From positions 62,001 to 126,000 of the forward strand of contig JACGCN010000015.1 in the NCBI GenBank assembly GCA_014905825.1: 64,000 nucleotides of DNA, written 5' to 3'. The translations under genes and the position numbers were made by a program. Below the pieces are notes generated by a model. The model was not told where the DNA came from. It searched no databases and saw only the letters and a program-made list of their open reading frames with translations. Below, in pieces: positions 1-64,000 of the stretch. Position 1 is the first letter of the stretch; each line of letters starts with the position of its first letter. The DNA comes from Lyophyllum atratum. Lineage: Eukaryota > Basidiomycota > Agaricomycetes > Agaricales > Lyophyllaceae.

Positions 1-189
1 TGTGCTTCTTGGGCGGGGCGGACCTCTTGTTCAACAGTTAATGGCTGACTTGATGGCCTGCGCTTTTGGCACATTTTCCATGGTGCCCTCTGGTTTGGTA
101 GACAGTCTGTGTTGATGCTGGGTCAGGTCAAGAAAGGCATGTCAAAGATGGTCCCAGAGTTGTCCAGGAGGCCCCTGCATCCTCCATCC

Positions 190-760
190 AGTAACCATTG
201 CACACATGCATGTCCTGTTCAAAGGCCTCGACCTCACCAATCTCTTCGATTGCTGCTGTTTGGGCTGTCGTGCCAGTGGTCCTGCTGTCAACTCGGCGAG
301 CTCATTGTCCCAGCTGCGTCAAAATTTGATCCACGTTATAATGTTTCTTGTAGTGCACAGGTTCAGTTCTGGTCTGTGCCCAATGGGAAAGAACATCTTT
401 CCTTTCATGTTCCTTGGACCGAGACTACAGTGTTCGCTGGGGCGCGCATAGTCAGCGTCGACAATGGCACCATCATCAGCCCCACATTAGCTCTTCATCA
501 TCATCTTTATACAAACTCCTTGGTCCTACATATAGCTCCAATGTTTGCGTACAAGATATCTGACTTATCTTGGGCTCCTTTAACACAGGGTGACTTCCTC
601 ACTCGTTGTAATACTGTGTGGCATGCTGGGGACCTCGGGGAGTTGAGTGGCCATTGCTTCCAAATTGGTGGGGCAACAGAATATCTCCTGCAGGGTGTTG
701 CACCCGACATTGTCCAGGTTTTGGATCGCTGGCATCTTAGGCATTTCTGGAGTATTGGAG
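190..760 (+). pseudogene. Relic of a DIRS/Crypton-type tyrosine recombinase
   Basis: Two reading frames joined by a frameshift near 250-285 encode the C-terminal half of a tyrosine recombinase of the kind scattered through agaricomycete genomes. The first frame gives a GLDLTNLFD segment. The second runs from LGELIVP through FHVPWTETT, GARI and PLTQGDFLTRCN to GHCFQIGGATEYLLQGV and DRWHLRHFW. The family's catalytic box is H-x-x-R (normally GHSFRIGG); here the arginine is Q, and no catalytic Tyr follows the RW motif in frame. Both point to a dead fragment. No flanking element ends could be identified. The family assignment rests on motif order; which superfamily it came from is uncertain. Confidence 0.72.
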
Positions 761-1239
761 AAAAATCGAGGACATTCTACCTGTTTTTCTGTCAGGTGAA
801 GCTCTTATCTCTCGTCTTAGTTTATTACGCTCCTCGATGGAGAGCTTTAGAGTTAATAATCGGCTGCCCAAGTAGTTTGTGTGTTTTATTTTCGCTTATT
901 CAATTATTTTGCAAGTTCTTTTCCAGCCTCGGATGGGTGAGTCGCGAACACCTTCACGACTGTGGTTGGCTGGTAGGTTCGTCATTTGTTGTTCACGACT
1001 AACTCAAAGCTCGAGGTCGTGTTTCTTTAGGATCAAAATTTGCAATCTGGCCGAAAGCGATTGCTCACTCATCTCTTACATATTCTTTTGTGACTCGATA
1101 TTCACGAGCAGATTGGAAGCTGAGGACATCAAAATTTGGGGCGCAAAAGCTGAAAGAGTTAAGTCCAGTTCCGGTTGCAAACCCGGTTCATGTAATCGGA
1201 CCTCCTAAGTGGAATTGTATGGTTTAGAGTTAGGCTTCT
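761..1239. other. Non-coding spacer in transposon island
   Basis: No convincing gene is visible. A short CCGGTT/AACCCGG-rich patch near 1163-1200 resembles the CAGTTGCAACCGG-type repeats of the miniature element at 1992-2527. It may be a decayed fragment of similar DNA. Confidence 0.4.
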
Positions 1240-1991
1240 TGGAGGCACATGCCGCTGACGCTTCTCGGAAATGCGGCGGGCTTCGTCAAGGTGACGAGTG
1301 GCCTCGAGCCAGCACCTGAAGTCAACAACCTTGTGAGTCTCCTTGTCAAAATAATGTCAGCAAAAGTTTGGGATCTAAGCCAGCCTCGATCTTCTCTCTC
1401 AGCTGGTCCTTTGCATCATCGAACCAATACAGAGTGCCAGCCAACAACATGTTCATTGACTGCATCTCCGTAGCCCAATCCCAAAATTTAAATGGAGTGG
1501 ACTTGTGGTTCCAACGAGAAGACAGGATTTTGATTCTAAGCTTGGATGGCCAGTCCTCAGGAAGGTAGTTGGTGTGCAACTCGGTCATGAACATGTCAAA
1601 AGGAAGGACGAGGATACGAGCAATCACCTGAGATCCAGCTGCAAAGATGACTATTGTGAATCCATGTAATGCAGTGGTGGACGCAATCTGGCACCTTAAT
1701 GTTCTTTACTTCGAAAAAATCAACACATCTGTTGTCATAATCTTTCGCAACTTGGGGAGTGAGATCCCCTGCAATAAGACTTGGAAGCTTCCCATCTTTG
1801 ATCTCGCATGAAGCCAAGGGCATGAAAAAAGGAGTCATAATGTGATTCTGGTTGCGTATGCGAGGTGGCGATGAGTCGGAGGACAAAGAGGATGATGACG
1901 AGGATGGTGTAGAAGAAGGAGGCAATGGATTGTTCAACTGGTTTGGGGACAGCGGTGGTGATGGGGAATTGGAAGGCAGGGAAGGTGTCAA
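1240..1991 (-). pseudogene. Truncated gag of a Ty3/Gypsy retrotransposon
   Basis: The minus strand encodes a Pro/Ser-rich leader, then EIKDGKLPSLIAGDLTP, then, after frame breaks near 1600-1680, YLPEDWPSKLR and FWDWATEMQSMNMLLAGT. A further frameshift near 1345 leads to VVDFRCWLEATRHLDEARR. Each block aligns in order with the gag of the complete element at 9815-15803 (EIKDKRLPMLHVGDLTP, YLPLNWENKLR, FWDWSAHIQSMNTFLFGT, DFDAWLHEIRRLDDKR). It is therefore a diverged cousin of that family. No protease, reverse transcriptase or integrase remains, so the copy is truncated after gag. The hAT-like miniature element at 1992-2527 sits at its N-terminal end. Confidence 0.8.
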
Positions 1992-2527
1992 TAGTGTTTT
2001 GAAGTCCAGTTGGACAACTGGAAAATAACTGAAAAATAACAACCGGACCTTCAGTTGCAGTTGTGGCAGCTTAGACCTCAACAACTGCAGTTGAGTTGCG
2101 GTTTTTTGCAGTTGCGGGAACAGTTGCAACTGGTTGTGGCTGTGCAGGGTATGTACCATATAGCCACATGCATTCCTGTCATTTTCAGCCTTGAAAGTCT
2201 GAAATTGGGCAAGATTTGGCCAAGTTATGACTGAAACAATGTTTTCTTTGTGCTTAGACTGATAGTAATTGTAATTTCTCAATAACTTTGTCATTTCTTA
2301 TCCGTTTATTATGACCCAGGGCTTGTTTTGAAGCTCACGGATAGCCGGACCTGGTTCCAAACCGGCAATCAGTTGCAACCGGTCCACAACCAGTTGCAAC
2401 TGCAAACGACCAGTTGTGAACAAGTCCAGTTGCAGTTGCTCATATTTTTCAACTGCAACAACCAATTGAAGTCCAGTTGCGCTAAAATTAGGCAAAAGAC
2501 TGGACTCAACTGGACTTCAAAACACTA
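1992..2527. mobile_element. hAT-like miniature transposon (MITE) with CAGTTG subterminal repeats
   Basis: The two ends are perfect 21-bp inverted repeats. AGTGTTTTGAAGTCCAGTTG occupies 1993-2012, its reverse complement 2507-2526, and one further base matches on each side, giving TAGTG termini. TAGTG fits the YARNG terminus usual for hAT transposons. The interior holds about 18 copies of CAGTTG/CAACTG in both orientations and no coding capacity. The flanks (GGTGTCAA left, GGTCAATG right) share bases but are not a clean 8-bp duplication, so the hAT assignment rests on the termini. It lies inside the leader/gag start of the truncated Ty3 element. Confidence 0.68.
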
Positions 2528-2868
2528 GGTCAATGACGAGGACAAGTTGGAACTGGCAGGAAGACCGATGAGCACACGACTGCAAGTTGTGAGCGGGGCC
2601 TTGATCGAAGGCACCTGTTTGGACAGTTTGGCAGTCGGACCTGGATATATGCGCGTGCACAGGGCAACATGGCATTGGAGATGATGCCGACAACCTGTGA
2701 AGAGCTTGTGAGTGATGGTAACGAGCGAAAACAGTCAACAGCTGACAGAACAATGAGGATGAAGACAGAACACGGTTCAACAATGGTGGGAACAGTTCGA
2801 TTGAGGTAAATTAACTTGAAGGAAAAAATCGAGAGATTCCCGATCGATATTGAAAAAAAGGGGAAACC
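2528..2868 (-). other. Probable untranslated leader of the truncated Ty3 element
   Basis: This stretch lies between the gag relic and the putative LTR, with no supported coding sequence. It has the position and texture (for example an ATATGCGCG stretch near 2645-2655) of the leader of the intact element at 15308-15600. The assignment is by position rather than clear sequence identity. Confidence 0.4.
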
Positions 2869-3162
2869 TGCCCTGTAGGGTAGGTAACACTGACTTTTAT
2901 GCAAGGTCAATAGGATCGGTGTGTGATTGATGAAAGCAGTGGTGAAAGGGACATGGGGAAAAATGTAGAATACAAGATATTCTATGGTATTTATACTATC
3001 TGAAAGGGCTGCGATGTGGTTGCCAGATCTGATGTCGATGGCAAAGGGAATCATCTGTCGATGCCAAATAACACACGAGCCTGCATACATGTCTTGCGTT
3101 TGCTCATTGTCGTGGCAGGCCGGCGGGTCCAGTGGTTCCGAGATGCGATCTGTAGGATTACA
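2869..3162 (-). repeat. Putative degenerate 5' LTR of the truncated Ty3 element
   Basis: The segment ends in GGATTACA at 3155-3162, the same terminal octamer as both LTRs of the complete element, and a TG dinucleotide opens it near 2869 just after an A-rich leader end. That order (leader, A-run, TG...CA) mirrors 15580-15803. The internal sequence is not obviously similar to the 203-bp LTR, so the left boundary is approximate. Confidence 0.4.
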
Positions 3163-3164
3163 AT

Positions 3165-3173
3165 GGGGTCTAC
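3165..3173. repeat. Left 9-bp target-site duplication of the DUF6589/helicase transposon
   Basis: GGGGTCTAC directly precedes the left terminal inverted repeat and recurs exactly at 9456-9464, directly after the right terminal repeat. Confidence 0.88.
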
Positions 3174-3240
3174 TAGACTGGTGACCATTCCCTTAGGCTC
3201 AATTAAGACCCTCTCACGCTGAAACGTGAGAGGGGCTTAG
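3174..3240. repeat. Left transposon end: TIR plus subterminal hairpin
   Basis: The 20-bp terminal repeat at 3174-3193 is followed by a hairpin with perfect 10-bp arms: CCCTCTCACG at 3209-3218, loop CTGAAA, and CGTGAGAGGG at 3225-3234. TAAG and CTTA flank it and extend the stem past one mismatch. The right end also places a CCCTC...GAGGG hairpin right behind the terminal repeat, so terminal repeat plus hairpin looks like the shared end structure. Confidence 0.75.
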
Positions 3241-3443
3241 ATCAAAGTAGGAGTTTCATTAGGGCAATGTAAATGTTTTCATCGCTGGCTGGAGCTCTGA
3301 GCTCGTCTTAAATTCCTACAATTGGCTGAGACAAAATGTTCATTGGAGGTTTATCTAGAGGACCATGTACTGCAAGCACCAGAAAATTGTGGGAGGGGCA
3401 TAAATGACGCAAAGTAAATATCGCGCTCATTTGTGATCGTCAT

Positions 3444-3475
3444 CAGAAAGACTACAAAAGTTTGTAGTCTTTCTG
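3444..3475. repeat. Perfect 15-bp-arm palindrome in the DUF6589 leader
   Basis: CAGAAAGACTACAAA at 3444-3458, the dinucleotide AG, then the exact reverse complement at 3461-3475. It lies 49 bp before the DUF6589 start codon. It could be a transposase- or regulator-binding site, or an RNA hairpin in the leader if transcription starts upstream. Nothing else in the sequence decides between these. Confidence 0.85.
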
Positions 3476-3524
3476 CGTTTGAGATACCGGCATCAAGGCC
3501 ATCAATCAAAGTCACATCAGTCAC

Positions 3525-6286
3525 ATGTCGACAGAGACGAAGTTGGATCTCTCCATTGACGCGATCAAGGAAAACGGCTTTCGTTCCACGAACCAATTTA
3601 TCGAGGCTTACTACGACTCCAAGCATGCAGTGCAAAGTTTGCGCTTTCAAGAAGGAAAATCTTATGGTCCAGCAAATCTCCTCAACTCATGGACTCGCAA
3701 CGTACCTAAGGGCTCAGAAGCAGGTCTCAATCGTTTCATTACACAAAAGGCATCGGAGATCATGGTCCGGGAGTCCACCAAAGCCTGTCGTGATGCCACG
3801 CTCTCCATCCCATCAACCGGCCTCGACATTCCTTACCTCACATCCGAATTTGGCCTTCAGAAAATCCAGGACACCTACTCAACCCTTCTCCCATGTCTAT
3901 CCATCCTTCTCCATGCCCTTTTGACAGCAGAAAACGACTACGAACGCTGGAATAACACAGAGAAGGATGGAAAAGAGGAAATGGCTGTGAAGGTATGTTT
4001 GTACCGTGCTCGAATCTGATAGACATATCTGATCACAGCATGGTGTTAAGATGATCGTCATTATTATTAGCATGCTTTTGTTCTTCCGTAATCGAGCAAT
4101 GAATGCATTTCAACTTGTCATTGGTGTTTTCCTTGCGAGTTCTGGTGCGAGTCGACGAATCATCGACACCTTCAAATTTCAATCATATGGGTCTATCTGT
4201 CAGTTATCAGTGAGTATTTCATTCTATAACCGCTTCCTAGTCTTATTTCTGTTCAGAACAGTACAGAGAGCTCTACGAACACTATCAGAAGATGCGAAAA
4301 AGCAAGCGCGAACTTTCGCATCATTGCCTGACCGTCTTTGGGGTGTCGTGTACGACAACATCAATTTTACTCTCAGAACTGCATCTCAGCGGCTTGACTC
4401 AGCTACACGACAGCTGAATGCTACGACACTGGCCCTCTTCTCTCTTCCAATCAAGTTTACACGTCGGACATATGCCTCAGCGTTGTCCATCCTCGAGCGC
4501 AACAAACTCATTAGTGCACGACAGAAGCTCAAGGTGGATGACCTGTATCCCACTGAGGCGAAGCAGGAACAAGTTAAGGCTGCTTTTAAGCATGGTATTC
4601 GTTCCATCCTGCTCTCGCACACACCTGGGCATCTGCGGCGCCATAGAAAGACGAAAGCTTTATGCAAGCAGACATCATCGCTCAAACCCCGTATCCGTGT
4701 CCTGGGCCATGATAAGACCGAGTTTTTCCCTCTTCCAGCATTGAATGAAGAAGAAGCTTCTGTCGGTGGCACATTACGTGTTGTTGAGAAGATATTCACG
4801 TCACTCCTGGGACTCGCCGCAGAAGCCGTCGAGGTTGAGCTCCGACTTCTGGTTGGTGACTGGCTCTCAATCCGCAATCTCCGCTTGATGAAGGACGAGC
4901 GCGAGAACGAATTCACCAGCTTTCTCCGCTTCGATTGGGTGCAGGAGGTAGCAATGCCCTTCCATTTCCAACTGAACGCAATGTACTGCCTCTTTCGGAC
5001 CCACCTTGGCACAGCTGCTCAGGAAAATCCTAGCTCTCTTGAACAGCATCGCAGTCTTCTCCGTCGCTCCAAACTCGATCTCAAGAAGCCTGAGTACAAT
5101 AAGGCCAAGGAGCTCGTCATGCACTCCCTGATTGCTCGCATCCTGGATTGCACTAGGTATGAGACTTGGATATTCCGGCAAGTAAGATACTCATACATAC
5201 AAAATTAGATTGGTCCTGAAGAAGAAAAAACTTCAAGATCTTAAAGCATGGATGCCTGACTGCGCTGAATTTGAGAGAGTAGTCGGGGAGGTCTTCACAC
5301 GGTATGCATGCACTTCAGCCGCTCACGATGCACTCGAGGCTGGTGACGAGGTTCTTGCACACTCGATCCTCTTCATCCGAGATGCGTTGTTTTTCTGGGA
5401 ATTTTGTGACGCTGTTCGTGATGCTGATGTTGGCCGTATGTGGGTGGTCTATGACTTCTGGGTATTCATGTTCCGTGGGGCAGGCTGCCATAATTATGGT
5501 AACGAGATTCTGGAGATGAAGGCACAGTTTGAGCATGAGTTTCCGGCTGTACTGCGGGAGCTGGTCGCGAGTACGTGGTTGATGAATCGGTGGGGGAAGA
5601 AGGGCAGGTCCATTCCCACTGATCTCTACCTTGAGCACAACAACGGATTCACCAAGGTGCGCTAAGCTCTGTGTTGTCAAAATATTTGGAATTGACATGA
5701 AGGCCAGAACATGTTTGCGATGGGGAGCTGTGCGTCCATTGACCATGTACAAAATAAATCGTCGGCATGTGTTGAGGTCCTGCGGTGCCTATCACATGAA
5801 GTCACCTCGTGGTTTGGAGTTCGAGATTACCACCGTCGTCGGAAGGAAGTTAGCATCGATGGCGACGTCGCAGCAATATGCCTTGATCTCTCTGTCCACC
5901 AGGTTCACACTCTCACTAGGAATCAAAAGATTGCACAGCCCTCTGCAGGAACTAAAAAAAAGCAGGGCAGTGCTACAGGTGGTAAAGGTGGAAAGAAGAG
6001 GAGGCCGACGGTATGGGATGTATTGTTGGAAGGCATGAAAATGCTAACAGAAAAGAGCATGTACGAGCACTGGTTAAGACGAACTGGGAGTGATGGTACA
6101 GGTATATTTGGAGATGAAGAAGGTGAGCGGCCCGAGGAGGTAGATGGGAGTATGGAGGAATATGGGATTGAGGCGGCATTTGCTGACCCAGATGGCCAGA
6201 TGGACGTGGATGCGGCAATGGACCCCGACTTCCCGGAATGCCCATTCTCTAATGTTGGTATTAGCATGGAAAGCGGCGATGATTAG
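3525..6286 (+). CDS. DUF6589-family protein, candidate transposase (probably frameshifted)
   Basis: Inferred exons are 3525-3992, 4039-4209, 4257-5156, 5209-5656 and 5708-6286, all with GT-AG introns. The product matches DUF6589, a family expanded in Agaricomycetes with no established function. Recognisable blocks are FLASSGASRRIIDTF, VVYDNINF, LLVGDWLSIRNLR, MPFHFQLNAM, FIRDALFFWEFCDA and SSACVEVLRCLSHEV. The YDN and GDW aspartates are candidate metal-binding residues. Near 4171-4180 the frame breaks. Restoring the family-like NHMGLSVSYQ/TVQRAL join across the 47-nt intron needs about 7 extra bases (AAATTTC) removed, so this copy is likely defective unless splicing differs. The C-terminus is lysine-rich then acidic. 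The gene faces the helicase within one TIR-bounded element, which suggests a mobility role. Confidence 0.75.
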
Positions 6287-8567
6287 CTAGAACGACATAC
6301 CAGTGCAAGTAGTTGGGTATCCGCCATGAAAACATTGTTGATGATGAACTAGCAGCCATGTAGGCGGGGCAGTGGGCCGCCGGGGAATTGTCAATGAAAG
6401 GATCAGAGTCCGTTGCTTGAACGTCATGAGCACGGCGTTTTGACTTGCGCTCTTCTGCCTCTTGGGCATCACGTTCCCGTCTCGCAGTGCAGAAATCTGT
6501 GAGTAAAACGATGAGAGACTCCATCTTTGCTTCGTCAGGTATCCATCTAACAAGGCTATTGATCAGTGAAGCATTAATGCCATCACTGTTCAAGATAACA
6601 TGGGCTTTGTCGACGAGCCGGCCAATGTTTTCCTTGGTCATGACCCAGTCTCGCAAGAGGAAGGGATTTCGAGGCTTCATCTCTGTCCATCTAGAATCGC
6701 GCCAAGATATCAGCGCCTCGCGTAGATTTTCGCGTTCGGGTTTTGAGCATTGAAGCGAAGTGGATGTCAAAGGCTCTGCAGCAGCCGGTGGGTCGTTGAT
6801 GTCAGCGGGCTGGGTGACTATGTTACGCGTGTTCATGTGGTGCTGAATGACCTGTCGGTCAGATGTAGTGAGAAGACCGACTGGCTTCTCAGGATCGGCT
6901 CGGCATCTTTTCGCACTACATCCGCACTCGGGACCAACACGCAATTGCTGTTCCACCACCCATGTCACTTGTCCATCCTCGACATCACTTTCTCCATCGC
7001 CATCTTCCACTGCTTCATACCATTCAAACCCTGGAAGCTCTGGATGTGGACGGAAATGCGCACACACAAATTCTCGCATACAGGAATCCGATTGGGAGCA
7101 GTTGATATATTTGCGGGCGGGAGCATCCATGGTACGTCGTTTCTCTGCTTCTGCAAGGAGCTTCTTTGATTTTGGTTGTGTGGTATCTTCCATTTCTCCA
7201 GGTGGTTCAAAAGCCCACGGTTTGACAATCCAGATCATCGTCGCCTCTATATTTCGAGCACGGCCACCACGACACCCTTCTGGTATGCATCACTCATGCT
7301 ATCGACACCAAAAATTACGACCCTCGTGACATCAGGGATATCCAGACCCATTCTGAGCGCAAGAGTGGCGAATATGATGCGAACGTCGTTGACGCGGAAC
7401 AGGTCAGTGACCTTATCCTTGAAACCCTCTGAAGCTGTAGCCGTAAATGCATACATCAGCTTTCGAAATTCTGCTGAGACCAAGCTGCGGCAGAGCCTGA
7501 GGGCACGTCGTGCGAGTTTGCGGGTACGGAAGTAGAGGATGGTTTTCTCGAAGCTTTCGGGACCACGAGGATTGATAGGTATGAAGGGAAAGAGATCGAC
7601 CATGGATGACATTGAATATTCCATAGGGCGGACCCACTGCGCAAGATTTGGGTGGTCAGCTCCAAGATCAATCCCCCAGAATGACCGTGGATCTCCCATG
7701 CTGAGCGAGGTGTAAATGACTTCGAATGTACGGGTCGAGCAAGTGGCAGTGAGTGCCATCCATGGTATTTCGGAGCCAGCGACGATTTTGACTGTGTTAA
7801 GCTCGCCGTAAGCCTTGCGAAATTCATCCTTCCAAGTTTCGATGACGTGCGCTTCATCTACGACCATCGCAAGGATCATTTTACGGAAATCCTCCCGGCG
7901 GAATAGCTGCTTGAAGTATGAGTTGCCTAGAAGAATTTCGGGTGATGCGAAGCAGATCCGAAAGGTGCCCTTGCCAAGCTCGGTGAACACTGAGTCTTCT
8001 TGATTGTCTTCGTTTATTGCAACAGCATTGATGTTTATAGGTGCACCATTGTGGATATAGGTGGGTTTTCCATTGAACTGCAACACCTATCACGGTGGTG
8101 AGTCCTTGTCAAGTTCACGGACTGAAGGTATTGCTGCTCACCTGATCCTTCTGCAAGGACTTCAGTGGACTCAGAACGATGACTATGCCCCTGAACCTTG
8201 TGAGCTCAGCTGCTATTGCTAGCAGGACATACACGAGCGACTTTCCTGACCCTGTACCTGTGATTCCGAATGTGTCATATCCCTCGGCCGCTTTTTCGAA
8301 GATTTGGAGCTGCCACTTGGCCGGCGTGCAGGCATAGAGGCCCTCAGCAACACTGACAATATCTTGGATCGGCACTTGCTTGCCTATTCGCGGCCATGGA
8401 CTCGTCCTTGTACTTGGCTGCGGTGTAGATGACGGTGTCTTCTGGCAGCGCGGTGTGTCAAAGGGTGAGTTGCCGGGGACAGGGATGGTACTTAGAGGCG
8501 CTCGACGCGTTGGAGTGGAAGGAACAGCTGTATTACAGACATCACTTGCTCTGTCGGCGTCATTCAT
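6261..8567 (-). CDS. RecQ-like DEAH helicase of the transposon (frameshifted in motif VI)
   Basis: Exon 1 covers 8567-8142 and exon 2 starts at 8086, with a GT-AG intron at 8087-8141. Superfamily 2 motifs are in order: Walker A TGTGSGKS (about residues 104-110), SPLKSLQKDQ, CFASPE, VVDEAH, ALTAT, and motif V TLALRMGLDIPDV. Motif VI is split. The frame reads YQKGVVVAV and stops, while the next frame continues GCRGGRARNIEATMIW and then the C-terminal region. A one-base-type frameshift near 7270-7275 therefore breaks the arginine-finger motif. The C-terminal part has Cys pairs (YINCSQSDSC, CGCSAKRC) like a RecQ zinc region. An autonomous copy would presumably help process DNA during transposition. 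RecQ-like assignment is firm; the role is inferred. Confidence 0.8.
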
Positions 8568-8724
8568 CGAGTCGACGCGAGCGCGTCTTGAGCTTTGCCC
8601 AAGATATAGATAGCGTGCAAATATAGATAGCTTATGTCATGTCACGCTGTAGAGACCGGCAACTAAATCGATTCAAAAGTTTTCTGATGTTTTGCATTGC
8701 CTTATGATTTACCCTAGTTTGGTA

Positions 8725-8751
8725 CAAGACCGTCCACACGTGGACGTCTTG
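8725..8751. repeat. Imperfect palindrome near the right transposon end
   Basis: CAAGAC (8725-8730), one unpaired C, GTCCAC, centre AC, GTGGAC and GTCTTG (8746-8751) form a 12-bp-arm palindrome. It lies 5 bp outside the internal end-like repeat at 8757. Confidence 0.7.
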
Positions 8752-8756
8752 GTATG

Positions 8757-9455
8757 AGACTAACCATTCCCTCACTGAGAGACAAGTCTCAAGTTGAGGG
8801 ACTGGCAAAGCTGAGTTTAAACTAGGAGAGAGCAAACATCAAAAACACATGACCTCGCAATCGGACATCCCGTTTGAGTTACATGTTACGGATTAGGACA
8901 GGATGGTAAACAAGTGTTTTGCCAGTCTATAGCTCTCTATTAGCTCTTCCAGCTATGTCCCTACCCTCAGCGAGCGAATGCAAGCAATCAGATTGTAGAC
9001 TCTGACTGAAATTGAACCTCTGCTCTCCTCAGCCATCTACCCCAGTGGACTTTTGGCCGATGAGAGGAAGATTGTGTGGTGAGCTTCCTTTGCATGGACC
9101 GTTATGTACTGGGACTCGAGCGCCTTGCGCTATTCAGCTTAAGCCGCACTGACAGCATGAAACAGCGAGGATTCAGTGGTCAATGCGGGTACGGGTAGCG
9201 GGTTGCTTTTTATAGAGACACGTCTTGAGACAGGCTCGAGGTAGGTTGAGCCGATGTGAAGATTGAAATGGACGCGACGGGGAGCGCATCTGCCTCAGTG
9301 TTCCCAATCCGTAAGATGTAACCCAAACGAGACGTCTGATTGATGCGGAGGTCACTTTCTTTTGATGTTTGCTCTCTCCTACTAGTTTAAACTCAGCTAT
9401 GCCAGTCCCTCTACTCGAGGCTTGTCTCTCAGTAGAGGGAACGGTCACCAGTCTA
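8757..9455. repeat. Foldback unit forming the transposon's right end
   Basis: About 90 bp at 8757-8844 recur in inverted orientation at 9360-9454. Shared blocks include CATTCCCT/CGTTCCCT, ACTGAGAGACAAG, GAGGGACTGGCA, GCTGAGTTTAAACTA and GGAGAGAGCAAACATCAAAA. Each arm contains a small CCCTC...GAGGG hairpin. The roughly 515-bp centre has no coding sequence. It looks like a non-autonomous derivative of the same family that forms, or is nested against, the right end: the outer boundary at 9455 is shared with the big element, and the inner end has no target duplication of its own. Confidence 0.78.
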
Positions 9456-9464
9456 GGGGTCTAC
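9456..9464. repeat. Right 9-bp target-site duplication
   Basis: GGGGTCTAC, an exact copy of 3165-3173, lies directly outside the right terminal inverted repeat. Confidence 0.88.
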
Positions 9465-9814
9465 AAGGGTTGGAGATATTTCAAAAAAAAAAAGTACTGA
9501 TTTTATGACATTGTAAGGAGCTGTCAGAGTAGCCCCAGTTTTGTGATGTCGGAGTTTGTTTACATTTGAAGATCTACACTATGCTGAGGACTATGACATG
9601 TATGAAGTTCATTGTATAAAGTACAGCTTGAAGTCTTCCTCCTTGCCATTGGCTGCAGAATTGTCACACGGACACACACAAGTCAATAAACTGTGAGTGT
9701 GTAAGTAATTGTAGGCTAGTGAGGCCCATGGTTGGTCCACCGACTTATGTCTGGTCTATGTCCAAGGCTGAAAAGACTTCTGTCATTTCTAATATAGATT
9801 TTTAGTTGACCAGC
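9465..9814. other. Non-coding spacer between two transposons
   Basis: I see no gene here. There is an A-run near 9483-9492 and the left CCAGC target copy of the Ty3 element at 9810-9814. Confidence 0.5.
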
Positions 9815-10017
9815 TGAGAGCCTGGCCCGGAGGGGACAAGGCTACACTAAACGGACCACGCACCAGAACAGAACCTTGATGTATTTCGTATGCGAGAGAC
9901 GAGTATCAAGAGTAGGTAGTGGTGGTAGTTAGAGGTAAGAACGTAAGTAGCGTCGAGGTGTGGTCAGGTATGGCCACACAAGCATAAACAACCCGAAATG
10001 GTAATCGCAGGATTACA
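9815..10017 (-). repeat. 3' LTR of the Ty3 element
   Basis: 203 bp, identical to 15601-15803; TG/CA ends; preceded on the plus strand by the CCAGC target copy. Confidence 0.95.
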
Positions 10018-10031
10018 CCCCCCCCCGCCCC
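10018..10031 (-). promoter_or_regulatory. Polypurine tract
   Basis: On the element's strand this reads GGGGCGGGGGGGGG directly against the 3' LTR, the place where plus-strand priming occurs in LTR retroelements. One C interrupts the purines. Confidence 0.75.
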
Positions 10032-10100
10032 AAAAAAATCCGTGCATGTAAGTACGAAGGAAGGATGAAGGAACGGGGAAGTAGGTGAAAAAAAATCTGC

Positions 10101-11846
10101 TCACACGGGTGCGTTAAAAACCCAGTGGGAAAAGCTACCGGTGGCAGGAACATTGAGAAGGAGAACCGTACAAGTTGCCCTAACCGTTTCCTGCCAACCA
10201 GGTGCCGAGAGCCTCGTTTTCATCGAGGTCTTTTCCGGAAAGCCATCGATCGTGTTCTTGACCATATCCGGCGTAGCGCAGAGGTATTGATGACCGCGGC
10301 CGCGACGCCTTTGGGCGACGATCTTGTCGACCAACCATTCTTCCATCCCGTCCTCCGTAACGACCGGACCTGGCTCAGGGAATGCGCGGGACGGGAAGAG
10401 TTTGTTGTCGTTCTCGTGGAAGGGGAGAAGCTCGGAGGTATGGAAGGTGTCATATGTCTGAGGGGAGTTCGGCATGCTAATGGTGACATTCGAGGTATCC
10501 TTGTGAATGCCTGTAATCTCGAAGGGACCGTCGTAACGCGGCATGAACTTCGCCGCTCGCTTTTCGCCCTTCTGTTTGAAGAGTTTACGACGGTTCTTTG
10601 TCGATAAGCGAACGCGTTGTCCTATCTTGAAGGGGAATTTAGCGGAGCGCGTTGAGTTCGCCTGCGCGGCCTGTTGGATTTTCGCCTGTACGAGGTTATC
10701 TGCAGCTGTGCACGTGTCGAGAGCGATGCGTTTGGCAATCGCATGTGCGTCGACCTCCTCTACCGAGGCCGATGGGCCAGGGGTTACCAAGGGTGGAATC
10801 ACCCTCGGGGAACGACCTGTCCGCAAGTAAAATGGGGAAAATCCGGTTGACTTATTCACGGTATTCATGATGTCAAAACGTACTCGTTTAAGGGCCTTGG
10901 ACCAGCCATGTTGGTTCCGATCGACGTGGTAGCGGAGGCACTGATTGATCGTCTTGTTAGACCTCTCGCTGGCACCGTCGGTTTGAGGATGGTATGAAGA
11001 AGACATCTTGACCTTAACGCCAATCAGTCTGGTGAGATGCTTCCAAAATTTCGATACGAAGAGTTTGTCGCGATCGCAGACAATGTTTGAGGGTAGGCCG
11101 TTTTCACAGTACCAATTGTCGAAAAAGAGCTCGGCCAATCCGCGTGCGGTGAGATCAGTTCGAGTAGCCACAATTTGGATATCGGAGTTTAACCTGTCGG
11201 TCATGGATAGTATGCAATTGAAACCGTTTTCCTCGGGCAAAGGGCCGACGAAGTCGATCGCGACCGATTCGCATCGGAAATCAGGGACAGGCAGCGGATG
11301 CAAGGGACCAAGAGGGGTAGCTGTCGTGGCTTTAAAACGTTGACAATCCCTGCAGGCGGGGATGTAGCTAAGCTCTAAATCGCGACGCATTTTTGGCCAG
11401 TAGTATGCGTCGCGCAGTGTCGCGTAGGACTTGTCGAAACCGAAGTGGCCAAGCGCGTCGTGCGCAGCCTGGAAAATGGATTCCCGCACGTTCCCAACGC
11501 GAGGAATAATCAGGCGTGATCCGAGAAACCAAAGTTCGTCTTCTAGACGAAGCAGCGGCATTCCCGGTGCAGCAGCTATCAAGTTTTTACACCACGGGTC
11601 GGCGGCGTAGCCGGCTATGATGTCCTTCAATATCGCTTTGTCAATTGAAACTGAAAGCGAAGTGGTCTTCGCGGGCGTCAGCGCATTAACGCGATGGGCC
11701 AAGGAGAAGGCGGATGAGAAGGGGCAGGAGAGCGACGCGGGCAAGATGGCGTTAATGCAATGTGAGATAATGTCGTCGTCGTGCATGCTGCAGAAGTCAG
11801 GGGCGTCACGAACGGCGTCGGAAGAGTCCTTCATGCTGTCAGGCAA
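10101..11846 (-). pseudogene. Integrase and chromodomain part of pol, separated by frameshifts
   Basis: This frame continues pol after RNase H. It has the zinc-binding HDALGHFG...CRDC region, then the catalytic core with Asp in AIDFVGPLP, Asp in IVCDRDKLF and Glu in DGASERSNKT, giving the D,D,E set. A C-terminal GPFEITGI region precedes a chromodomain start, EEWLVDKIVAQRRRGRG. The chromodomain then shifts frame near 10279-10284: the other frame continues LRYAGYGQEHDRWLSG and ENEALGTW and stops at 10180-10182, the likely original pol end. The link to RNase H is also out of frame near 11872-11877, where ADALSRLPDSMK is read from the downstream frame. Both breaks look like small deletions in a young copy. 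Confidence 0.87.
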
Positions 11847-14800
11847 TCGTGACAGGGCATCTGCGGCCGAATCACATAGAGGATTTTGAAATCGAACTGT
11901 GATAAAAATTCCACCCAGCGCGATTGCCGGCGGGAAAGGTCGCGCTGCTCATCGAAGTTCTCCAGGGTTTTGTGGTCTGTGAAGACGACGAACTTCATCC
12001 CGAAGAGGTCGGAACGCCATTTTCGGAGGGCTCGAATGATCGCTAACATTTCCTTTTCGTGCACAGGGTAGTTGAGTTCGGCGCCCTTAAAGGTCATGGA
12101 ATCGAACGCGACCGGTCGTGCTGTTTCCCAGGTGTCGCCGAAGGATAGTACAGCTCCGGAGCGCTTATCGCTAGCGTCGGTAGTCACAAAAATCGTTTTG
12201 GAGGGGTCGTCGTGATCTATGACTGTCAAGCATTCGCAGCTCACGACGAGCTCCTTGATTGCGTCGAAAGCACGCTGATGCCGAGGAAGCCAAGGGGGGA
12301 AGACTTTGTCGCAGCCCAAACCCGTCAATTCGTTGAGGACGCTCGTGTGGTCCGCGAGTTTAGGCAAGAACACGGCCAGGTAACGTACCAGCCCAATAAA
12401 ACCCCGAACGTCCGTTGCGGACTTGGGGCGCGGCCAAGCGAGTATTCGGTCAACCTTTTTTCCGTCAGGCTCGATGCCATTTGCAGAGATGTGATGGCCC
12501 AGAAAGTTAATACTTGTGCAGTACAGGTGCGTTTTCGCCGGGTTGACGTATAAACGAGCTGCGCGTAGCGCCTCCAGCACTGCGCGTACGTTACGATGGT
12601 GCTCTTCCAAGCTGTCAGACCAGATGACTATGTCGTCTAGGTATACGTGGCAGATTTTGCCAATTAAATGGCGCAGTGCGGCCGTGACACGACGTTGATG
12701 GATCGCCGGGGCGTTCCTCAGTCCCATCGGCATCACCAGCCATTCGTACAAGCCGAAAGGAGTACTGACGGCCGTCAATGGTACGTGGTCAGGGTGCATG
12801 GGAGTTTGGAAGAAACTATTGGTCATGTCAATGGTTGCGAAGAATTTTCCCTTCGCGCAGTCATGAAGAATATCATCCACCCTTGGGATCGGGTGGTTGT
12901 CGGGAACAGTGGCCGCATTCAGTTGCCGGTAGTCGTTAACCCATCTAGGGAGAACTGTTGGGTCGGCTTTGGGAATGATGAAGGCAGGGGATGCGAATTG
13001 GGAAGAGGATGGCTGGATACGCCCGGCCTCGAGATGTTGGCCAATCAGGGTTTTCCATGCCTCGCGGTATTTGCGAGGGCACTGATACGTTCGCGTCTTT
13101 ATCTCGTGATTCGCAGTCTTTAGATGAATCTCTGCGAGAACGTCGCGAGGGAGTTCGCGAGCATGCGGGATAGGTTCAAAGATGTCTTTAAATTCCTTTT
13201 TGAATTTTGACTCGTGCTTCTTGAGTTCCTCGATGGAAGAGAGCTCAACAATGCGGTCGCGAACCGCGGCGGCCACATTAAGCGTTTCGGTCTCCAGCAG
13301 TTGTCCGGTAGAAACAAGGACATGAAGCCGTGCCGCGCAAGCGGCTTTCAACTCAGATATCATTGCTTTGCGCAGAACCTTAACTTGAGCTACGGTCTTC
13401 CTGAACGAAATGAATTTACGAGTACGCTGCGGTGTTACAGGAAGAGGGTTCAACAAGTTATAGTTACTGCGTGTATCGATGACTGTGCGGGCGAAGTGAT
13501 CGGAAACGATATGGTTGGCATGAAGGAAAGGGAGGCCGAGAATGATAGGCGAACAGAGTTTAGGCGCGATGATAGCGCGTACAGTCGTTGAGGTCCATGC
13601 TTGGTCAAGTGAAGTAAGGGACAATTTACAATATTCAGTCAAGGCGGTGGCTTGCGATGCGGAGTTCGATAGTGCGACGTCAACGAGAAGGGGCTCATGC
13701 AGGGTGCGACGTTGAAGACCGAGGTGGTCGACTAAGTCTGCGTTTATCAGGACTAGGTGTGAGCCACAATCAATTAAGGATGATACAGGAACGGGGTGGT
13801 CAATGTTCGGTCCAGCCGCGAGGCCTTTCCAGACGTAGTGGGGTATGGAAATGGGAATATGACTTACGTCGGAAGCATCGTCTCCTCCAGCGTCACTGGA
13901 GTCAGGCTCGATGTCCGAAGATGACGAGGACGTAGGCATCACTACGGCGATGGAAGGACCTGCAGTGGTCTGGGTCCAATCCACGACTGCGGCTGCAGGT
14001 TTACCCTGGCGGCGGGGCGCGTTCTGGGGAGCAGACATGGAGGATCCCGCACCGCTACGAGCCTTCGCGGTGGCGACGTCGGCGGCGGTCAGGTGCTTGT
14101 AGGTAGCGCCGTCGGGGAAGTCATAGAGACAAGCGCGGGGTTTGCACGCCACGAAAACCTGCCTGCATTTGGTGCAACCCGAGTTGGCATGCAAGAGCTC
14201 ACGCTCGTCGTCTTGGAGCGGAGGCAAGGGGACGAAGGTACCGTTGCCACGGGATGAACGCGCAGGGGCGGCTGGCTTCCCACGCGACGAGAATGAGGTG
14301 TTGTACGTTCGAGAGTTGGCGGCGAGCGTCCGCTCGCGCTTGTGAGCACGGGACGCCGCCTCCTCCGCCTCTTCACGAAGTCGTTTGGACTTCTCGTGTC
14401 GCTTGTCGTCAAGTCTGCGGATTTCATGAAGCCACGCGTCGAAGTCAGCGATGTTGGCGATCTCTTTGTCGTCGTACTTGCGACGCAGCATGGTGTCCAA
14501 GTTGGCTTCGAGAAGATTGCGGAGGGCGTTGGTCTTGGGGTCGAGGTAGGATGTGGTTCCGAAAAGAAAGGTGTTCATGGATTGGATGTGGGCCGACCAA
14601 TCCCAGAAGGACCAGAGGCCGGGGTCGAGTCTGAGGCTACCTATCTCCCCACGAAGTTTGTTTTCCCAATTCAGGGGGAGATATTTCTTCTTCAGAGCGG
14701 CGATGAACTCAGGGAAGGAAAGAGCCACGATGCGTTCACGGTCCCCGTCGTACCAATCGCGAATACGATTGTCGCGGACGCCCTGCATCGCGCGGCGCAC

Positions 14801-15307
14801 GCGTGTATTCTCGGGGACGTCGGAGGTGGAGAAGAAATCGTTGCACGCATGTTCGAACTCCCGAATTACTCCAGGGGTCAGATCGCCGACATGAAGCATA
14901 GGCAAACGCTTGTCTTTAATCTCCACAGATGCAAGGGGAACTGGTTTCACGGACGTTGACGAGGTAGACATTCCGCGATAATTGTTTGCGAGGTGATGAA
15001 GAAAGCTATTAGGGTAGGTGCCGACGTGCTCTGGTGGAGAAAACTCCCAGTCAGATGAATCCGAAGAAGAAGACGAGCGGGCGGGAGACTTGGATGGAGT
15101 GGGAGGCGATTCGGGAGCGGGTGAAGGAGACTTCGGGGGAGTGGCAGGAGTTGGGGAGAGCGGGGATTCGGGCAATTCGGGCAAGGTTGGGGAAGGAGAA
15201 CGAGAAGACCGAGATGGGCTATATGCGGCAGCAGTCTGTGTTGGCGACGATGACGGCGAGGCGCCAAGGTTACGTGTCCGACTACGGGTCTGGAGGGAGA
15301 CAGGCAC
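11831..15307 (-). CDS. Gag-protease-RT-RNase H polyprotein of the Ty3 element
   Basis: One open frame of 1,158 codons. Residues 1-110 are Pro/Ser-rich, and a gag capsid-like region spans about 125-320. A Cys-rich CTKCRQVFVACKPRAC stretch near 378-393 stands where a zinc knuckle would be but lacks the CCHC spacing. Protease follows with LIDCGSHLVL near 511 (Cys in the usual Ser/Thr place of the D-S/T-G site). Reverse transcriptase covers about 750-930 with TIDMTNSFF and the YLDD box at 889-892. RNase H starts near 1035 (TTDASDKRSGAV). The frame opens at a GTG; the first in-frame ATG is at 14971, so the N-terminus is uncertain. It ends prematurely where it should run into integrase. Confidence 0.92.
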   Translation of the reverse strand: MPVSLQTRSRTRNLGASPSSSPTQTAAAYSPSRSSRSPSPTLPELPESPLSPTPATPPKSPSPAPESPPTPSKSPARSSSSSDSSDWEFSPPEHVGTYPNSFLHHLANNYRGMSTSSTSVKPVPLASVEIKDKRLPMLHVGDLTPGVIREFEHACNDFFSTSDVPENTRVRRAMQGVRDNRIRDWYDGDRERIVALSFPEFIAALKKKYLPLNWENKLRGEIGSLRLDPGLWSFWDWSAHIQSMNTFLFGTTSYLDPKTNALRNLLEANLDTMLRRKYDDKEIANIADFDAWLHEIRRLDDKRHEKSKRLREEAEEAASRAHKRERTLAANSRTYNTSFSSRGKPAAPARSSRGNGTFVPLPPLQDDERELLHANSGCTKCRQVFVACKPRACLYDFPDGATYKHLTAADVATAKARSGAGSSMSAPQNAPRRQGKPAAAVVDWTQTTAGPSIAVVMPTSSSSSDIEPDSSDAGGDDASDVSHIPISIPHYVWKGLAAGPNIDHPVPVSSLIDCGSHLVLINADLVDHLGLQRRTLHEPLLVDVALSNSASQATALTEYCKLSLTSLDQAWTSTTVRAIIAPKLCSPIILGLPFLHANHIVSDHFARTVIDTRSNYNLLNPLPVTPQRTRKFISFRKTVAQVKVLRKAMISELKAACAARLHVLVSTGQLLETETLNVAAAVRDRIVELSSIEELKKHESKFKKEFKDIFEPIPHARELPRDVLAEIHLKTANHEIKTRTYQCPRKYREAWKTLIGQHLEAGRIQPSSSQFASPAFIIPKADPTVLPRWVNDYRQLNAATVPDNHPIPRVDDILHDCAKGKFFATIDMTNSFFQTPMHPDHVPLTAVSTPFGLYEWLVMPMGLRNAPAIHQRRVTAALRHLIGKICHVYLDDIVIWSDSLEEHHRNVRAVLEALRAARLYVNPAKTHLYCTSINFLGHHISANGIEPDGKKVDRILAWPRPKSATDVRGFIGLVRYLAVFLPKLADHTSVLNELTGLGCDKVFPPWLPRHQRAFDAIKELVVSCECLTVIDHDDPSKTIFVTTDASDKRSGAVLSFGDTWETARPVAFDSMTFKGAELNYPVHEKEMLAIIRALRKWRSDLFGMKFVVFTDHKTLENFDEQRDLSRRQSRWVEFLSQFDFKILYVIRPQMPCHDCLTA

Positions 15308-15600
15308 GGTGGGGGCTGTACGAGACAGTTTGGCTGGCTAAGGCTAAGGGCTAAGGCAAGGTGCAGGATATGCAGGCAAGGGCTGGCTATATGCGCGCGT
15401 CAGGCTATGACGTGGCAGAGGGCAAGGCTGGAAAACGCGTACAAAGACCGAGTAAACGGCGATGGGCGATATGCGAACGGCGAGAGAGCGATCACTGTAT
15501 GCAGAAAACGCGTAAGAAAAGGTAGACAACGGCGAGATGGCCGTAAGTCAGGGTCGCGATGATGGGACGAAAAATGCAAGGTTTGGAGTTCAAAAAAAAG
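15308..15600 (-). other. 5' untranslated leader of the Ty3 element
   Basis: This non-coding interval between the 5' LTR and gag contains short GGCTAAGG/GGCAAGG reiterations near 15335-15375 and an A-run beside the LTR. It holds any packaging and primer-binding signals; I could not match a tRNA 3' end. Confidence 0.55.
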
Positions 15601-15803
15601 TGAGAGCCTGGCCCGGAGGGGACAAGGCTACACTAAACGGACCACGCACCAGAACAGAACCTTGATGTATTTCGTATGCGAGAGACGAGTATCAAGAGTA
15701 GGTAGTGGTGGTAGTTAGAGGTAAGAACGTAAGTAGCGTCGAGGTGTGGTCAGGTATGGCCACACAAGCATAAACAACCCGAAATGGTAATCGCAGGATT
15801 ACA
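15601..15803 (-). repeat. 5' LTR of the Ty3 element
   Basis: 203 bp, identical to 9815-10017. In plus orientation it runs from TGAGAGCC to GGATTACA, followed by the CCAGC target copy. It should contain the element's promoter and polyadenylation site. Confidence 0.95.
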
Positions 15804-15939
15804 CCAGCTAGGTATAAGTACAAGCAGAACTTGTATCCTAGCTTTAGAGAAATCTCAATACTTATCCCAGTCTTTTGCATAATGTCTACCCACTTGTGAT
15901 TGAGTCGCAACCATTTGCTTATGCTTCCCTCACAAATAA

Positions 15940-16761
15940 GGGCCCGTTCCGGTCCCCAGCCTTGAGCAAGACCTACCCTCTGACTCATCTTTTGATGATC
16001 AGCATCAGCATCACGCTGACAGATCAAATGATATCAAAGTTTCAATATGTTCCTCGTTGTCCAGACTAGCGGTGCCGCTCGTTGACGCATCCCGCCTTCA
16101 TGCATCGGGGTCATATGCTGTGGCCAAAAGCTGTCTAAATCTGCTATAAACATGGCAAAAATGATTCTAATATTTTCTTTATGATGCGCCAAAGAAGTGC
16201 GCCCTCGAAAAGTGTCTGCAGATGATGTTTTCTGAGCTTGCTGCTGCAAACGATGAGCAGAAGCAGTGCCAAATCCATCGATGTGACAACCAAAAAAAAG
16301 TGTATGTTATGCTGATAAGAGCCTGTTCAGTAACCGGATCATTTGAGATCGTTTGGAATCTTTTGATCAGATGTGACATTACATAAGATTACTCTATCAT
16401 GCCACCGCTGAGCCAGCACCAACGCTGGCTCACTTGCGCAGCCATCTTTGTGGTGAATACAGTCGTTCTTGCAAAGCAGTCTCATCTGCCTCGGTCCAGA
16501 TAGCATTCTTTTTGCCCGACATGGGCAGCTTAAGAGATGGGAAGAGCAAGGAACCCTGTTGCGTGTTCTGGCGGTTGCGATGTCAGCGAGCCTTGTTGGG
16601 CATAGTCACACTTAGTCAGTCCATCAAAAGTAAAATATTCCAAACGGTCTCAAATGATCCGGTTACTGAATAGGCTCTAAGTGTCCGAAGCTGGAGACCT
16701 AAGTGTAAGCCTTCAATTTGGCAGGCAGGTCTCGATCGGAGCCGGGATCCCGAACGGGCCC
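15940..16761. mobile_element. Tourist-like (PIF/Harbinger-type) MITE, outer copy
   Basis: Termini are GGGCCCGTTCCGG at 15940 and, inverted, GGGCCCGTTCGGG ending at 16761. The similarity continues imperfectly inward (CCCC.GC.., GAGCAAGACCTACC versus GATCGAGACCTGCC). TAA flanks both sides (15937-15939 and 16762-16764), the 3-bp TWA duplication typical of PIF/Harbinger. There is no coding sequence. Of its 822 bp, 359 belong to a second nested element. Confidence 0.8.
16319..16677. mobile_element. Tourist-like MITE, inner nested copy
   Basis: Inverted repeats of about 45-55 bp begin GAGCCTGTTCAGTAACCGG at 16319 and, in reverse orientation, GAGCCTATTCAGTAACCGG ending at 16677. They continue through ATCATTTGAGA and CGTTTGGAAT. 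TAA flanks both sides (16316-16318, 16678-16680). It has no coding capacity. It inserted into the element at 15940-16761, so it is the younger of the two. Confidence 0.85.
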
Positions 16762-17440
16762 TAAAGGATGTGTCATTAGAAAAAACAGTGACATTTTCAA
16801 AAGATTCATTCAAGTTAGCCTCAAATCTGCAAAAAAGGACTAGGTTTGACTGATTTTCTGCCTTGAAATCTGCTTTTTTGAGCAGTTGCTTTCTAAGAGG
16901 CTTCCTGGGCCTGTGATCTGTTAGAATCTATGTTCTACTTATAGGTGACTTGAATCTTGAATACTGATGGGTTTTCCCACAAGTATACTCACATTCACAT
17001 ATGGATTCTAGACAGATATCATCAGTTGTTTCTCCGTTGCGTACTTCGCTGCCATGCCTTTGCGACGGTCCGGTGTTCATTTGACAGTTGCCCGGCGGCG
17101 GAGTTGAAATCATGCAGATAAGAGACCGAGATGCTCGGAAGTATCGGGTAAATAATATGTAAGCGGTCAAACCAAGCGTAAACAAGTTGCCGGTTGAAAG
17201 CCAGTGAGTCTTTCTCCCCCCCCCAAAGACCCATCAGCGCGCTCTCATCAAGAGTCTCCCACCTGTGGACCTCTCCACGCCTCGCAGTCGTCGATTTGGC
17301 ACAAACCCCGGTAATTTTCTTCCTACACACAATACAGCCTCTTCAATTTTTTTGCTCCGGCACCGGTGACATCTGCGGTGACCTTTGCCCTTATTTTTGA
17401 TCACCGTCTCCCACCCGTCGTTGAAAACCGGCGCCCCACC
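16762..17440. other. Upstream region of the Zn2Cys6 gene
   Basis: No supported gene. There is a C-run at 17217-17224 and a pyrimidine-rich stretch before the start codon, as in many fungal promoters/leaders. The left part abuts the MITE boundary. Confidence 0.4.
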
Positions 17441-20435
17441 ATGGATCCCCTCCCTGAGACCATGTCTGACTCAAAGTCTGCGTGAGTTATCTCTGACATC
17501 GCTTTCTCGACTCCTCTCATACCTCCTAGCTCTAAGACCCCAATTAATCGAGGCGCCCGCGCTTGTACTGTTTGTCGAGCAGCAAAGGCACGGTGGCATT
17601 TACACCGATCTTTAGTTCATTGATATTCATTGATATTCCCTCAGATGAAATGCGTGGGTGCAGAAGACGGGCATAAACAATGTCAGCGCTGCAAGCGTGC
17701 TAACGTCGAGTTGAGTTTATGCGATGTCCCCTCCCGTCATCGCTTACCGAATTTATAGATGTATCTTTGAGAAACACCGTCGGGGTCGTAAACCAGGTTC
17801 CAAGTACGGATCCCTTCGTCCCCTCAACGCTCGTTGTTCCCTCTCATGATCCCGATAATCTCGTGTAGACTCTCTGAAGCATCAAAAATGCTGCGGCGTC
17901 TTGAGAAAGGTCTCAACTCTGCCAAGATGAAATCGCAAACAACAGAGGCCACCACCTCCCGTAGTGCAGGTCAGGACGCCATTTATCCTGGTCCTCGGGC
18001 AGGCGACGGCAGCTACAACACGCCAAGCTCGCGCTTTCCTTCAAAGGAGCTGCCTCCTCCTAATATGCCCAGTTACCCTAACGGCGAAAGTTACGCACAC
18101 TCTAGCAATGGCTCTCGCTCCATGGATATGGATGATGAAGATGATCCTGACCGTAATGAGGAAGCCATATTTCCAGAAAAGCTCATCAGACGAGAAGGCC
18201 AGAGGAACTCCTTCTTCAATACGATTCTCAACCCTGAGGAAACTCCTGGGCGCCGTAATCACGATGTTTCTATGACACCGCCCCATTCTCGTTTAGCGCC
18301 CATACCTAGCGGTCTTAATGACCCCATCACTGCCGGCATCATCACAGAGGATGCCGCGAAAGTCTTATTCGACCTCATTTTCCTGCGGTTGAACCCCTTT
18401 ATCAACCTCTTTGATCCGGCTCTGCATTCTGTCCCATATGTTCGATCCAAGTGCCCTTTCTTATTCACCACCCTCATCATGGCGGGATGCAAGTTTTTCC
18501 AGCCTGAACACTTCAAACAATGTCAAAGACTTGCCGAGGACTTCGCAGTCAGAGCATTCGCAGAAGCCTGGAAGCGTGTTGAAGTAGTTCAAGCCTTTGC
18601 TTGCTTAACGTATTGGAAAGGTCCCGATGATAATGTACGCCTATACGTCTGGGTATCATTCTAAATACTCACCTTGCCCGTGAAGCGCACATGGACATAC
18701 ATTGGCTATGTGAGCGATCAGGCCTTGACACATCTTCTGGACGCTGACATCTCCCCTAGGCGTGCAGAATGGCCGTGGAGCTAGGACTAAATCGCTATGT
18801 CCCGAATCCAGTGCCCAACGAAACTGAATTCCAGATGCTGGAGCGCCGTAATCGCGAGCGCACATATCTCGTGCTGTTTGTTCACGATCGAAGTCTCAGC
18901 ACACAGACAGGAAGACATTGGATGCTGCCTGAAGACGACATTATCCGGAATTCGACTTCTTGGCATGAGCAAGGTGGAACAACAATTCGACCTGAGGACG
19001 TCATCGTCGCCTCTTTCATTTCTTTGCGTCTCATCGCAGTATGTACCTTTTTTCCAATCGTCTATTTTTCATTCATGTTCGCCAGGCGGAAACAACCGAG
19101 ATCTTCAAAGGTGCAGGGCCTGGTATCCATCACGATGTTAACTATGATGTCGTCCTCAGAAACTGCAATGCTAAGTTGACCCAGTGGGCAAACACCTGGC
19201 AGCATGAAATGGACCGAGGTATTCTTCTCGGTAACTGGAAGTTTCATCACTGACACGGTTTCCAGCTGGGGGCCAAAAATTCCACTCCTCATTTCTGAGC
19301 TTTTTTCATCTCTATGTCAGACTTTTCTTGAACAGTTTTGGGATACAGGCTGCTATATCACCGGTGTGTTGCTCCCTTTGTCTAGGAAGCTGATGTCTAA
19401 GAGGTCGTGTAGACGTCTCGTCAAAACCCCAGCTTGCAGGCTATATCTCAATGCTGCGCTAGTGCTCTTGATTCTTTGCGAATCGTTTCTCGAGATTTTG
19501 CACATATGAGTATGCTGGTAAGTTATACCATGTTCTATACTTAGTGCCTCACACTCATCTTCTATAGCGATATGGACAGGACTCTATCATGGTAATGTCT
19601 GCCTATTCCGCTGTATTTCTGCTCAAGGTCATTGCCCAGTTTCTGATCATCTGATATCTGACTCACGTCGCATCTCTAGCTTCTTCGCAGCCCAACAATC
19701 TGCTCACAACTCAACGAGAGCACCGCTCATGAAATTCATACATTAATTTCCCAAACCGCAGACGCATACCGAGATGCTGCCCACCTTTCACCAGAGTCCA
19801 CGTCTGCCGCATACCACGCCCGCTTTTTGCGAAGCCTTGTAACAAATGATGTGTTCAAGAGTCATCGAAGTGATCAGAAGGAGCGGCGTGAGAGCGGCCT
19901 GCCTATCGACCCCCGGCTTCAACGTGAGATACCGTCCATGAGCCATTGCATGTCCCTCGATTCTTACCTCTCCCCTCCAGCTCCTCCGAAGTCCCACATG
20001 TCGGTTCAATCACCCACGCAGTCATATCCCCATCCGATCCAACCAACCCATGAACAATTTCAGTTTCCAGCGTCCCCTCACTTACCTGCACACCCCCCAC
20101 CGCCAATACCTCAAGAGCCGGAATACCCCGTCGAATCCCTCCCGAGAAACTCGACCGTCGCTGTGGGTGGAGGAGTTAATTATTCCTATACCCCTCACGC
20201 GCCTCCGTACGTTTCCGAACTCGACGCTCATTATTGGAAGAACATGTTTATAGAGCTTGGCTTCGGCGAGAATGGCGAGGTGCAACCCGGACACGAGAGC
20301 CGAGGCATGCCGCATTACGTGGAAAGTAGCCACCAAATGCAGACGCCTGCCCACCAGCAGCATCAAGGACACCTCCCGTACCAGCAGCATATGCATCCAT
20401 CATCATCGCAGCCTAATAGTTATGGGCACCAGTAG
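17441..20435 (+). CDS. Zn2Cys6 fungal-specific transcription factor
   Basis: A nuclear DNA-binding regulator. Exons 1-5 give MDPLPETMSDSKSA, then the binuclear zinc cluster CTVCRAAK/MKC...CQRCKRANVEC with six cysteines, a basic HRRGRKPGSK and a leucine-heptad-like LSEASKMLRRLEKGL. Then follow a Ser/Pro/acidic linker and a fungal_trans middle domain (KVLFDLIFLRLNPFINLFDP, AVELGLNRYVPNP, RERTYLVLFVHDRSLS). The C-terminus is rich in Pro, His and Gln and ends SYGHQ. The intron after CRAAK (17588-17644) can only keep the cluster in frame with a GC donor (AAAG/GCACGG). The middle of the gene has several further small introns. It resembles the agaricomycete PriB-type factors in the zinc cluster; the targets are unknown. 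Confidence 0.85.
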
Positions 20436-20731
20436 CTGTCAACTTCCGCTCCCATATATATTCACACCTCATTCCCATTGCTCTTCGCTTGTAATGTGTA
20501 TAAGTAAAAATCCATGTCAAAATTATTGGTCACATGACACGTCACTGTTCACTGAATGACCATCAGGAAAGGCCCTAATCCGTGGTTGCTCGTCGCCTTG
20601 TCTCTTTCGTCCGTTGCTGTCTTCGTCTCCGTCGTTAGAAAAAGAGAAAAAACAAATCCGGCTTCTCTTCAGCCCCGTCAGCTCGACCACCCTCTTGTTC
20701 CGCCCCGCCACAAGGACAATATCAATAACTG

Positions 20732-21639
20732 ATGTCTGATACATCACCCACCTTTGATAGTCGTAAAGTCACCGTTGCCTACGTGCTCGGTGGCCCAGGA
20801 GCTGGTAAGTATGTTCAGACGCGCATCTCAGAGCAATCTAACTCCGCAAACCAGGCAAGGGCACCCAATGCGGTCGGCTCGTCGAGGATTTCGGGTTCTG
20901 TCACCTTTCTGGTATGATCAGACGCGTCTTTCCTATCTCTTTCCACTTACACGCCAGTCAACTCAGCTGGTGATCTTCTTCGTGCAGAACAGCATCGTGA
21001 GGGTTCCCAGTTTGGAAACTTGATCCAGACATGCATACGAGAGGGCACTATTGTCCCAATGGAAGTCACCATCAAACTCTTGCAGCACGCTATGGAAGCT
21101 GCCATGGCCGCGAATAAACCTGAGGATGGTTGGCAGGATGGACGCGGTCGTTTCTTAATCGACGGGTTTCCGCGTAAAATGGACCAGGCTCTGAAATTCG
21201 ATGAGACTGTACGTTTTCCTATGACATGTCTTTTTGTTCAGAATCTTCCTGATCATCTTGCTTTATTTCAGGTTTGCGTGGCTTCTGTTGTACTTTTCTT
21301 CTCAACAACAGAAGAAGTCATGTTGAAGCGCCTTCTTCAACGTGGAAAGACCAGTGGACGTGAGGACGATAATGTAGAAAGCATCAAGAAGCGGTTCAGT
21401 AAGTCGTTGCATTCTACATGTGGTCGAGCTAACTTCCTGTACAGGGACATACAAAGCAGACACGATGCCAGTCATCGAATACTATACCCGTCTGGGGAAG
21501 GTCGCCGAGGTCAGTACGCTTTCGGGTTATAGAGTTCCTGCATGAATGCTGTTTCTAGGTCGATAGTACTGCTGGTGTGGAAGAGGTCTATGCGGTGGCG
21601 AGTCAGATCGTCCGTCGCCTTTTCAGCAGGGTATTCTAA
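20732..21639 (+). CDS. URA6: UMP-CMP kinase
   Basis: Transfers phosphate from ATP to UMP/CMP in pyrimidine nucleotide synthesis, in cytosol and nucleus. The P-loop GGPGAGKGTQC is split by an intron right after GAGK. Then come the NMP-binding HLSAGDLLRAE, IVPMEVTIKLL, and RFLIDGFPRKMDQA (the GFPR motif). The lid region is ERLLQRG-like (LLQRGKTSGREDDN) followed by KRF, TYKADTMPVIEYY and the C-terminal helix. Five short GT-AG introns are needed, and the assembled protein is of normal length (about 200 aa). The gene is preceded by the Zn2Cys6 gene on the same strand and converges with the lipid kinase. The choice of UMP-CMP kinase over adenylate kinase rests on the short lid and overall similarity to Ura6. 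Confidence 0.88.
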
Positions 21640-21735
21640 TGTAATCAGAGGGAATTGATTTTCTGTCTGTCTCATCCCTCTTCAAAAAGGCGCGAATTCA
21701 TCGAGTGCCAAACTACCGAACAGCCTGCTGCCAAA

Positions 21736-23037
21736 TTATGCATACACCATAAATCCGGCGTCCTCCTTCGGCGTCGCGGCAGAGCACACAGCGCGACCTC
21801 CTTTCTCAATGTAAGAAATGGCACCATCCGAGCATAGGAGATGAGCATCGTCGTCCGCATCGTCCTACAATATGCCACGTAAGAGGTGTGTAAACTTCCG
21901 GATAGTGCCAGCTTACTGGAATCCACTCCCACCCCCCGCACCGGATATATTCTACCACAGCAGGTCCATCGCCCCCTGTGATGATCTGCCCATCGGCCCC
22001 ATACCGCAGATCTATGTGGGCCCCATCCTTGTATGCCGCGCCAAGGACTGCCCACAGTTTAGGCACATATGCCTCCCTGGCCTGGGGATTATCCAAAGAT
22101 ATAGAGGGGTCCCTTAAGGGACGAAGCAATACCAGTTCACAAGTAGCTTCCACGGGTGGTATAGTTCTGGCGAGTGGTGTGACTCTGAACGCAGGCTCCA
22201 GGCGGTCAACGTTGATCGTAGATAAGAAGTATGCGAATGGGCCATCCACGTCCACGATGGGGTCATCATCATCTGATTCTGGGTGATCAAGGAATGCCTG
22301 GCTAGCAGGGTCGTATATCTGCACCCTTCTTGCGCCAGGGGCAGGCAGCAGCTTGACATCACTGTTGTACCACTTCATGCTGTTATTCTGGGCCGCAACT
22401 TTGAATCTGTCTTCGAGTTCATTTTGGATGCCAAAGATCGAACGTTTATCGCAGCTGACCTTTCGATCCCCGGAATCTCCTCTCGCAGACTTTCCGAATC
22501 GTGAAGGATAGACGCGTGTAACGCTGTTGACACGACGACTGAGGATATCACAACCTGCGGACGTTTCTTTTCGCCCGGGGGCGACGAAAGAGTCGCGATG
22601 GCAAGAGTCAAGGGGATCATGCGCGATGAATGAATATAGGAATGGATTGATTGGAGTCTGTAATTTGTACTGTCGGTCTCTGCCCCAGGCGGGAATAGAG
22701 AGGAATAGAGGGCATTGGCAGTTCCACAGGGTACGAGCGCGAATTGAAGCCTCGGGGTAGGCGCGCTTGCCCTTGGCCCTTTAAGGCTTGCTGAAGAGAG
22801 AAAGTTTATGATTTCGTGAAGCGTACCATCGCCTGAGGCGAGGATTATGGTAACGTCCCCCTTTGTCGACTCGAGGAAGTTGACCAGGAGTTGACCAGCA
22901 TGGCCTGGATGCTCAGTCGCAACGAGTGTATCTACGGTCTTTCCATGTTGTGAAAGAAGGGGGAGGACATGTTGATCAAAGAAAAGCTTTGCTTTGCCGT
23001 CGCCGCAGACTGGATTGTAGATCGCAAGGAGGGACAT
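21736..23037 (-). CDS. Sphingoid long-chain base / diacylglycerol-type lipid kinase
   Basis: The protein starts MSLLAIYNPVCGDG and carries the catalytic motifs of the DAGK/sphingosine-kinase superfamily: YNPVCGDGKA (nucleotide loop), LASGDGTLHEIIN (GDGT) and ALVPCGTANAL. Two introns are clear. One follows GIER (join IER-FKVAAQNN); another follows WEWIP, giving DDADDDAHLLCSDG and a short end EDAGFMVYA before a stop at 21736-21738. It probably makes sphingoid-base 1-phosphates, or another phosphorylated lipid; the sequence does not fix the substrate. Its ATG is only 48 bp from the ATG of the divergent amidase gene. Confidence 0.8.
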
Positions 23038-23085
23038 GCTGGATGCGATCAAAGTTGTGCTTTGCCCAGTTGACTTGTTGTTATC
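23038..23085. promoter_or_regulatory. Very short shared upstream interval of a divergent gene pair
   Basis: Only 48 bp separate the lipid-kinase and amidase start codons. Promoter elements and 5' leaders of both must therefore lie here or overlap the neighbouring gene's body. No core element is evident. Confidence 0.45.
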
Positions 23086-24484
23086 ATGTCCGTATTCAAG
23101 CCATTTACTCTTGCGCTCATTCAGCTAGGAAATATTGGCGCTGAGAAAGCCGCCAACCTGCAGCATGCCCGTGAAATGATCCTCAAAGCTGCAGCCGGCC
23201 ATTCCAAGAAGCCAGATGTGATCGTATTGCCAGTTTGTTACATCCTCCTCCATCAGCGCGTCCAATACATCTGACCACGTTGACAGGAATGCTTTAATTC
23301 ACCCTATGGACATGTTCATTTTCCCGTCTATGCAGAGAAGATCGGGTTCACTCCCGGGACACCCTACGATATGGCCCGGAGCCCTAGTGCAAGCGTCAAG
23401 ATGCTCTCCGATGCCGCTAAAGAGGCCGGAGCGTGGCTCATAGGAGGTGAATTCGGATCTGATAAGGGGCTCTTGGGATTGAGCTGCATCTCTGTCCACA
23501 GGATCCATTCCCGAACAAGATATGTCCAGTGACCGAATTTATAACACTTGCACTGTATACAATCCGAATGGTAGGCCATTGCGTCTACCTTATGGCTAGG
23601 TTTCATTCCGGTCTGTAGGCGAGCTTGTGGCTACCCATCGTAAAGTTCACCTCTTTGACATTGACATTCCGGGAAAAATCAAATTCAAGGTACTCTGTCA
23701 TTGCCACAATATAACTTGACAGTCCATTCCCCACAGGAAAGCGAAACTCTGACTGGCGGCACGACTATGAACTTTTTCGACACTGGTAGGTGCACTCCAC
23801 ATCCGACAGAGAAGATGTGTTGATTCGACCAGAATTCGCGCGCATTGGTCTGGGGATATGCTACGACATCCGTTTTCCCGAGCTAGCCATGATATCCGCC
23901 CGCAAAGGTACGCAACAGCTGCTTGATGACTGTCGAACTTCCAAAGACGTGTTTCAGGCTGCCATCTCCTTGTGTACCCTGGAGCATTTAATCTGACGAC
24001 TGGGCCGCTCCATTGGGAGCTGCTGCAACGGGGGCGGTATGTCTCGAGCTTCTTGGCTTTCTCAGTATTCTGACGGGCGTTGTCCAGTGCGGTAGATAAC
24101 CAGGTCTTCGTTTCGATGTGTAGCCCCGCCCGTGATTTGACTGCTGGATATCATGCGGTATGTCCTGATCAAGAATTGAGATGGCCTGATGCTGAATGAA
24201 GGTTTAGTGGGGACATTCAATGGTCGTGGATCCCATGTACGTTGCACCCCTACAGTTGGGATGTGCTCTTATATTTTTTTAGGGGAAAGGTGCTTGTGGA
24301 AGCAGGTGAAGGCGAAGGAATCATCTACACTGACATTGGTGAGTGTGTGGATCTGATGGCAGCAAGGTATTGTATTAAAGTAGGGCTAGATCCACAAAGG
24401 ATGTCAGATGCGCGTGCAGGGATACCAGTTACTCGACAGCGACGATTCGATGTATACGGGGATGTGAGTGAGGAAAGTAGATAG
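23086..24484 (+). CDS. NIT2: Omega-amidase (Nit2-type, carbon-nitrogen hydrolase)
   Basis: Hydrolyses alpha-ketoglutaramate/alpha-ketosuccinamate to the keto-acids in glutamine and asparagine turnover, and belongs to the nitrilase superfamily. The catalytic triad is visible: Glu in [11 protein letters not shown], Lys in [10 protein letters not shown], and Cys in [12 protein letters not shown]. Also typical are [45 protein letters not shown] and the end [23 protein letters not shown]. At least seven short GT-AG introns interrupt it, for example one inside LPECFN after LP and one just before LDPQRM. The length matches the family (about 300 aa). Confidence 0.87.
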
Positions 24485-24606
24485 TTACCGGATTTGTAAA
24501 GGTTGTAGAACACTATGGATGGTTGTGGAATAATCACATTTGTCAACTTCAAAAGCGATCAACACATCTCAGCACAGCTCCCTCACTCAACTCCTTCCTC
24601 ATCGCC

Positions 24607-26083
24607 ATGGTCAAAGAAACGTACGTGTACCCCCCACCCATCCCCCTCTCTATTCTCCTCACTGCTGTACAGCAAATACTACGATCTCCTAGAAGTGCCG
24701 CCCAATGCATCAGAGGCCGATCTGAAGAAGGCCTACCGGAAAAAGTACGGCATCTGTCCTTGTGCATCTATTCTACATCCCTAACCTTCTCTTTTAGGGC
24801 TCTGAGACTACACCCCGATAAAGGAGGTGATCCCGAATTATTCAAGGAAGTCACACATGCGTCCGTTCTCGATTCTCCCCGAATGCAAATGTGTTATTGA
24901 AAGCACCTCTCAGATACGAAATCCTGTCGGACCCCGATAAACGTGACGTATACGATCAACGTGGCGAGGCTGGTCTTTCTGAGCAAGGTGGCATGGGTGG
25001 TATGGATCCCCAGGTGGGTCGCAATATCCTGCAATACCCCCATCATCGACTCACTCTCATTCCAGGATCTGTTCAGCCAACTGTTCGGTGGTGGTGGTGG
25101 CTTCGGAGGCGGTGGATTCTTTGGCGGCGGTGGAGGTTCCCGGAATCAAGGCCCTCGCAAAACGAAGGATCTTGTTCATCGCGTCCACGTCTCCCTAGAA
25201 GACCTATACAAGGGAAAGACCACGAAACTCGCGTTGACGCGGAATGTTATCTGCAGCAAGTGCAAAGGAAAAGGCGGAAAGGAGGGCGCGGTCCGGTCCT
25301 GTCCTTCCTGCAGCGGTCGTGGAATCAAGATTACAATGCGACAAATGGGCCCGATGATTCAGCAGATACAATCAGCGTGCGACGACTGTTCTGGCACCGG
25401 CGAGATTATCAACGCCAAGGACAGATGTACCCAATGCAAAGGGAAGAAGGTCTTGCCCGAGAAGAAGTTTTTAGAGGTCCACATTGATAAGGGAATGAAG
25501 GGTGGTCAGACCGTCACTTTTAGGGGCGAGAGCGACCAGTCACCGACGGCCGAGCCGGGCGATGTGGTGATCGTTATCGAAGAAAAGCCTCACGATCGCT
25601 TCAAAAGGCAGGACAACGACCTTATCACTGAAGTAGAGCTGGATCTATTGACTGCGTTGGCTGGAGGGCAGTTTGTGATTAAACATCTGGACGACCGTGC
25701 CTTGATCGTCAATCTTGAGCCAGGCGAGGTCATCAAGCATGGTCAGTCGTTGAATATCACTTGCATCATGAACACAATCTGACACCTTCTGTATAACCAC
25801 AGGCGAGCTGAAAGTCATCCGCGGGCAGGGCATGCCCTCACAACGACATCACGAACCCGGCGACTTATACGTCAAGATCTCGGTCAAGTTCCCCGATTCA
25901 ATAGACCAAGAAGCAATCCCTCTCCTAGAAAGGGCCCTTCCTCCGCGCAATCCCATCCCAACCTTCGACAAAAATATTCAGCTCGAGGAGGTCCACCTCG
26001 AGGAACCCGATACCCGAGGCATGGGGGATGACCGCATGGATGAAGACTCGGACGAGCCACGGGTGCAGTGTGCTAACCAGTAA
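24607..26083 (+). CDS. YDJ1: Ydj1-type DnaJ (Hsp40) co-chaperone with CaaX end
   Basis: Stimulates Hsp70 ATPase for folding and organelle import. The J-domain begins YYDLLEVPPNASEADLKKAYRKK with HPDKGGD (the HPD loop), followed by a G/F-rich linker with runs of glycine and phenylalanine. Four zinc-binding repeats follow: CSKCKGKG, CPSCSGRG, CDDCSGTG and CTQCKGKK. Client-binding C-terminal domains have GMKGGQTVTFRGESDQ and GDLYVKISVKFP. The last four residues, CANQ, form a CaaX box, so farnesylation is expected, as in yeast Ydj1. Introns split the J-domain, the G/F start and the C-terminal domain (after EVIKH). Confidence 0.92.
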
Positions 26084-26196
26084 TCATCAGCTAGCCCTTA
26101 GATTTTAGCTTTCGCCATAGTCCATATACATCGCATTGCCATTAATATCTACGGTTTGCAGCAGCCCACTAGTCCCAGCTCGTCTAAGGGCAGAGC

Positions 26197-26846
26197 TTAA
26201 GATGATTCCGATCGATCAAACGGATGCCTCACTGTTGGATTCAGTTTGAATTGTTCGTACAATTCGCGGTTGAAGAAGCTGACTTCTGTCTCGTTTTCTG
26301 GCGTGATGTCAGGATGATGTGTAGGAAGGCATTTATGACTGCATACCAAATGCGAGGTCGGCGAGGGTTTTATCATCACAACTGAGGATCCACTCGTCGT
26401 TGTCGAGATTTATGATAAGATTGGTTGTCTAGGGTAACGCGTCAAAGAACAGAGACGTAACGGAGAAACAGACACACACCTTAGCACCATGAGCCTTGGT
26501 ATAGAGCTTTAATGTGTCTACAAGGTGTTAGGAAGGAACGGGCGACATTTGGAAGCGGACATGGGTGAACCTAGGTTAACGTTACGGTAAGGCTTCCACC
26601 CAGATTGAGTGAGCACAGCTAAGGAATGAGATCGGGCTCGAGGTATATTTCTACACAAGAATCCAGTGGTTTAATACCTTTGCGAGCAATGTCTTTGAGT
26701 TGGCCTACAGTACAGGTTTCGAGGTTGATCTCGTGAAGGACGAGACTGCGTTCAGTGCGATATTCAAAGGATTTGATGACCCGGACCGTCAGGGTTGCGG
26801 AGGTCCTTGGCCTTGCCATGTTCGTCAGAACGTCGGACATGGTCAT
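26197..26846 (-). CDS. UPF0538 (C2orf76-like) protein
   Basis: Five exons assemble with GT-AG introns into a protein of about 140 residues: TLTVRVIKSFEYRTERSLVLHEIN, then QSGWKPYRNVNLDTLKLYTKAHGAK, TNLIINLDNDEWIL, LADLAF and ETEVSFFNRELYEQFKLNP. The pattern matches the UPF0538/C2orf76 family, whose beta-grasp-like fold suggests a ubiquitin-like protein; no biochemical role is established. It starts about 100 bp from the divergent beta-glucosidase gene. Confidence 0.82.
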
Positions 26847-26946
26847 GGTCAGCGGAGAAAGAGTCGAAGGAAAATGTATCCGAAGATTTACCGGTCCGCT
26901 TTATAAGTAACCCTCATGACCGACCTCCAAGATCCTGGTATACGCC

Positions 26947-29900
26947 ATGTCCCGTACATTCCTTGATGCTTCTATCCCAGACCTCGTCGCGAGCCTCAAG
27001 GTCGAGGAGAAGATCTCACTTCTAGGCGCTCCAAATTGGTGGAACACCACCTCTATTGAGCGCCTTGCCATACCGGCCATTCGGATGAGCGACGGTCCAA
27101 ATGCATGAATCACCCAACAGTCCATCGCTGCTCTGTTCTGATCATTCTCCTTCCTACAGGGTGTACGAGGATCCTCTCATTTTGTCTCCACACCTGCACA
27201 ATGTCTTCCTGTGAGCCCCGGTGAAATAACTCAATCGACTGAACTCAAGTATTTTAGTAGTGCGCGACATCCCTCGCGTCCACTTTTGATCCGGAGCTCG
27301 TACATGAGGTTGGCGTGTTTTTGGGCAAGGAAGCCAAAACCAAGTCCTCCGTGGTATTGCTGGCCCCGACCTGTAACATACAACGAACACCGCTAGGTGG
27401 GCGATCTTTTGAATCGTTTTCTGAGGACCCTCACCTTTCTGGTGAGTAGATCATGATTCAGCATCTCAATATATCCTAAGCCTCTGTGTAAGGTATTCTC
27501 GCTGCTGCGTATGTCAACGGACTGCAGTCTGAGGGTGTATCTGCGAGTATGTACAATTGGCTTAAGCGCAACATCGTCTAGTGATAAAGTATTATTCAAG
27601 CTATCAAGCACTTCGTCGCGAACGACCAGGAACATGAAAGGACAGCCGCTGACTCTGTCATGTCCGCGAGAGCGTTGCGAGAGGTATATCTTTACCCGTA
27701 TGTGGAGTTTCCCGTTTAGCCAGTCTATTGCGCATTTCACGTTCCCCTCCTCAACAGGTTCATGTTGGCACAGAGGGATGCGAAGCCTGGGGCATTGATG
27801 ACCTCGTCAGGGTTCTGTTTAATCTATTCTGGACTGACCATCTCACATTTTTCTTTCAGTTATGGACGTATCGAAGGTGTTCACTGTTCTGAAAACAAGA
27901 TGCTTCTGACTGGTATCCTTCGCGATGAATGGAAGTTCGAAGGCATAGTTATCAGTGATTGGTATCTGCACTTGCTCACGCGTTTCCTCGACTCAGCCTC
28001 ATGCATTCTACAGGTTTGGAACATATAGCGTGGACCAATCAATCAACGCCGGAATGGACCTCGAAATGCCGGGACCGCCACGCTGGAGAACATCTCAACT
28101 GGTTTTCCATTGTTTATCGTCGCAGAAACTCCGCTTGCGGAATATCGACGAGAGGGTCACCAACCTTTTAACCTTTGTACAAAAGCAGGCACGACGGAAC
28201 CCGGAGATCGTGTACGGAGACGGTGTTGAACGAACACGCGACACTCCTGAAGGTCGCCAATTCTCTAGGAAACTAGCTGCAGACGGTATTGTCATCCTGA
28301 AGAACAAAGATAATCTCCTACCCTTTTCAGTATCTAAAGTCAAACGACTCGCAGTCATTGGGCCCAATGCCAAGGAACGCATCATATCCGGTGGTGGCTC
28401 TGCAGCGCTAAAGCCTATCTATGTTGTCACGCCGTTTGAGGGAGTTCTAGGGGGTGCGCCTGAAGGAATGTCTGTGGAGTACGAAGTTGGGTGCTATGGT
28501 GACGCTTCAATGGCCAGATTTCTCAGAGCGAAACTTACCTAGCGTTACAGCGCACAAGTATTTGCCTACCCTTGAAAACAGTCTAGTAACACCAGCAGGG
28601 GAAGTGGGTTGGCTTTGCACATTTTACAGCCATAATGCGGATGGCAGCTTATCCGACCCCATGGAGACCTTCATCCTTTCCGATACCCGAGTCAAGCTGA
28701 ATGACTTCCTTCCCAAGGGCCTCACCACGACGTGGACAATCAGGCTAGAAGGAAAACTAACGATCGATAAAACTGGTCCTTTCGAGTTAGGGTTGACGGT
28801 TGCAGGTATAATTGTATCTTCATCAAGACTCAAAGTATTGCTCTGAACGACTGACCCTACAGGACGAGCGAAGCTATGGATAAACGGCCAACTCACGATA
28901 GACAATTGGACGAAACAAACCCCAGGCGATTTCTTCTATGGGTGAGTTGTTAATTGGCAAGTCTCTTGGGAAGGGACCAACCAGTCACAGTCAAGGGACA
29001 GTGGAAGAGAAGGCAACCATCGATGTCACCGCCAATGTTTCTCTGGATGTCCTCGTGGAGTACACTAATACCTCGCCTCCCGACGGCACTGACGAAAAGG
29101 GCGAAGGACGCCTGTCGCAACCTGCTCTAATGCGTGGGGTGGTACGTTGGTACGATTGGTGATCCTGGAAAATCTCAACACTGTAAATCCAGCGACTTGG
29201 TGGTTGCCATAAAATCGACCCAGAAGAGGCAATTCAAGCCGCGGTGTCATTGGCGGCCAAATCTGACGCCGTTCTGTACGTCGGTGGGCTGTCACCTGAA
29301 TGGGAGAGTGAAGGCTTTGATCGACCGACGCTTCAAATGCCCGGGCGCCAGGACGAGGTCATCCAGAGGTTGGCAGAAGCAAATTCTAATACTATCGTTG
29401 CTATACAGGCGGTAAGTCTGCACGTACCTTTCTCAGCTCATGATACCTGATATATGGAGTCAGGGATCCGCCGTGTCGATGCCATGGGTAGATTCTGTGG
29501 CCGGTATAGTTCAAGCTTGGTACTTGGGGAACGAGGCTGGCAATGCTATTGCAGATGTCCTATACGGCGTCGTCAATCCTGCTGGCCGTCTTCCACTCAC
29601 CCTTCCTGTGCACGCCGAGGATATCCCCGCGCATCTTAATGACAGAAGTGAAAATGGAAAAATTCAGTACGCGTGTCCTTCACACCCCAACGCGGGTTAC
29701 TCATTAGTGTGCTACAGCTACCGTGAGGATTTGTTCGTTGGATACAAATACTACCAGGCCAGAAACGTAAAACCTCTCTTCCCATTTGGGTATGCCTTTT
29801 CGGATTGGCGTCCATCGGTCTTTTTAACATGCTGCTTAGGTTCGGGCTTTCTTACACGACATTTTCTCTCTGCGATCTCTCCGTTCAGGAGACCTCATCA

Positions 29901-30245
29901 TGTGGAGTAGGATTTGGCCTCGAAATAAGCGTCACTATCAAGAACGTGGGGCCGGTGACCGGGTCAGAAGTTGTTCAGCTCTATGTCTCCTATCCAGACA
30001 TTGGCCTCGCTACCCCCAAGCTGCAACTGAAAGGTTTCGGGAAAGCAAAGGATGTCAAGCCAGGCGCAACACGGACTGTTTCTATCAAACTGAACCGATA
30101 TTCAGTGTCTTTCTGGGATACAGAGAGGAATTCTTGGCATGCGACTGCTGGACAGTACGGTTTACATATCGGACGGAACTCTGTGGATCTACCTTTGCAA
30201 ACTACGTACAACCTGCAGAAGGATTTCTTTTGGACTGGTCTGTAA
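26947..30245 (+). CDS. GH3 beta-glucosidase with PA14 insert
   Basis: Releases glucose from beta-glucosides. The N-terminal barrel has LLGAPNWWNT, RMSDGPNG/VRG, CNIQRTPLGGRSFESFSEDPHLSG, KHFVANDQEHER and the nucleophile Asp in GIVISDWYGTYS. The second domain has LAADGIVILKNKDNLLPF and AVIGPNAK, followed by a PA14-like insert (GEVGWLCTFYS...TKQTPGDFFYG). Then come PLTLPVHAEDIP, a fibronectin-type III-like end (ITIKNVGPVTGSEVVQLYV) and FFWTGL before the stop. This order is that of PA14-bearing bglI enzymes. No signal peptide is seen, so it is probably intracellular. The intron between SDGPN and GVRG appears to use a GC donor (AAT/GCATGA). At least ten introns. Confidence 0.86.
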
Positions 30246-30343
30246 TGTCACCAATAGTGATAGTGATAATAAAGAATTTGTACATGTCTCGCAAGAGCTT
30301 TATGTCGGGGAAAGATCACGTTTGGTTGAGCCGACTCTCAAAA

Positions 30344-33197
30344 ATGGATCCCTCCAGCCCGTCCAAACCACAACTACCAGCCCAAGAACTTCAACGCAGG
30401 GACCCGCGGACACTAGTCAACCTTGCCGAGATTCTCTCATGTCTTTCTGCCCTACAGTCCGAAGAGGCAGAGCACTCAAGCTCCCTTACAGAGCTTCTCA
30501 ATGCCAGAGAGCCTATTGTGGTGTCTTTGAATCGCCTTAATTCCCTGGTTCCCCACGTCGATCTCCTGCTGCGCGATGCGTCACTGCTATCTGAGAAGGT
30601 CACGAACACTGCTAAAACGGCTGAACGGGTTGGAGGACGTGTACGGTCACTCGATGACGAAATGGGCCGCGTGCGGGCAGCGGGGGACCGTGTCGGGCAG
30701 GTCATGGAACTCAAGGCCAGCTTCGGAACGATGATTACCTGCTATTCATTAGCTGACGTCTCCTGCAGTCTTCATTGGCAGACCTTCAGTCATCTATTGA
30801 CAATCAGGATTGGGAATCTGCTACCCGACACTGCGCACGGGCAATGTCTCTACCAATAGAGGTCATTTCAGGACCCTTCGCCGAAACGGCCGTTGTCAGT
30901 CTATTCACTTCAATCGTTGGTTACCGAATTCTCAGAAATCAAGCCAGCCTACATCAGAGAGTCATTTGCCACCAGCTCAAACATTGCAAGAAGCAAGGGA
31001 GCATCTTCTTGCCGTTTTCCGTCGCAGCTTTGAACAGGCCTCCCGATCTCGTGACTCTACAGCGACTACCCGATTCTTCAAACTTTTTCCAGCTATTGGA
31101 TGGGAAGACGAAGGACTTGATGCATATGCAGCTTTCGTGGTTGACCTTGTTCGCGTCAGAGCCCCTGCATCTGCAAAAAGTACGTCACAATCACCTCGCC
31201 CGAATTTGGTTATTGAATTCTTATTGTCCAGCTTCTTCCCCCCTCTACTATATAACCGCCTTGACCGCCCTGTTCGAAAGCATTGCCATGATCGTCGACC
31301 AACACCAGCCTGTTGTTGAAAAGTACTACGGTCTTGGGAAAATGCACAGCGTTGTCAAGCGCCTCTTGTCCGAATGCGATCGTGTGGTCAAAGGTATAAT
31401 AGAAGGATGGGAGGAGGAACGAACAATGCAGCGCAAGGTAACTGAGCCTCTGTCGTTGTTGTATTGGCAGCGTCTTCGATGATGTTTGAAGCTTGTAGAC
31501 ATCACAAACAATCCGCCAATACCCATGTTCTCTCCAACAAATCGGCGCCCTCTAGCTTCCATAAACGCTGACGAGGCTGCTGTCGACCCACGCGAGATCG
31601 ACCGAGTATTATCAGAGCTTGCAGGAATGATTGGCCGATGGAGCTTATTCAGGAAATTTCTGCTAGAATCCCTCTGCGTATACATATTTCTTTGACTTTG
31701 AGCGACCTTCATTCATCACGTTCAATACAGGACGATACCTCATACCCTGTTACCCCCGACCTTCCGGAACACGAGCGCGCGGACGCTGATGCAGGCCGGG
31801 TGACGGCGGACCAGGACACCAGTTATATCGACTCCACCGAATCCTGTCGGCTCTTTGACTGGTTGATAATGACATATTATGTTCCCCTTGAAATTTGGTA
31901 TACTCGAACGAGCATCGACAAGGTTTTATCTCCTTTTTGTCTCCTTTTTTCGCTAGTTTTATTTGCCCATTGCAGGCCCATCGTCTATCAAGCACCGATA
32001 TCTCACAATCACCCCCGACGACCACTACACCCGACGATGTATTCTACATCCTTAAGATAGTCATTTCCCGCCTCCTGTCGACGGGCGCTCCGCAGGCAGT
32101 GGAATCTACGTTTGAGCACCTTCGGGGTGTCATGGAGCAGGACTATATTGGCATCATCAAGAAGAAGCTGGAAGATGTATATCGCAACGCAGGAGTGTCA
32201 GGTCCTGCGCGTGGTGAGAAGGTGGACAGGGACAATCGTGTGGCCTTTATCGTGAGTCTTTCTGTACATTTCCTGGTAAATGATGCTTATGACTCGTAGA
32301 TCATGCTCAATGACCTTGATATCTCGTCCTCGCATCTGGACCGTTTGATGCGTGATCTGGGCGGAAACCAGACAATAAACCAACATTTCACAGAGGAGCA
32401 CCAGCCATTGATCAAAAATCATTTAACAGCCTTCTCTAATTTGGCTCCCAAGCTTCGCTCTACTCTGAGAGTGCGTTGTTGCAGTTTTTTGCTGCTTATC
32501 TTCCTTACATCTCTTTTTAATAGCTAGGAATAGAGCAGATGTTCAACCAACTTATGCGACCAAAGCTGAGAACCCTCATTCCAGATGTTTACAAGGACGT
32601 GTCTTACCTGTTGGACGACGATGCGTACTCTGCTGCCGAGTATCAGGATGCCGTCAGGAAACGCTTCATCAAAGCCTGGGAGAATCTTGTCGATGGGTAT
32701 AAGGTTAGTCCGTCATGCCTAGCCATTAAGATACAAGACACTGATAATTGCCGCCGTCGCTGTATAGGAAACCTTCACGGAAAACAATTACCGATTGTTT
32801 TTCGGACTTACTCTGGACGTGGTTCTCAGACCTTGGGAAAAGTTCATTTTGACGCTCAAGTTTACAGAGGTGTGTTTCCGCCGTGCAACGAGATCGTCTG
32901 CGATTGATTGACCTTGGTGTAGCTGGGTGCCATACGGTTTGACCGTGACTTGAGATCCATCACGACATACCTGGCATCTCAAACGGCCTTCGGAGACGCG
33001 CGAGAAAAATTCGTTCGCCTCCAGCAGATCTCGACACTTTTGAATCTTGACAGCGTAAGTGCAGGGGTATACTCATATGAATTGACCATTTACTATCAAT
33101 ACAGGAGGAAGACGTCGATGAATTCTACAATAGTTCGGGGATTACTTGGAAGCTTAGTTCCACTGAGGCGCGAGCAATTGCTGGATTGAAGCTATGA
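30344..33197 (+). CDS. COG4: Conserved oligomeric Golgi complex subunit 4
   Basis: A lobe-A subunit of the COG tether, for retrograde vesicle docking at the Golgi. The N-terminal coiled region (LLRDASLLSEKVTNTAKTAERV, SLDDEMGRVRAAGDRVGQVMELK) is followed by WESATRHCARAMSLP, LPPAQTLQEAREHLLAVFRR, RFFKLFPAIGWEDEGLDAYA and FESIAMIVDQHQPVVEKYYG. These match COG4 homologues block for block. The end reads QTAFGDAREKFVRLQQISTLLNLDS, then EEDVDEFYNSSGITWKLSSTEARAI. About ten short introns. I chose the ATG at 30344 (MDPSSPSKPQ); an upstream in-frame ATG at 30283 is possible. It starts 98 bp after the beta-glucosidase stop. Confidence 0.88.
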
Positions 33198-33315
33198 TTC
33201 TCATCGGACATCGAGAATATGTACCATAATTTGTCGTGTTATACATATACCCTCGTGCTAGCTAATTGTCGTTCATACGTTGAGAAAATACAGTGTACAT
33301 AGCAACCCTACTCAT

Positions 33316-34254
33316 CTACCCGCGACGCAGTGCATTTAACCTGGCTTGTAAGGCATCCTCATCTGACATAGCACCCCCTCCAGGCGCCGCCCCCGAACCT
33401 TGGTCATCCCCAAGTCGCGGAGCTTGTCCGAATGACTCACCCAGCGCGACTGGTTGCCGATGGGTGAGCGGGGAAGACATGGTGGCTATGCCGGTCGGCG
33501 CGTCGGTGAGCTGGTTTAAAGGATGAGAATAGTATAAGGGATGCAGTAAAGGCAGGCGGCCTACCTGCTGTGATAGGCCGACACCAATCTCGTCTAAAAC
33601 CTCTTTCAAGATCTTATCGCCCTCCTCCTCCTCCTCCTCCTCTTCATCCATCACATCATCCACCGCCTCTGACATCATATCTTCCTTCATGTCCATCATA
33701 GAGCTCTCCTTCTCAAAGTCGTTCATGATCTTCTGGATTCCAGGTAGATTGAGACCCCGGTTCATGGATGCCATGGCCTGGAAAGTGTAAGGATTGACCA
33801 CGAGCAATTAGATCGAGAGTGTACACACTCGAGTTGCCCCACGCATCGCGTCTGCCATTTGCTGGTTACTTCGCAGCGTTTGTATCCGCAAGCCGACGGC
33901 TTGAAGCTGGGTGCGCATCTGGTAGAACTTTTGAACGTAGCGTCGAGTTCTAACGAGGTCCTTGGCCATGACTTTACACGCATTCTGTTGATAGTCAATG
34001 CTCGCCCTGGAGAGCTGGGGGTAGACGTACTAGCTGACCAGCCTTTGCGCTCTTCTTAATATCCATAATTAGTTTCTTCTCGCTTTGTTCAAGCTTGCTA
34101 CGCTCTCGGTCAAGTTCGCGCTGGGCTTTGGCGAGCGAGCGCTGGTGCTGGCGCAGGCGCTCTGCAGGCGTCACTGTACGGCCAAACAGCGTTTCCTGCA
34201 GATATTTCATTAGAAGTATAGAACAGGAATATGGCGGCATACGATGATATTCAT
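33316..34254 (-). CDS. VPS2: ESCRT-III subunit Vps2 (CHMP2-like)
   Basis: Polymerises on endosomes for multivesicular-body sorting and recruits Vps4. A tiny first exon encodes MNII, spliced to ETLFGRTVTPAERLRQHQRSL and the basic helix ELDRERSKLEQSEKKLIMDIKK. Then come the conserved KVMAKDLVRTRRYVQKFYQMR, IQTLRSNQQMADAMRGATRA, MNRGLNLPGIQKIMNDFEKES and an acidic hinge with a run of glutamates. The C-terminal DEDALQARLNALRR is a MIM1-type helix that binds the Vps4 MIT domain. Length (about 240 aa) is normal, with 4-5 introns. Confidence 0.9.
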
Positions 34255-34314
34255 GGTGAAGATGGAGGAGATAAAGAGAGAAGCTGCGGGTGATGACCGC
34301 AGTTGGTGTTGAAC

Positions 34315-35228
34315 ATGTCGTCGTCTCTTCTCAGCATCGGCTCAGAATGCTCCCATCCCGCCTGCAACGAGCTCGACTTCCTGCCCATCGTCTGTCGTTG
34401 TGAAAAGCCGTTCTGCAGACATCATGCTTCTCCGGAGAGCCACCAATGTACATTCCAGTACAACCTGACCCATGTTCCTTTCCGCAAACTACGCCGCTGC
34501 GATGTCAGCGACTGCGCTGAGCCCGCTCTCAATACGGCATGTCTGCAATGCAATAAGTCCTTCTGTCCTGTGTAAAGTACTTTCTGGCCCTCGTTATCCC
34601 TACTCATCCCCCACCACAGCCATCGCCATCAGACATCACATTCATGCACTGTGTCTGACACCCCACCGTCAGAGAAGACTGTGGCTGCTCGTGCTCTCCT
34701 GGCAAAGAACTTTCCTGCGTCCTCGAGCAGAAAGGTGGTGCCTCAGCGCGTCGTTAAAGTACCCACCGACCCTGTCAAGTTGGCACAATACCGCAAAATC
34801 GAGCTCATGAAGATGCGTCACCGTGCTATCCCTGGCGATCCCAAGGACGGACCTTCGTCGGCGCCTCTAGATCAACGTCTTCATGTCAAAGTCGTCATCG
34901 AGGGAGGCTCCGAGAAAGTCTTCTGGTTTCGCAAGGTGTGCTCTTAATATTTCCTCCAGCATCAACCGCTCACAAGGTGTAGATGACCATCGCAGGCAAG
35001 GTTCTTGATTTCCTTACAGCACATCTCAAACCGAAATCATCCAATGAATCTGCATGTCCCCTTCTAGTCGTCAGACAAAGCATATCTGATCCTTGATTAT
35101 AGTCTCTTCAGTTGATGAAAGTCCTCGCTGGCGAAGACAATCATGTCTTGCTCAACGATAGGACCCTCGCCGACCAAGTGGAAGATGGAGACACGTTGCT
35201 TATAGCGAATTTTGATCCAAAAGCATGA
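34315..35228 (+). CDS. AN1-type zinc-finger protein (ZFAND1-like)
   Basis: Two AN1 fingers open the protein: CSHPACNELDFLPIVCRCEKPFCRHHASPESHQC, written here only to show the C/H pattern as CSHPAC...CRCEKPFC.HH......HQC, and RCDVSDCAEPALNTACLQC..SFCPVHC. A linker follows with AARALLAKNFP, then a ubiquitin-like C-terminal domain (RLHVKVVIEGG, FWFRK, KVLAGEDNHVLLND, LADQVEDGDTLLI). This architecture matches ZFAND1/Cuz1-type proteins, which link the proteasome and Cdc48 to stress-granule or arsenite responses; that function is known for homologues, not shown here. At least three introns. Confidence 0.8.
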
Positions 35229-35357
35229 TAATTCTAGGTGGTGTTCGTTCAACGAACATGAGACTACCTTTGAATACAGCAATGCAAGTAAGGCTATAAT
35301 CCAGCAATGCGAGGTATACTATAGATGAGAGAACAATGCGATGAAATGTGAAAGCGA

Positions 35358-38300
35358 TTATGAAACGAGTGCGGCGAGGCGTCTGAGATGGGACACATTA
35401 AGGTACGCAGGGACGTAGGTCTCCAGGCCAGAAACTTCACGAGGAAGAGGGAGTTCGTATGGACCCACTTCTTCCGTTTCTGGAGAGAGAAGCAGGTGGT
35501 CGTTACGGTCGTTAGCTTGCACGCGGGATGCGACGACGCGCAAGATTTCAGGAGAGATGGGATTCTAAGGGGTAGTGTTAATGTTGATCGAAATTGGCAG
35601 GAGATAGACTGTGCGGTACCTCGTAATCTGCGACGTAATAATTGGTGCACATTCGTTGGATCTGCATGGGACTTAACATCCAGCAGACGTCGTAAATAAT
35701 TTCAATATCGGCCGCTGTGGCCTAGGAAAGGATGAAGTCAGATTGTAAATCTTCCTTCCGTGGACGAAGCTTACCTTCTTCAACTGCAGCAGCTTAGTAG
35801 CCTGCATCAAATGCTCGAGCTGAAGGGTACCTTCAGGCATGTCGTGCGATTTACACCACTCTTCGATTCGTGTGATGTTATACTGAATTTGCATCGCTAA
35901 GGACGAATATCAATATCAAGTGCTGTGCCTATGGTTCAAGCACTCTTACCTCGCTTCCAAGAAGAAAAGTTCCGTCGCATGAGAAGGTCATTGAAGCTCG
36001 TGACCCCAATGAGTTTGAGGAGCTCGGTCACAACCTGGTGCACCACCGACTCCTCCATGTAATAGCTCTTCAAGCTCTTCCACACCTTGTTCAAGAGGTT
36101 CAAGATGTCGTCCATGCTGAATGCTGGTTGACTGTTGGTATTAAGAATACGGTTGAACAGGCGACCACCGCCATCACTGGTCGTAAAGCCTGGAAGTGAC
36201 TGGCTCTCGATGAGGGCAGGAATGACCATCTTAGATAGCTTCTTCTTCGTTTCCAACATCCAGGTATGATAGATGTTGTACTCCAAGCTGTCTAGATCGT
36301 GTTTGACGACAGACACGAGTCGTTCGTAGTCATTCCAATCGAACGGCCGGACAGCATTCTCTTCACCAGGGCCTATGCCCTGGAGCATGTCACTTTCGGC
36401 GACACAGATGAATGATAACATCTCATGGACATTGGACAACCAGAAAATGCCAGGAACAATAGCATCTTCACCGTTGAATGACTGTTCGAAGCATTATAAG
36501 AACTACACATCACATCGAATTGGGAAGTACATACCATAACGTGGCCTTGGATGGTTTGCATGACGTTCGCCAAAAAGCGTTCGCTTTCCTGGATGAGGCC
36601 ATACTTCCACATTTCATTCGTTACCAAGCTGATGAGATTGGCGGGGAATAATATCTCCTTGACGGCAGAAGGATTCGTCAAACTTGGCGCTGGAATTTTG
36701 AGACCGCGAATTAGGCCATCCAATACGTCTTCGTCCAAGCGCTTGACGTCTTGCATGAGACGGATCTTTTCCTCCGCAGGGTCATCGAGATCTCTGATAT
36801 CGGGGAGACCATTCACACCTCGGAAGCGGAAGCTGTCTTCGCCGTTATAGGCAACCGAGACGGCACGGGGATTCAGAGCCTGGCTCTTCTTGACGTCAAT
36901 CATGATCTCGTCTGTGGAGGTTCGGTAGTCGGAAGGTCCAAGAGCGAATACACCCGCAGAGCTGTGTCTTCGTTGATGTCGGTTGCCGGCGCCTGCGCCA
37001 CCGCCACTGGCATTAGCATTGCCGTTGGGTGCTCCGTTCGCTTCTCCGAGACGCAAAGCAGGTGCGAAAGTGGGTGAAAGAGGAGGTTCTGGCCGAGCGC
37101 CACGAGTGAGAGCATTCAGAGCATTAGAGCGATTGAGCTGCTCGCGAAGGCTGCTAACTTCGTTCTTGAGAGTCATGATAACAGAGTTATCCTCCTGGTT
37201 GCGAGAAGGTGCTGCTTCGATGGCCCGCTGTTGCGTTTCAAGGTGGGTAGCTTGACGAATCAGGTCGTCCGTCAATTTTAAAATTGTCTCCTCCTTCTCG
37301 GCTGCTTTGGCAATAGCTTCCTCTAATCGTTTCTCGACGTCAGCCTTTGCAGACAATAGTTCATCTCGGCGGGACAGCTCTGCCTCAGCGGCAACAAGAG
37401 ATGTATGAAATGTCTTTGCGCGCGTGTCTGACTCCTCGTGGCGATTGATCCATTGCTGTAACTGTTGCTCCAGTTCTGTAAGCTGCGCCTGAAGTTGCTT
37501 TTTCTCCGCTGTCCGTTGCTGAAGGGTTTGCGTCAACTCCACGACCTTGTTCTCCAACTTGTACGATATTTCCTTGAACTTCGAAACTGAACGCGCTTCC
37601 GCTTTCAATATTTTCAGCTCTTTGCGAGCCAGGCGACGTCGTAGGCAGGATTGAAGATAGATGACATGGTTGACGTCAGAGCGGAAGGCACGCCGGGCAA
37701 ACCTGCACACGGCGGTTAGATTGTGTGATGGAAGATGAGCCGTACACATACAAGCCACGGACAAGACTCTGCAATAGACATGCTGCCTGCCCATTCTTTT
37801 CTTGGACATAGAATCGCCGCGCTTGAACGCCACGAATGCCTACAAAACATGTCAGTATGGCATTCTAGGAGTAGACCAGACAGCCACTCACGGCTTTGGA
37901 AGAGAGTGATGGCCCGCTTGATATCCAAGAAATGCTTTCTTTGAACAAACCGCCTGATGCCAGTTTGCAACCGAATGGCAGCAACCTCGCGGCGAATTGA
38001 TTGAACAAGCTTCTTTGCCAGGATGCCTCGCCACCAGGTCTGTATCTTTATTGTAGCCCGTCGGAGGTTCTGGTAGTTCTTGACCGCCATGCGCCTGCGC
38101 ATATTCTTCTGAACTACAGTGACCATGGCATTCAGCCGATCAGAGCGCAGAGACTCCAGTGCGGCAAGCATGCCAGCCCGGAAGAAAATTTTTGTGAGGC
38201 CATTTTGGTACATGTCAGGGTCGGCGATAGTCTTCTCGAGTATAGTAGAACAAAGGCGTTTGAGGTCCATAGCTTGAATCATCGGCTGCCAGTCCGAAGA

Positions 38301-41030
38301 TGGAACAAGCATGTAGTAACTATACAGGTGTAAGTCCAGACCAAAAGAGGGAGCTCACGATCCTCACCGTTCCGCAAATTCCTCGTATACCCATCGAGTT
38401 GGATATCCAGCGCAACTGATTCGAATAGTTTCAAGGACACCACAAGCCCGTAATTGTCCAAGGACTTGTTGGGGTTGGAATTCCCAGGGCTTTTTCAGCT
38501 CGTTCGGTTTGATGCACCTAATGTAGTGGACGTTCGTTACACTGAGCGTGTCCATCAGCGTTATCAATGAAGCCTTGAAGATGGAACCCTGCGTGGGCTT
38601 CTTGTTCGCGGCACCCGGCCGCTTCGAGCCAGCATTAGCGCCAGCATTGGAACTCTGCGCAACAAAAGACTGCCGCCCTGGGTCGGGAATAACAGATGAA
38701 CGGCGTGATCCCGTACTCCCAGAATCAGAGAAAGCCGGAGACTGCAGGATGAGGACTATCAGGAGCCTTCGTGGATCTCCTCGTCGAGTTAAGAGGCTGC
38801 ATCGAGGACTTCCTTGAGGAAAGGGTTCTTGGTCGACGCAAGAAGAGCCATATGTTCGTCAGGTACCGTGTCTCTATTCTTTTCTAGGAAGCCTTCCACT
38901 TCGTATGTGACATCCAGTGCATAATGCGCAATTGTGAACGCAGAGTTGCCAAATCGCGGTTTCTTGTATATGGTCTTGAACTCGGGTTTCGGAAGGAGCT
39001 GGGTATTGAGCTTCTGTAGGAAGGATGCATCGCTGCCTGACGGCAAGCGCGACTCTTCATCCAATAGCGCCAGTACGCCCAATTTGCCCTCAATAGCATC
39101 AATGCAAGGCTGATTATCTGAGAAGTCGATGAACGTCCAGTTGATCTCCTCCTTCATGTATTCCTCTTGTTCGAGCTTGAAAACGTGTGAATTGAACTAT
39201 ATAAAGGTCAGTAGTATGTCCAGTTGAGTAGCAAAGGGCCCAAACCTCTTGTTGTAGCTTTTCGTTGGCATAATTGATGCTGAATTGTTCAAACGAATTC
39301 TATCGTAAAGCATGAGACTATGAGACGCTAACGGAGGCTAGTAAACCAACCTTTTGGAAGTGTTCGAATCCATAAATATCCAGAACGCCTATGAACATTT
39401 CCGCTCGATCAGCAGCATCCCCGTTCTCCCCAGCCAAACTCTCGTTCACGATTGCGACCAGCCATTCAAACATGCAAGCATAGACGAATTTAGCGACACT
39501 ATCCCGGACAACCGTCGCTTGCACAACATTCAGGGAGGTAACAATCTTCTCCGATCGCGTTATAATTTGCTTCTTGACTGTCCATTTCTTGAAGTCTGCG
39601 AGGTTGACACCAAGAAACCGCGTGGCCAGCAGGAGAGCGGCGTCATTGTCATCAAGAGACGCTTCGTTGCGGAGAGGAGTGATCTTGACATTTCCGAGAT
39701 GTAAGAGGGCAGCCAGGAGTCGGAACACTGCCCATTGCTTCTCCACGCTTATACCAACGGTAGAGAGTGCCTGCTGAGTAGCTCGGAACTCCTCGCTGTC
39801 ATCTACACCAGCGATAGGAGTCGAAGAAGGGCCACCTTGCTTCAAGAACTGAAATTTAGTAACATCTGCGTCAAGTCCCAAATCTTTGCGCTCTTTGAGG
39901 GGTGCACCGGCACATAGTTGATAGAATATGTGGTAATTGCGCTCCGTCAGTGGCTGGAAGACGATGCGGGATCGTTCCAGCAGATATGTTCGAATACGGG
40001 CGCCGACAATTTCTTGTTTACCATCAAAAAGAATCTAAAGGATAAAATCAGTTGATCTCTGCATTAATATGTAAAATCGGTGCCGACCTGAATGTATTTG
40101 CCAAATCGAGAAGAGTTGTCATTCCTGGTAGTTTTGGCGTTACCGAAAGCTTCCAAAATGGGATTTGTTGCAAGGATCTGTCGCTCGATTTCACTGGAAT
40201 CATCCAGTGAGAATTTTGCTTTTGCTTTAGAGCTCGCATCCGGGGGGTTCACAGAGGCAAGGTAACGCATGATGAATTTGGCCTGCAGTCGAAATTCCAG
40301 CACAAGTCGAGGATCAGGGGCTGGCACACACTCACAGATTCAGTTTTTCCGGCACCACTAAGTGTGTGTAAGGATATCACTCGATCAGGGTAGTAGAGGA
40401 ATTGAATTACCTCTCGCCCGAAACGATGATAGTCTGTCCCATACCCTCCTTTCTCATAGCAGTATACGCGTCCTCTGCAATGGCAAATAGATGCGGCTCG
40501 AGCTCCCCCCTCCTCCTACCACTATAGGCTTGGATGATCTCGGGTCCGTAGAGGGTGACGCGTTGAAAAGGATTGACAGCAATGAGCACAATTCCGCTGT
40601 ACGTGTATATACTGTGTTGAGCATAGCGATTCCGGATCGTATGAAGGACTGGGTGGAATCAGTGGCGAGTTGATATGTAGGACGTATAGGTGCTCGCACC
40701 TGATGGTTCGTTGAGATGGGAGAGGGTTGCCAAATCATCGGCGGTTTCCAGGAGTGGAGGGTTGCGTAGTGGTGGAAGACCTTCTTTGCTATCCTTAATA
40801 TCCTTCCCGGTCGTGTTTATAACGATCTCCTAGAGGAAAAAGGATGTCATGTGAGTTCTGAACTGAGCGAGAGTAAACGGGTGGGCAACCTTGCCGCGTT
40901 CGTCAATGAAGACGAGCTTGAAGGCATCGTCTGGACCCTTTGTGACGGAGGACACCTCTGCTGATATCCATGCGAGGTCCTTGTCCTCGAACCAGACGCG
41001 GGTGCCTTTGCTGTATATGTTTTCCGCCAT
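35358..41030 (-). CDS. MYO2: Class V myosin heavy chain
   Basis: An actin-based transport motor for vesicles and organelles in polarised hyphal growth. The protein starts [21 protein letters not shown] (SH3-like N-terminus). The motor has [13 protein letters not shown] (P-loop), [17 protein letters not shown] (switch I), [15 protein letters not shown] (switch II/relay), and [15 protein letters not shown]. Six IQ-like segments follow ([34 protein letters not shown] and others). A coiled coil spans roughly 37.2-37.6 kb, then a basic/Ser linker and the globular DIL cargo domain ([39 protein letters not shown]). It ends RRLAALVS at 35358. About 15 introns. Its start is 83 bp from the divergent membrane-protein gene. 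Confidence 0.94.
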
Positions 41031-41113
41031 CCGGGTCGACGAAGAAGGGATGGAGGAGCAGCAGTAAAGTCGTGTGTTGTCGTTTGTTGATCGGCTAGTG
41101 GCCAAGACTTCCC
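41031..41113. promoter_or_regulatory. Short shared upstream interval: myosin V / membrane protein
   Basis: 83 bp separate the two divergent start codons. Both leaders and any shared promoter must lie here or inside the genes. No TATA-like motif stands out. Confidence 0.45.
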
Positions 41114-44100
41114 ATGTCGATGCTATCAAGGTCCTGGCCCGATGTCCTCGCCTTCTTCTCCTCCAGACGCGTCTTGGCACGCATTCTCTCCACTCTCCTT
41201 TGCTCCATTTTCGTTGTCATTCGCCCATTCTCCAAGTTTGGCGGTTCTTCTGCTTTCCTCGCCCTGACTCTCAAGGAACTGGCTTTTTCTGTGCAAGGGA
41301 ATCTCGCACAGCAGTTCGAGGTCACCGTCTTTAACCTTGCCAGTGGTCTAATAGCTATTGGCCTGTCGTCCCTAGCAAACTATTTATCGAGCCTTGCACA
41401 AGCACATGGCAAAGCAGTCGTCTCCCGCCTGATCTCGGCTCTTTTTCTTGCTGTAATCAGCTTTTCTGGTAATTTCTCTTCAATTTTTCCTTTGATTTCG
41501 TTCACGATCGTATATTTTAGCGGGATTCCTCAAAAGCCGTTTACCTCGTCTGACGCTACCAAGCCGTGTCATCTGCTTCGTTTCGATTTGGCTATTGACC
41601 ACAAACGCCGGGGGGACAGAGGTATGACATGGGAAAAATTATGACCACTGAGTTCCTCAACCTTCATTGGCAGCCAATTTGGCCACAAACAGGCCACTTT
41701 CTTTGGATTCTCTTGACATCTGCGGTTGCGACTTTTCTATCCAGCCTGTTACTATTGCAATGGTCGTCCACTCAAATCGCCTATGATATTGCTTCTTGTT
41801 TCTCAAATTTGCGTCTTTATCTTCGCCATTATCTCGGAGAAGCCTTTGAAGAGATACCGTCGACCCCCCTGAGCGGCAGCCATCCAAAGGGACCTTTTAC
41901 GACAGTCGGTATCTCTAGATACAGTTTATCAACAGGCTGCGTTCGAGCTTCGGATTGGCCGTGTTAGCGGTGGGTCTTTCGGAATTTCTCCTGCATCTTC
42001 GACCAATCCTTCAGTTCCAGTCAAGCATCTAAAACCTTTCATCGGAACAATAGAAGTTAGTATGTTCATTGGTGGTTTTCCTATCGTATTGACCTTCACG
42101 GCAGCACCTGCGACGAGAACTTTCGAGGGGAATGACTTTCCCTCAGCATCCTGATTCAATCGCTCCTTTGAACGATGTAATCAAAGCATTCTATAGTCCC
42201 GCGCTCGAACTGGGATGTGCTATACTTGACTCGATGAGCGCAATAGAACAAATAGTGCTCGCATGCTTTGGTCAATCTGTCTCTTTGGCATGTACTCGAA
42301 CACAAGAACATAATTTGTTCATGGCAAGGAAACGCCTCTCTGCTGCTTTAATCAGAGCCCGAGCAGAACTTAGAGCCGTCTGTGACATGGCGGAATTTGG
42401 GCTGCAGTCGTCTGAGGGAGATGTGGACTTGCCTCTCAAAGTATTGGATATGTGTTCATTCATGATCTCATTGCTACAGGTGCTTCCGATTGTCTCGCTC
42501 CCCAATTGCTGGGGTTGACACTTAAAGAAAATACCTATAGATGGCTCAAACTATGAGAAACGCTTTGAATGAGGCACAAAACATACTCGTTCTCTATACA
42601 ACCTCCAATGTCCGCCTCTGGTATCCTCGCTTCTCTTTGGCATGGCTTGGAGTGCCACCCAGTATGATGTTCATCGAAGAGCGCGGCCTTGTCATGGACG
42701 AAGAGATACAAGATGTGGCTGCCACTTCACCGCAAGAAGCTCTGCAGGGGATCGCGGAGCAGGAATCACCAGCTGCTTCTGCGACGCTTCCGAAAAAACG
42801 GGCGACAACGATGGAAAATTATCTTCCATCCTATGCATCCGTAACCTTGTTATACACAAGATATGGAATAATCCCCGAACGCTCGCTGCACGATTGCTTC
42901 TGTCTCGATTTCTCAAATCTGTGGAACATTCTCCGCATCTACGACATGCCTTCAAGAACGCAGTTGGTATCGCGATTCTAAGCATTCCCGCCTTTCTGCC
43001 CGTTACATCACTTGGTATGCTTGTGGAATCTTTCATACTTCCCGGCTTGTACTTACTACTTTGAAACAGGATATGCTTGGTTCAAAAAGAACTTCGGCCA
43101 GTGGATGCTCGTGTCGTTCCTCTGGGTTCTTGAAACAAATACTGGAGCAACGGTTGGCGTTATTGTCCCATCACCCTGATCATACATTGATCCTTCTCCC
43201 CACAGTGGCGCGTAGCCTATCTACGTATAGTAAATATGAACAACGATCACCCACTATCAAATAGCTGATCATTCTTTAGTCAGGGACTATCGTAGGAGCG
43301 CTATATGCCTATGTTGTAGGTCGCAGTGTCCCTCTCAGCTCTCTAACACGCCTGATTTTCGGACCTTTGCATAGGCCTCATTGATATGTCGAAGAAATGC
43401 GTATGCATTGGTCGCTTTGGTTACTGTAAGCCTTTGAACGTCTCTTACGTCTACTAGTAACTATACTTATCGTCGACTGGTCTAGTTGTCCGATGTCCCT
43501 ATAAGCTATGTTGTAACCAGGACGACATTTCCAGTCCCTCGGTGTCGTGGCGTAAGTATCGCAAGTCTCGTCGGAAATTGTCTATTAACATTTCTTGCAG
43601 CGCTGTAACACTGCCTCCCGTTATGTTTCCTCCGTACTTCAGTGAATCAACCAGGTCACCCGGGAGTAAGCTGTCTACAATTATACCTCACAACAATGAT
43701 TGATTGAGATGGTGAACAGCGCTTGCTGTCGTCCGCGGTGCAATGATCGCTGCCGGTATCGTTGCTGCTCTCCTAATAAACAGCGTTCTTTTCCCCCGTC
43801 ACTGCCGAGTATGTCGCTGTTCCCGCCATGCGGTTAATGGCTTATCCCTGTTCCCCAGGTTCTATTTTTGAACAGCACATGTCGAACGCTTGGCCTTTTT
43901 AGTCAACTGTACATGGGACTCAGTCGGTACGTGGACCTTAGCATCGATGAATACCTCTGCGTTGGTGCTCATGAGCCCACTCCAGTGATCTGCTGGACAC
44001 GAGATCATCTTTATCATTTACAAAACAAAGATCAGTTCAACTTGAGCTGAACATTCGTCAGCTAATTCATCGTAAGTAATATATTTCATAGTCATGCCTT

Positions 44101-44833
44101 TGGAGCCTTTCCCCTTGGCTCTGAATCCCGCACTGGCGGGTCCAGTGGAAGGAAGCCCACAGATTACTATTTGTGCAATAGTTTGATGTTCTGTCATAGG
44201 TACATCCATATTTCTCGTCACCATGGACGACGAGTTAAGTCTTGTACCCGTGAGTGAACACATTCATCTGCGATAGTCAAAGAATGATGTATCTCGTCCA
44301 GAAACCCATGCGATGCTACAGGCAGATAGTCGATGTATTGCAGAGGCTTCTGGATCTCCTGACAGGTATAAGGAAAATCAGGGAAAACATTCCTCGGAAA
44401 GAAACGGTGGAGGAAGTCATTCCCCAGCGGCGCGAAATGGTCAGCATCTGTCTCTTGACTTACTTGCATCTGGTTTAAATTTCAATCGCAGATGTCATGT
44501 GTCTGCCTGTCATTTTTTGCCTGCGAACATGCTTTCAGGTCCCGGCAGAGCCTCCCCCAGTTTATACCGTCTGTTCGAGACGCTTTTCGCACGCTTGAGA
44601 AGGATGTCGAGGAACGTATTGCCGAAGCACAAAAGGAAACACCGGAGCCTCTCGGCTTGCCTTTTGTGTATGCGTTCGCGGAGATCAACATTCTCAGAGA
44701 TCTGGTCGAGGCGATTGAAGACTTACTGGATCTTACGCGGCAGCTTTTTGGAACGTCATCCTGGTACAGCGGGCCGCCCGTGGCTAACAGTAGTCCAAAC
44801 GAGGAGGCTGGTACGGGTCAAATAGAACTTTGA
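41114..44833 (+). CDS. Aromatic-acid-exporter-like multi-pass membrane protein (FUSC/DUF2421 type)
   Basis: The N-terminus MSMLSRSWPDVLAFFSSRRV leads into hydrophobic spans (ILSTLLCSIFVVIRPF, AFLALTLKEL, LISALFLAVISFS) and a second group (FLWILLTSAVATFLSSLLLL). A soluble central region follows, then a second membrane block around 43.0-43.9 kb (WMLVSFLWVLETNTGATVGVIV, SGTIVGALYAYV, SLICRRNAYALVALVT, GAMIAAGIVAALLINSVLFPR). The helical end has FIPSVRDAFRTLEKDVEERI and INILRDLVEAIEDLLDLT. This N-6TM/linker/C-6TM plan fits the fungal ArAE_2/DUF2421 (brefeldin A-sensitivity related) family; the transport substrate is unknown. Many small introns, especially 43.1-44.5 kb, make exact exons uncertain. 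Confidence 0.78.
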
Positions 44834-44982
44834 ACTTTGATTAGCTATGGCCAAGAAAACATTTCCTGAGGCCTGTCAGCCACCAGGTAATATTATTTAA
44901 GAACAGCACAACCTGCAACCCGCTCAACGATCACTGGCGCCCCCCGTCCACGATCACACACGCTCTTAAGCGTTCAATCGTA

Positions 44983-45395
44983 ATGCACCACCTCCAGATC
45001 GCGCCCAGTGAGTCCAAACACCACAGGTTATAGCCAAAAGTCCTTGCTGACGGCTCTGTCCATTCTTAGTAGCGATTCTCTCCTTAATCATCGCAGCGCT
45101 CGTCATTCTGACCATCACCGGCGTCGTGGTCCTGTCACTCTTCTGCCGCAGCCCCAATCGCGGGCTCAGCCTCGAGAGCAATACTATCCCACGCACCCGA
45201 CTCATCCGCCGCAATGCATCGAGAGTATGGATGATGAGTCCTTCCGCGTCGAGCAATTCTGAAATCTCAATCCGGGTTTCGCCTTCATGCCCAATGGTAT
45301 TTGGCGACGCCGAAAAGAAAATGAGGGTACATGTAATGGTGACGCCACCGACGCCAGCGAAGAGAGAACAGGCATCTTCCACTGGGGTGTTGTAA
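44983..45395 (+). CDS. Small single-pass membrane protein, unknown
   Basis: Exon 1 encodes MHHLQIAP. A GT-AG intron (45008-45069) joins it to IAILSLIIAALVILTITGVVVLSLF, cited here as one hydrophobic span of about 24 residues centred near residue 20, followed by a basic, Ser-rich tail (RLIRRNASR, SASSNSEISIRVS) ending STGVL. The assembled length is about 117 aa. I recognise no family. The N-terminal anchor with a basic C-terminal flank suggests a membrane-anchored small protein with the tail in the cytosol. Its stop lies 12 bp before a MITE end. Confidence 0.5.
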
Positions 45396-45407
45396 CGAAG
45401 TGTTGTA

Positions 45408-46035
45408 AGGGTCTGTTCGGCAACCAAACCTGGGTCAGGTTTGGGGTCAGGTTTGCTTACATATACGTCAGGTGACTATTTCGGAAACGACCGAGCGCAT
45501 GTGATGCAGTATTTAGAACTCGCAAATTCTGACGCTTTCTGGACCGGCTTCATTCCGCTGAAAGTATCTTCAGGGATTTCTACATTGTTATTTTGCATTA
45601 ATATACTATATTTGCTTTTTTGTCCTGCCTAAAAATTTGAGAAGCCAAAGCCAGCATGAAACTATTGAGAAATTATATTTTAAGATTTTCCTCTAAGTGT
45701 TTGTCACGGAGTTTTTTAAAACTCCTAAATTGTAACATTTTCTGAGCCCGGCTTCATTCCGCTGAGAGTATTATCAGGGATTTCTAAATTCTTATTTTGC
45801 AACGGTATACTAAAAATGTTTTTCTTTGACTCCGAAAAGTCTGAGAAGAAAAAGTGAACAGCAAGGTATTAAAATATAAATTCTAAGATTTTCTCGAAAC
45901 TCCTAAGCAAGCTCGACCAAGCAAACATGGACGCGACGCGACGCGCGCACGATCGTTTCCGGAACAGTCACATGATGTCTATGTAAGCAAACTTGACCCC
46001 AAACCTGACCCAGGTTTGGTTGCCGAACAGACCCT
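45408..46035. mobile_element. MITE with 58-bp terminal inverted repeats and TA target duplication
   Basis: The ends AGGGTCTGTTCGGCAACC (45408 onward, and inverted up to 46035) match over about 58 bp with two mismatches. They include AAACCTGGGTCAGGTTTG and GTTTGCTTACATA. TA flanks both sides (45406-45407 and 46036-46037), as for Tc1/mariner-type or other TA-targeting elements. The interior is AT-rich and non-coding and holds a direct duplication: GGCTTCATTCCGCTGA near 45546 recurs near 45750 (offset about 204 bp), with similarity continuing for about 150 bp. A perfect GGAGTTTT/AAAACTCC palindrome lies at 45708-45725. Confidence 0.85.
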
Positions 46036-46390
46036 TATAGTAAGCCGTCTACTTTGACCGAAAGGTCAAGAGGCTGACCAGTGCTGATAGCGAATATAAT
46101 TTATGAATCGCCTGGTCAATTGCGATATGTGGATTGTAGAGACAGTAATGATATATACACTATATGTAATGGAGATCCAGGTCGTGCAAGTATAGCCATG
46201 TGTGATGGACGACCCTGTAGCAGGGCATATGAGAGCAGTGAAAGTCATGATGTACGTAAATGGAAACGAAAGAGTCAAGCAGTAAATAGGGGTAGGAAGT
46301 AACTCGTCAAAGATCCGCGATGCAGGAGTGAAAGTGCACAGCATGATTGATGATATGGTAGGGAATCATGTACAAGAGCAAGAGGATAAG
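46036..46390. other. Non-coding interval
   Basis: No gene is supported. It contains the right flank of the MITE and the presumed 3' end of the orphan gene at 46391-47629. Confidence 0.45.
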
Positions 46391-47629
46391 TCAGAACCTG
46401 TCAGCATCAAAGGACAAGGACTCGAAATGAAGTGAGTCGAGTCTCATTTCAAAGCTGATGTCCCCTTGTCCAAGCGCCGGCACTGCCGTGGCGCTACGCT
46501 TTTGAGAGAGAAGGCCGTGGTCCTCATGGCCAAAATGAAGAGGCAGAGGGGTCGACTCTTCAGTCGGGGTATCCGGTCCGGAAGAGGAAGAAGTCGACGG
46601 GCCCGATGAATCGCGGGACATGGATGAGGGGGTGATATCCGAGAAGTCGTCGGCTTGAGAGAAAGAAAAAATGCGTTGCAAGCTCATGACCGAAAACCTG
46701 CGCCTGTTCGACTTGGTCTGGGTTGACGGAGTGGGTGAGGGACTCCGAAGATCTTGGTCGTCAAAGTTCAATGAAGAGCAAGATGCCAGGGATGGGCCGG
46801 GACAATCATCGGAAGAGGGATGATTGTATAATGATGAGGGATATCTTCCTGCAAGTGGAGGAGATTTGGGTGAAGGCCGCACTGCGTCGAAAGAGGATAC
46901 GGAAGAGCGGGATTGAAGAGTTGGAGGCGGTGAAAAGATTTGCGAGAAGATGGCAGAGCCATGACGAGACACGGTAGGCGTTTTGCTTCGCGGTGGAAGC
47001 TCCGGTTCGAGATCTTCAACAGGACTTGAGCTAAAAATGTCCTGAGCCTTGGGCTTTGCGCGTAGCGAGCCTTTCCCAACATTCCTGAGGGACCGGAATG
47101 CTTTGGAAGCACGAGATTTAAAGGATTTGGAGGATTTTGGTGGGAGCGTAGGAATGCGAGCATGGTCTTCGATGCGTTCTGCATGGCGTCTGACCTTGAT
47201 CACCTCGACCACTTCCGAGTCATTACCGGCGGCTCTGCCCCTGCTGTTAAAGACCTGGTGATCGAGTTCCAGTTCCATTTCGTCGTCTGATTCGAGATAG
47301 TCGTCGTTCATCAACACGTCCATGATTGACCTGGTCTCTGGACTCTTCCACGGCATGGCGACTGGGTTGTGTGACGGGAAAGGACCGGGGTCGCGATGAA
47401 AGACGGGAGATTGTGGTTCAGTCTGATATATGCTGAGAGCACCATGAAGAAAGGGGATGTCGGGGGCAGTTGACAGATGGGTAGGTGCGTCGGCGGCATC
47501 GAAGAAACACCATGGCGGGGAGTCGTCCTCGTCGGGGGGAATAACAAAGACGTTGGGGACCTGTAGTTCGGGGGAAGTGGGGGGTGCGGTGCTGTGAATG
47601 AAGGGAGTGGAAAGGAGTGTGGGCGCCAT
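46391..47629 (-). CDS. Disordered Ser/Pro-rich protein, unknown
   Basis: An uninterrupted frame of 412 codons from the ATG at 47629 (MAPTLLSTPFIHS). Composition is Ser/Pro-rich and low in order. It has acidic stretches (NDDYLESDDEMELELD), a basic patch (KSSKSFKSRASKAFRSLRNVGKGS) and possible phosphorylation clusters (SVMSLQRIFSFS, SSMSRDSSGPSTSSSSGPDTP). No domain is recognised. It is intronless, unlike nearly all neighbours. Length, codon use consistent with neighbours and a 130-bp divergent spacing to the glucosidase gene support it being real; a signalling or scaffold role would be a guess. Confidence 0.65.
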   Translation of the reverse strand: MAPTLLSTPFIHSTAPPTSPELQVPNVFVIPPDEDDSPPWCFFDAADAPTHLSTAPDIPFLHGALSIYQTEPQSPVFHRDPGPFPSHNPVAMPWKSPETRSIMDVLMNDDYLESDDEMELELDHQVFNSRGRAAGNDSEVVEVIKVRRHAERIEDHARIPTLPPKSSKSFKSRASKAFRSLRNVGKGSLRAKPKAQDIFSSSPVEDLEPELPPRSKTPTVSRHGSAIFSQIFSPPPTLQSRSSVSSFDAVRPSPKSPPLAGRYPSSLYNHPSSDDCPGPSLASCSSLNFDDQDLRSPSPTPSTQTKSNRRRFSVMSLQRIFSFSQADDFSDITPSSMSRDSSGPSTSSSSGPDTPTEESTPLPLHFGHEDHGLLSQKRSATAVPALGQGDISFEMRLDSLHFESLSFDADRF

Positions 47630-47759
47630 GGTGGCCACTGGCGGAGACGTTGAAAATTAAATCCACTTCTCCAAGTCCAACCTCCGTGTCAGCCAGGTCA
47701 CGTGTCCGCGCTGCTACTTCCGATCACATAAATTAACAGGCTCTCCAGAGTACACCCCC

Positions 47760-50700
47760 ATGAAGTCCCTCAGGCCGCTGCTGCTGCTCTCCCTCGTGCA
47801 GCTTGTCCTCTCGGCAGAATCAAATGATACCCTTCTCTGGGGCCCATACAGGCCCAACCTCTATTTTGGCCTCAGGCCACGCATCCCGCAGTCGCTCATG
47901 ACCGGACTTATGTGGTTTGGCACTCATGACTATCAGTCTATAAGCCGTGCGTGCCTGCTCCAACTTCCTTGAATTTCCTCCCACAAGGTTTTGTCTTTAG
48001 GCACGCGTCATGCATGCGATCAAGACGACAAACTCGACAGCTACACTTGGACGGAATATGATGCACGTCAAGGCGGTGTGCAGGTCATCCGGGACAGTGC
48101 AAACAATGTAAAGATCACCACAGAATTCCTCAAAGTTGCTGGCGGAGACCACGGAGGCAACTGGGCCGCTCGAGTGAAGGGTGAACCCATTAAACCCGGT
48201 ATGTCAACGCAGCTCCTTCCCCAGATGCCTCTCCTGATCGCCAATTTCAGATGTGCCGTCCCGTATCTCCACAATATTCTACTTTGGGCTTGAAGGCCTC
48301 GGTGGACTGGAAATGGAGACCGACGAAGACGAGAATGTAGGCATCATGTGTCTGCATCTTTCAATCCACATCCAACTTTTAACCCCAAGGGCATCAAAGG
48401 CGAATTTAAGCTTTCTGGGTCAAGCCCAGAGTTAGACGACTTCGATATTCGTGTAGTTGATGGTAATTACACCTCTTCCACTCACCCCTGTAACTTATTC
48501 TCCCACAGGCCCCAATAATACCATGGTTACTCAAGGGCGGCACGCTGAAGCTTTCGAGGAACGGATAGGAAAAACTCATTTTGTCGGTCAACCTATCCCG
48601 GCTGGAAATATTTGGCAGGCCAAAGGTTAGGTGTAATCTATCGCTCCGTGACAATTTCATAACATCGTTTGATTGCAGATACGATTCTGAAGGCATTGAT
48701 AGACCGAGCCCGCGAGGTCGTTGCTCCCTATCAAGATCCTGCGGCTGGACCCCCGGATCCGTCATACGTTCTCCAACTACCAGATGAAGTGTACACGGGG
48801 AGCAATCTCTTTGCTGTTCAAAAATTCTTCGATGGAGCCTTCCAATTTGATGTCTTCTTCGAAAGCAAAAGCTCCAAGCAGAAGCTGACTGGTATGTTCG
48901 CATCTTTCAATCCTCTCCTCGTTATTCAAATATACCTCACAGCATCAACCCTCGATCAGGGGATCCCGGCGCTGGTTGAATCATACGATCAACGCTTTCG
49001 ATCCGTTTTTCCATATCCTGCTGATTATGCGAAAGAGAAAGAGCGGTCATTGGAAGCTTTTTCTAAAGCTATCACATCCAACCTCGTAGCAGGTGTGGGT
49101 TACTTCTATGGAACATCTATAGTCAACCGTAAATTTTCGTATGAATGGGACGAGGATGAAGACGCGACATTTAGTAGCCAAGATGAGGACGGCGACGAGG
49201 TCAAACCAGGCGCTCGGTTGACTGACCCAAAGGCACTACTGACAGCCACGCCGAGTCGCAGTTTCTTCCCGAGAGGCTTCTATTGGTAAAGTACCTCTAT
49301 GCGATGCTTGCCTCGTTTCATATTTGCTTCCAGGGACGAAGGCTTCCACCTGTTACATATCGGCCAATGGGATAATGATCTCAGGTTGGTATTCGGTTGC
49401 CTTTCACTCCACTTGACTAATTTACACATCAATAGCCTAGAAATCCTGAAAGACTGGATCGGATTAATTGATAGCGATGGATGGGTCGCACGAGAGCAGA
49501 TCCTAGGGGAGGAAGCCCGAAGCAAGGTAGCCCATTGATGATAATCGTACAGTCTATACGACTTCGATCATTGACCACTCTACATGCTAGGTCCCGCAGG
49601 AATTCCAAACCCAAGTCCCGAATTACGCAAATCCGCCTACACTAGCCATGGCCGTCACTGCGTTCATATCCCGTCTCAAAGCCGCTGCCGACGCCAAAGG
49701 GCCCTCCGCCCAGGACCTGGGACTTGATTTTGGTATGGGAATGGGCGCAGATGCCCAAATTCCCCTCACACCAGAATCCTCATCTGCTTGGAAGACCGCA
49801 AGTGGGAGCCAATACGTCGAATCTCCTGAGCTCGCGTTGTCTTTCCTAAAGTCGATATATCAGCCTCTGAAGCGGCATTACGACTGGTTCCGACGCACGC
49901 AGCGGGGTCAGATCAAGCAATACTCTCGCGTAGCTAGGTCAAGAACCGAGGGATACCGCTGGCGGGGGAGGTCGGAGCTCCATGTTTTGACGAGCGGTAT
50001 GGATGACTACCCGCGCGGCCCACCACATGCAGGAGAACTGCATTTAGATCTTATTTCATGGATGGCCTTCTTCACGCGGACTATGAAGGAAATCGCGGGT
50101 TATATTGGAGAAGTTGATGACGAGATTTCTTTTGGCGAGATTGAGAAGGCCATTTTGGGTAACATCGATGGTGTGTTGGCGTTAAACTCACCGCGCAGGT
50201 TATCGGCTGATGCATCTGTATTAGATTTGCACTGGAATGAAGAGCAGAAGATGTACTGCGATGTCAATGTCAATGATGAAGGCACTGCCCGCTTGTCCTT
50301 TACTTGTGTTGCCATTACTTACCTTTATTTCCCTACCAGATGAATCATACCATGTCTGTCACAAGGGCTACCTCTCCCTTTTCCCCTTCTCCTTGTCTCT
50401 TCTTTCTCCTTCTTCGCCTCAACTCGGCCACATACTCGATCTTCTTCGAGACCCTGAACACCTCTGGTCGCCATTTGGCATTCGTAGCTTATCGGCTTCA
50501 CATCCTGAATTTGGTCAAGGCGAAAACTACTGGAAGGGACCCATATGGGTTCAGATGAACTATCTCGTCTTGAGAGCGCTCCATACGGTACCCCTCACCC
50601 TTTCGTGGTCAATAGTCTTGAACTAACTTTACGGTAGACGTATGCAGCTCAGCCTGGCCCCTACCAAACAAAGGCGAAAGAGATATATAGCGAGTTAAGG

Positions 50701-51003
50701 AAGAACCTCATTGATAACGTATTCAAGGTTAGTGTTGCGTTTTCCTCGCAACTTACACTAAGCGTCGTTTCTTAGGAATACGAGCGGACCGGCTATGTGT
50801 GGGAGCAGTATGATGCGACCACCGGAGAAGGGCAGAGAAGGTCAGTGTTTCTCATCGGCATATCTTGTGAAGGTGTATCTGAGCAACTTTCCAGTCATCC
50901 TTTCACTGGTTGGACATCGTTAACCGCGTTGAGTAAGTGAATGTCTTTAAGCACATGAAAACCCTGTCTAATCCCTTGCATAGTTCTCGCTGAGAAGTAT
51001 TAG
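47760..51003 (+). CDS. CWH41: Mannosyl-oligosaccharide glucosidase (ER glucosidase I, GH63)
   Basis: Removes the outermost alpha-1,2-glucose from N-glycans in the ER. A signal peptide opens it (MKSLRPLLLLSLVQLVLSAE). Then come SNDTLLWGPYRPNLYFGLRPR, GLMWFGTHDY, YTWTEYDARQGGVQVI, DHGGNWAARVKGEP, FYFGLEGLGG, the large middle region (YTGSNLFAVQKFFDGAFQFDVFF), LLTATPSRSFFPRGFYW, DEGFHLL, and the catalytic domain (HYDWFRRTQRG, YRWRGR, LTSGMDDYPRG, GENYWKGPIWVQMNYL, SHPFTGWTSL). The order matches GH63 eukaryotic glucosidase I. About a dozen introns. It ends at 51003. Confidence 0.9.
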
Positions 51004-51140
51004 GTGTTTAACCAACTGTGACGAAAATCCAGGATTGCAATTACAGTGCTTGGTATAGCATACAAGCGGTATCCTACATATGAGTCCAAATCGCATTATT
51101 ACCGTTACCGATGAACGACTTGCAACGAAACTCATCAAAC

Positions 51141-52437
51141 TTATACCGCATTATGGCCCGCGGGTCCAAAGACAGGTTCATGACCAGTTCCTGCTCCATT
51201 GGCCCCTTTGGGACCTCCGTTCCTGTTCAGAGGCCCTGATGTGATACCTCCGCCATAGCCCGTCGTGCCGGTGCCAGAATTCCCACCTACACCAGCGCGT
51301 AGGGCGGTAGCGTCCCCCGGCGCCCCCACAAATGATTCGCCCTCACCCCGTCCCCAGCCACCTTCCCTAGTGAACGGGAGGTCGATGGAAGTCCACTGCT
51401 GCGTAGGCTGGTAAGTGAAGTACGGGCCATGGGCAGCACTAGGGAGGTATGGTGTTCGATGGAAGAGAGATGTGCTGCGGGGTAGCAGGAGATGGTTGAA
51501 TCTGAAGTCAAAAATGGCTGCAAAAGTCTGCCGGAAGGCAACGAGCGCAGTGGCAATCCCGATGATCCCTCCAACGACCACATCGTACCAATTATGAACT
51601 TCGAGTGCCTTGTCAGCTTACGGCGGATAAAGTTTGAATCAGAAGTTTAACACACATTCATCGATGGTCAGAGCGCCGGAGATAAGAGTTGCACCTAGGA
51701 GTGGGCAAAACAAGAGGATCATCTTCCAGTACGCGGGGTTGTGCGCACTCATGACTTTCAACTGCGCGTTGAAGTATAAAGCGAGATAAAACAACCCAGC
51801 CCAGGCCGCGGTAGCATGGCCTGATGGCATAGACTCGAGTGAATCGTCTATCTGGTTTCTATCTCCCGTACACACAGAACGGTCGTACATAAGGCTTGCA
51901 AAGCCATTGCCGCTCGGTGCGGCATTCGCTTGGATGTTCGGTTGACAGACTGCGTAAAAGTGAGGACGAAGACCACCAATCAACCACTTGATCCAGACTT
52001 GGAACACAGCAGCAGTAATCAAGCTTTTCAGCAGCCCCATAGTTGTCGTGAGGAAATCATCGGCGCTCCTTCTTCGGGCCTGGAAAAGGCAGAAGAAGAA
52101 AAAAGGAACGAAGAACGCGATGAGGGCAGCCGCCCAGATGGGAATGATTTCCTTCCGGAGTGGGTATGCGAACTGGGGATACACGACTTCACCATTTTGG
52201 AAATAAACAGGGAAAGACCTGTTGGGTGCTGGTGCTGGAGGAGGCAGGCATGTGAGGCGAGGAGAATTATCGTATTTAGCAGAGATACTTACGTGCTTCG
52301 TATATCCCCAGGCCAAGCGCGCCCATGAGAGCCATTGTAATGAGATCGACTCCGTGGAGTCTGATCCATGCGCCTAAACGAAAAGGGACGCCGGTGGTAT
52401 CGCGTGTGGATCCATGGGAGGATTCTGCTTTGGGCAT
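51141..52437 (-). CDS. PAP2-family lipid phosphate phosphatase (Dpp1/Lpp1-like)
   Basis: An integral membrane phosphatase acting on phosphatidate or diacylglycerol pyrophosphate. After a short hydrophilic start (MPKAESSHGS) come membrane spans and the three signature blocks: KWLIGGLRPHF (C1), SMPSGHATAAW (C2) and, across the last intron, a DEVHNWYDVVVGG block (C3). The first position of C3 is T-I-D rather than the usual S-R. Hydrophobic helices (EIIPIWAAALIAFFVPFFFF, MILLFCPLLGATLISGAL) give about six spans. A long Gly/Asn-rich tail follows the last span and ends GHNAV. Three introns are evident; the start choice is the ATG at 52437. Confidence 0.87.
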
Positions 52438-52594
52438 GACGGAGTGGGGGATGGAGTAAAACCCATTTCTTGTGGCTTATATAGGAGTATAAGGGCGTGG
52501 AGAATTCAAACTGCGTCATTCTGCTTAATGACCGTAAACTTGGATCACACTTCTATAAATAGAACAATTACACTACAACTCCAATCAATGAAGG

Positions 52595-55500
52595 TTATTG
52601 ACTTCCCCCCGGCTCCTCCTCCTTAATGTCGTGGATTTCTGTCATCAATGGAGATCCCGGGTTGTCTCCTCCATTAGACGCTGTGTCTGTTCTCCGTCGT
52701 CTGCGTCGTTGAGTAACTGGTGCTGTAGGCGAGATTGGAGCCGTGAACCCGTCGGACTGGAGCCGTGCCAGCATATCACGGGCGAGGTCCACAGTGTCCC
52801 CAGACGGCAAGGAGTTTTCTAACGTCAAAGATAATGGTGCGGGGGGACGTGCGTCGGCAGTCGGCCTCGTTCTGCGCGCCCTCCGACCAACCGTGTCGCC
52901 GTTGCGTAGTTTCTCTAGAAGTGTATCGAGCACGTCCGAGTTTTCGTCCGGCATCGCGTCATTGAGAGCCTTCTCGCGATTCTGCTTCTGCTCTTCTATC
53001 ACCTGCTTGCGCTTCTCCACAGCAAGTCTTTCGTCAGCCGCTGTTTGATTTTCCGCTTGGCATTTCTGCGCGAGGCTTTATAATGTGATCTACAATATGC
53101 CCAAAGTTGCTCACCTTGTAAGAAGTCACAAATGTTTTGAAGATGCCATAAAACTCCGATGACGACATGTTCTTGTCCTCCTCTCCATAATAGCTGACGG
53201 CGTCCGTGAAAGTAGAATCAGCATTGTTCACGTCGTGGATCAAGTCTTCCATCTGCATGTTCGCTTTCTTGACAAACGACCACATCTGCCTGCCATATCT
53301 GTCGCTCTCATCGAGGTCTGCGAAATGTTCGCCTAGTTCCTGACGGATTCGCTTGAGACCTTCCCGTAGCTCGGAAAGTCCTTTTCGAAGGTCTTGGGAA
53401 TTAACTGAAGGAACTCAGAGTCAATCACGGAGCTATTACACATCAAAGATAACTGACCTCGATACGCGTCCGCAGGCTTTTCTAATTCTTCCAAAAATGC
53501 CTCCATATCTGGGAACTGTTTGGCAACCGTCCGCTCCAAGAAATGGAGAAGAGTGGTATTATTCACAGATTTCGTGTCGACGAGCTGTATGGATAGTCAA
53601 TATTTGCTAGTATCATCCCACCATCCAAGCTTACTTTGTTGATGCTGCTGATTTTGAAACCGAAAGCACCTCCTTTGATGCCAGTGCCGTTCATGTAGTT
53701 GCCAATCAAGAGAATAAGCTGTGATGCGCTCAATACGAAGAAGGCGAAGAGAGCCGGAGGCACTCACACTCAACAACTCTTTAAAGTGTTTCGCCTCGAG
53801 TAACGCATGCCCAGCGTGCGAAAGCTTTCGAGCTCCCTATACTGTGTTATGATAACGTCATGCAGCCATTTCACATAGAAACGAACCTCGTCCAAAAGAG
53901 ACCAGGTCTCTTCGAAGGCCACTTTATACAGCATCCCTTCAATTCGGGGTCCTAGGCGATCGATTTGGATGAGTTGCACCATCAATCGATCGGAAGGATG
54001 TAGTCCAGCAAGCTCCTCTGGATCGGCATTTCGATATACGTTCAGCTTGCCGACCTACAAGCCCGACGCACGTAAGTACAATATTCTGAACATTTCGAGG
54101 GGGCATACTTGTTCTGGTGAAGGAAGAACAGGTTTCAATTCGCTTAAAAACACCTGAGTACACAGCTCTTGATCGAATTGCTGTATTTTGCGTGCAATTT
54201 CTTCAGGCTGCAACTTTCGAACGCGTTGGATAAGAATTTCTGAAAACAGTCAGATCAGAAGTTGAGCGAATGGACGATATCAGCGTCATCATACCGACAC
54301 GTTTCTTTGTTTGCGGATCCAACACGCTCTTGAGCTCAGCGCGTTTTTGTCGAGCTGCAGGAAAGTCAGCCGGTGTCCTATAGCAGTGGGGGATTAACAT
54401 ACCCATAAGGTTGATCACGAGTTGTTTAGCCTTGAAATCTTCCTCCATCTCCATCCACACTCCGTCGATTTGCAACTTCTGCAACATCTCCGCTTCCTTG
54501 TCCAGTTTCTCAACACTCCAAAGCGTCTTAGCAACCTGCTGATGGGGTAGCTTGTCCCACTGGAGCTGCTTCATCTTTATGCTAGGCGTGATAGGCATAT
54601 CTTTGCGAGCGGATAATAGGTTATTGATGTTAGCGCCCAGAAGCATAGACGCGCGCGAACTATGATTTGAGCTTGGAGTAGAACCAGGAGGAGGAGGGGG
54701 AGGGGGAGGCCCAGTACGCGGCGTGGACGGGGCGGTGCCTTTGGGTGTAAAGTAACCAGGTGGGGGTGGAGGGGGTGGAGGGGGCGGCGGACCCGCGCCA
54801 GGTGCGCGAAATGCGCCTGGAGGTGGCGGTGGTGGCGGGGGAGGAGGAGGAGGAGGAGGTGGTGGTGGTGGTGGCGGTGGCGTGGCTGAGTTATCCACGG
54901 GTTCTTCTACCAGAGGGGACAGTGCAGAGGCAGGCAAGGAACTTAAATCTTGGGAAGGTTGGTTTTGAGCTTTCCCTAGCAAATGTTGACTCAGTTTCTC
55001 AGCCGCAGAGCCAAATGCAGCTCGCGATGGGTCCTGGGAAGTGACCGAAGTGGCAGCAGTGTCTTCTGTCAAAGTTGTATACCCGCTTCGCCCCGAGTGT
55101 GTATACTCACTATCATCATCGTGGGCACTCGGAGAGGAGGAACGACTCTGGTCGCTCTGCTCCATACCGTCATCAGGTGGTGATAGCAGGTTAGTAGACT
55201 TATAAGGTGTGTCTCCACCAAGTTGAGGTCGATCTGTCCGCCGTGGTGAACCCCGTACGCTCCGCGAACTTGAGACTGACCCTGACGATGGCAGGTACTA
55301 GAAAACTGGTGAGAGATTACCGCGTTGAGTGAAATATGACGCATACAAGATTGGCACCAGCTTCTAGCTGTTGCTGGATCTGTTCTTGTGCATGAGCGTC
55401 ATCCGCGTCCATAAACTGCGAAACCCGCCCATTCTCGTCAATGATGGCGACCTTAGTACCCTTCGCCATCGCGGCTGCTGCTGCTGCTGCCGCAGCAGCA

Positions 55501-58081
55501 GCCTTCTTCTTGGTGCCTGGTGCTCGGGATTGCCTTAAACTTGCTTTGCCCGGAGTAGCGTCCAAATCGTCTTCATCCTGAGGGTCGTCAAATTCGGTTG
55601 CCAAACCAGAATTCTTTTTCGGTCGCTTTCCATGTCCTTCTCGTCCTTCCAGTATTTGGATGGTCTTCCGCCTTTGGAAGTCCTTCTCGAGCTGCTGAAC
55701 CAGAGATTTGCGATCCATACCACCCACTTCAAGAACCGAATCCACACCCTTCCCGAACTCCTTCAACATCCTAAAGAGCTCCATGATCTGCGCCTCAAGT
55801 TGCGCAATTTGTTCCTCATAACCGGCCTTCTGGGTTTCTAGCTGCCCTTGAAGCCTCGACGTTGTTTCTCTCGAAACTTTCAACTTCTCCTCCATGTGCG
55901 CAAGTTGGGCCTTGAGCCTCCCAACCAACCCGTCCTGCCCCTGCGAGACTTCTTCCTCCAATGCTTCTTTCTCTAATCTCAGGCGCACAGCCGTCGCACG
56001 CGCCTCCGCCGCTTCAGTCTCCACTCCCTGATACCTATCCGCCTCGTTAAACTGGGCAATGATCCGTTCAACGGAGTGTCCCATACGCTGCTCTGCTCCA
56101 GAAAGCTGCTTGTCCATCACGACGTCCGTCACCAGCGAATCAATGAGCTGGTAATAATGCACCATGGGTTGGCCCTCTTCCCGGATAAGCAAAAGATGTT
56201 GCATCATAGACAGAAAGTGGTCTCTTGCTTTCGTATCCTGTGTCCGGGCATAGATAGCGTTGTATACATCCTCTGGGTTGTTCAGATCGCGGAGAATTTC
56301 TTGATCTAGACGCTCCCGAAGTCTCCGTTCGTCTTCGTCCAAAATGCGATATAGATTCTTAACATGCTGGTCGATACTCGGCCAGTTGAAACTTTGGAAA
56401 AGTTGCACAACTCGTTGGAGGCCTGCCGCTTCCATCTGAGACCGATGATGGAGCCGCAGATCCAGGTCTTCTATATGGCTGATGACACCATTGATCAAGA
56501 GAAGATTAGAGAGCTTGTCGAAAGTTAGCTACAGTTAGGAGAGAAATCTCAGAGAGCATACTGACCGCATACTCGTTCAGTGAGCTGTCTACACCTCCTG
56601 CGCGCTTAACCTCCTCGCTAGCCCCCACCAGGCTGCCCATCTTGCCTCTCCCGGATAGCGAATACTCCATTGATTTGAACCAATAATCGTAACATCCTCC
56701 GCCCTCGTTGTTTGATGAACTAAGGGCTTCCAGACCCGCCACGACCAGGTGGTGGGCTTCACCTTCATTCCAGTATGCCAAGAAGGTGAGGAGGTCGACG
56801 ATAAGTTTGCGAGTAGGAAGATGGGAAGTATTAAGAGACGATGTGATTTGGGTGACAATTAGATTATGTGTAAGAGCATCGCTTGCCGCATACTTGACAG
56901 AAGATGAGTTAAAGTAGGTCTAAAAGCCAGAGAGCCACAAACTTGATTATTAAAGATGTGCTTTATACATTTGACAATCTCGTATTCCAGAGCAACATCA
57001 TTTTCGCGCCTAAAGAGTCTATTAGCGTAGTTCACCTATTGATCTTTTTCAATACTCACCGTGAAGCACCCTTGCGACTGATGTGCATCAAGGTCTGCGC
57101 TAGCACCGATGTCCCTTGTATGGATATGAAGTGTTGAAACCAGGAGACTTCCTTGCTTCGTAACGAGACTTGCAGACTCCCGGCCTGCTTTGGCGTGATG
57201 GTTTTATCTAGGAACTTCTTTATGTACCATTCTGGCGATTCTGGCATGATCGCTGCAGGTTGTCCAGTCTCGTTCTGCCGTCTCGACTGCTCTTCTCGCG
57301 TCCTTTCCTCTTTCCAACGGATGTGTTCGTCGTTATAGACCATATGCCATTTTTGATCGATGGGAAGGTCGGGTAATGGTCCCAAGTCGCGAGTCCGCTT
57401 TACGTTCTGGAAGAGTGCCTCGATTTCCTCATCACTATCTGGACGCGGGAAATAAAAGGGTCCAGAGTTGTGATTACTTCGGGGGTGATAGAAGAGGGAG
57501 TGGTGGGTCCCACTTTCGGACGAGGATAGAGAAGGAGCGTATTTAGAGGCACGGCTTGCTTCAGAACGCGTGGTTGTGGTTGAAATCGGTCGCATTGTGG
57601 AGCTACTTGTGGAACCACTAGAAGTGAAATGGCCAAAGTCAAGCAAATGTGGGCTGCGTGTACCAGAGGACGCCGAGGCTTCGCTTAACCGGACACGAGA
57701 TGACTGGGGGGTCTGTGGCAGGTATTTGGCTGAAGACGATGAGAGTGACTCGTCGTATAGTGTGTGGGAGTCTGCAGTAGAAACAGATGTACTTGGAGAA
57801 CCTGACCGTATATCGAAACCATGTTGTTCATACATTCGCTCCCGCTCGGCTTTACTCCGCTGCATGGCGAATTTATTGAGTTCGGTGCCTGATGCCGTCA
57901 GGGCAGGGTTCGTGTTGGGGGCGGATATGCCTCGGAAACCCTGGTTAACGGTGCCGACGGGCAACGGAGAGCGAGGGGGAGGTCCGAGCTTGTCATAAGG
58001 AACTGAACGTTCGTTGAGATCTTGAGTGGACACGGAGGACTGGCGTGATCGGGCTTTCTTTCGGCCAAATAAGCTATCCAT
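52595..58081 (-). CDS. Diaphanous-related formin (Bni1/SepA-like)
   Basis: Nucleates actin cables at hyphal tips. The start MDSLFGRKKARSRQSS precedes a Ser-rich stretch and a GTPase-binding/FH3 region (PEWYIKKFLDKTITPKQAGSL, VSWFQHFI, AHLLIREEGQPMVHYYQL-type helices). A coiled coil follows at about 55.8-56.0 kb (LRLEKEALEEEVSQGQDGLV). The FH1 region has several polyproline runs at 54.68-54.90 kb. FH2 has MKQLQWDKLPHQ, QLVINLMG, MLYKVAFEE, LILLIGNYMNGTGIKGGAFGF, and KLNVYRN-type blocks. The C-terminal VLDTLLEKLRNGD...RRARRTR is a DAD-like autoinhibitory element. A poly-Ala run lies at 55473-55502. About 14 introns. Confidence 0.93.
55473..55502. repeat. GCT/GCA alanine-codon repeat forming a palindrome
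   Basis: GCTGCTGCTGCTGC followed by CGCAGCAGCAGC encodes about a dozen alanines on the minus strand between the coiled coil and FH1 of the formin. The two halves are nearly self-complementary, so the tract could form a hairpin and change length easily. Confidence 0.75.
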
Positions 58082-58453
58082 GGCCCGCGAGTTCGTTTAT
58101 ACAGCTGTGAAGAGGTACAAACCGAGGGAACGGCCGCTAAGGAGGGGTATACTGCAGCTGGGCTAGTAAGGAGAGATTGTGGTCGACAGAGGTTCGTCGC
58201 GTTGCCCACAAGGCCGTTGGTAAACATGACCAAACACAATTCCCGCTCATTTCGCTGATACTCTCTCCGAGCCAGACACAATCAGTCATTCCTCCTAACT
58301 CTTTTCCACTCGTTATTTTATCACCAAATGAGCCCCTTACAGATCGTTTGTGATGGGCCTCGTTCACTTGATATCTACCGCGGTCCACGTTTGACTGTGC
58401 ATTAGCACCTGGAGTATCTCCCATCAGGATGCGCAGCAAATATGTGACTGCGG
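58082..58453. other. Shared upstream region of formin and eight-pass protein genes
   Basis: These 372 bp between two divergent start codons hold no gene. They should contain the promoters of both. Confidence 0.45.
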
Positions 58454-59503
58454 ATGTCGCTCGTTTGCTCTTATACAGCCACTCGTCGACCCAAGTTGCT
58501 CAAACCAATCTTCCCCATGATCAAGATAACAACCCCCGCACCCAATGCTAATCCCGCCTCTAAACCATTCCCTTCACCGCCTCTCATTGTCATGAGTGTT
58601 CTTTCCTGCTTCCTCGCGACGGCAGCATTTGTCTCGTCATTTACCCAAGTTGACACGTCATGGGCGTATTTCATCGTCCCCGCTACTATAGGCTTTATTG
58701 CCACTGTCCCCTACCATGTGCATTTGTACAACTCTGCACAAGAACATCGCCGATCATCCACTCACTCTGACCCGATCTTTCTAACTCCCATCTGGATCAT
58801 CTACGGCTTTCTTCTCATTTCCCTCTGGGCTGTCATATTCATCATCAACGTTTTCTTCTGCGTGGGAACACGAGCACCGGCAGGGGTGGTGACAACCACA
58901 ATCTGGTCTGGGATAGAATGGATTGTTCTTCTCTTCATCGCGATGAAATGCATTCGGGACATTTGGCGTGCGGAGCATAGTGATGCATCGATCGCTGAAA
59001 GTCAATCTAGCATTGCCCAAGGCTCTGACGAGATCACACCCAACGTGTATGTTACATTACCTTGTGGATAAAGGCATATCCAAGTTCTGACACCCTTTTT
59101 TATTATTTCAAACAGCCCTAGAAAGTACAAGCCGCGTAGCGTGTACTTCATCTCATTTGTTCTCTGCACATTAACCCTGGTCTTTGGTATCGACATTTCT
59201 GTCGTATGCCTCTTCAATGTCATCATCTTCTTCCTCACTGCGCCGCATCACATCGCCTTATACATATCATATGTACGCCCCCTATCACCCCCCACCTTCC
59301 TTTCACGCCCTACCAGTGTTCCATGTGCCTTCTTCTTGGCGGCACTCTGGTGTGGTGTCTTCATCTTGGACATTTTGGTCTCTCCGTTCCTCTTCCAAAG
59401 CATTTTATTGGGCATTTTCGGAGGCATGGAGTGCATCATTGTCGCCTACCTTGCGATCCGAAGCGTCCTGGACAGTTTTGCTGACGGGCAGATCAAGCTC
59501 TGA
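58454..59503 (+). CDS. Eight-pass membrane protein of two four-helix halves, unknown
   Basis: Two exons (58454-59046, 59116-59503) give 326 aa. Hydrophobic spans in the first half are VMSVLSCFLATAAFVSSF, FIVPATIGFIATVPYHVHLY, IWIIYGFLLISLWAVIFIIN and SGIEWIVLLFIAMKCI. A hydrophilic linker (about residues 180-205) is followed by four more in the second half (VYFISFVLCTLTLVFGI, VVCLFNVIIFFLTAPHHIALY, FFLAALWCGVFILDILV, GIFGGMECIIVAYLAI). The two halves share spacing and motifs (PYHVHLY/PHHIALY, SGIEWIV/GGMECII), so an internal duplication is likely; the four-helix unit recalls MARVEL-like proteins but no family is certain. An alternative start is the ATG at 58517. It is divergent from the formin gene. 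Confidence 0.68.
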
Positions 59504-60550
59504 GAGCGCAGGATGGTGTACATCCCTTGTACGAATCACTGTTCGCCTCAGTACCCGACTTAGACCCCGCGACTGCTGGACAAGTATCTGGTCATAATTA
59601 TCCAAGGCCTTGATCTGAAACACCCGTATACAAATCATGCCTGTCATTACTTGTCCTCGCTACCCATACTTGTAATTGCATACGTACCGAGCGTGTAGTG
59701 ATAGTGATAGTGATATTACCCACGGGTGGTCCCGACAAGGAACATGTGGGGTTTCCGTACTACGTACATGGCATCAATGTACGCTACGGACGCAAGTCTA
59801 CCATAGCCGCTGTGATGTACGGAATCTCACGGGTTAGTTAAACTATACGGAAATGGCTGAGACAGGTGCCGATGTAGAATGAATCGTGATAGTATACAAA
59901 TCAAGGGTTTGAGAAAGCAGGAGTAGGTTCAAATAGAAAGAAGCAGTGGCATTACAAGTGTAGATGACGGACAGTTGGGATGAACAGAGGGATGCTGTTC
60001 AAGATCATTTATCATGAGGTGGATAAGATTAGTTGGGATGGATAACTGATACAGGTTGCAAAGATCAGGACGCGCACTGAAGACTATAGAAAGAAAGCGA
60101 TGTCGAAGGGGCCGCAGGGTAGCATGCCCTTGACACCCGAAAGGAGCATGGGTTTCGTCCTTTGCATAACCTGAATTTTGGCAAAAGCGGCTTGAAAGCG
60201 GCACAAACAATGTGATCGCCATATGTAGTTGCGACCTGGAATGCCGCGCTGAAGTTGTTCAACGGCGAGGCAATGATGAGAGAGAAGCAAACATGTGTAT
60301 AGAAGTCTATGGCGATGGGAAACAGCTGCCAGTTAGTTCTCCACACTGACTATGATACTGTAAATTGGAAAATAGCGATCGAGCCGCCCACGCCGAGGAC
60401 TAGGGCTCCACCGTATTGATCTCGGTCGTTGACAGCCAAGTGCTTGGCAAGTCACTTTATAAAAGTTGCAAGCGGCGATGACCGGTCTACAAAATTCTTT
60501 CATCTTGTTCCCTACCAAATTGACGACGTACATTCCTTAATCTCGCCATT
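59504..60550. other. One-kilobase intergenic interval
   Basis: I find no gene with supported codon pattern or introns on either strand. A small GTGATA triplet-like reiteration lies at 59698-59715. The right part (about 60430-60550) has a pyrimidine-rich leader before the secreted-protein start. Confidence 0.45.
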
Positions 60551-61695
60551 ATGATCTCTCTCCCCATTCTTGTGTCGCTTGCACTCCTTCCCTTCACCCT
60601 TGCTCAGTCCAGCGACACAGCCCTCCAGGTCGCCGCCATGGAAGCCCATTTCAAGCAATCACAGATCGTTCCTTCACTTTTGGCTTCATTCGACCCTACC
60701 GCTCTCCTTACTTTGAACTATGCTGGTTAGTTTCGTGTTTTCGTCATGGAAGCCTTATTATGCCTAACAACGTTCTGGCTCAGGTGTTGGTGACGTTACC
60801 CCCGGACAGCTTTTAACCAAAGAACGTGGGTTGCTGCCCACTCACTGCCTTGATAGTCTCTAACTAATCCTTTTAGAGTCTGCACCTACACCGGTCGTTA
60901 CCGTCACTCCGGTGAACTCGACTGTTCAGCTGACCGGCAAGTACACTATTGCCATGGTTGACGCCGACGTTGTCGGAAGCGATCTTTCCAAGGGCGTGAA
61001 TCATCACTGGCTCATCAATGGTGTCGATATCACTGGTAATGCAGTCTTATACAATGCCTGTTCATCTGCTAATTCTTGCATAGATGGCAAGGTAACGAAT
61101 GCTTCTGCAACTGCCATCACCGCGTATGCTGGCCCTGGTCCCGCAGCTGGCAGCGGCCCCCACCGGTGAGCTCCAATTTGTGATTTTTCCGCAAAATCGA
61201 CCGCTGAACTTTTTCAGATATGTGGTTATCATATACACACAACCGGAGAGCTTCAAGGCACCTCCTGCTCTTTCTCAACCCGTCGGCGTCGCTCTTTTCG
61301 ACCTCAATGCATACGCCAAGGTTTGTGTCGCATTTCAGAATGATCTACCGTATGCTTACCCAGTACACCTGAACTTATCAGGACAGCGGCCTGGGACCCA
61401 TTGTTGCAGTTCGTGCCCAACTCTCACACTTATTTCTGACCACCCCATGACATGCCCTTAGGCGAACTACGTTACAGTTGAGGATGGTACCGCCACCGCT
61501 TCGATCCCTGCGACCTCCTCTGTTATCAGCTCCACGCTCGTCCCGTCACAGCCCACCACCACTGGCACTGGCACCAAATCTGGGACTGCTACTGGTGCGG
61601 CTGGTCCCACCAAAACGAACGGCGCGGTCTCTCTTGCTAGCTTCTCCCCCCTCGGTGTTGTTTTGGCCGGTATTGCGATCATGATTGCCGCCTAA
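60551..61695 (+). CDS. Secreted PEBP-family protein with probable GPI anchor
   Basis: A signal peptide (MISLPILVSLALLPFTLAQS) leads a phosphatidylethanolamine-binding-protein fold: DPTALLTLNY, the ligand-site loop around TIAMVDADVVGSD, NHHWLINGVDI, and ITAYAGPGPAAGSGPHRYVVIIY, with a later FDLNAYAK. The tail has Ser/Thr-rich repeats (TTTGTGTKSGTATGAAG), a small omega-site region and a C-terminal hydrophobic segment (LGVVLAGIAIMIAA), as in GPI-anchored wall proteins. Five or six introns. Ligand and role are unknown; PEBP homologues in other organisms bind phospholipids or act in signalling. Confidence 0.85.
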
Positions 61696-61917
61696 TCTAC
61701 ATTCTACACGCTCCTTTGTCGTCGTTTTACTGTCATGAGCAACAACTTGCCCATATGATGATCACGCTTATTGAGGAATGATTGGTCCAACATGTCAAGC
61801 TTTCAAGTGAGTAGATTGAATGACATTCCCCTCAGATATATGTATAAATTATAGTGATATGCATATGCAAGAAACATGATGATATAGACAGGAAGGCAAA
61901 TGCCCTAAGAAGTGAAA

Positions 61918-64000
61918 TTAACTCCCATAGCGTTCGCGTGCCTGTAAAGTTTCCCTTAGTATCTTTTCGACTGCCGCATTGTACTCAGCTTGTCGTTCTG
62001 TGTATTGTCACTTACCGCGTCCTGGGCCATATGGACGTAGCCGGAATATCCTTCCGTATATTTGCCAACTTCTTTGCCTTTGCTGGCGCCCAAACCAGCC
62101 CCTTGTGCGTAGATGGCGGTTTGGCTGCACAAATCGGTCAGTGGTAAGGCAAGGAAGACTGAGCAGTCACGGACATTGGATCGACTCGGCCATCACCGCT
62201 CGTACCAAGTCCAGTCCCCTCGGTCCAGCCCATCATCTTCAGCAGCTTGTTGCCGACGTTGGTAGCATCCTTACCAGGATTTACCGGAGGAGGCGGAGGT
62301 GATGGCGGAGGCGGAGGACCATCGAACTTCTTCTGTTTAGTCGTCGTAGCGTCCTTTTCTGGAAGGGGAACATCGGGTTGATTGAACAAAACCCGGCGCT
62401 CTGACGCGCGGTCCCGATATTTAGGCTGATCCGGTGCCTCTGCTTTCCGCGCAGCCGCCTTCTGACGGGCGACTTCTCGGAGATTTGCATCCTTGAAATT
62501 TTTCTGCATGGGCAAGATACAAGAACAGAAATGAAGGACAAAAAAGAACAAAAGGCGACGTTAGCCCACAGAAATCGGGACAGTACACAGTATTGAAGTT
62601 GCGAGCCTTATGCAGATCCGATTCCTTGTTGTGACGTTTCAACTGGTCAACGGACTTGAATTGTCGGGCGCAGAGCAAACACATTAATCCAGTCACGTCC
62701 GAAAATTCGAATTCCACTTCCGTCGGCACTGGCGTACCGATAGCCGCAGGTTTCGGGACAGGCTTTGCTGAAGATGGCCCAGGAGTAGCTGCCTGAATAC
62801 ACAGTGTGTCGAATGTGAGAACCAATACAACCTGATATATTGCAGTAGCAATGTCGAGGAAGGAAGATCACCAGAGTAGCAACAGAGGCAGAAGGAACAC
62901 TCGTTTCTTGTGTGAGCTCTTCCTGAACTTGATTCCACTTGTTGATGTTGCTGACGGTCTGCAAAATGTTGTATTGTGAGTGCCGTCGCCTCTGAATTAT
63001 TCTTGCTGCGATGATATTTTGTGCTCGATAGATACAGTACCTTCTTGCTGGCGATAAGAGGAGCCACCTTCTTGGCAGCCGCAACTATGCACATATACAT
63101 ATATAAGCGCACAGACAAGATATGCATTACCGAGACTTACCTTTGTTCATTTCTGGATTGCTATCTTCCGTCGTTCCAGTCGCGTCACTACCGGCGTCAT
63201 CCATTGAGAACCCAAGAGATAGAGGCTTTGCTACAGTAAAAGGTTTGATCTGTAAGCGTTTTTATATGGGGGTCAGGCTTACAAATGGCGGTCTTCGTTG
63301 GACCCTTGCTGAAGCTCAACATGACCGGCTTGTCTGAGACAGGAAGCGCAGATGGCGCCGCTGGTGCAGGGCGCGGCTCGACTTCACCTGATCGAGATCA
63401 GTCATGGAATATAATAGCCAAAAGCAAACAAACTTTTTTTCTTTTTCTCCTTTTTCTCCTTGGCGGGCTGCGTGCTTTGGGCAGCTTCTTCGACCTTGAA
63501 CTCCAAAACAGCGACTGTCGAGCTTTCATCCCAGTATCTGACCCATGAACCGTCGACTCCCCCCAAACTCATCGACGAGGTGAGACAAGCATCGTCCCGT
63601 GATAAAAAATCTGTGACAGGCTGGAATGAGTACGGATGTGCGAACGATGCTGCCACGGGTCGGTCCGATATGCGAAAACCAGCTGGGTGGATAGTCGGGG
63701 ACATAGTGGCCGCCAGGACTGCGGAAGCAGACTGAGGATGAATCAGACGATGAACTGTGCGCCAGAAATGGGTACGCCTACCGCAACGTCGATGAACTCG
63801 ACAAACGCGAAGCCAAAGCTTGCCATTGTGACTTTATCCTTGATCAGAATTATCCGCTTCATGCCTTTAGCGCCCTGCATAGTGGTACCCGAGGAATAGA
63901 GCATGGCCTGGTAAATGGCCTGCGGCCCGGACAGCGGATCGAGTCCCCTGAAAAGAAGGACAGGCGCCTGGGTATTGCCAATGTCCCGAGTCCCGTCATT
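61918..64000 (-). CDS. RBM5/10-like splicing factor (RRM, C2H2, G-patch), 5' end beyond window
   Basis: Partial at the right edge. Reading inward from 64000, an RRM fragment is visible (VLLFRGLDPLSG, RIILIKDKVTMASFGFAFVEF, the RNP1-like stretch). Then come Lys-rich and Ser-rich exons, PLSLGFSMDDAGSD, INKWNQVQEELTQE, and a C2H2 finger (CLLCARQFKSVDQLKRHNKESDLH). A poly-Pro stretch precedes the G-patch NVGNKLLKMMGWTEGTGLG, and the end is TAIYAQGAGLGASKGKEVGKYTEG...ARERYGS with the stop at 61918-61920. That domain order is typical of RBM5/RBM10 alternative-splicing regulators. The last introns (for example one after RVDPI and one before ARERYGS) obey GT-AG. Convergent with the PEBP gene, 222 bp apart. 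Confidence 0.86.

Follow-up and report, generated by a model that had tools for sequence, protein, structure and literature searches.

The 64,000-nt window analysed here (Lyophyllum atratum, assembly GCA_014905825.1, contig JACGCN010000015.1, positions 62,001–126,000, forward strand) contains two nested mobile elements: a transposon carrying a DUF6589 gene and a RecQ-like helicase gene lies within a smaller element. In the full reading, to which we assign a probability of roughly 85%, the two are related, the inner one encoding a DUF6589 transposase of DDE type together with the helicase, and its target having been an earlier insertion of about 703 bp from a sister family. Because the DUF6589 transposon landed inside the smaller element, the ends noticed first are those of the smaller element; a sequence-only reading had assigned them to one transposon bounded by terminal inverted repeats (TIRs), and that boundary is corrected here. 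Positions are those of the window.

3165–3173 (left) and 9456–9464 (right): 9-bp target duplication of the outer element (GGGGTCTAC), exact copies
3174–3193, + strand: left TIR of the outer non-autonomous element (its left 20 bp)
8763–9455, + strand: remainder of the outer non-autonomous element (fold-back), ending in the right TIR at 9436–9455
3194–8762: inner transposon, 5,569 bp, with ends TAGGCTCA... and ...TGAGACTA, shared with the C108 element
3184–3193 (left) and 8763–8772 (right): 10-bp target duplication of the inner element (ACCATTCCCT), exact

A transposon nested within a smaller element

The repeats that drew attention to the locus are real: the TIRs match at 19 of 20 bp, as the sequence-only reading had said, and the flanking 9-bp duplication is exact. 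We scanned the whole window for 9-bp direct repeats lying just outside 20-bp inverted repeats; this pair has one mismatch and the runner-up six, so the combination is not a chance occurrence. Used alone as a query, GGGGTCTAC was uninformative (281 matches, against 537 for the reversed control), and the only candidate for an empty site of the outer element is weak: at C141:1626963-1627050 a repeat copy continues through a single GGGGTCTAC and has a few bases in common on its left side.

The DUF6589 transposon itself occupies a different interval. Homology to the related C108 element begins at 3193/3194 and ends at 8762, and at four of five fetched sites left-end homology starts at exactly 3194. 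The inner element thus delimited has TAG...CTA ends, its insertion point lies 20 bp in from the outer element's left terminus, and it is flanked by the exact 10-bp duplication, which can alternatively be read as 9 bp if one end is moved by one base. The inner right tip was uninformative as a query (5 matches, 2 in the control). When the two parts of the outer element are rejoined by script, the resulting sequence of about 703 bp, a non-autonomous fold-back element without genes of its own, aligns without a break over the junction, both to MITEs and to the two ends of the C87 element.

Could the whole of 3174–9455 nevertheless be a single transposon, with the 20-bp TIRs, the GGGGTCTAC duplication and a fold-back internal to its right end? 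The outer repeats are exact or nearly so, and three elements with the outer type of ends (C87, C20 and C95) do contain DUF6589 and a helicase. This reading would leave unaccounted for, however, the ends of the C108 element and four further sites at 3194 and 8762, the second exact duplication at those junctions, and the alignment of the rejoined element to its relatives, and we regard it as extremely improbable. In the nested reading, the fold-back element would have inserted earlier, with its 9-bp duplication, and the inner element would then have inserted into it, with the 10-bp duplication. Since the outer element has no genes and shares its ends with the C87, C20 and C95 elements, it was presumably mobilised by DUF6589 proteins of that type. 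The placement of these boundaries has a practical consequence, as a repeat-library consensus would otherwise have the element boundary wrong.

DUF6589 as a probable transposase

The inner element contains two recognisable genes.

3525–6286, + strand: DUF6589 gene, putative DDE transposase, 851-aa model, introns 3993–4038, 4210–4266, 5157–5208 and 5657–5707
6261–8636, - strand: RecQ-like helicase, open frames 8115–8636, 7247–8086 and 6261–7289, first ATG at 8567

The DUF6589 model was predicted from the sequence by a script that enumerates GT..AG introns, and a Pfam scan identifies the domain as PF20231. As noted earlier, the gene and the RecQ-type DEAH helicase stand tail to tail between the repeats, their last open frames overlapping by 26 bp (6261–6286). 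One exon of the helicase scores 97 bits to recQ_fam, below the curated cut-off of 219.8. Because its frame, compared with the intact 759-aa frame of the C108 element, changes within the motif VI region (7247–7289), the helicase of the window copy is probably non-functional. When seven frames from the window's element were scanned with Pfam, the helicase and DUF6589 were reported but no nuclease.

The suggestion that the YDN and GDW blocks of DUF6589 supply acidic positions of a DDE enzyme fits the invariance of their aspartates, D243 and D411, in all 14 proteins compared. E652, in the motif LEH/QEH.N, is present in all ten proteins that cover its position; taking it as the third catalytic residue is a reading, since E376, D556, D583 and D648 are also invariant in the alignment. 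AlphaFold2 prediction of exon 3 from single-sequence input gave a mean pLDDT of 35.4, and a profile search of the PDB returned a single weak and unrelated row (E 0.081). From its conserved residues and its setting, DUF6589 is probably the DDE transposase that moves these elements, with an RNase H-like fold and catalysis as putative features.

All transposon relatives compared come from the same genome as the window. Element ends were sought at 14 loci with wide flanks (seven more loci fall outside that count), and eight of these gave DUF6589 + helicase elements with both ends, TIRs and exact duplications. Five of the duplications are 9 bp and three are 10 bp long, and all differ in sequence. 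Helicase matches lie within 2.3 kb of DUF6589 in 14 of 17 cases. At the remaining six of the 14 loci both ends were not obtained. Near-identical copies (C57:326k and two on C75) lose homology within about 2 bases of a TIR, which fixes one end; their other ends were not found or fall in the middle of the palindrome on C75. The C97 and C78 loci yielded no ends, and the C79 locus is a large inverted repeat, so that an end search there is meaningless. At C13, an 8-bp duplication candidate was dropped in favour of a TIR-led 9-bp pair. A query alignment of two proteins found no relatives among viral contigs or prokaryote genomes.

The eight TIR-bounded elements, together with the invariant acidic residues, argue for the transposase role that had been proposed from this one copy. 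DUF6589 might instead be an accessory protein in an element moved in trans by another transposase. Yet Pfam recognises no genes in the element besides DUF6589 and the helicase, the two occur together in eight elements of like build, and the acidic residues of DUF6589 are kept in D..D..E order; we consider an accessory role very unlikely. If DUF6589 is the transposase, it would by ordinary DDE chemistry cleave at the TAG ends and link these to the strands of the target with a stagger of 9–10 bp, and the helicase may assist transposition. This places a Pfam family of unknown function within a mobile element and assigns it a probable function; the term DUF6589 was not found in the literature collection searched, where the four papers with PF20231 appear from title and abstract to be unrelated. 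DUF6589 genes would belong to transposons and call for masking instead of inclusion among the host's genes.

Subterminal palindromes

Palindromes occur close to the ends of both elements in the window.

3204–3239: subterminal palindrome, inner left end, z -5.6
8725–8751: subterminal palindrome, inner right end, z -2.5
9400–9447: subterminal palindrome, outer right end, z -2.8

Such a palindrome was found in 27 of 34 folded ends, in 4 of 96 interiors and in none of 31 flanks. The arms covary, and the spacing between palindrome and tip is similar in several families. One tentative and rather unlikely interpretation is that the ends are presented to the DDE transposase as DNA hairpins, with a TAG tip left unpaired over about 10 bases and a stem conserved in its pairing but not in its sequence, extruded or unwound by the element's own RecQ-like helicase. 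If true, this would give a reason for the presence of a helicase in a cut-and-paste element, and the end palindromes are in any case a testable feature that might account for it. Hairpins close to the ends are also described for the IS200/IS605 family and Helitrons; those elements use HUH or Y1 enzymes, whereas here there are TIRs, target duplications and a DDE-type acidic pattern. Alternatively, the palindromes could be functionless, made by replication template switching that also keeps their arms matched, as proposed for a similar process at RNA hairpins (PMC8794818). The 4 of 18 element ends that lack a clear hairpin fit this alternative, but the similar tip distance in several families and the contrast with flanks and interiors do not, and we hold it to be possible though doubtful.

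Relation to known transposons

AcademH is reportedly a member of the Academ superfamily, an assignment attributed to Kojima in 2020. The DUF6589 + helicase element may be called AcademH-like by its helicase and its duplication length, since AcademH too combines a helicase with duplications of 9 or 10 bp. Membership of another or undescribed superfamily that has a RecQ-like helicase seems unlikely, whether as a relative of KolobokH or as a lineage apart. KolobokH is likewise a DNA transposon of fungi that encodes a RecQ helicase, but Kolobok duplications are described as TTAA, 4 bp (PMC9587614), whereas the eight here are 9 or 10 bp long and share no common sequence, which speaks against membership of KolobokH. 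AcademX, described in the same superfamily as AcademH, makes duplications of 3 or 4 bp and has a nuclease (PMC10045372), where the present elements have 9–10-bp duplications and a helicase, which speaks against AcademX. The earlier suggestion of an AcademH-like group fits what is described for AcademH itself: a helicase encoded beside the transposase, target duplications of 9 or 10 bp (PMC10045372), the range within which all eight elements fall, and a low copy number in fungi including Basidiomycota (PMC10045372, PMC10799480).

Two nested elements

Two 20-bp terminal inverted repeats (TIRs), 19/20 identical and flanked by the direct repeat GGGGTCTAC, had been proposed to bound a single transposon carrying a DUF6589 gene and a helicase. 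The repeats are real: when the whole window was scanned for 20-bp inverted repeats with a 9-bp repeat just outside them, this pair had 1 mismatch and the runner-up 6. Frames and Pfam likewise confirmed the two genes, tail to tail between the repeats.

3165-3173 and 9456-9464, 9-bp direct repeat
3174-3193 and 9436-9455, outer TIRs
3194-8762, inner element
within it, DUF6589 gene, five exons, 851-aa model without transcript support, Pfam DUF6589
within it, on the opposite strand, helicase; top-scoring families and solved relatives of RecQ type
3184-3193 and 8763-8772, 10-bp duplication ACCATTCCCT
10101-11948 (-), 615-aa frame

The claim of a single transposon is contradicted by relatives elsewhere in the genome (64.76 Mb, 151 contigs). 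An element on contig C108 (1589830-1595443; elements are named after their contigs) also carries DUF6589 and a helicase, yet its ends, TAGTCTCATACC... and TAGGCTCACATAAG..., correspond to window positions 8762 and 3194 and not to the outer TIRs; homology begins at 3193/3194 and ceases at 8762. Both the C108 element (ACTGGCATGC) and the inner element have 10-bp duplications of their own. Searching with 124 bases of the inner left end gave six other places, five of which extend to the terminal base. These five were retrieved as short pieces. In four of them homology starts exactly at TAGGCTCA: the first 30 bases inside include 24-25 identities and the 30 outside 7-9. The search motif did not match the fifth, locus L094, which was set aside. 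Excising the inner element in a script, together with one copy of its duplication, left 703 bp that aligned without interruption through the junction, both with the two ends of the C87 element and with several shorter elements. Together, the C108 ends, the second duplication, the shared start at 3194 and the rejoined alignment argue firmly that a DUF6589 element inserted into an older non-autonomous element, 20 bp in from its left end. Such nesting accounts for outer ends with just 20 bp in common alongside a fold-back at 8763-9455.

At 3184-3193, the inner target duplication and the 5' arm of the left subterminal palindrome of the outer element coincide; as a single case, this may be chance. 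Adjoining the nested elements, the 615-aa frame (Integrase_H2C2 above cut-off, weak rve and SH3_Tf2-1 matches) reads as the end of a Ty3/Gypsy-like polyprotein.

DUF6589 elements carry 9-10-bp duplications

The DUF6589 profile (PF20231) had 40 matches in the genome, grouped into 21 loci. Wide flanks were viewed for 14 of these, and both ends with an exact duplication were found at eight, making duplications of 9-10 bp a firm observation. C57:326k and two C75 copies showed a single end each, and neither end was found in the wide flanks of C97, C78 and C79. The other loci (C76, C74, C71, C68, C130, C73 and C116) were viewed with flanks of about 1.5 kb.

Duplications of DUF6589 elements with both ends (element, length, sequence)
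C87, 9 bp, GGGTCGTGG
C24, 9 bp, GAAGCAGAG
C13, 9 bp, CTCGTTACT
C64, 9 bp, AATGCTGCC
C20, 9 bp, TGATGTAAC
C95, 10 bp, AGATCGACAT
C108, 10 bp, ACTGGCATGC
Window inner element, 10 bp, ACCATTCCCT

Some loci are palindromic. C75:658232-670436 (L061, L013, L065, L014, L062) is a ~12.2-kb palindrome with arms 99.9% identical, made of two back-to-back DUF6589/helicase copies and terminating at a TIR; a further copy, 99.6% identical, is at C57:323900-328730. At C79:401944-409676 (L083, L010, L084), a DUF6589 gene is flanked by inverted arms with a helicase frame in each, which may be a real palindrome or an assembly artefact.

DUF6589 is a likely transposase

We aligned 14 DUF6589 proteins (window plus 13 loci), joining exon pieces by eye and omitting duplicates or fragments (C75 twice, C68, C130, C71, C73, C116). 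Invariant residues include D243, N244, E376, D411, H446, D556 and D583; D648 and E652 are invariant in all 10 proteins covering that exon. D243 lies within [YSD..]DN behind a hydrophobic stretch, D411 within [GN]Dx, and E652 within LEH or QEH/QET. The sequence-only reading had taken the YDN and GDW aspartates (D243, D411) as the first two acidic positions of a DDE-type enzyme, and their invariance in 14/14 proteins is consistent with this. As a reading of the pattern, D243, D411 and E652 would form D, D, E, with ~240 residues between D411 and E652. A PDB profile search with DUF6589 gave no transposase match. Given the invariant residues and eight elements with both ends, we consider DUF6589 likely to be the transposase.

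The name DUF6589 is also applied to animal proteins, and this would agree with the range given in Kojima 2020's title.

The helicase partner

Of the 17 places matched by the window helicase exon, 14 lie no more than 2.3 kb from a DUF6589 locus (among them both C79 inverted-repeat arms and two from the C75 palindrome); the remaining three are C76:11474, C118 and C73:44769. The C20 and C95 helicases were detected via another exon, and a Walker A motif is present in all eight elements with both ends. The genes are convergent in the window, C108, C24, C97, C79 (one arm), C78, C73, C87, C20 and C95, and divergent in C13, C64, C57:326k and both C75 copies; C13, C64, C57:326k and C76 form one group in a tree of the 14 proteins (support 1.000). 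The C108 helicase is a single 759-aa frame with GTGSGKS, VVDEAHV and FQKGGRGGRARN and Pfam DEAD and Helicase_C matches. In the window copy the protein is split across three frames, with a switch of frame in the motif VI region (7247-7289), so this helicase is probably non-functional.

The outer TIR family

Searched at ≤3 mismatches, the 20-bp outer TIR gave 84 genome matches, versus 4 for a reversed control. Eleven short places picked solely for two facing TIRs all had 9-bp duplications (nine exact, two with one mismatch); by shared flanks they represent seven distinct sites (six exact, one with a mismatch). At another 16 TIR loci we looked for a partner with a duplication at ≤3 mismatches, which was present at 11 (seven exact, four with one mismatch) and absent at L043, L044, L047, L056 and L057; this set weighs less because it was selected on duplication and in part repeats first-set sites.

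The family includes very small MITEs (68-93 bp; C97:154422-154489, C103:157772-157839, C68:834603-834684 and others), hardly more than facing ends with 9-bp duplications. Adjoining the C108 element, a 538-bp MITE (L077:7510-8047; C108:1595509-1596046) has identical 20-bp TIRs TAGTCTCGTGCCCATCCTCT, an exact 9-bp duplication CCTGCCGTC, and ends similar to those of the C24 element.

Subterminal palindromes

Folding with DNA energies covered the terminal 60 bases at both ends of the eight elements, of the outer element and of eight MITEs. A z ≤ -2 was reached by 27/34 ends (24 distinct sequences) versus 0/31 flanking and 4/96 interior windows; among the 18 element ends, a clear hairpin was absent at C24 left and right, C13 left and C64 right. 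Fourteen of the distinct ends share a register and were aligned, leaving out both inner ends, both C108 ends, both C24 ends, C13 left, C64 right, the right end of the MITE mL041 and the MITE beside C108. From folds of the aligned ends themselves we wrote a 12-pair stem, which exceeded shuffles in paired cells (92.6% vs 76.8), cells changed on both sides (25 vs 8.4) and covariation (0.439 vs 0.174), each reached by 0/500; slid versions gave covariation of at most 0.190. Pairs with double change (7, equalled by 64/500 shuffles) and further pair types (11, equalled by 411/500) lent the stem no support. Conserved pairing at element ends is only suggested, because the sequences are related and the structure was drawn from them, both favouring the result.

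Comparison with known systems

DUF6589 was not mentioned in the literature searched. Four papers there mention PF20231 and look unrelated by title and abstract, the phrase 'DUF6589 domain-containing' is absent from four listed papers, and the word Academ is absent from PMC12730594 (outline, abstract and passages). Among the 20 papers listed, out of 62, in a search on subterminal palindromes of Academ, one contains the word Academ. AcademH is described in fungi as low-copy elements (PMC10799480), and in a mushroom non-autonomous Academ elements were noticed and autonomous ones sought (PMC8290104). KolobokH has a RecQ helicase, and Kolobok duplications are TTAA (PMC9587614). AcademH has duplications of 9 or 10 bp and AcademX of 3 or 4, lengths that the author ties to helicase and nuclease (PMC10045372). 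The proposed AcademH-like grouping fits the published description in duplication length and helicase, making the DUF6589 element a candidate member of AcademH. By these two tested features, the DUF6589 element appears to work like AcademH.
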